From: a virus
Length of the DNA: 28,775 nucleotides
Virus record (IMG/VR): IMGVR_UViG_3300005346_000052
Location: 1 to 28,775 of that record
Direction: 5' to 3' (one strand)
Shown: one piece after another, positions 1 to 28,775 of the stretch
How positions within the stretch are numbered: position 1 is the stretch's first letter
Layout: every line of letters begins with the position of its first letter
Made by a program: the position numbers and the translations under genes
The notes under the pieces: model-generated
Told to the model about the DNA's origin: nothing
Database searches by the model: none
Seen by the model: the letters and a program-made list of their open reading frames with translations, nothing else

Positions 1-5
1 GTAAT

Positions 6-308
6 TTACTTTTTTGTTCCTTGTATCAATTTTGTGATAGGCGGTAATATAACTTTATAATCGGTATTCAAAACCCTCTTACAAACATCATCCATCGACC
101 CACTAACAACCACCTTTCCAGTTCCATATTCAGCAATGTCAACTGTGCTTATGCTAGTACGGGCAATGTAATATTGTTTATTTCCAATAGAGAAGAGAGG
201 AAGTGGATTCCCTCTCTGGTCTTGTTTAGAAACTCCAGCAGCGAAGTAGTGTTTGCCTTGCACTTCTATTATAATTTTAGAATGGCATTTCATCATCTGC
301 TGCTTCAC
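6..308 (-). CDS. Hypothetical phage early protein
   Basis: A complete frame of about 100 residues that I do not recognise. It has no membrane segment or signal peptide. Its N-terminal codons overlap the last codons of the ssDNA-binding protein gene in another frame (277-308), and three possible ATG starts lie there (308, 296, 293), so the start is uncertain. The middle contains KHYFAAGVSK and NKQYYIARTS, suggesting a compact beta-rich fold, and the C-terminus is basic (KLIQGTKK). It is the last gene seen in the unit that starts with the HTH regulator, so a role in early DNA metabolism is a guess from position only. Confidence 0.6.
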   Translation of the reverse strand: MKQQMMKCHSKIIIEVQGKHYFAAGVSKQDQRGNPLPLFSIGNKQYYIARTSISTVDIAEYGTGKVVVSGSMDDVCKRVLNTDYKVILPPITKLIQGTKK

Positions 309-624
309 TTGTTACTGGTGCGCTTGGTGTTGCACCTAACTTATTTATTTTCCAATGGTTTAGGTTGTTGTAGATTTTACCATTGTATTCAGTTGACCTA
401 ATAGTAAATTCAACCTCAACCTCATCGCCAACTTTGTTGTATTTAACAAAATTCTCAACGTGTTCAGCGTATTCTTGACCTTTGTACATTCCAATATTAA
501 ACTTGGTAACATACCCTTTGTCGTTTGTTTCGTCAACAATGTAGTTGACTACCTTTGCGCCATTCTCTAGCGTTTTAATCGGCTCTATTGCCGAAATTTT
601 ACCTTTTACTTTGTACATAATCAT
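277..624 (-). CDS. ssDNA-binding protein, DUF3127/OB-fold type
   Basis: A protein of 113-115 residues; start at 624 (MIMYK) or two codons later. The central part (VGDEVEVEFTIRSTEYNGK followed by NNLNHWKI) fits the Bacteroidetes DUF3127 family, an OB-fold family I know as ssDNA-binding-like. The protein ends in an acidic tip, AADDEMPF, like the DDDxPF tail by which bacterial SSB recruits partner proteins. The expected role is to coat single-stranded phage DNA during replication or recombination, together with the ERF annealing protein at 26709-27196. It follows the HTH gene and a small coiled-coil-like gene in one unit. Family and tip are seen; the partnership with ERF is inference. Confidence 0.78.
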   Translation of the reverse strand: MIMYKVKGKISAIEPIKTLENGAKVVNYIVDETNDKGYVTKFNIGMYKGQEYAEHVENFVKYNKVGDEVEVEFTIRSTEYNGKIYNNLNHWKINKLGATPSAPVTSEAADDEMPF

Positions 625-652
625 TGTGAGTTTTACGCTCCCGTTTTTGTTA

Positions 653-940
653 TTAAATATTCTTTGCTTTTTTCAACCACTTCTTTAATAGTTTAATGAA
701 CATATATGGGTGTATGTTCATTAGTTGTTGTTTTAGTTTTATAAATCTAATTTCTAATATTTGAACCAATCGCTCTTGTGTTTCTATTCTTTTCGTGTAC
801 ATATCTACAACGTTGTGCATTTGTAAATCCTTATATTTTTTAATCATACTTTTGTTGTCTTGTGCTTTCCTTTTGTAGTAGTCAATAGACCAATTTACCT
901 CGCTCATTGCTTCTAAAATTTCAATCCTGCTCATCTTCAT
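653..940 (-). CDS. Small helical protein, unknown function
   Basis: About 95 residues from ATG at 940, or 93 from the internal ATG at 934. It is rich in charged residues and helix formers throughout (for example RKAQDNKSMIKKYKDLQ), so a coiled-coil or helical-bundle protein is likely. The C-terminal third is very basic (LLKKWLKKAKNI) and could be a frame error, because the neighbouring run is T-rich. It overlaps the end of the HTH gene by about 20 bases, which places it in the same transcript. No family recognised. Confidence 0.55.
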   Translation of the reverse strand: MKMSRIEILEAMSEVNWSIDYYKRKAQDNKSMIKKYKDLQMHNVVDMYTKRIETQERLVQILEIRFIKLKQQLMNIHPYMFIKLLKKWLKKAKNI

Positions 941-1157
941 TTGTTTTAGTTTCTGTTTCTGTTACTGTTAATTTTCCAAAGTCAACATTCAATACTTCGC
1001 AGACTTTTATAAAGTTGCTGATTCGGTAGTTCTTGCCGTTTATAATGCTATCTAATGTCGGTCGTGTTATTTTGCTCTTAGATGCGACCTGTGTCAAAGT
1101 CCAGCCTTGTTGGTCAATGCAGCCTTTAATATACTGCCCGATTTCTTTTTGTGTCAT
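921..1157 (-). CDS. HTH transcriptional regulator, Cro/CI (XRE) type
   Basis: A 78-residue protein starting MTQKEIGQYIKG. Residues about 8-65 form a classic Cro/CI-type helix-turn-helix: GWTLTQVASKSKITRPTLDS, with the recognition helix around ITRPTLDSIING. The C-terminus is acidic and low in complexity (VTETETKTNEDEQD). There is no dimerisation or protease domain, so it is a small Cro-like or antirepressor-style regulator rather than a full CI. It is the first gene of a minus-strand unit that includes the SSB. Directly upstream lie a TACATTTG box and a tandem repeat (1232-1260) that recurs at two other promoters, so autoregulation is plausible. ATG at 1157 was chosen because it starts the HTH domain and follows the promoter. 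Confidence 0.85.
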   Translation of the reverse strand: MTQKEIGQYIKGCIDQQGWTLTQVASKSKITRPTLDSIINGKNYRISNFIKVCEVLNVDFGKLTVTETETKTNEDEQD

Positions 1158-1191
1158 ATTAATTGTTTTAAGTTTATACTGCAAATGTAAA

Positions 1192-1199
1192 ACATATTT
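1192..1199 (-). promoter_or_regulatory. Bacteroidetes -7 box for the HTH regulator unit
   Basis: On the minus strand this reads TACATTTG, an exact match to the Bacteroidetes -7 consensus TAnnTTTG, 34 bases upstream of the ATG at 1157. I see no convincing -33 TTG at the usual distance. That would fit a promoter needing an activator bound upstream at 1232-1260. Confidence 0.6.
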
Positions 1200-1231
1200 T
1201 ACAACTACCAAACATTTTTTTAATTTATTTT

Positions 1232-1260
1232 ATGAACGGTCAAATAAAATGATGAATGGT
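1232..1260 (+). promoter_or_regulatory. Candidate operator 1: two direct repeats, 20-bp period
   Basis: ATGAACGGT at 1232-1240 and ATGAATGGT at 1252-1260 are spaced exactly 20 bp apart, followed by CAAA and TAAA. The same arrangement occurs at 4247-4275 and 27261-27289. The pair lies 33 bp from the minus-strand -7 box of the HTH gene and also overlaps the -33 region of the divergent endolysin promoter, so one site could control both directions. Confidence 0.6.
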
Positions 1261-1274
1261 AAAGGTATTTTCTT

Positions 1275-1282
1275 TATATTTG
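1275..1282 (+). promoter_or_regulatory. Bacteroidetes -7 box for the lysis cassette
   Basis: TATATTTG is an exact TAnnTTTG match, 13 bases before the endolysin ATG at 1296. The leader is short and has no Shine-Dalgarno, normal for this phylum. The -33 region would fall in the operator repeat at 1252-1260. Confidence 0.6.
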
Positions 1283-1295
1283 CAAAAACAACATT

Positions 1296-1668
1296 ATGAA
1301 GTTAACAGAAAATTTTAGTCTTTCAGAATTTCAATGCAAGTCAGGTGCAGAAATGCCAGCAGAAGTATTAGAGAATATAAAAGAACTCGCTAAAAATAAT
1401 GCAAGTGCTACGTGACCACATTGGTAAACCTATTCAAATAACGTCAGGTTATAGAAGTCCAGACCATAACAAAAAGATAGGCGGTGCAAAAGCATCTAAG
1501 CACGTTTTTAGGAATGGCTTGCGATTTTTAAAGTAAAGGGTGTTACTCCTGCAGAAATAATTAAAGATATTGAAGTCTTAATAATGTGCGATAAAAATGA
1601 AGCAGGGTGGGATTGGTATTTATCCTAGTTGGGTTCATTATGACATTTATTACAATGTGTGTAAATAA
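1296..1668 (+). CDS. Endolysin, peptidase M15 (D-Ala-type carboxy/endopeptidase)
   Basis: A zinc peptidase that cuts peptidoglycan cross-links. Restoring four single-base errors (near 1397, T-runs at 1505 and 1525, A-run near 1594) gives 122 residues. The M15A hallmarks are clear: SGYRSPDHN at about residues 50-58, SKHVLGMACDF with zinc ligands His69 and Asp76, and SWVHYD with His113. The length is normal for a single-domain phage M15 endolysin. There is no signal peptide, so it needs a holin or pinholin for release. It is the first gene of a plus-strand cassette with a small protein and a spanin-like protein. Every broken piece lies in the expected order, so I treat the breaks as sequence errors. 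Confidence 0.85.
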
Positions 1669-1681
1669 AAGACGTTGGTAA

Positions 1682-1826
1682 ATGAAAGCTGACAAATCGT
1701 ATTATCTAAAATATCGAAACTTGTTTATCCAACTAGGGGTTAACCTATGAAGTAAAACAATTAGACATACATTTTAATATTATTTTAGTTTACAGTAAAC
1801 ATGGTTATTTAATAAAACTTATATGA
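1682..1826 (+). CDS. Small protein between endolysin and spanin, unknown
   Basis: About 47 residues once one G is removed from the GGGG run near 1735. It starts MKADKSYYLKYRN and ends HGYLIKLI. The restored stop TGA overlaps the ATG of the next gene (ATGA at 1823-1826), a strong sign of a real translationally coupled gene. There is no signal peptide or convincing membrane segment. Function unknown; the position suggests a lysis accessory role, but nothing in the protein shows it. Confidence 0.45.
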
Positions 1827-2234
1827 AACTAATCCCATACATAATTGCTATTGGTTTACTATCTTGCAGCCCTCAAAAACGCTTAAATAGATTAGTGAAG
1901 AAGCACCCTCACCTTATACAAAATGATACGGTAATTGTTCACGATACCTTAATCATTCCAACCATTCAAATAGATACTACTACTATATTCATTCCTCATA
2001 AGACCGTTGAAGTAATTAATAATGAAAAAGGTACGTTTGCAATATCGCTATGATACCATTACAAGAGAAATCTATCACGAAGTAGAATGCAAAGGAGATA
2101 CAATTATAAGGGATATATTAGTTCCAGTAGAAAAGTACAACATAACCAATGACTATTCTTTTGTCAAATGGATAGATGTACTTCTAATTGTAGGAATGGG
2201 GCTTGTTGTGTTTTTAACGGGTTTGGGTAAATAA
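1823..2234 (+). CDS. Candidate unimolecular spanin (lipoprotein with C-terminal TM)
   Basis: Removing one A from the run at 2025-2029 gives a 136-residue protein. The N-terminus MKLIPYIIAIGLLSC is a short lipoprotein signal with the lipidated Cys at position 15. The middle is a beta-prone, threonine- and isoleucine-rich ectodomain (NDTVIVHDTLIIPTIQIDTT). Near the C-terminus a single hydrophobic segment (WIDVLLIVGMGLVVFLTGLG) should span the inner membrane. A lipidated N-terminus in the outer membrane plus a C-terminal inner-membrane anchor is the topology of u-spanins such as T1 gp11, which disrupt or fuse the outer membrane in the last step of lysis. Its place after the endolysin supports this. 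The topology is read from sequence; the function is inference. Confidence 0.65.
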
Positions 2235-2256
2235 TTTACTATTTATTTGCAATTCT

Positions 2257-2592
2257 TTACCATTTTGTCACATAATGTAAATTTTGTATTTGATGAACAT
2301 AATATAATCTAAAATGAAATATGAAATGATATAAACAATCATTTTCTCTCAAAATAGCAAATGAGTTATCTTCTTTACTAAATATATTTTCATCTTTTTC
2401 CGATAAACCAAAACTCAATATTATTTCAGTAGTTAATTTAATAGGTATTAATTTTTTAATTTTTGCAAGAAGATTTATTTTATTATCTATACTTTACTAA
2501 ATTTTGCAAAAATCTCCTGATAATCTTTCAATTTTAAAATATCTACTATGATATTCTACCAAATTACCTTTTCTTAGTTCTTGTTGTTCCAT
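2257..2592 (-). CDS. Conserved Bacteroidetes phage protein (YVHQ-QNL family)
   Basis: Starts MEQQELRKGNLVEYHSRYFK and ends LYYVHQIQNLHYVTKW. I recognise the family by its pattern: an N-terminal 'R-GN-V' segment, then 'IPI-LTTEIIL-FG', and a C-terminal 'YVHQ-QNL'. These proteins are common in Bacteroidetes prophages and their function is unknown. Two adjacent in-frame stops near 2507-2515 lie in a T/A-rich stretch where the other frames continue, which fits two compensating single-base errors. Its start lies within the end of the glucosaminidase gene. It converges with the spanin gene on the plus strand with a 22-base gap and no clear terminator. Confidence 0.6.
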
Positions 2593-3002
2593 AATCTTTT
2601 ATGTATCTGTTTAAGTTTATTAATATAATTCGGGTCACTTGCATAATCTTTTGCAGTCGCCTTTTTTACCCTTGTAAATGCACTCTAAAAATTCGTAATA
2701 GTCGCCACCGAAATAGTATTTACTTTGCCAAATTGAAACTTTAAATATACAAGCCTCAACACTTGTAAATTCCATGTTGGAGCAATAACCTAAAATATTG
2801 TTTCGTTCTATTACGTTCTTACTATCTACTTCCCAACCACACTCCAAAACTACTTGTGCCAAAACAATATCAGCGTGTTTGATGTTGTACGATGTTAGTA
2901 GGAAATAGATGCTTATTAGTTTAGTTGTCATATCTCCAATATTTTCTTTATCACCAACAGAATACAAATCGCTGCGAATGATATTTTTTGTCCTTTAGTC
3001 AT
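2574..3002 (-). CDS. Glucosaminidase-domain peptidoglycan hydrolase, membrane anchored
   Basis: About 142 residues from ATG at 3002, after correcting one break in the N-terminal region (near 2945) and one near 2655. The N-terminus KGQKISFAAICILLVIKK is a hydrophobic anchor or signal-arrest segment. The body has the glucosaminidase/lysozyme-like signature: HADIVLAQVVLECGW with the likely catalytic Glu, then NNILGY, and later FTSVEACIFKVSIWQ. The corrected C-terminus reads ATAKDYASDPNYINKLKQI, typical of the domain end. It would cleave glycan strands, for lysis or DNA entry. It is encoded opposite the M15 endolysin cassette among small unknown genes. Its start overlaps the stop of the upstream gene (ATGA). 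Confidence 0.72.
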
Positions 3003-3212
3003 TGTATTATTTCATCAATGTTAATGTTATGTTCGTCAAGTAAAGTATTGATTTTCTCCCAAGCAATATCATAATCGTAATCAGCATGTTTAAATTCACG
3101 CCAACCATTATGAACTAACTCGAAAATAAATGAAGCCATATCTTCGGCTTTTAAGATACTTTAACAAATCCTTTGGACTATCTGCTTCAATGATTATTTT
3201 AACCTTATCCAT
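2999..3212 (-). CDS. Small acidic protein, unknown
   Basis: One single-base error near 3153 splits it; restored it has about 70 residues, starting MDKVKIIIEADSPKDLLKYL and ending NINIDEIIQ. It contains a conserved-looking stretch ELVHNGWREFKHADYD. Its stop forms an ATGA overlap with the glucosaminidase start. Soluble and acidic, with no domain recognised. Confidence 0.5.
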
Positions 3213-3333
3213 ACTCTTCTAAATTTAATTCTAAAGCCATTCTTTGTCGCTTCTGCTTCATTTTTCACAAACACAATAGGGTTTTTGTATTTAAAAACAC
3301 TTTTACGCCCTTAGAATTGAAAGTAAGCATCAT
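3205..3333 (-). CDS. Very small protein, unknown
   Basis: About 42 residues, starting MMLTFNSKGVKVF and probably ending MALELNLEEYG (stop at 3205). An alternative frame would end at 3194. At least one base error lies near 3292 and a second may lie near 3246. The restored stop overlaps the next start by a few bases. Function unknown. Confidence 0.35.
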
Positions 3334-3558
3334 TTGAATTTGTGATTAACCACAAATGTAAATCTGCTTCAATTTCTTCAGTTAATTGGTCTAAAGCATA
3401 ATTGTATAAATCAATGTCATTATCTTTAGGGTTTTTAACATTGAATTCTTTATCTAATTCCTCAACGTATAAATCTAGCCAATTATAATTGTAACTAAAT
3501 TCAACTGTGTAATCAATTCGGGTAACCGTTAATTGTTGTGCTTAATTGTTTTTTTCAT
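3311..3558 (-). CDS. Small acidic protein, unknown
   Basis: Starts MKKTIKAQQLTVTRIDYT after adding one A near 3543, and runs about 82 residues to TNSNDAYFQF. It has an aromatic- and acid-rich middle (YNYNWLDLYVEELDKEF) and an acidic helix (LDQLTEEIEADLHLWL). No family recognised. The long uninterrupted stretch with biased composition supports coding. It overlaps the next start by about 20 bases. Confidence 0.5.
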
Positions 3559-3697
3559 TATTGTTTTAAATAATTTTTTAACTAATTCTTTAACTTCTTT
3601 AACTTTGCTTATTGGCACCGTAAAACCACACGCCTTTAGTTGGCTCGTTGTAAAAGTGATTTTACGACCTGCATTTTCTCTTTTTTCCTCCTCTCAT
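3558..3697 (-). CDS. Small basic protein, unknown
   Basis: About 45 residues. Its ATG overlaps the stop of the upstream gene (TAATG). After removing a G near 3685 it reads MREEKRENAGRKITFTTSQL and continues KACGFTVPISKVKEVKELVK. It would end either at the TAATG overlap at 3558-3560 (one A fewer) or at 3529. Basic and helical; a DNA-associated role is possible but not shown. Confidence 0.4.
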
Positions 3698-3861
3698 TAT
3701 AATTCAAATATTTTACTTAATTTTTCATCTAATTCTAATTTCAACTTTTTAGATTCTTTAGTGTCTACTACATCTTCAAACCCACAAAAATCAAGATTAT
3801 TTTCTATTTTGTATGCTTCAATTAATTTACATAGTTTACTCCATTCTTTCGTTAATTGCAT
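3697..3861 (-). CDS. Small helical protein, unknown
   Basis: 54 residues, starting MQLTKEWSKLCKLIEAYKIE and ending DEKLSKIFEL, rich in Lys, Glu and Leu. I chose the ATG at 3861 rather than the longer frame because it overlaps the end of the preceding gene by 26 bases, which is typical here. No domain recognised. Confidence 0.5.
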   Translation of the reverse strand: MQLTKEWSKLCKLIEAYKIENNLDFCGFEDVVDTKESKKLKLELDEKLSKIFEL

Positions 3862-4156
3862 TTTGATACAAGGTAGTTGTTTTATTAAAATTTTCAAAAG
3901 AACAAAATCCAAATTTTACATCGTTATACACTTCACATTCATTGTATTCTTTTGATACTCCTTTCAATACCCAGTTACAACTAGCAACATAACCCCAATG
4001 ATTAGATGCTCTAACTACACCCTCACTTGTGTACCAATATTTAGAAGATACTCGACCTCTTCTATCAAAAGAAACATAATCAGGGGTTGTTGTAATCTCT
4101 TCACATTTTGAAAAAACTCCTGCAGTTTGTAAATGAAAGTTATCTTTGTTAATCAT
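3836..4156 (-). CDS. Hypothetical phage protein, first gene of a small-gene unit
   Basis: 106 residues from ATG at 4156 (MINKDNFHLQTAGVFSKCEE). The longer frame upstream would run through the promoter at 4186-4215 and is rejected. The middle (FDRRGRVSSKYWYTSEGVVR followed by SNHWGYVASCNWVL) is rich in aromatics and looks like a small beta-barrel domain. I have an impression of similar proteins in flavobacterial phages but know no function. Directly upstream lie a strong promoter and operator repeats 2, so it is probably expressed with the regulator and recombination units. Confidence 0.6.
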   Translation of the reverse strand: MINKDNFHLQTAGVFSKCEEITTTPDYVSFDRRGRVSSKYWYTSEGVVRASNHWGYVASCNWVLKGVSKEYNECEVYNDVKFGFCSFENFNKTTTLYQNAINERME

Positions 4157-4185
4157 AATTTCTAGTTGTTTAATGTTTATGTGTA

Positions 4186-4215
4186 CAAATATACAACTAC
4201 TTTTTGAATTAACAA
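4186..4215 (-). promoter_or_regulatory. Bacteroidetes promoter for the small-gene unit
   Basis: On the minus strand TTG at 4215-4213 and TATATTTG at 4193-4186 are separated by 19 bases, an exact fit to the Bacteroidetes -33/-7 promoter. It ends 30 bases before the ATG at 4156. This is the cleanest promoter in the window. Confidence 0.75.
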
Positions 4216-4246
4216 GTAAAATCAAAGAAATATTTTAATAATTGTG

Positions 4247-4275
4247 ATGAATGGTAAAATGAGTAGATGAATGGT
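4247..4275 (+). promoter_or_regulatory. Candidate operator 2: two direct repeats, 20-bp period
   Basis: ATGAATGGT occurs at 4247-4255 and again at 4267-4275, followed by AAAA and AAGT. Period and orientation match candidate operators 1 and 3. The near repeat starts 54 bp upstream of the -7 box, 21 bp further than at the other two sites. It fills the gap after the metallophosphoesterase stop codon. Confidence 0.6.
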
Positions 4276-4284
4276 AAGTGGTAT

Positions 4285-5520
4285 TTAAAGGAATACTGGA
4301 GTTATATTTACTTCTGTATTATTCCAAGTTTCTAAGACAAAGCCCCTACGACCCTTTTTAAAGTTGTTTTGCACCCATTGACTACTTGGAGATAAAGCAG
4401 GATAGTTGAAGTAATAGAAATCATCTGAGGTGCATAAATCAAATAATGCCTGATGACTATCGCCTTTTTTAAATACTATCTTTTTTGCTTTTTTATATAT
4501 GTCATTTTGCTTACAGTATTGGTCTATCTTTTCAAGTCCATTACTATCTAATTGAACCTTAAAGCCAAACTTCAACGTGTCCTCATCTTTGCCGTGTGAT
4601 ATGATGAAACAAATATCATTTACGAAATAATGGTTAATAAATTGTCTATGATTTACTACTTCAACATTATTATATTTATTATCACAAAAGTTTTTAAATG
4701 CAGAGTTGACAAAGTAAGCAAAACTACCAGCGTGGTTGTCATTACAAATGTTGTTAACTCTTATTTCTTTATACTTTTTTCTGAGCAATTTAATGATACT
4801 TATTTTAAATTCTAAAGCCAAATCAAATGCATGTTCATTTGTCATATTCTGAGGCAACTTATGACCGCCCCTAGTTGTATAACCATTAAAGCCATCTAAG
4901 AAGTCGCCAAGTTCGTCAATTATTAATGTATCACTATGCTTTTTCTCAATTACCTTTGAAACCATTTTAGCCATTGATTGCAATATAGTTTCTTTATCCC
5001 ATTTGTCAGCATACATTGAATTGCCTTTACTGTTCGTTTCCATACCTATATGGACATCTGTGTAAGTAAGCACATCAAAGGTTTTAACAGTATCTGTATT
5101 TACTTTAAATTGATTTTCACAAGGTTTGAAGTTGTCATATTTTGAAAGTATTAAATCAAAAATCAAAACTCTTTAACATCTTCTTGGTCTTTAAAATACA
5201 ATGTTGTAAAATGGTATGCCTGTATGAGTAACAAGTTTATAGTCTTTTATATGCTCTTTAGGTAGGTTGTAAATGAACGCAATACTCATCAATGTTCATT
5301 AACTTACCCTCATCACTATAAGCGCTTAGAACGTCTTTCTTTTTATATGTGTTGGATTTGCTTTTAGTTTCGTTTGAATTTACAACATCTTCTTTTTTCT
5401 CTTAATTTCTTTAAGTTGCTTAGCTTGTTCTTCATTTAATCGGTACTTTTTAGAATTATTTAAAGTCAAGCCCATTTCTAAGGCAATACTGTCTTTAATA
5501 CTCGTTTGCCATTTACTCAT
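4285..5520 (-). CDS. Metallophosphoesterase with basic N-terminal extension
   Basis: About 411 residues after correcting single-base errors near 5395, 5293, 5193 and 5165. The C-terminal 290 residues carry the calcineurin-like metal-binding motifs in order: YTDVHIGM (D-x-H), ELGDFLDG (GD-xx-D type), NICNDNHAG (the N-H-D/E type motif, here NDNH) and SHGKDED. The first roughly 60 residues are basic and helical (SIALEMGLTLNNSKKYRLNE) and resemble an HTH-type DNA-binding head. Such proteins are frequent in Bacteroidetes phages, probably acting on nucleic acid or nucleotides, but the substrate is unknown. It is the last gene of the long late run, 3 bases after the holin-like gene. Confidence 0.75.
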
Positions 5521-5523
5521 ATT

Positions 5524-5970
5524 TTATAGTTTATTTTCGCCACTAGGCAAATGTTCTTTAACGCTCTTTCCTAATTTTATCAATCGTCCAAAATAGAACG
5601 CAATACCTTTACCGTTGTTGAATGAACGCCAACTCTCATCTATGCTGTATACTTCTATTGATATTAATGTTAATGCCGTCCCCTTAGTAACTATCAAATG
5701 AATGTCTAAAAACATTGCCATAATATCTTCAAGTAAGAGTATTTCTATTCCGTAAATCATTAAGATTGCAACTTCATAAGAAAACTATCTTGGATATTAT
5801 GCCCCAACCTAACCTTTTGGAAGTGGATTGTTCGACCAGCTTTTTTGTGATGCGTAAATACCTATTATTGTGTCGGCTAGTATTGACATACCAACAAACA
5901 ACAAAACGCCTTTAATTGGTACGAAAAACGCTACTAAAGAAATAATGATGCCGTTGATTATTGTTTTCAT
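5524..5970 (-). CDS. Holin-like phage membrane protein
   Basis: About 148 residues after correcting an A-run near 5845 and a break near 5780. It starts MKTIINGIIISLVAFFVPIK and has at least three hydrophobic segments: IIISLVAFFVPIKGVLLFVG with ILADTIIGIYA, then GWGIISKIVFL with VAILMIYGIEILLL, and a more polar one around LTLISIEVYSI. The C-terminal pattern SIDESWRSFNNGKGI followed by a basic tail fits phage holin family proteins I know from Bacteroidetes. It would release the M15 endolysin. It is not next to the endolysin but at the end of the late genes, so it would be timed with them. Topology is read by eye. Confidence 0.65.
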
Positions 5971-5971
5971 A

Positions 5972-6165
5972 TTATAATAATTCTTCTAATTGTGGAGGAA
6001 TATAATCAACATAAGTAAATTCAATTTCCCCTTGCTTGCAATTCACTTTCCCACCCTAAAGGAATAATATACCCATTATCGTAAGGGATAGGCGTGCAAA
6101 TCACATTCCATTGACTCTTAAAATGAGGTTATCTTATTTGTTATGTATATTACTTGTTCTTCCAT
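5972..6165 (-). CDS. Small conserved phage protein, unknown
   Basis: 63-64 residues after two single-base corrections (near 6118 and 6027). It starts MEEQVIYITNKITSFKSQWN and ends DYIPPQLEELL. The middle, PIPYDNGYIIPLGWESEL, is a tidy beta motif. It begins 3 bases after the fibre-like gene and ends 1 base before the holin-like gene, so it is co-transcribed. No family known. Confidence 0.5.
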
Positions 6166-6168
6166 ATC

Positions 6169-7020
6169 TTAAATTGGTGCTATTGCAGTTCCTATTTGAC
6201 GACCTCCTGTAATTACAGTTGATTGAAGTCTTTGATTAATAGTATAAAAAATACGGTCAATTCATTCGTGGACATATATTGCAAGCCAAACTGCATAAAA
6301 ACAGAGTTGTCTTGGTGAGTATAATGTTAAATAATTATGAAAAGTATAGATTTTTGTGTTGGTTGAACCAGGTCTTATATCGCTAACTAACACCACGCCA
6401 TTTTTTACTTTGTCACCAACAAATAAACCTCGTTGTAACTGAAATAATCCTCTTGAATCCATGTTACTGATAAGTCCAATATCCACACTATTATTAACCC
6501 TACCATTAAATGTATTAGACGCAGTTCGTGTTTGAACGAAACCATCAGACCCTGAACCTGCGTCAGCGTGTGTATTCGCCCTAGAGTTTGTGCGCGAATA
6601 AAACGCATATCCAAAATTGTCTGCTGAATATGAATTAGATGCTACACCTGAATCAAAAGATTTAGTTGGACCACCAACAACACCTAATGCAGTGAAATCT
6701 CCCGATGTAAAGTTATTATAAGAGCCTTTTATAACACCATTAGAAACTGCGTCTAATTCATAAGCAGAAGCATTAGAAGTTATGTCATCAATTGGTATAA
6801 GTATAAATATTCTAGCACCATTCGTCTTTGCTATTGTTAATAAATTACTTCCATTCGGAGTTCCCTCGCCTTTCATACCTCTATACCAATCAATAACCGC
6901 TAATCTTTGAGTTTCTTGCATTACTGCGCTTGTGTTGGCTTCCCAATTTGTTATAAACTCTAAAGCATCAGGGTCAAATGAAGCAAAACTACTATTAAAA
7001 TATGTAACTCTTCTAGACAT
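6169..7020 (-). CDS. Fibre-like or receptor-contact structural protein
   Basis: About 283 residues from MSRRVTYFNSSFASFDPDAL, with one correction near 6265-6275; the corrected C-terminus is STVITGGRQIGTAIAPI. It is rich in Gly, Ser, Asn and Thr, with no long helices, and contains beta motifs such as RTASNTFNGRVNNSVDIG and DSRGLFQLQRGLFVG. This resembles the terminal domains of phage tail or head fibres that display amide- and serine-rich loops. It overlaps the preceding Ig-like gene by 8 bases. Alternatives are a decoration protein or a virion-associated glycan binder. Family not identified. Confidence 0.55.
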
Positions 7021-7505
7021 AAGTGCCTGTTAATATTATTGTGCCACCACTAGCAGCAGCATCATAAGTTATTTCTAATACATCACTCAAAGCCAATGCA
7101 AATGGAATAGTTACGGGTGCAGCGTTTACCGTATATGCAACCGTTGTAAGTCCAGTCGTATCTGCTGCGCTAATCGTACCAACTGCATTTAATATGATAG
7201 TAACTGTGCTAGTGTCGTCTGATGCTTCGTAAGGTATTGCGATAGTTAGTTCTTTTACTTGAGGTGTACAAGTCACATTCGTAACACTCGGCTGTGTGAA
7301 TGTACTTCCGTCGCTATCGGTAACGGTAATATCGGGTAAAACTAACGTACCACCACTTGCAACTGTATCCGTATATGAAGCATCGCTGTTTTCTACTATT
7401 GCATCTACACAAGGTTGCAGAGGTGTACAAACCAAATTAACACCGCTTGGCTCACTCGTTACCGTTCCATCACTATCTGTAAATGATATGTTTGGTACAT
7501 TTTAT
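7013..7505 (-). CDS. Ig-like repeat structural protein (start unresolved)
   Basis: An open frame rich in Thr, Val and Ser. It carries at least two copies of a repeat whose core is NISFTDSDGTVTSEPSG and ITVTDSDGSTFTQPSVT, each followed by V-CTP. The second half (LTIAIPYEASDDTSTVTIIL) also looks like a beta-sandwich. Such domains occur on phage tail tubes, capsid surfaces and fibres and bind surfaces weakly. I cannot find a clear start: the frame opens just after a stop near 7506, and a one-base error would fuse it to the upstream protein (…SDDDNIIK). It may therefore be the C-terminal part of that protein. Confidence 0.55.
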
Positions 7506-7507
7506 AA

Positions 7508-8060
7508 TATTGTCATCATCACTCACTAATTTAGTGGCTAATGTATCTCCAATACTATTTCTAACTATAGCGTTTACTGTTGCTTCAAAGTCGCCAGCCA
7601 TATCAAAATCATAACCATCAATCGGCAAACCTACTAAACAATCTTTACTATAAACTTTCAATTGAATTGTGCCACCCCAACCGCTTAATCTATCTTGAAG
7701 ATTATCGTAATATTTCAACTCAGGTACATCAGTTAGAACTTCACTAAAATTATTCCATCTATTGGAATATCTAATTGTAGTTATAAGGTCATTTAATATG
7801 CGTTTAGTAGTGTTTTCAATGTCGCCCCTATTCTCATCGCCATCTGCCAATATATCAAACACAAATAACTCTAGTGTAATGGTTTCAAAGAATGGATTGT
7901 TGGTTGCATTGTTAATAGATAAAAAACAACTTGCATAATCAATTTTACCCTTTTTTATGATATCTAAAAGGTCGCCATAATGGAAAGAACGAAAGTTGAA
8001 ATGTGTGCATCAACTAAAACGCTTGTTTTCGTATATTATTTGCTTTAATGACTTTTGCAT
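7508..8060 (-). CDS. Phage virion/neck-type protein, possibly tail terminator
   Basis: From MQKSLKQIIYENKR at 8060, about 180 residues after correcting compensating errors near 8025 and 8000. It includes SFHYGDLLDIIKKGKIDYAS, FETITLELFVFDILADGDEN and, further on, IQLKVYSKDCLVGLPIDGYD. The order (portal, adaptor, small genes, this gene) and the mixed alpha/beta makeup suit a head-tail joining or tail-terminator protein, but I do not recognise the family. The C-terminal boundary is unclear (see the Ig-like protein that follows). Confidence 0.5.
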
Positions 8061-8128
8061 CTTGTTCTTTTTTTATCTTTTTTTAACGCTTCCTTAATCT
8101 TCTTATGAATTTCGTTTTTGTCTTTCAT
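8045..8128 (-). CDS. Very small lysine-rich protein
   Basis: About 27 residues starting MKDKNEIHKKIKEALKKDKK. The ATG overlaps the stop of the preceding small gene (ATGA at 8125-8128). The C-terminal end is uncertain: A-runs near 8070-8090 allow a longer reading (KEQDAKVIKANNIRKQ). It is either a tiny gene or the true N-terminus of the following protein. Confidence 0.35.
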   Translation of the reverse strand: MKDKNEIHKKIKEALKKDKKRTRCKSH

Positions 8129-8229
8129 TGTCTTGCTATTCCTAATGTGAAATTTTGACTAAAATGAGGATTGCTCTTCTTTGCTTTCACAGTTTTGTTC
8201 ATACAAAGGAAAGTCTGTTTTATTGTCAT
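8125..8229 (-). CDS. Very small basic protein
   Basis: 34 residues, MTIKQTFLCMNKTVKAKKSN with ending FTLGIARQ. Both ends show ATGA overlaps: with the adaptor stop at 8226-8229 and with the next start at 8125-8128. That double coupling is the main reason to call it. Function unknown; it lies in the head-tail joining region. Confidence 0.45.
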   Translation of the reverse strand: MTIKQTFLCMNKTVKAKKSNPHFSQNFTLGIARQ

Positions 8230-8625
8230 TCAAAATAAACTACTAGCATATTTCTGTAAAGATACGCTTGTTTGTTTAAATCGTTCTTTAATTTATCGAT
8301 ACTTTCCCAATCTCCTGCCTGTCCATATTGGTCATTTGATGCACCTACACTCTTGTTTCTTATATCCCAATTGAAATGAACACACGCTTCTATTTCGGTC
8401 CTTACCATTATGAATTTAAAGATATAGTCATCTATCAATGTTTGTTCAGCAGCTGTATAAGTAACCGCTGATAGCAAGTACTTGAAAAAGTCAGCGCCTA
8501 AAATTTCTCTAAGGTACAAATCTTGAGAACGCTCAATCATTATCCCTAATTTTTGAGCATCTACATTGCCATTGATTAAAGACTTATTCTTTATTTGTGC
8601 TTACTGTTATAAGTGGGTTTGCCAT
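8226..8625 (-). CDS. Head-tail adaptor (DUF6712-like)
   Basis: About 132 residues starting MANPLITVSTNKE, with one error near 8582. It is mostly helical: IMIERSQDLYLREILGADFF, then TAAEQTLIDDYIFKFIMVRT, and a C-terminal KLKNDLNKQAYLYRNMLVVY. I recognise this pattern as the Bacteroidetes phage adaptor family placed near DUF6712, the functional equivalent of HK97 gp6, which forms the ring under the portal. Lying two genes after portal supports this. Family call from memory of the pattern, so moderate. Confidence 0.6.
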
Positions 8626-8636
8626 AGTTATCTAAA

Positions 8637-8835
8637 TTATTTACGTTTTGTTTCCAATAATGACGACACGATTGGTTCGTTTTTATTTGTGTTTGGATTG
8701 TGATACCAACCACCTCTATATCTCCACACATCCATTCCAAACCTAGATGATATTGCGTTTATATCTTCAATGCTCAAAAATTCTTGTTTGTTGATTAGTC
8801 TTACCATTTCTCTACAAAAAATCTTCTCGTTCCAT
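8637..8835 (-). CDS. Small head-region protein
   Basis: 65 residues after removing one T from the T-run near 8816. It starts MEREDFCREMVRLINKQEFL and contains RFGMDVWRYRGGWYHNP near the C-terminus. The restored ATG overlaps the portal stop (TGATG). Position between portal and adaptor suggests a role in head assembly or joining. No family recognised. Confidence 0.5.
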
Positions 8836-10315
8836 CAAATTACATCAGCACCATACCCATCTTTAACTTCATTAAGAGTTACACCGTTTTCAATTCTTGC
8901 AATTATCTTGTCTTGCTACTTCAATTCTTTCCTTGTTGTGTAATAGTGCCATCTACTTCGATTAAATTTAAATCAGTCAATCTTTGATAAATCTTTGCTA
9001 GTTCAGTTGCTCTCGTTTTCTGTCGCTTCCATTAACCGCATCGAATTGGCGTTTCTTCGCTAATCAATTGCAATACTCTTTGAGTAACTAAGTCTAATTC
9101 AGCAAAGTTTTGTTTAAATAATTCAGCATCATAACTGCCAAACAAAATTATATCTTCGCTTCCAAGTTCTTTCACGGCCACAATTAGCAAAAGCATTGAT
9201 AATATCTTCGTCTTTTATTTTATCATCTTCAAGTTTAAATCTAGGCGCTTGTACTTCTGCTTTTGGTAGTTGGTATTCAATAAACTCAACGCTCTCACTA
9301 ATTCCATTAATCTCTGCAACTGCATAGATAATAGATAATAATTGATTTTGGCGCATTTTAACGTATGAATTTTGAATAGACTATAAGCAATGTCAATATT
9401 ACTTTGGTTAAAGTTACCATCTTTTGTAAAACCAAACAATTCGCCACTAATTGCAGAATGACCTTTTAATATGTTGTCTTGTACTTGCTCTCCTAATGAT
9501 AAATAACGCTCATTTAATTGGTTTCCGTTCAAATGTAAAACAGTCGGCTCAGTATCTTTGCCATTGTTAAACAATATCATTACACCGCCTGCGTTATGGC
9601 TTCCTGTTGCGTTATCAATGATATAATCTTTTACTTCGTTTCTATCTTTTTCACTTGGACTTGCACCGTTATTTAAAGATACAATAGTACCCAAACTGAA
9701 ATTGTTTACCGTTTCGCTAAATTCATAGTTTTTATCTCTATATCAGTCATAATTGACTTAATACAAGCAGAATAAGGAATAGTAGGGTAGTAATTTAATG
9801 ATAGTTTTCTTTATTTGGGTCAATTTTGAATTGTCGCCCGTGTTCTTTGTAATGGTAATATACACACCATTTCATCAGTTCTATCGTTTATGCTTACATA
9901 ATCAACTATTTTAAATCTGCTATCGCTCCAATCTTCTGAAACTTGGTAAATGCCGCTTTTAGTTACTCTAACCCATTCAAAAGGAATGTGTTGAAGCCTA
10001 CCAATAGTCTTTCCATCAGGCTTGAACCAACATTTAATGTATGTAGAATTACTAATTTCAATGTCAGTTTCAATATATTTCAAAATTGGGTCAAACATAT
10101 CAACCAATTCAGCATTTCCTTTTAAACCACCACCAATGACATAATTAACTTTTCCATTTGATTATTCCTTGATGGACTGCACAACTGATATAAAGATAGT
10201 TTAGCCATTGAGGAAGTAGATTTATCTTTTACCCCAGTAAACAACCTCTTGATTGTTATTTTTCGACAAACTCAGGTACTTCGACTTGTCTATTAAATAA
10301 TTGTTTCGTAATCAT
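8835..10315 (-). CDS. Portal protein (broken by many base errors)
   Basis: The portal forms the dodecameric ring through which DNA enters and leaves the capsid. Pieces in different frames line up over about 490 residues, the usual portal length. N-terminal MITKQLFNRQVEVPEFVEKN and VVYWG; then GGGLKGNAELVDMFDPILKY; a beta region (TIGRLQHIPFEWVRV, YVSINDRTDEMVCIL); then HNAGGVMILFNNGKD, LGEQVQDNILKGHSAISGEL, and a helical C-terminal part (AELFKQNFAELDLVTQRVLQ). Its start overlaps the preceding stop (ATGA) and its stop overlaps the next start (TGATG), so both ends look sound. I count roughly eight breaks. The portal call rests on the middle segment, length and neighbours (small protein, adaptor). 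Confidence 0.65.
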
Positions 10316-10608
10316 ATAACTATCATCTTACCTATCTCTAGGATAATAAATTCATTTTCATTTGTGCTTACACCATCGCCATCGTAAACTCTGTATTCAT
10401 ATTCGCCTGCTGGTAAATCAATATCTATTGGTTCAATAATCTCAAATCTAGTGTATCTATCTGTTGTGCTTGTAGGTTCTAAATAAATCTTTGTTTCAAC
10501 TTGTGTTTGTAGTTCCTCTTAAAACACAAACAAATACTCTTGATTTATGGCTAATTCCATCACTTGGAGACCTACTATATTTGTGCTATCTTTTGTAATT
10601 TGTATCAT
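10312..10608 (-). CDS. Small beta-rich structural protein
   Basis: About 98 residues: MIQITKDSTNIVGLQVMELA, then TKIYLEPTSTTDRYTRFEII and IDIDLPAGEYEYRVYDGDGV. An in-frame TAA near 10521 is bracketed by another open frame, which fits two compensating errors. The beta-rich, acidic composition and position between capsid unit and portal suggest a head decoration or accessory protein. The ATG lies only 4 bases after a TATATTTG box (10613-10620), so translation could begin on a leaderless transcript. Confidence 0.5.
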
Positions 10609-10612
10609 TTTT

Positions 10613-10620
10613 CAAATATA
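10613..10620 (-). promoter_or_regulatory. Possible -7 box before the portal unit
   Basis: Minus strand TATATTTG, an exact TAnnTTTG match lying directly downstream of the terminator. It is unusually close (4 bases) to the ATG at 10608. If used, transcription would start at about the ATG itself. No clear -33 TTG is seen in the terminator sequence, so this may be chance in AT-rich DNA. Confidence 0.3.
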
Positions 10621-10621
10621 T

Positions 10622-10666
10622 AAAAAAAGGCAGACAAAATACACTATTCATCTGCCCCTTTTTTTT
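10622..10666 (-). terminator. Rho-independent terminator after the capsid unit
   Basis: A perfect 6-bp stem, GGCAGA at 10629-10634 and TCTGCC at 10651-10656, with a 16-base loop, is flanked by seven A on one side and eight T on the other. It therefore has a T-tract on either strand. It lies 32 bases after the stop of the gene at 10698-11207. Confidence 0.75.
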
Positions 10667-10697
10667 AAACTTATAAACTTAACTATGAAACTAAGAG

Positions 10698-11207
10698 TTA
10701 AAGTACGATTAATGTTTGTAAGTCTGTATTAGAAATATGTGGAGCAATAGCATCTTCTTGACCTGTAAAGTTCAAAGTCCAGCCATTCATATCTCCACCT
10801 GCTTGACCGCTCACTCCCTCGTGAGTAGTTACAAACATTCCATTTTCAAGTCCGTAAAACTTGTTTCTTCCATTTCTATCAGTAGCAATGATTTTAAAAT
10901 AACCACTTGATAATGTTTGTACAAGTAAATCAGAATCAAACATCGCTAAGATTTTAACATAGCCATAACCGCTTGCTCATAGATTGTAGAGTTGTTATCT
11001 CTGCTTCCTGTTGGCGTTTTGGTTTGCAAATCCACTATTGATGTCGAGTTCAAATTTAAATGCAGTTTTCGTCTGCGTGGAAATTGTAGCTAATCCTGTT
11101 GCAACTGAGAAAGTCACACCATCACTATTTATGATGGTGATAGACTTTAATCCTCCTCTGTTAGAGCAATTAGGCTTTGTATATCCACTTAATAATTCAC
11201 AACTCAT
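10698..11207 (-). CDS. Structural protein following the major capsid protein
   Basis: About 169 residues after two corrections (near 11017 and 10948). It begins MSCELLSGYTKPNCSNRGGL and continues ITIINSDGVTFSVATGL, with KFELDINSGFANQ in the middle and TPTGSRDNNSTIYEQAV after the first correction. The second half contains FKIIATDRNGRNKFYGLENG and THEGVSGQAGGDMNGWTLNF. I have seen this type next to capsid genes in Bacteroidetes phages but know no function. Tail tube or minor head protein are both possible. Being in one unit with the capsid protein and before a terminator suggests high expression. Confidence 0.55.
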
Positions 11208-11234
11208 ATTGTATGTTTTTTAAAGTGTTAATAA

Positions 11235-12203
11235 TTAAGATGCTGCTTCGTCATACTTAGCAAAGTATTGAGGTCTTGCGTAGTTAACTCCTACATCCAT
11301 TATTCCTGATAATCTCAATGTTCTTTCTTTTACTAAGAAATCAGCGTAAACCCCTTGGAAATCTCCCTCTTGGTTAGTTGAAACCATTACATAAGAATAA
11401 GGAACGAAGTATATCTCTCCTGTTGACAATTGAGGTACTACTCTAACTGTGTCCATAGTTCCAGGCAATGCTAATGTTTTACCATTTCCATCTCCTTGAA
11501 TGTTTGCAGTATAGTGGAAGTTGTTATCTGCTAATAAATTATCAACTAAGAAATTAAAGTCAACTTCTGAACAAATGATTTCTCCTGCTATTGCATTATC
11601 TCTTACCTCAGTTGCAACTGTTCTTGACACTCCTTTGAATATTGCATAAGCATTAGAAGCTGATACTGCTCCTGCATTTGCAAACGCTGGGATAAGTGGG
11701 TCGTTTTTCCATTTTTTAATCAATCCGTCAAACATTGCAAGTTCTGAATTTCCTGAACCTGTATCTCCTTTGAAGATTAAGTCTTGAATTTTCTTCTCTA
11801 ACTTCAATCTAGTTAAAGCCAACATTTGTTGTTCAATCGGCAACTCTTCCAAAGATGCTTTAGCACCACTTCTCAAAAGCAATTGCGCCCAAGTGTTGTT
11901 TAACGAGTTGTTACACAAAAGTAATTCAATACCAACTCTTTTAGATGTCAATTCTACTTGTGTAAAGTCAACTGTTCCTGCATCTGAAAATGCGCAGTTT
12001 GTCATTGCTTGTAGTTCAGGGTCTATATCAAACAATTTAACGATGTAAGTAGAATCTGCTGGTACACCATCTTGAATTACAACTCTCGATAAAAAGTCGT
12101 TGTTCTCAACTAATGCAGGTATCACTTCTGTTGAAGAGATATTGATGTTTTCTGCTAAATCAGTTACTGTGTAACTAAATTTTTCTTTAAATAAATCTTT
12201 CAT
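11235..12203 (-). CDS. Major capsid protein
   Basis: 322 residues and intact, starting MKDLFKEKFSYTVTDLAENI. It sits directly after the protease-scaffold gene (4-base gap), the usual place of the shell protein. Composition is typical of a capsid subunit: few Cys, balanced charge, an N-terminal helix region (about 1-30), a long central helix (LPIEQQMLALTRLKLEKKIQ), a domain with SEVDFNFLVDNLLADNNFHY, and a beta C-terminus (ERTLRLSGIMDVGVNYARPQ). The HK97 fold is likely for this setting but I cannot prove it from motifs. It is among the few long genes here without any frame break. Confidence 0.75.
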   Translation of the reverse strand: MKDLFKEKFSYTVTDLAENINISSTEVIPALVENNDFLSRVVIQDGVPADSTYIVKLFDIDPELQAMTNCAFSDAGTVDFTQVELTSKRVGIELLLCNNSLNNTWAQLLLRSGAKASLEELPIEQQMLALTRLKLEKKIQDLIFKGDTGSGNSELAMFDGLIKKWKNDPLIPAFANAGAVSASNAYAIFKGVSRTVATEVRDNAIAGEIICSEVDFNFLVDNLLADNNFHYTANIQGDGNGKTLALPGTMDTVRVVPQLSTGEIYFVPYSYVMVSTNQEGDFQGVYADFLVKERTLRLSGIMDVGVNYARPQYFAKYDEAAS

Positions 12204-12207
12204 TTTT

Positions 12208-13246
12208 TTAGGCTTTAATTTTTTTCCAATCTGCGTTGGTGTTTGGTTTTACATTTGTTTTTTTCTCTTCTGTTGTTGAAACCAATTTAAATAGGTTTTC
12301 AATTTTTTTGTTTTGCTCTTCGATAGTCGATTTCAACTCGGCAACCTCTTTTTTAAAGTTTTCTCTTTGACTAGCAAACTGCTTAGCCATTTCTTCGATA
12401 ACTTCCTCAGTTAGTTTCTTCTTCAGTCACCTCTTCAGTCACCTCTTCAACAGTTTCTACAAGTCCATTTACATCTACTGTAATAACTAGGTTCATCTCA
12501 GGTAGGTTGTATGTTCCCTCTCCTGCTACGATTTCCCCCTCTTCTGTTACCAACATAATTGGTGTGCCAGTTGTAAGGTTGCCTTCCCATTTCATTGTTT
12601 CGCCATTTGAAGTAACTGTTTCTGCGAATACCTTTTCGGCTTCTGTTTCGCTAAAAATTGCTAGAATTCTATCTTTTAGCGTTTGCTTTTTTTCATTCAT
12701 TTTTATTTGATTTTTAAAATTTACTTTTTCAATATCGAACCAAGCCTCAATACTAAACCCTTGATAAATACCTTTTTTCCATTTATCCCACTCGTCATTA
12801 TTCTCAACAAAATAAGATACTATCATAGTACCATCTTGTAAGTTTTGAGATTTGAAAATGTCAGGAGCGTGGTGTCCTCTTGCTTTATCTACATAATAGA
12901 TTTCATCTAATGAAGCACCATTGATTTGTTTATTAGAATCATGCATTGAGTTTAGATTGTGCATATATCCTTTTTGCATCATTCTACGACCTAGTTCTCT
13001 TGTGACTTGTGGAGTAAAGAATAAGTTATATTCATTCCCTGCTTTATCTCTTCTATAAATAGGAATGTTAGTAGCAATCGCTACACCCGTAACAATTCGT
13101 CTTTCTTCGTTAAAGTGGAATTTATCTTCAGGTTTACCAAAAAAATATGCTTGTTTCTGAGTAGCTGGATAATCAACGAAAGCGTTGAAGTCCATTCCAT
13201 CCTCATCAGAATTTAATACAACTTTGTATAAAGGCAATTTCTCCAT
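12208..13246 (-). CDS. Prohead protease (XkdF/S78_2-like) fused to scaffold domain
   Basis: A single gene of about 345 residues once one A is removed from the AAA run near 12415. Residues about 1-180 match the XkdF-type serine protease family (Peptidase_S78_2): VTGVAIATNIPIYRRDKAGN, NSMHDSNKQ with the likely catalytic His, and KKGIYQGFSIEAWFDI with the likely catalytic Ser. From about residue 185 the protein becomes acidic and repetitive (ETVEEVTEEVTEEE), ending in a coiled coil (SQRENFKKEVAELKSTIEEQ) and a basic tail, as a scaffold would. The fusion lets the protease enter the procapsid with the scaffold and then cleave it. Without the correction it would look like two genes. Confidence 0.75.
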
Positions 13247-13352
13247 ACAAGTAAAACTAACTTTTTTTAAAATCTTGTTCTACTTTTTTAAACGTATTGG
13301 AGTTTAATAACCAACTAGATAGATGAAACGGTTTTTTATCTTAGACGCTTCG
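13247..13352 (-). other. Gap between tape measure and protease
   Basis: 106 bases without a confident gene. Short open stretches (for example NEASKIKNRFIYLVGY) in shifting frames may be the remains of a small gene or of the tape-measure C-terminus. No promoter or terminator stands out. Confidence 0.3.
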
Positions 13353-15507
13353 TTATTTACCTTGTTGAAACTTATCAACTACAAGGACTGGACTTGGTTG
13401 GTTATTTAACAAACTAGCAATGTTTGTTAGGTTGTCATTTTGTTGTGCTTGTCCTGTTGCTCCACCATTTGCTCCACCGCTTGAAACTCTAGGAATTGAT
13501 ACAGAAGCAGAACCACCGCCACCGCCACCCTCGTAACGTGATGATACTATTCTCGCAATATTTGAAGCGGCGAATACCCCAGCAGCTGTAGCTGCGATTG
13601 ATTTACCAACTATTCCAGTAGGTGTGTTTGCAAATGTTGATAGAACCGCTTTATATCCATCAACTGTTGCATCTGCTACATTCTTTGTTTTGTTAATTTG
13701 AAATTCACGCTTTGCAGCCTTTTCGCTATTCTTACCAAATATAGCATTTAAGTTGTCGGCAAAATCTAGCCCTTGTTGAGCCTTTTCGTTTATTTTATCA
13801 GCAAGTGCCAATCTTCTATCTAGTTCCTCTTCGTTTGCTTTCTTTTTCGCTTCATCTTCTAAATCAATGTACTTGTTAACTATTGCGTTTTTCTTTGCTA
13901 GATACTCTTCTTCTAATAGTAGTTTCAACTCTTCATTATTCCCTACTGCTAACAACTCATTGTTTAACTTTTCATTTAAGTCGTCAAGTTCTTTTTGTTG
14001 TGCGCTTAGTTGTCTTTGTCTATATGCTTCTGCAACTGCTTCCTCATCTGCTATTGCTTTTTGTTTTAAATCAAATGCTTTTTTATCTGCATCTTGCTGC
14101 GCTTTTCTTAATTTATCCTCTTCGCTTATTTCTTTCTTGACAATATCTGTTTTTTTCTTTGAAGTTTCTTTCTTTCTTGCAATTTCGTCCATTGCTCTTT
14201 TGCGCTCTCCAATATCAAATATTTCTAAGTCTTGTACTAATTTATCTAATGTTGCTTTTTGAATTTTAAGCCTTTCCTCCTCTTTTATTTTGTTTATTCC
14301 TGCTAAAACTTTATTAACCTCGCCTGAATTTTCAATTTCTTTTTGTTTAGCATCTATTCTTTGCTGAATTAAAGCCAATTCAGTTTTAGTAGAATTTATT
14401 AAAAGCATTATCTTTTCACGCTCTAAATCTTTTGTTTCCTTTCCTGCCGCTTGTCTTTTTCTTATTTCATAATCCAAATTATTAACTGCATCATCTGTTG
14501 CTTTTTTATTTGCATCTGATTGTCTATTAAGGTCTGAAATTATCGCATCTGTTTGTTTTTTAATCGCATCTCTTTTTGCTTGAGCGTTTGACTTCATTTT
14601 TTTTGTTTCCTCATCATCAACTACACCCATATCTTCAAAGAGTTTGATAGCGTATGAAATCGCTGGTACTAAACCAAAAGTTAAATACCCTATAAGTATT
14701 TGCATACCCGTTCCCATTTCTCGAAACTCCTTAGCCATATTTTGAACCCTCTTAGCACCTTTAATAACTGCTTCACTAACTAAATCAAAATTAGCAATAA
14801 GTAAACCAAGCCCCACAATTATCGCTCCTATTCCAGTAGCTACTAAAGCAAGTTTAAATATTTTCAACGCCCCCGTTGCCGTACCTACAACAGTCGCATA
14901 AGCAGTGGTTAAAGCAGTCGCTATCTTTGTTTGTGTGTTTCTGAACATCAACATCATCGTCACTTTCCTTTTCTAAAGATAGCCTAATTTGTCTCAATTC
15001 CTGTCAGTACACTTTGAGCCGCTTGCATCTTTACTAAGTGATTGCATTAAGTGCTTCATTCTCTTGACCTGCTAAAGCCATTACACCTTGCATTGCTCCA
15101 TAACCTGCAGTTACTGATTGCCCTAACTGTAAAAGCCCCCTTGCATATTCTTACCATCATTTGCAAGACGAGGTGACTTCATTTCGTAAATCGGTTAATT
15201 TGTCTTGAAGATTTGCAGCCTCATTTAACGCCGCCTTACCTATTGGAGAAGTTCTACCTGCGTCTATTGCGATAGTCTGATAGTCTTGAAGTTTTCTAGT
15301 TAACTCACGCATTGACAAACCACCTGCATCAATCTCTCCTTTTTATTTTTAGCCAACCTTTCGCCAAGAGTTAAAGGTGTATCGTTGATTTTCTTTTGCT
15401 CTTTATCGATACCTTTTAAGCGATTGCTCAACTTGTTTTTTGCTCCTTTGCTCTGCTCCTTTAGTGTCTAATTTCAGACTTACTACTATATCTCTGTTTT
15501 CTGCCAT
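13353..15507 (-). CDS. Tail tape measure protein
   Basis: About 718 residues. It sets tail length and takes part in DNA ejection. The N-terminus MAENRDIVVSLKLDTKGAEQ is typical. The first 180 residues are broken by about eight small errors (15430-14955), while the rest is one clean frame. A hydrophobic region follows (IFKLALVATGIGAIIVGLGL), then roughly 250 residues of coiled coil rich in Lys, Glu, Asp and Ala (around ISEEDKLRKAQQDADKKAFD). The end has a Gly/Ser-rich linker (RYEGGGGGGSASVS) and QPSPVLVVDKFQQGK. Length implies a tail of about 100 nm at the usual 0.15 nm per residue. It starts 3 bases after the preceding tail gene. Confidence 0.85.
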
Positions 15508-15510
15508 ATA

Positions 15511-16720
15511 TTATATTGTTTCTGAAAAGTTTAATGCTGCGTAAAATGTTTCCGTATTTCCACTCAATCGCTGAACACCTATGTATATCTCTTGTGGTGT
15601 CCCTCCATTTGTTGAACCTATGACTAAATCATTATCAACTGTTTGTTTTGCTCCTAGTTCTGTGTTATTGGTGTCTGAACCTAAACCCGAAGTAATTATC
15701 GTCCCCCCGCTTATAGTAGTCGCATTTGTTGGGAATGTGTACTCAAGTGTTGAGTTTGCTATAGGTGTCCAAGTTGGAGAAGTGCCTGTAATTGTTGGGC
15801 TTAAAATAATATACCAAGAATATACCGCTGTTGAAGTACACAACACTTCTAATTGTAATAATCTTACAAATGCCCCTAATTTACCACTTTGAAAACGTAA
15901 ACCAATTAACGGGTAAATAAGTGAATTATTGTTTGTTATCAATGTGTTGTCCGCTCTATTTAAACCTCTTAAAACTCCCGTTTCTGAACGACCGCCCTCA
16001 GTTATTACACTTGAACAAATATGTAGCATATCTTTAGCACCTACACCCGTTCCATCATTAGATATTTCATATCTTAAAGGTAGGTTAGGAGTTGACATAT
16101 ATACCTCTGTAAGTACATTTGCATTGTGGATATAATGACAGTAAATAGGTTTGCCATCTATAAACACTCCAAATCTAACCGTACCAACTCCTAAGCCATT
16201 CGTAATCGAAAAAGAATATTTGTGTTTTAGTCAAATCTAATGTATAACCACTTTTACCAGTACCATCTAATTTGTCAATATTCCAATCTGCTTGGTTAAT
16301 TCTATTGTCAACTGCCGACCCACTTGTAAAAGTTCTTCTTACAACTCCAATTCCTGCGCTAGTTACTTCAAAAAATAATCCATTATCTGTATTAAAATTG
16401 ACCTATTCTCTGTGTAAACCCACTTGCAGCACTTCCAATTATTCCAGTCATCAAAATTAACTGGGACTTTCCTGGTTGGTAGTTGAAATATTGGAATGAT
16501 TGTCGGCTTGTCATTTCAGCACTTGCACTAGCAACTGTTAAGGTTGTTAGATGCTTGGTTGGTGTTATGTTGTAACTCCACCGCTACCAGTTATTTCATC
16601 ACTCCAAAATAAATCTTGTTTGTCATATATTTGTTTACTGTCAAATATCGTTTCCGGGTTTGATACTCTTAGTCTTGCAAAAGCATCTAAATTATCGGGT
16701 ATGTATGGGCTATAACTCAT
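15511..16720 (-). CDS. Phage tail/baseplate-type structural protein
   Basis: About 402 residues after three corrections (near 16568, 16404 and 16195). It starts MSYSPYIPDNLDAFARLRVS followed by NPETIFDSKQ, an N-terminal signature I recognise from a widespread virion protein family of unknown exact role. It continues with QYFNYQPGKSQLILMTG, WNIDKLDGTGKSGYTLDLT, VGTVRFGVFIDGKPIYCHYI and STPNLPLRYEISNDGTG, all beta strands. The second half is Thr/Ser/Gly rich. The position between a large tail protein and the tape measure suggests tail tip or baseplate. It may carry host-contact loops. Confidence 0.65.
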
Positions 16721-16732
16721 AATTTTATAATA

Positions 16733-19354
16733 TTATCCATTTTGTAGTAATTTATTAATTGTAAAAGTTTTTGACTCTAATGGTTGTGTCATTTGTATTT
16801 CTATTTCTCCATCTATTAAGGTTGTTGGACTTACAGCCTTTACTCTCAAATCAATAGCAGAAGTAGATGCGTATTTAATGGTAACTCTTTTATTTATAAC
16901 ATCTTTAGGGTCGGGTAGAGTTATAATTGCATCATTAGTCACTAATACGGTGTAAATTTCAGGTAAAACAGTATAATCTGCGTTTACAATAACGCTAATA
17001 TATGGACTTACTACTTTGCCTGTTGTTTCTGTCACTTGTATAGCCCCACTTTTTACACTAATAACCGCATCATTCCCTGTTGTTTCATCTTCAAAAACTA
17101 ATTCTTTAATTTGCTTACCGTCTATTAATTGTGGAAGCTTAATCGTGTAGTTTCGTGGAGAAGTAGATTCCAATACTTTTACTAATTCAACTTGTGAAGT
17201 AGTGCCGCTATTAAGCACTGTATCGTTTATTTTGTTTAACCTATAAGCGATGCCTTTTATCTTCTTTAAATTGCTAAAAAAGTCGCCTATAAAATCTCCC
17301 TCGTCAAGTTTAAAATAAGAAGTCAATAACCTACCATCAATGCTTGTAAATTCGTTTATAAATCTTCTGAAATATAATTGGAATAAATTGCTAGTGGTGT
17401 AAGCAGAAGCAATATAAAACACTTCGATAGGTGTACCAAAACATAAAATCTAATTGTTGGCGTTGTTATGTTGTCCAAATGATGCGCTAACGGATAGGTT
17501 GCGTACACGCTATCACTTTCTGCACCGCTAGTTGTCTTTAAAGTCCAATCCCCCGTTTGCATAGGATTGATAAAATAAATACGTGGCTTTCCTTTGTATG
17601 GATTGACAATACTATTTTCTACTTTGATAATTCTAGGAATAGTTAAATCTGTATTCTCAATATCAACTAATGGCGTAACTGTGTAAGGCATCTTAATAAT
17701 ACTATCGCCTTTTGTGAATAGTGTAGGATTTTCAAACGTGAAGTTGCCATATCCCTGCTCGTGCTTAGACTTATAAAGAGCGTGATAAAAGTCGTTATCA
17801 TCAGCGTAATTATAAACGTATCTTTTTGGCTGAGTGACTGCTATAGGTTCAATCTCAATCTCTTTTGTGAGGTCTTGCTTATAGGTCCAATCATCAGCAT
17901 CAGAAGTAGAGCCATAGTAATCTTCAAGAGGTTCAATGTTTATTACATTCAACTCAGTTGGCTCATCTACTTGTAAATTGTATTGCTTAATAATTGAAGT
18001 AACGAAATCAGCGACTTTTATATCAGGTGCAAAAACGGCTAAGTTAACATTGTCGCCGTTTTACCAATTCGCTATCTGTTGCTTGTAGTTCAAAGTCGAA
18101 ACCTGTTGTATCAAATTCTACGGTTAAATTTCCAAGCGAACCATCTACTTGCTGTTCAGCGTTTACATTCCAACTATAACCTAAATTAATAACATCACCA
18201 CCTGCTAACGGTAAATCTAAAACTATACTAAAATTAGATGTTGTTCCAATTAAATTAATTTGTTAACTGTTGCCGTATTTATAATTGTTTGCCCTTGAAC
18301 TTGTTGAATACCACCATTTTTATAAACTATTAACCCAAGCAGGAAACTACTAATTGACCCTGTTCCTGTGCCACTTATTAATAAATCATAATCAATCGTG
18401 CCGTTAACTACTACCCTATAATTCCCATCATTTGAAACTTGAATGCTAGGACTTGAATATTGACCTTTAATATCTTGAACAACTGTTGCACTTGCGCTTA
18501 AATTAATACTTTGAGCAACTTCCCAAAATAGGCTTGTTGTACCGCCAGCTGGTGTATATGTATTGGTTATAACTCTATCAATTGTCAAATCAACCAATCT
18601 ATTATTTAACTCTGTACTATCCAATTTCGGAGGGTCGCCACCTCCTATTCCAATGATTGCCTTTTTTAACATTGCGCTATCAATGAAAGAACCATCAATG
18701 GTAAAGCCTAAAAATTCAAATGCTTTTATTAATATCTCACGTTGGTATAAGTGAGGAAATATCCTGTTGTCCGCATATTCATCAGGTTGCCCTCCGAAAC
18801 CGTAATCTATCAAAGCATAATAATACCCAAAGCCATCGGGTAACCCTGCCGTAAAGTTAGAAGTAGCAACACCATTTTTTATTACTGATGTGTCCCAACT
18901 GTTTGCAATATTGGTATGGTTCAAAACGTGGTTATATTCTGTCCAACCTAACTCACTTATTTTTATATCTCCAAATTGATTTATGAAATTAACAACATTG
19001 CTAAATAAAACTATCTCAAAATTAACTACTTCATTTAATATCTTTGTCTTTATGATTTGCGCAAAGCCATTGAACCGTAATTGATTGTTTACATAATACT
19101 TTGCTTCATACGTTTGTCTAGGGTCGAAGTCGAAGCCAATAGGATTTAATGGGTCGAAGTATTGAGGCAAAGAATAAGCGCTATAAAATATATTTAAATT
19201 GTTTTTGTGTGCCGGGAATATTTAATGTCTTAGATACGCTTCGACTTCTTTTATCAGGCTCTTTAACATCATTAATTAAAAAAGAAAAAGAAAAGTCAGT
19301 TGAAGCATCTAAATCAACCTTTAACCCATTTATGTAAAGTTCATCATTTATCAT
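16733..19354 (-). CDS. Large tail-tip / baseplate protein
   Basis: About 873 residues after four or five corrections (near 19187, 18262, 18060 and 17440). It starts MINDELYINGLKVDLDASTD and SKTLNIPGT, then FDPLNPIGFDFDPRQTYEAK and NQLRFNGFAQIIKTKILNEV, the beginning of a conserved Bacteroidetes phage tail protein. A domain NVNLAVFAPDIKVADFVTSI recalls hub-like proteins. The C-terminal 230 residues (SYFKLDEGDFIGDFFSNLKK and onward) are a further beta domain ending in NKLLQNG. Largest gene in the window. Its start overlaps the previous stop (ATGA at 19351-19354). Probably the tail hub, by size and neighbours. Confidence 0.65.
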
Positions 19355-20478
19355 ACTACTGTACTTGTAAAAGATTTTTGTTTGATTGTGATTGTGAAGT
19401 TGAATAGAGTGTCAAACTTTCTATATTTCTCTTCTGCAGTTGCTTCTGTTATCGCAACCCTTTTACCATTGTATAGTACGAATGGACTTGTCAGCAGTTG
19501 CTCCATTTAAAAATGTTGTAATCACTTTCACTTATCCACCCCAGTTTGAAGTGTGATTAGTTTCGTCTTGAGTTATTTGGTAGTTATATTGACCGCTTGT
19601 ATCTAATGTTGTGAATGTACCATCTGCATTCAATACACCCTCATTTGTTTTAAATTGGTTAGGTGTGGTTGTCTTTGTATATCGCTTCATTCTAGTAAAG
19701 TGATACACATCTAAACCACCTATAAAGTTTAAGAATGTAATCTCATTTTTGGAATGTTTGCGCAAATTTGGAATGGTCTATGTAGATTCTTATAGATTCA
19801 CTATTTCCTGCGCCATATCCTAAATAAAAATCAAAATATACAACATCTGTAAATGTACCAACTCCAAAAATAGTTTTTATATTTGAATAGGTAAAATACA
19901 TATTTAAAATATACCCTGATACACTACTCAATGATTCAAGTTTTATCTGAGTTCCTGCAGAATTTCTAAAATCAAAGTAAGCATTCGGCTCTTCATCATT
20001 TGCAATAGCACTTATCCTTTGACTTCCAAAATTATAAAGTTTTTTACTTGCAAAATCTGTCATTAATTTACTATCTAAATCTCCAATATACTGGGACATA
20101 TCAACTGTGTATTTAGACTTTGCTTTGTAAAATCTTAATGTTGCCACAGTTGTAGCACTAGCCTGATTTGTTGGAGGTGTACCGTAATTCTCAATTACTT
20201 TTATATAGATAGTATCATTATTCTCAGCATCATCAAATAATGTAGTCGCTATCGGTGGCACGTTTACATATCCTTTCTGCAACTTCCGAAGCATCAAAGA
20301 AGCCATATATACCAGTAGTCGGCAATACCTTAGCCGTGTAAACTAAATTTCCTGCAATATAAACCTCTAAAATATAACTAAAATTCGCTTGTCCTGTTTG
20401 GTTACTTGAAAAAGTCCAAACCATAAATTGTCCACTCTGTGAATAGTCTTGAGGTTCTTGTTCTATCGTTACTGCCAT
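19351..20478 (-). CDS. Tail structural protein
   Basis: About 375 residues after corrections near 20280, 19750, 19530 and 19490. It starts MAVTIEQEPQDYSQSGQFMV, contains SYILEVYIAGNLVYTAKVLP, DTIYIKVIENYGTPP, YTVDMSQYIGDLDSKLMTDF and FLNFIGGLDVYHFTRMKRYT, and ends KKYRKFDTLFNFTITIKQK-like in the restored frame. Beta-rich throughout. I recognise it as a conserved neighbour of the large tail protein in Bacteroidetes phages, probably a distal-tail component. Its start overlaps the tail-completion gene by 10 bases. Confidence 0.6.
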
Positions 20479-21042
20479 AAGTTTGCTAATTCTTTTGTTA
20501 AAATATCTATTTGTTCATCTGTGAATGAATTGTCTATAAACGGTGTCTTTCTTATACCCTTACGTTTAACCGCTTGACTAAATACATAAGCAGCCCCATT
20601 CCTTGCTTTATCATCATTTAGAGGTTTTACTATCCTTTGTCCCTCTCTATTTGTATATGCTAGTTCAGTAATTGCTTTGTCTTTAATATATTGCAACATT
20701 GCAGAACGTGGTGGCGCTTTGCTAGTAAATGACATTGTACTACCATGATTTACTTCTGTACCATTTAACCCCATAATTGATATACTTCCAATACTGCTCA
20801 GCAATTACATTAACAGTCATCACACCCTCATCGGATAGTTGTAAGTCGCTTTCTCTGATTGATTGGTATAACGCTCCAGACGTTGTCATTCTACCGTCAT
20901 TCTTAAGTATTTCTTTTGCGTGGTCGATACGACCTTGCAACCAATTTAAAACAATATCAGGAGCACTTCCCTTTATAGGTTCAATTACTTCACTCATAAG
21001 GATAGAGTTCATTTGTTCCAATATGCTTACATCTTGCGCCAT
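20469..21042 (-). CDS. Tail-completion/neck protein (HK97 gp10-like)
   Basis: 190 residues after removing one C from the CCCC run at 20769-20772. It starts MAQDVSILEQMNSILMSEVI. The signature region GALYQSIRESDLQLSDEGVM, then AEQYWKYINYGLNGTEVNHG and FTSKAPPRSAMLQYI, is typical of gp10-like neck proteins: a strand pair around the conserved Y-x-x-YG followed by a P-rich loop. The C-terminus is helical (DEQIDILTKELANLWQ). It would join the tail tube to the head adaptor ring. Start at 21042 is chosen because a one-base correction puts a stop for the upstream gene just before it. Confidence 0.65.
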
Positions 21043-21059
21043 AAATATAAAACAACTTT

Positions 21060-21306
21060 TTAAAAATTCTAGTTTCATTTTAGCCATCTTATCTAGGTAG
21101 TTTACATATTCAACTTTGTGTTTGAAATACATAATATTCCAACTGCTAACATCTTCCCAACTTGTCCTAAAATGATTGGCTAGTCTATCGACTGTTAATT
21201 CAAAGTTATATCCGCTATCATCTTTCTTCAAATTTGCCTCTTGCTCATTCTTCTTGCTCAACTGTCTTTTTTCTGCTGCTCTGATAGTCCTTTTGTGCAA
21301 GTCCAA
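21060..21306 (-). CDS. Second tail-chaperone-like frame
   Basis: An open frame of about 80 residues: QEANLKKDDSGYNFELTVDR, FRTSWEDVSSWNIMYFKHKV, and an end at about MAKMKLEF (stop after removing one T at 21062-21066). It follows directly after the stop of the upstream gene and has no convincing ATG. It may be made only as a frameshift extension of that gene, as for lambda G/GT, or the stop may be a base error. Position before the tail-completion protein fits a tail assembly chaperone, but no family motif proves it. Confidence 0.45.
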
Positions 21307-21857
21307 TTATTGTAGAAAAAAAAATTTATGAATATCAATGAATTGCCCTAATGTCAAATGTTCAGCTAGTAGTTGTGTCCTTGCATCTGTTGGATTCAAT
21401 ACATTTTTATTCTTGTCGGTTTGTGCATAGTCCATACCTTTCTCAATGTAGAGTAAACCAAGTTTATCAATCGGGTTACTATCCTTTTGACTTAACATTC
21501 TAACGTGTTCCCACCAACCAACACTCATTTTTAAATACTCAGTTCTGAATGTATAAGTAGTTTTATCAATCTTAATTTCTTTTTAGTGGTTCGTTTGGCT
21601 TGTAAGTGGAAAAGTTATTCATCAACTTAATGAATAGGTCTTTAATGGTTGATACACTTTGCGACCATAACAAGTCGGTTTCAACTGTTGTGAAGTCTGC
21701 TATGAAATTAATCACTTCATCATTCTCAGGCCTGTCAACATCTTTAAAGTATTCGCCTTTGTTAAACCTATCAATCTTATCGTAATCGTATGCTTTAAGA
21801 GTATTAAAGAAGTTTTACATTAACCTCTCTATAATTGTTTTCTTTTTTTGTCTTCAT
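21307..21857 (-). CDS. Tail assembly chaperone-like protein
   Basis: About 183 residues after corrections near 21807 and 21585. It starts MKTKKENNYREVNVKL; then LKAYDYDKIDRFNKGEYFKD, ETDLLWSQSVSTIKDLFIKL, TFRTEYLKMSVGWWEHVRML and KLGLLYIEKGMDYAQTD, finishing LTLGQFIDIHKFFF. It is soluble and mostly helical. Its start overlaps the glycosyltransferase stop (ATGA at 21854-21857). The gene ends in a run of nine T on the coding strand next to another open frame, which is the layout of tail chaperones that use programmed frameshifting. Family unproven. Confidence 0.5.
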
Positions 21858-22507
21858 ATATTTCGTTTGTATAGTTTTATTTGATTTATTTGATTTGTTC
21901 TGCTTTCTGTTTGGTAAATACTTTCATTCACTAATTGAGGTACTATCCAACCACCACTCTTTTTAGCGCACATTATTTTGTGATTCATTGCTGCGTGGCT
22001 AAATACTACATCACTCATTTTGTGATAGTCTGTATCAATTGGGTATTGATTGGAATAATCAGTATCAAATGCAGTCACTCCTGTTCCTGCTATGTCAATT
22101 AAAATGTGTTCTTTAGTTGACCTATTGCAATGCCAAAACTTATGACCCCTGTAATAAGTCTTTATTTCAATCCTTGTAATAACCTACCGTGATAGGTAAC
22201 TATGCACTTGTACTTGTTTATCAAAGAAACGGTGCGCTCTACATAGTCAGGTGGATAGATAATATCATCATCACAACTAAAGTATATCTCACGCCTTTTA
22301 ATAGGTAAGAATACAAACTTACCATTGTCTGTTAGATTCTTATTAGGTATAAAGCAATCATACTTTTTTAAAGGTTCAGGAATAGTTTTATATTCATTCA
22401 AACAAATGCGTATAACATCGGCTTGACCCTCCAATGATTCAAGCGTTCTCATAAGGTGGCTAAACCTCGCTGGGTAGGTTGCTATATTAATCGGAAGTAG
22501 TAACCAT
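21854..22507 (-). CDS. Glycosyltransferase, GT-A type, second of two
   Basis: About 217 residues, starting MVTTSINIATYPARFSHLMR when one inserted G is removed near 22492; a second error lies near 22170. A short nucleotide-binding start (INIATYPAR), then SLEGQADVIRICLNEYKTIP, the metal-binding DxD-type motif FSCDDDIIYPPDYV, and a C-terminal acceptor part (AGTGVTAFDTDYSNQYPIDT, then SDVVFSHAAMNHKIMCAKKS). The same correction also restores the stop of the overlapping small membrane gene, so the boundary is well supported. It should transfer a sugar from an activated donor, to a virion protein, host surface glycan or DNA; the sequence does not say which. Confidence 0.72.
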
Positions 22508-22665
22508 AATGTAATAAACCACATTGCTATATTAGTAATTGAAATCAAAGTAAAAGCAAATTGCTTAGATGCTTTTGTTTCCATCATAAAAACCTCGTTA
22601 GGTAATGCCTTTAAGACAAAGTAGCCTAAGTAAAGGAATAGTATAATTTTATAAAGTTGTTTCAT
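22482..22665 (-). CDS. Small two-TM membrane protein between glycosyltransferases
   Basis: 60 residues ending WLLLPLI after the one-base correction that also frees the second glycosyltransferase. It has two hydrophobic segments, LYKIILFLYLGYFVLKAL and FTLISITNIAMWFITLWLL, with a short loop KASKQ between them. Both ends are coupled: ATGA overlap with the first glycosyltransferase and a 26-base overlap with the second. It may anchor or cooperate with these enzymes, or be a superinfection-exclusion or lysis helper. No family recognised. Confidence 0.6.
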
Positions 22666-23257
22666 ATATACCTCAGTTTAATAGTTCGTTTAACCTTCAT
22701 CCCTCTTCGCTTGGTAATCTTTATCTTTTATTACCTATGCTCTTTTGATTTTGATGAATTCTGTAAAAGTACAAAATTTCATTTAGATATTGAATGTTTG
22801 CACCCTCTTTTATTTTCCTTAAATTAAAATCATATTCCTCAGCAGTCGTTAAAGTTTCATCCCATTTATCAAATATCTCACGTTTATAGTAGCAAGTGCC
22901 GCCAATCAAAGCATTGTTTTTAATCATCTCCTGGAGCGTTGGCTTCTCAATACTAGGCTTTGCTATTAATAAACTGTAAGGATTTTTAAAACGTATGCTA
23001 TTGCCGTGCATCATATCACCTTTAAAGTTATCTACTACTGTTTGATAAACATAACTAGGTAACAAATCATCATCACCCATAAAATGAACAATATCGCCTT
23101 TGATAAATGGAATACAACTATTTATGTTTGCGCCAACTGTACCGCCTTTTCCAATTAGCAACTGATGATTTTTATAAGTCTGATTTTGAATAGACTTAAT
23201 GGCGTGTTTAAGATAGCCTCTATCTTTGTAAGTTGGTATGATTGTAGTTATTTTCAT
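22662..23257 (-). CDS. Glycosyltransferase family 2 (GT-A)
   Basis: About 198 residues. The classic GT2 start MKITTIIPTYKDRGYLKHAI followed by QNQTYKN, the donor-site motif HFMGDDDLLPSYVY (DxD), and the acceptor-side TAEEYDFNLRKIKEG. A one-base correction near 22724 extends the C-terminus to KITKRRGMKVKRTIKLRYI and makes its stop overlap the next start (ATGA). The start overlaps the terminase stop (ATGA). It is short for the family (often 230-330 residues). Function: transfers a sugar from a nucleotide-sugar donor. Location in the late operon implies action on virions or on the host surface late in infection. Confidence 0.85.
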
Positions 23258-24412
23258 AAATAATTGCCTGAGTATTTTCCAGCAGAACCAACACCATAAA
23301 GCAAAGCGTCCATTAAGTGGTCCTTATCTGTCTTTCTAGGTTTGCCAGTTTTCTCATCCCAAATGTAATATCTTAATTCATCGACTAAGTTACTACTATT
23401 TTCATCAACATAGAATATTTGACTGTTTAACTTTTGAATGGCGAATGTCTTAATGTCTTGCTTACTTTCGCACTTAACCGCAGTTATTCCAGCTCTCCTT
23501 AGTTCCTCAATGCTTTTAGGTTCTGCGCTATCGCAATAAACTAAAGACCCTTTCTTATAGCCTTTACTTATCATTTCAGCCCCCTGCATCTTGGTTGGTT
23601 AGGTTATTCTTATAAACCAATTCTTTTAAGTACAAATGTCCATCATATTGGTAAACTCCAACTACTGCAAATTTAGAAGTAGCAAAACCAAAATCACACC
23701 CGTAATAAAGCAACCTTGCATCTGTTGGTATTGCTTTTGTTTCCCAGTTCTCAAATACAACTCCATCAATAGACCCGACCTCTCCACAACCGTAAACTCT
23801 CCACTTGTTAGCCCAATACTTATTTATTATTTCGCCTTGTTCATTATACCCTAATTGCTTATAGAGTAGTATTTCGTTACGCTCCTCTTCTGCTAGTGCT
23901 TCGTTGTCTAAAAATGTTACTTTTAGAAAGTCGCAGTCCTCTCTAGGTATTACATCTGTATGTATAAAAAACTCTGCATCAGGATTGAAATCAGCAAACA
24001 CTCGTTTAGACCTAGTCGCCACTTGTCTATATGTTTCAACATCTATTTTATTAACCTCATTGAAGTAAGCAATATCAGAACGTAACCCCTTACCAACATC
24101 TGACTTGTCTAATCCTATAAACTTAATAAATGAACCGTTAGGAAATCTGTATAAAGTCCCTGAAATAAATCTACTGTCCTCATAGATACCACTTAAACGC
24201 ATAATCTTTACAAAGTCTTTAATGACTGTTAACCTCATTTTAGTAAGTTCAGCAGATAAAATAAGTATCTCTTTGTTTGGTTTACTAGCAGCGTGATTGA
24301 TTAGTAGTATTAATATACTAAATGTCTTAGATGCACCTTGACCGCCTTGAATAACTTTAATACGCTTCTTTAGTCTTGCAATTTTATTTAGTGTCGTTGT
24401 CGTTTGAATCAT
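23254..24412 (-). CDS. terL: Terminase large subunit
   Basis: The packaging motor: ATPase plus nuclease. 385 residues once one C is removed from the run at 23580-23584, which otherwise splits it. The ATPase domain has Walker A GGQGASKT (residues 23-30) and Walker B with catalytic Glu in IAYFNE (114-119). The RNase H-like nuclease has its three acidic positions: YYGCDFGFATSK (Asp240), YCDSAEPKS (about 293) and DHLMDALLYG (about 363-367), the last two after the break. Length is at the short end for TerL (about 400-550). It overlaps the small subunit gene by 29 bases and ends with ATGA onto a glycosyltransferase, rather than leading to portal as usual. Confidence 0.93.
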
Positions 24413-24821
24413 CTAATGGGTCTATATTAATGATTGAAACACTTGTACTGTTATCGGTTTGAAGTCTATCAGTCATTCCTAAACGGTTCTTTGCATAGAA
24501 TATTCCTTTACCCTCATTCGCTACAATATCCTCAGCCAAAGACCTAAATTTTTCGTCTATACTTTTTATAGTGTTACGTAATGGATGCTCTTTTAAATTA
24601 ATAACTCTATGAAAATGTACTCTAGTATAGAAATTTATATCCTTTCTTCTTATCCAATGGTCGCAGAAATAGCCGATAGTAGGTATATGCCTAGACTTAA
24701 CCTCTACTATCTTGCCTGAACTCGTTGCTTGTTCTTGAGTTGCTTGGATACATTCGTCCATATACTCAGTTGCAAGTTGCCAAAGTTCATCAGCATCTAT
24801 ATTTCTGTGTTTGTTAGCCAT
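24384..24821 (-). CDS. terS: Terminase small subunit
   Basis: 145 residues from MANKHRNIDADELWQLATEY. It recognises the packaging start site on concatemeric DNA and recruits TerL. The body, SGKIVEVKSRHIPTIGYFCD then RVINLKEHPLRNTIKSIDEK, and the ending FYAKNRLGMTDRLQTDNSTS are typical of the P22 gp3-like small terminases common in Bacteroidetes phages. I chose this ATG and not the upstream frame, because the upstream part turns into a separate small membrane protein after a one-base correction, with a TAATG overlap at 24821. Confidence 0.82.
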   Translation of the reverse strand: MANKHRNIDADELWQLATEYMDECIQATQEQATSSGKIVEVKSRHIPTIGYFCDHWIRRKDINFYTRVHFHRVINLKEHPLRNTIKSIDEKFRSLAEDIVANEGKGIFYAKNRLGMTDRLQTDNSTSVSIINIDPLDDSNDNDTK

Positions 24822-24920
24822 TACATCAAAATTGTTACTGCTAAATAAATTAAATAGATAGCAACTCCAAAGGAAATTACTGCTAATGCTCCTACTGTCT
24901 TTTTTAGGTTCTTCGCTCAT
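24821..24920 (-). CDS. Tiny single-TM protein upstream of terminase
   Basis: 32 residues, MSEEPKKTVGALAVISFGVA followed by IYLIYLAVTILM, after removing one T from the run near 24898-24904. One charged head and one membrane helix. Its stop overlaps the terS start (TAATG) and its start overlaps the preceding stop (ATGA), so the correction satisfies both ends. Function unknown. Confidence 0.6.
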
Positions 24921-25285
24921 AGTTCGTTTATTTGTTTGATGAAATCCTTTTTAGATGTTGATTTAATACTTGGAAACATCTCTCTCAATTTCTTTTAAAA
25001 GAATAGTTGTTATAATCTTCTACTTCTGCAATCATTACTTCTTCTGTGATTTCAGTAGTTTGGATAGATTTTGAAGTAGTTTTGACATAGCACCAATGTT
25101 GTAGCACACATACGACCGCATCCTTTTCCTGCAGGTCTGCCAGTCATCTCAAAGAACATTATCTCTAGTAATGCAATTTCCTCTTTAGTGAACACATCAC
25201 CTACAGTTTCGTTCATCAATTTTGGAACGAGTGGAGTGATTAATCTAAGTGTTTCTTCCGATATTCTATTTTGTATTTTTGCCAT
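24917..25285 (-). CDS. Hypothetical protein upstream of terminase
   Basis: About 122 residues after two corrections (near 25090 and the A-run near 24997). It starts MAKIQNRISEETLRLITPLV, has FTKEEIALLEIMFFEMTGRP and GKGCGRMCATTLV, then TEITEEVMIAEVEDY, and ends SIKSTSKKDFIKQINEL. The restored stop forms ATGA with the small membrane gene. Two Cys near GCGRMC could bind metal but the spacing does not fit a known motif. No family recognised. Confidence 0.55.
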
Positions 25286-25523
25286 AATAATAAGATATTA
25301 TAAAGTTTGTAAATAATAACATTGGTGTTAATGCAATGATTGATATTATTGTACCTATCCAAAATGAAGTGCAGAAGCCACAGTCCAGTGGTTTAACTAC
25401 TCTATGCTGAGATAGTCCAAGCCATCTCTTTACATACATTCCATATTGTAAAAATTCATATAGTGCAATCGTTATCGCTATTGATATTACTTGCAATTCT
25501 AATATATTCAAGTCCAATTTCAT
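25266..25523 (-). CDS. Small membrane protein with Cys motif
   Basis: 85 residues, starting MKLDLNILELQVISIAITIA. Two hydrophobic segments: LELQVISIAITIALYEFLQY and TSFWIGTIISIIALTPMLLF. Between them lies LDCGFCTSFW, a C-x-x-C motif seen in small DUF1360-like membrane proteins. Start at 25523 is supported by an ATGA overlap with the corrected stop of the sigma-like gene. Function unknown. Confidence 0.65.
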   Translation of the reverse strand: MKLDLNILELQVISIAITIALYEFLQYGMYVKRWLGLSQHRVVKPLDCGFCTSFWIGTIISIIALTPMLLFTNFIISYYYGKNTK

Positions 25524-25925
25524 TTTTTTGCCGTTTCTAGTATTCTGTGTAATTTTAATCTTGGTATTCCTATATGCTTTGACATTTCTGTAATGTTTTG
25601 GGCATATTAAGTATAATTCAATAACATCTGCAAATATAGTATTATTATTTGATAATAAAAATTTATCCAGTGCTTTTTTATAAATACTTGGGTCGTAGTC
25701 ATCTAGTTGCTCAGGCTCTTTAATTAATTCAAGAGAAGTAGTTACTATCTTTTTCTTTTTCTGTTGATTAAGATAAAGGTTCTTTGCCGTAACATAGAAT
25801 AAATAATAATATTTCTCATCGAATGTATGTTTACCGTTTAAACGTATGTAGGTGTCTTGTAATAAGTCATCGTAGTTATGACGGTCAATTGATTTACATA
25901 TTTGTTTTAAACGCTTTAAATCCAT
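25520..25925 (-). CDS. Sigma-70-like regulator, candidate late-gene activator
   Basis: About 134 residues after one correction near 25585. It starts MDLKRLKQICKSIDRHNYDD. The segment NYDDLLQDTYIRLNGKHTF resembles sigma region 2.1-2.2 (the D-LLQ-T pattern), and KYYYLFYVTAKNLYLNQQKK resembles 2.3-2.4. The restored C-terminus MSKHIGIPRLKLHRILETAK is a region-4-type HTH. Without the correction it would be fused to the membrane protein. It is short but similar proteins sit just before terminase in other Bacteroidetes phages. Binding RNA polymerase and switching on late genes is the likely role; a role in packaging is an alternative. Confidence 0.65.
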
Positions 25926-26016
25926 TTAAAAACAAAATTACAAAAAAAACTAAACCACCAACAAAAAAATGCTGAGGGTTTTTGAGATTAACTATTAGTA
26001 GTTCTTCTTTTTTCAT
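25926..26016 (-). CDS. Tiny single-TM protein
   Basis: 29 residues, MKKEELLIVNLKNPQHFFVG followed by GLVFFVILF, when one T is removed near 25927-25931. The stop then lies directly before the sigma-like ATG (TAAATG). Its start overlaps the previous stop (ATGA at 26013-26016). Uncorrected it would run to 25894, giving 40 residues. One membrane helix; function unknown. Confidence 0.5.
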
Positions 26017-26303
26017 AACTTATTCTTTAAAATTTTAACCAATATTGCTTTTTCCTCAAAAGATAGAGCGTAGTCTGATGCGCCTTTCCAAAGTTCAACA
26101 TCTACTATTTTATTTGTCCCGTGTTGGCAGTGTGGTTTAACACGCCATTGGTCCATTCTAAGCATACCCTTATATGAGTAGCAGAACAAATCAAACTCTT
26201 CCACCCACGCATAAAATGAGCGACCACCCATTGCTATAAATCTAAACCATAACTCATAGGATAGGGTTCTATCGGGATAAACTGTTTGGCTAATGCTTAA
26301 CAT
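26013..26303 (-). CDS. Hypothetical early protein
   Basis: 96 residues, MLSISQTVYPDRTLSYELWF to VKILKNKL. Aromatic-rich (FRFIAMGGRSFYAWVEEFDL resembles nothing I know) with a possible metal site HCQHGTNK. It overlaps the gene before by 14 bases and the tiny membrane gene after by ATGA. No frame breaks. Function unknown; it sits between the recombination genes and the sigma-like gene. Confidence 0.6.
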   Translation of the reverse strand: MLSISQTVYPDRTLSYELWFRFIAMGGRSFYAWVEEFDLFCYSYKGMLRMDQWRVKPHCQHGTNKIVDVELWKGASDYALSFEEKAILVKILKNKL

Positions 26304-26697
26304 AAGATACAGATATTGATGGTTTAGAATATTTGATTATGCAAGGTTGTATTACTTCGCCATCTTCTGTAACCATTGTTATTTTATTATTTTTTGCTGC
26401 TGCTTTAGACTTTTCTTCAATTTCTTTCAATATTTCTTTTTGCTTATTCCATTGAACAATATCTTTGAAGTCATAAGTAGCACGTCCATCGGTTTTAGTA
26501 AACTTAAAGCCTTTATGTTCAAAAGTCTTATCGCCATATCTATCTGCTTCTGCAAATACATCGTTTTCAATTTCTTCTTTACACTTCGCTAAATGCTTTT
26601 CTACTTCTTTTAAATAAGCAAACACTTCTAAAGGGTCTGCCATTCCGTTGATTACTTGTTCAACTGCTTCTGATAAAATTTGATTTACTTGGTTCAT
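26290..26697 (-). CDS. Hypothetical early protein, partner of ERF by position
   Basis: 135 residues starting MNQVNQILSEAVEQVINGMA. The N-terminal half is a charged helix pair (FAYLKEVEKHLAKCKEEIEN); the second half has a small beta part (FEHKGFKFTKTDGRATYDFK) and a Lys/Glu helix. The layout is like phage proteins that stand next to annealing proteins (for example Gp157-type), but I cannot confirm the family. It starts 11 bases after the ERF stop and is unbroken. Confidence 0.6.
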   Translation of the reverse strand: MNQVNQILSEAVEQVINGMADPLEVFAYLKEVEKHLAKCKEEIENDVFAEADRYGDKTFEHKGFKFTKTDGRATYDFKDIVQWNKQKEILKEIEEKSKAAAKNNKITMVTEDGEVIQPCIIKYSKPSISVSYVKH

Positions 26698-26708
26698 AGT
26701 TTTATTTT

Positions 26709-27196
26709 TTAATTGCTTTTAAAATATTTATCTTCTTGTTCTTTCGTTACTTCAAACAACTGTTTTAAAGCATCCAAAGTAGTTTTCTTTGCTATGTGTT
26801 CACTCGCTGCTGGTTGTGTTAATAGTGGCTTTCTTTTTGGTTGTGATGCAGTTTGTCCATCATCATCTTCTGCTGAAAGTCCAAGTAATGATTGAAGCGT
26901 GTATCTTCTAAAATAAGTAATAGCAGAACCTAACTGCTGAGGGTTTTGATTGTTTGGTAAGTCAATCCTCAGAAGATAAAATTTTCGCCATTATCAATGT
27001 CTATTATAGTAGTCATTACCTTACCATCTGTAATCGGTTGTAATAGTATTAAACCATTCTTTTCTAGTAGTGGCTCAACCGCATCTAATAAACCACCTAA
27101 GTCTATGTAAGTGTTTTTAAAGTGTGGGTTCTTTGCGTTCTTTTTAAGTGTACCTATCTCGGCTTTCACTTTTGCTAGTTTCTTGTAAATTTCCAT
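26709..27196 (-). CDS. erf: ERF-family single-strand annealing protein
   Basis: 162 residues after one correction near 26963. It starts MEIYKKLAKVKAEIGTLKKN; then KNPHFKNTYIDLGGLLDAVE and LLEKNGLILLQPI, the typical start of ERF proteins. The restored second part LPNNQNPQQLGSAITYFRRY, then LQSLLGLSAEDDDGQTA, is the hallmark G-SA-TY-RRY motif. The C-terminus (KQLFEVTKEQEDKYFKSN) is charged. ERF proteins anneal complementary single strands for recombination or circularisation, here probably with the SSB at 277-624. First gene after the promoter at 27221-27253. Confidence 0.88.
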
Positions 27197-27220
27197 TGTT
27201 TATAGTTTTAAATTGTTTTG

Positions 27221-27253
27221 TAAAATTACTCATTCCATTCACTCATTTGTCAA
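27221..27253 (-). promoter_or_regulatory. Promoter before the ERF unit
   Basis: On the minus strand TTG at 27253-27251 and TAATTTTA at 27228-27221 (one mismatch to TAnnTTTG) are separated by 22 bases. It ends 24 bases before the ERF ATG. The tandem repeat operator begins 33 bp upstream of the -7 box. Confidence 0.5.
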
Positions 27254-27260
27254 AATTGTG

Positions 27261-27289
27261 TTGAGCGGTAAAATAAGTTGATGAGCGGT
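27261..27289 (+). promoter_or_regulatory. Candidate operator 3: two direct repeats, 20-bp period
   Basis: TTGAGCGGT at 27261-27269 and ATGAGCGGT at 27281-27289, followed by AAAA and AAGT. The same period and orientation as sites 1 and 2, with an A-to-G and T-to-C variant in both half-sites. The near repeat starts 33 bp from the -7 box, exactly as at site 1. It lies between the ribbon-helix-helix stop codon and the ERF promoter. Confidence 0.6.
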
Positions 27290-27294
27290 AAGTG

Positions 27295-27477
27295 TTAGAA
27301 AGGGCAGTATTCTTTGTTATATTCTTGTTTAATTCCTCTCCAATCACGTTGCAACTTTTCTTTTATCGCTTGTCGAATGAATTGAGAAGTGTTGACATTG
27401 TATTGCTTTAAGATTTGCAGACTATTTGCTTGAACATCTGAAATCATAATTACTTGTCTATTAGTATATTTCTTCAT
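27295..27477 (-). CDS. Ribbon-helix-helix (CopG/Arc-like) DNA-binding protein
   Basis: 60 residues. The N-terminal strand TNRQVIMISDVQANSLQIL is followed by a helix pair containing YNVNTSQFIRQAIKEKLQRD, the usual RHH layout in which VNTSQFIR begins the second helix. Such proteins dimerise and bind short operators, often as tandem dimers. It lies immediately upstream of the repeat at 27261-27289, so it is one of two candidates for its binder. A toxin-antitoxin partner is not present. The C-terminal RGIKQEYNKEYCPF is not part of the fold. Confidence 0.75.
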   Translation of the reverse strand: MKKYTNRQVIMISDVQANSLQILKQYNVNTSQFIRQAIKEKLQRDWRGIKQEYNKEYCPF

Positions 27478-27516
27478 TTTATTGTAATAAAAGTGTTCTT
27501 TATACGGGTGTTGTAT

Positions 27517-27564
27517 GCAATATGGCTTAGTTCCGTTCTTTTATGAAACATTCTACCATATTGC
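27517..27564. repeat. 9-bp inverted repeat between methyltransferase and RHH gene
   Basis: GCAATATGG at 27517-27525 and CCATATTGC at 27556-27564 are perfect inverses 30 bases apart, in the 96-base gap. There is no T-run after it on the minus strand, so it is not a standard terminator. It could be a protein site. Another frame stays open here (GEIFKYFGQYGRMFHKR), so the gap might instead be the end of the methyltransferase. Confidence 0.35.
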
Positions 27565-27573
27565 CCAAAATAT

Positions 27574-28620
27574 TTAAAAATCTCCCCTCTTTTGGCTTTT
27601 GCAAAGCCATTGGGTATAAATTTCAGTTGCTATTTGTGCAGTCATTACAGGGGGTACGCTCATTCCTATTAAGTATTGCGGATTATTAAATTCTAAATGA
27701 TTATAGTCAGTCGGGTAACTACCAATTAAACTAACTGTTCTCTCATCAATTAAAGTATTTTCATCTAACCAATATCTGTTTATATCAGTTGCAATTGTAT
27801 TGCTCGCTCGGTCCACATTTAACATCACATCACCAAATCTATTTTCTGTATAATTTTGTGTTTCTTTTTTCGGTCTACCTTTTGCAAAGTTCTTTATTGG
27901 TATTTCAGGCTCCTGGAAGTTTAACAAAAGTTGTGGTAATATATCAAACAAACTTACTTGCTTTAAAAATGGCTCAGCTAAATCTTTACGCAAGCAAATA
28001 AAAAAAACTCTTTCCCTGCGTTGTGGTACACCCATTTTGCTTGCATCTAATAACCAATGTTGGCAATAATAACCAGCTAAATCAAATTCTCTATAAATAC
28101 GCCTTACGTATTCTTTTGCATCACCTAAAAGCAACCCTTTTACATTTTCAGCAACTACAACTTTTGGCTGTAATTCTTTTGCAAGGTCTATAAAGTCAAA
28201 AAATAAGTTATCCAAAACCTGTTCGGCTTGTCCTTCTCTAAACTTCTTTTCTTTGCCCCAATCCTTTTCTCTATTTCCAGCCATTGAAAAACTACTACAA
28301 GGTGGTGAACCATCCAAAATATCAAGGTTGTATAATTCCTTTGGCAAATCTTTTCTAAGTTTAAAGGTTTGTATAGGCTCTAAATAAGCATACTTTGGGT
28401 TGTGGTTAGCCTTATATGCTTCTATCATTTTTGGGTCAATCTCATTACATCCTAATACATCAAAGCCAGCTAATTTGTACCCCCATTGTAGAACCTCCAC
28501 CACAAGCAAAACAACTAAAAACAGTTCCTTTATCTTTAGTAAAGTTTGCATCCTTTAAAGTCCATTCATACGAGAATCTATGTTTGGTTTTTTCAAAAAC
28601 CATTTTTTTCCATCGCTCAT
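27574..28620 (-). CDS. DNA cytosine-C5 methyltransferase
   Basis: About 347 residues after correcting a G-run (C-run at 28480-28484) and an A-run near 28602-28608. It starts MSDGKKMVFEKTKHRFSYEW. Motif I FACGGGSTMGYKLAGF (about 38-53), motif IV GSPPCSSFS with the catalytic Cys (about 108), motif VI AENVKG (158-162), and motif VIII QRRERVFF (200-207). The variable target region follows, and motif X GMSVPPVMTAQIATEI is near the end. No restriction endonuclease is beside it, so it is an orphan methyltransferase, probably protecting phage DNA from host restriction. The C-terminus may be longer in another frame (through about 27480). Confidence 0.9.
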
Positions 28621-28694
28621 TTTTAAATATTTTTACGTTTCGTTCTATTTAATAATCATTGTAGGTTATTGCCGCCATACAGACATACAACAGT

Positions 28695-28725
28695 GTATAA
28701 ATTGCATTAAAACGACAATTTATAC
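28695..28725. repeat. Perfect 10-bp inverted repeat upstream of methyltransferase
   Basis: GTATAAATTG at 28695-28704 and CAATTTATAC at 28716-28725, with an 11-base loop. It lies in the 120-base gap between a partial gene end and the methyltransferase start. It has no T-tract, so an operator is likelier than a terminator. No TAnnTTTG box was found in the gap. Confidence 0.45.
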
Positions 28726-28742
28726 TTTACGTTGGGCGTAAT

Positions 28743-28775
28743 TTAAGCCCCTGCAAAGTCTTCCATAATCATACC
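28743..28775 (-). CDS. C-terminal end of a partial gene or tiny ORF
   Basis: The window edge holds GMIMEDFAGA then a stop at 28743. With one G fewer the frame would read MEDFAGLKLRPT. Too short to identify. Whether it is the tail of an upstream gene cannot be told from the window. Confidence 0.25.
   Translation of the reverse strand, partial: GMIMEDFAGA

Follow-up and report, generated by a model that had tools for sequence, protein, structure and literature searches.

Gene layout and the broken reading frame

The window, by which we mean the whole stretch analysed (IMG/VR virus record IMGVR_UViG_3300005346_000052, 28,775 bases), carries on its plus strand an M15 endolysin gene (1296–1681; 126 aa if intact; Pfam Peptidase_M15_3, E = 2e-22; PHROG 894 endolysin, E = 6e-38), a 47-aa ORF (1682–1826) and a candidate unimolecular spanin (u-spanin) gene (1823–2234; 135 aa if intact) whose start overlaps the stop of the 47-aa ORF (ATGA). 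As deposited, the candidate is split into two overlapping ORFs, 1823–2053 (76 aa, with the lipobox GLLSC) and 2022–2234 (70 aa, with a C-terminal transmembrane (TM) segment). A holin candidate (147 aa if intact) lies on the minus strand at 5524–5970 and is also broken.

When the joined protein was used to query viral contigs, it retrieved a sister contig, IMGVR_UViG_3300005613_000299 (L003, 30 kb), that is ~99% identical to the window over 24 kb with many short gaps. There the spanin gene is one 135-aa ORF (L003:4001–4408), to which the joined protein is 100% identical over residues 1–131, and it belongs to a plus-strand unit of three genes, M15 endolysin (3480–3860), 47-aa ORF (3861–4004) and spanin, with minus-strand genes on either side. 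The first-pass annotation had placed the spanin directly after the endolysin, which is right as to the endolysin being upstream in the same unit but passes over the 47-aa ORF between them. The holin candidate is intact in the sister (L003:7673–8116, minus strand), 3.3 kb from the plus-strand unit and on the opposite strand, where it matches hemulen gp69, a protein annotated as PF05105, at 29% identity (E = 3e-10).

Pairwise alignment of window and sister over the first 6 kb counts 41 single-base insertions in the window, 0 internal deletions and 21 mismatches. One inserted A turns the A4 run of the sister into A5 at 2025–2029 (plus strand) and is the source of the apparent frameshift; insertions at 1398, 1505, 1525, 1593 and 1658 break the endolysin and one at 1736 breaks the 47-aa ORF. 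Since the same insertion-only pattern also breaks the upstream neighbours and the sister ORF is intact, the break at 2025–2029 is an inserted base, an artefact of the window sequence. A single homopolymer correction had been proposed for this gene; it captures the extra A and misses three more inserted bases, at 2216, 2227 and 2228, which scramble the end of the spanin, so that the C-terminus is FLRVWK, as in the sister, and the earlier FLTGLGK is wrong. The two ORFs of the deposited sequence could also be taken at face value, as a pseudogene, as a two-component spanin made up of a lipoprotein and a distinct membrane protein, or as halves joined by a programmed frameshift, but the single open frames in the sister virus and in 55 homologues, together with a window that differs from its sister by insertions and breaks adjoining genes likewise, make a biological break extremely unlikely and we rejected it.

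Single-base insertions relative to the sister break many window genes, and frameshift-based findings there need comparison with IMGVR_UViG_3300005613_000299. Within the aligned span, only window segment 14107–14603 fails to align with the sister; it is a variable stretch inside a long minus-strand ORF (13353–14963).

The closest relatives of the endolysin, in Flavobacterium phage hemulen (58%) and in Nonlabens phages (48%), favour a Bacteroidota host. Of the candidate matches obtained by searching ~790 Bacteroidota genomes with the spanin family profile described below, five were inspected and none proved to be a u-spanin of this family, so that a prophage host link did not emerge from them. 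Homologues of the 47-aa ORF at three other loci (L138, L146 and L147) adjoin other genes, indicating that it is not a fixed partner of the spanin; it was also rejected as a holin, its hydrophobic stretch being too short by eye. The 30-kb sister contig has no other plausible lipoprotein or lipobox ORF and does not show the separate i-spanin and o-spanin genes of a two-component system.

Protein anatomy and controls on the topology scan

Read in its intact frame, the protein starts with a predicted signal peptide and lipobox (1823–1867, Cys15 codon at 1865–1867), continues with a putative periplasmic ectodomain (1868–2156) and ends in a C-terminal TM segment (residues ~112–134) with a short basic tail (2157–2231), all on the plus strand. 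Signal peptide and TM calls follow hydropathy and motif rules rather than trained predictors. The ectodomain is Thr/Ile-rich, as had been noticed at first pass (11 T and 15 I in 96 aa), has DT repeats and contains a sole cysteine, Cys89 (codon at 2088–2090). AlphaFold2 with 48 homologues (mean pLDDT 68.6, pTM 0.26; moderate confidence) predicts a short helix (17–27), then five strands (36–44, 48–54, 70–77, 82–89 and 93–101) and the TM helix (112–134; pLDDT 73–93 by block), the single-sequence prediction being poor (pLDDT 47). The best Foldseek matches in BFVD were unnamed and unannotated viral proteins (39% and 26% identity).

The protein combines several u-spanin features, namely a lipobox cysteine, a single C-terminal TM segment, a lysis-cassette position and, as reported for the T1 gp11 family, a periplasmic domain, here predicted, that is beta-rich. 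Absence of periplasmic cysteines, a statistical feature of u-spanins and not part of their definition, does not apply here given Cys89.

Scanning 757 kb of reversed sequence for a lipobox plus a single C-terminal TM segment returned 0 matches, and the counterpart of the window spanin is the sole match in the 30-kb sister genome. Positive controls came from 11b and RAP44, two phages with published u-spanins, in both of which the scan recovered a candidate next to the endolysin, and from Nekkels, where it recovered one candidate; in phi12:1 gp64, located 3′ of the endolysin, the lipobox was recognized by eye. Occasional false matches of the scan are short ORFs of <100 aa. Given the empty reversed sequence, the single match in the sister and the retention of both features in 55 diverged homologues, the lipobox and TM combination is more than chance, and the features first noted in the corrected window are real.

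A probable spanin family among uncultivated viruses

The protein on its own had no match in Pfam, PHROGs or isolated phages and plasmids (tblastn), and a single-sequence scan of genome contigs also returned none. It falls outside the T1 gp11 sequence family, for which 40% identity over 40% of the periplasmic domain is required: tblastn found no match in 50,697 phage records (E ≤ 10, low-complexity filter on). The first relatives came from loci fetched via a neighbouring gene, and 6/6 have a lipobox, a C-terminal TM segment and one aligned cysteine. A profile built from these six located relatives at 75 viral loci, selected by spanin sequence and not by neighbours. The earlier statement that such spanins cannot be found by sequence similarity is contradicted by this result, as the family profile does find relatives among uncultivated viruses.

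All 56 distinct complete proteins aligned have the lipobox, with Cys15 invariant, and the C-terminal TM segment; one of the two search patterns includes the lipobox cysteine, a slight bias on the lipobox count and none on the TM count. Besides Cys15, P17, R20, D35, D41, T42, D92 and T93 are near-invariant. Exactly one ectodomain cysteine is present in 50/56, Cys89 is kept in 86% of the 56, and ectodomain length ranges from 98 to 140 aa (median 102). Thirteen pairs yielded a usable dN/dS, in the range 0.04–0.24 for 12 of them and 0.48 for the other; the family is under purifying selection. This sequence family, which Pfam, PHROGs and isolated-phage records lack, appears new.

The residue following Cys15 (+2) is S, N or T in 52/55 and never Asp, net charge over +2 to +9 is about +2.7, and an acidic residue within +2 to +6 occurs in 1/55 only. 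The surface-export signal of Bacteroidota lipoproteins is acidic (PMC5080379). An S/N/T at +2, a basic stretch downstream and no such acidic signal fit an outer-membrane lipoprotein facing the periplasm. Lysines and arginines are about equally frequent before and after the TM core (2.7 vs 2.2), so the positive-inside rule leaves orientation unsettled. Lipidation and cleavage of the Cys15 precursor are predictions, and the +2 sorting rules are better established for enterobacteria than for Bacteroidota; the N-terminus might accordingly be an uncleaved anchor, or the protein an inner-membrane lipoprotein, in which case it would not bridge the envelope and would either regulate lysis or need a partner so far unseen. 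We consider this very unlikely in view of a standard lipobox whose cysteine is invariant throughout the family and is never followed by Asp.

An endolysin is nearby in 38 of the 54 distinct complete loci and belongs to one of four unrelated kinds (M15_3, VanY/M15_4, Amidase_3 and Amidase_2), and a PF05105-type holin occurs at 12/54. That the spanin stays constant while the endolysin type changes strongly supports a lysis role. Another late or host-takeover function, e.g., superinfection exclusion, envelope stress or lysis timing, with the endolysin adjacent by coincidence, might explain the 16/54 loci at which the neighbours checked include none of these four main types (one of the 16 has a CHAP protein), and other u-spanin-like proteins do give weak PHROG matches to Cor-type lipoproteins. 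Such a lipoprotein is nevertheless an improbable explanation: every complete member has the C-terminal TM segment, linkage to an endolysin outlasts exchange of the endolysin type, and the sister genome has no other spanin candidate.

At L194, L199–L221 and other loci, the gene just upstream of the spanin encodes a member of a cluster of 23 small proteins, mostly of ~59–85 aa and with hydrophobic segments. Most of them overlap or abut the spanin start and they may be pinholins; none had a Pfam match above the cut-off.

The u-spanin reading and known spanins

Considering the intact sister gene, both anchors kept family-wide, purifying selection, linkage to unrelated endolysins and a predicted fold order like that of T1 gp11, the protein is very probably a u-spanin of a Bacteroidota phage, a function that we infer. 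Lipidation, bridging, collapse and membrane fusion, as well as any disulfide via Cys89, are likewise inferred, and would proceed as follows. The precursor would be exported, acquire its lipid at Cys15 and end up in the periplasmic leaflet of the outer membrane. As residues 112–134 would remain in the inner membrane, each molecule would bridge the envelope, its ectodomain of ~97 residues (a short helix followed by beta strands) crossing the peptidoglycan. After holin triggering and cleavage of the wall by the M15 endolysin, the spanins thus released would cluster and collapse, and thereby fuse or disrupt the outer membrane.

T1 gp11, the prototype u-spanin, shares with the window protein the N-terminal lipoprotein signal, the one C-terminal TM segment, the lysis-cassette position and the order of ectodomain elements, which in the T1 gp11 family are a short helix and then four or more strands (PMC6139136) and here are predicted. 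The two differ in that sequence similarity is not detectable, that one ectodomain cysteine is conserved here, and that T1 uses a pinholin and a SAR endolysin whereas the window phage has an M15 endolysin and a PF05105-type holin candidate. The job proposed for the window spanin is that of lambda Rz/Rz1, although these are two proteins forming a helical coiled coil whereas the window spanin is one protein with predicted beta strands; Cys89 may have a parallel in the disulfide-linked dimers of Rz/Rz1. Sequence similarity to any functionally tested spanin was not found.

Spanins of Bacteroidetes phages had been described at first pass as poorly known, but u-spanins of such phages are already on record. 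As early as 2018, Kongari et al. listed them in several Cellulophaga phages, RAP44, 11b and FCL-2 (PMC6139136, Table 5), and Bartlau et al. (2021) annotated them in Ingeline and Nekkels (PMC8776804), so this kind of protein is not new in Bacteroidota phages. A 2025 survey names u-spanins as the only spanins used by Bacteroidetes phages (PMC12596118), which does not fit B40-8, listed with a two-component system (PMC6139136), or B124-14, in which our u-spanin scan found no candidate. The apparent novelty lies in the sequence family, missing from the libraries searched, and in its unusual conserved cysteine.

From phages listed in the 2018 table (PMC6139136, Table 5), we assigned 11b gp49, RAP44 gp03 and Cellulophaga phi12:1 gp64 as the spanin genes. 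These share topology, endolysin adjacency and host phylum with the window spanin but represent different sequence families, and the 11b and RAP44 proteins have no ectodomain cysteine. Topology and one conserved ectodomain cysteine (by alignment) are shared with the candidate of Cellulophaga phage Nekkels (PMC8776804; most likely Nekkels1_70) and with Polaribacter P12002S gp33. Profile comparison with that family aligned 16 columns limited to the lipobox region, too little to establish homology.

A periplasmic cysteine occurs in 0/58 published u-spanins (PMC6139136); the conserved Cys89 is a point against the u-spanin reading and also calls this generalisation into question. It is possible, though less likely than not, that the family forms disulfide-linked homodimers via this cysteine, so that covalent coupling, thought confined to two-component spanins, would also exist in single-protein, beta-rich spanins. 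Cys15, Cys89 and the DT repeats are residues open to testing. Bacteroidota have an envelope unlike the enterobacterial one, and work on how their outer membrane is disrupted has consisted almost solely of annotation; a large, alignable u-spanin family with a profile and conserved residues can serve to annotate lysis genes now labelled hypothetical.

Other spanin candidates were noticed along the way. The Nekkels1_70 (L108:40598–41071) and P12002S gp33 (L109:2962–3414) proteins belong to a second u-spanin family, near PHROG 30696, with further members at L038, L056, L058, L118, L163 and L175 and an invariant ectodomain Cys-Asp pair; the annotated start of P12002S gp33 appears to cut off its signal peptide. 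A third u-spanin-like family (SCSSNYHYQKALKKGL...; L119–L128, L132 and L136) has no ectodomain cysteine, and a PF05105-type holin is near it in several loci. Two candidates are i-spanin-like: L283:1387–1839, from a Bacteroidota genome, has an N-terminal TM segment and a similar DT-rich ectodomain and lies 3′ of a putative endolysin, and gene 016 of Bacteroides phage B124-14 (L110:6765–7370), a phage listed as spanin-less, encodes an N-terminal TM segment and a likely coiled coil directly 3′ of the endolysin, a possible i-spanin.

Flavobacterium phage hemulen gp03 (PHROG 5885) resembles the window spanin in having a lipobox, a C-terminal TM segment and a small upstream ORF with an ATGA overlap, and its phage also carries a related endolysin and holin. 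It differs in having no ectodomain cysteine, and homology, tested owing to the shared overlap, was rejected, as there is no sequence similarity between the two. The hemulen6-1 gp03 gene (L006:1382–1771) is itself an unannotated u-spanin candidate, with matches in 125 phage-collection records, 124 of them named Flavobacterium.
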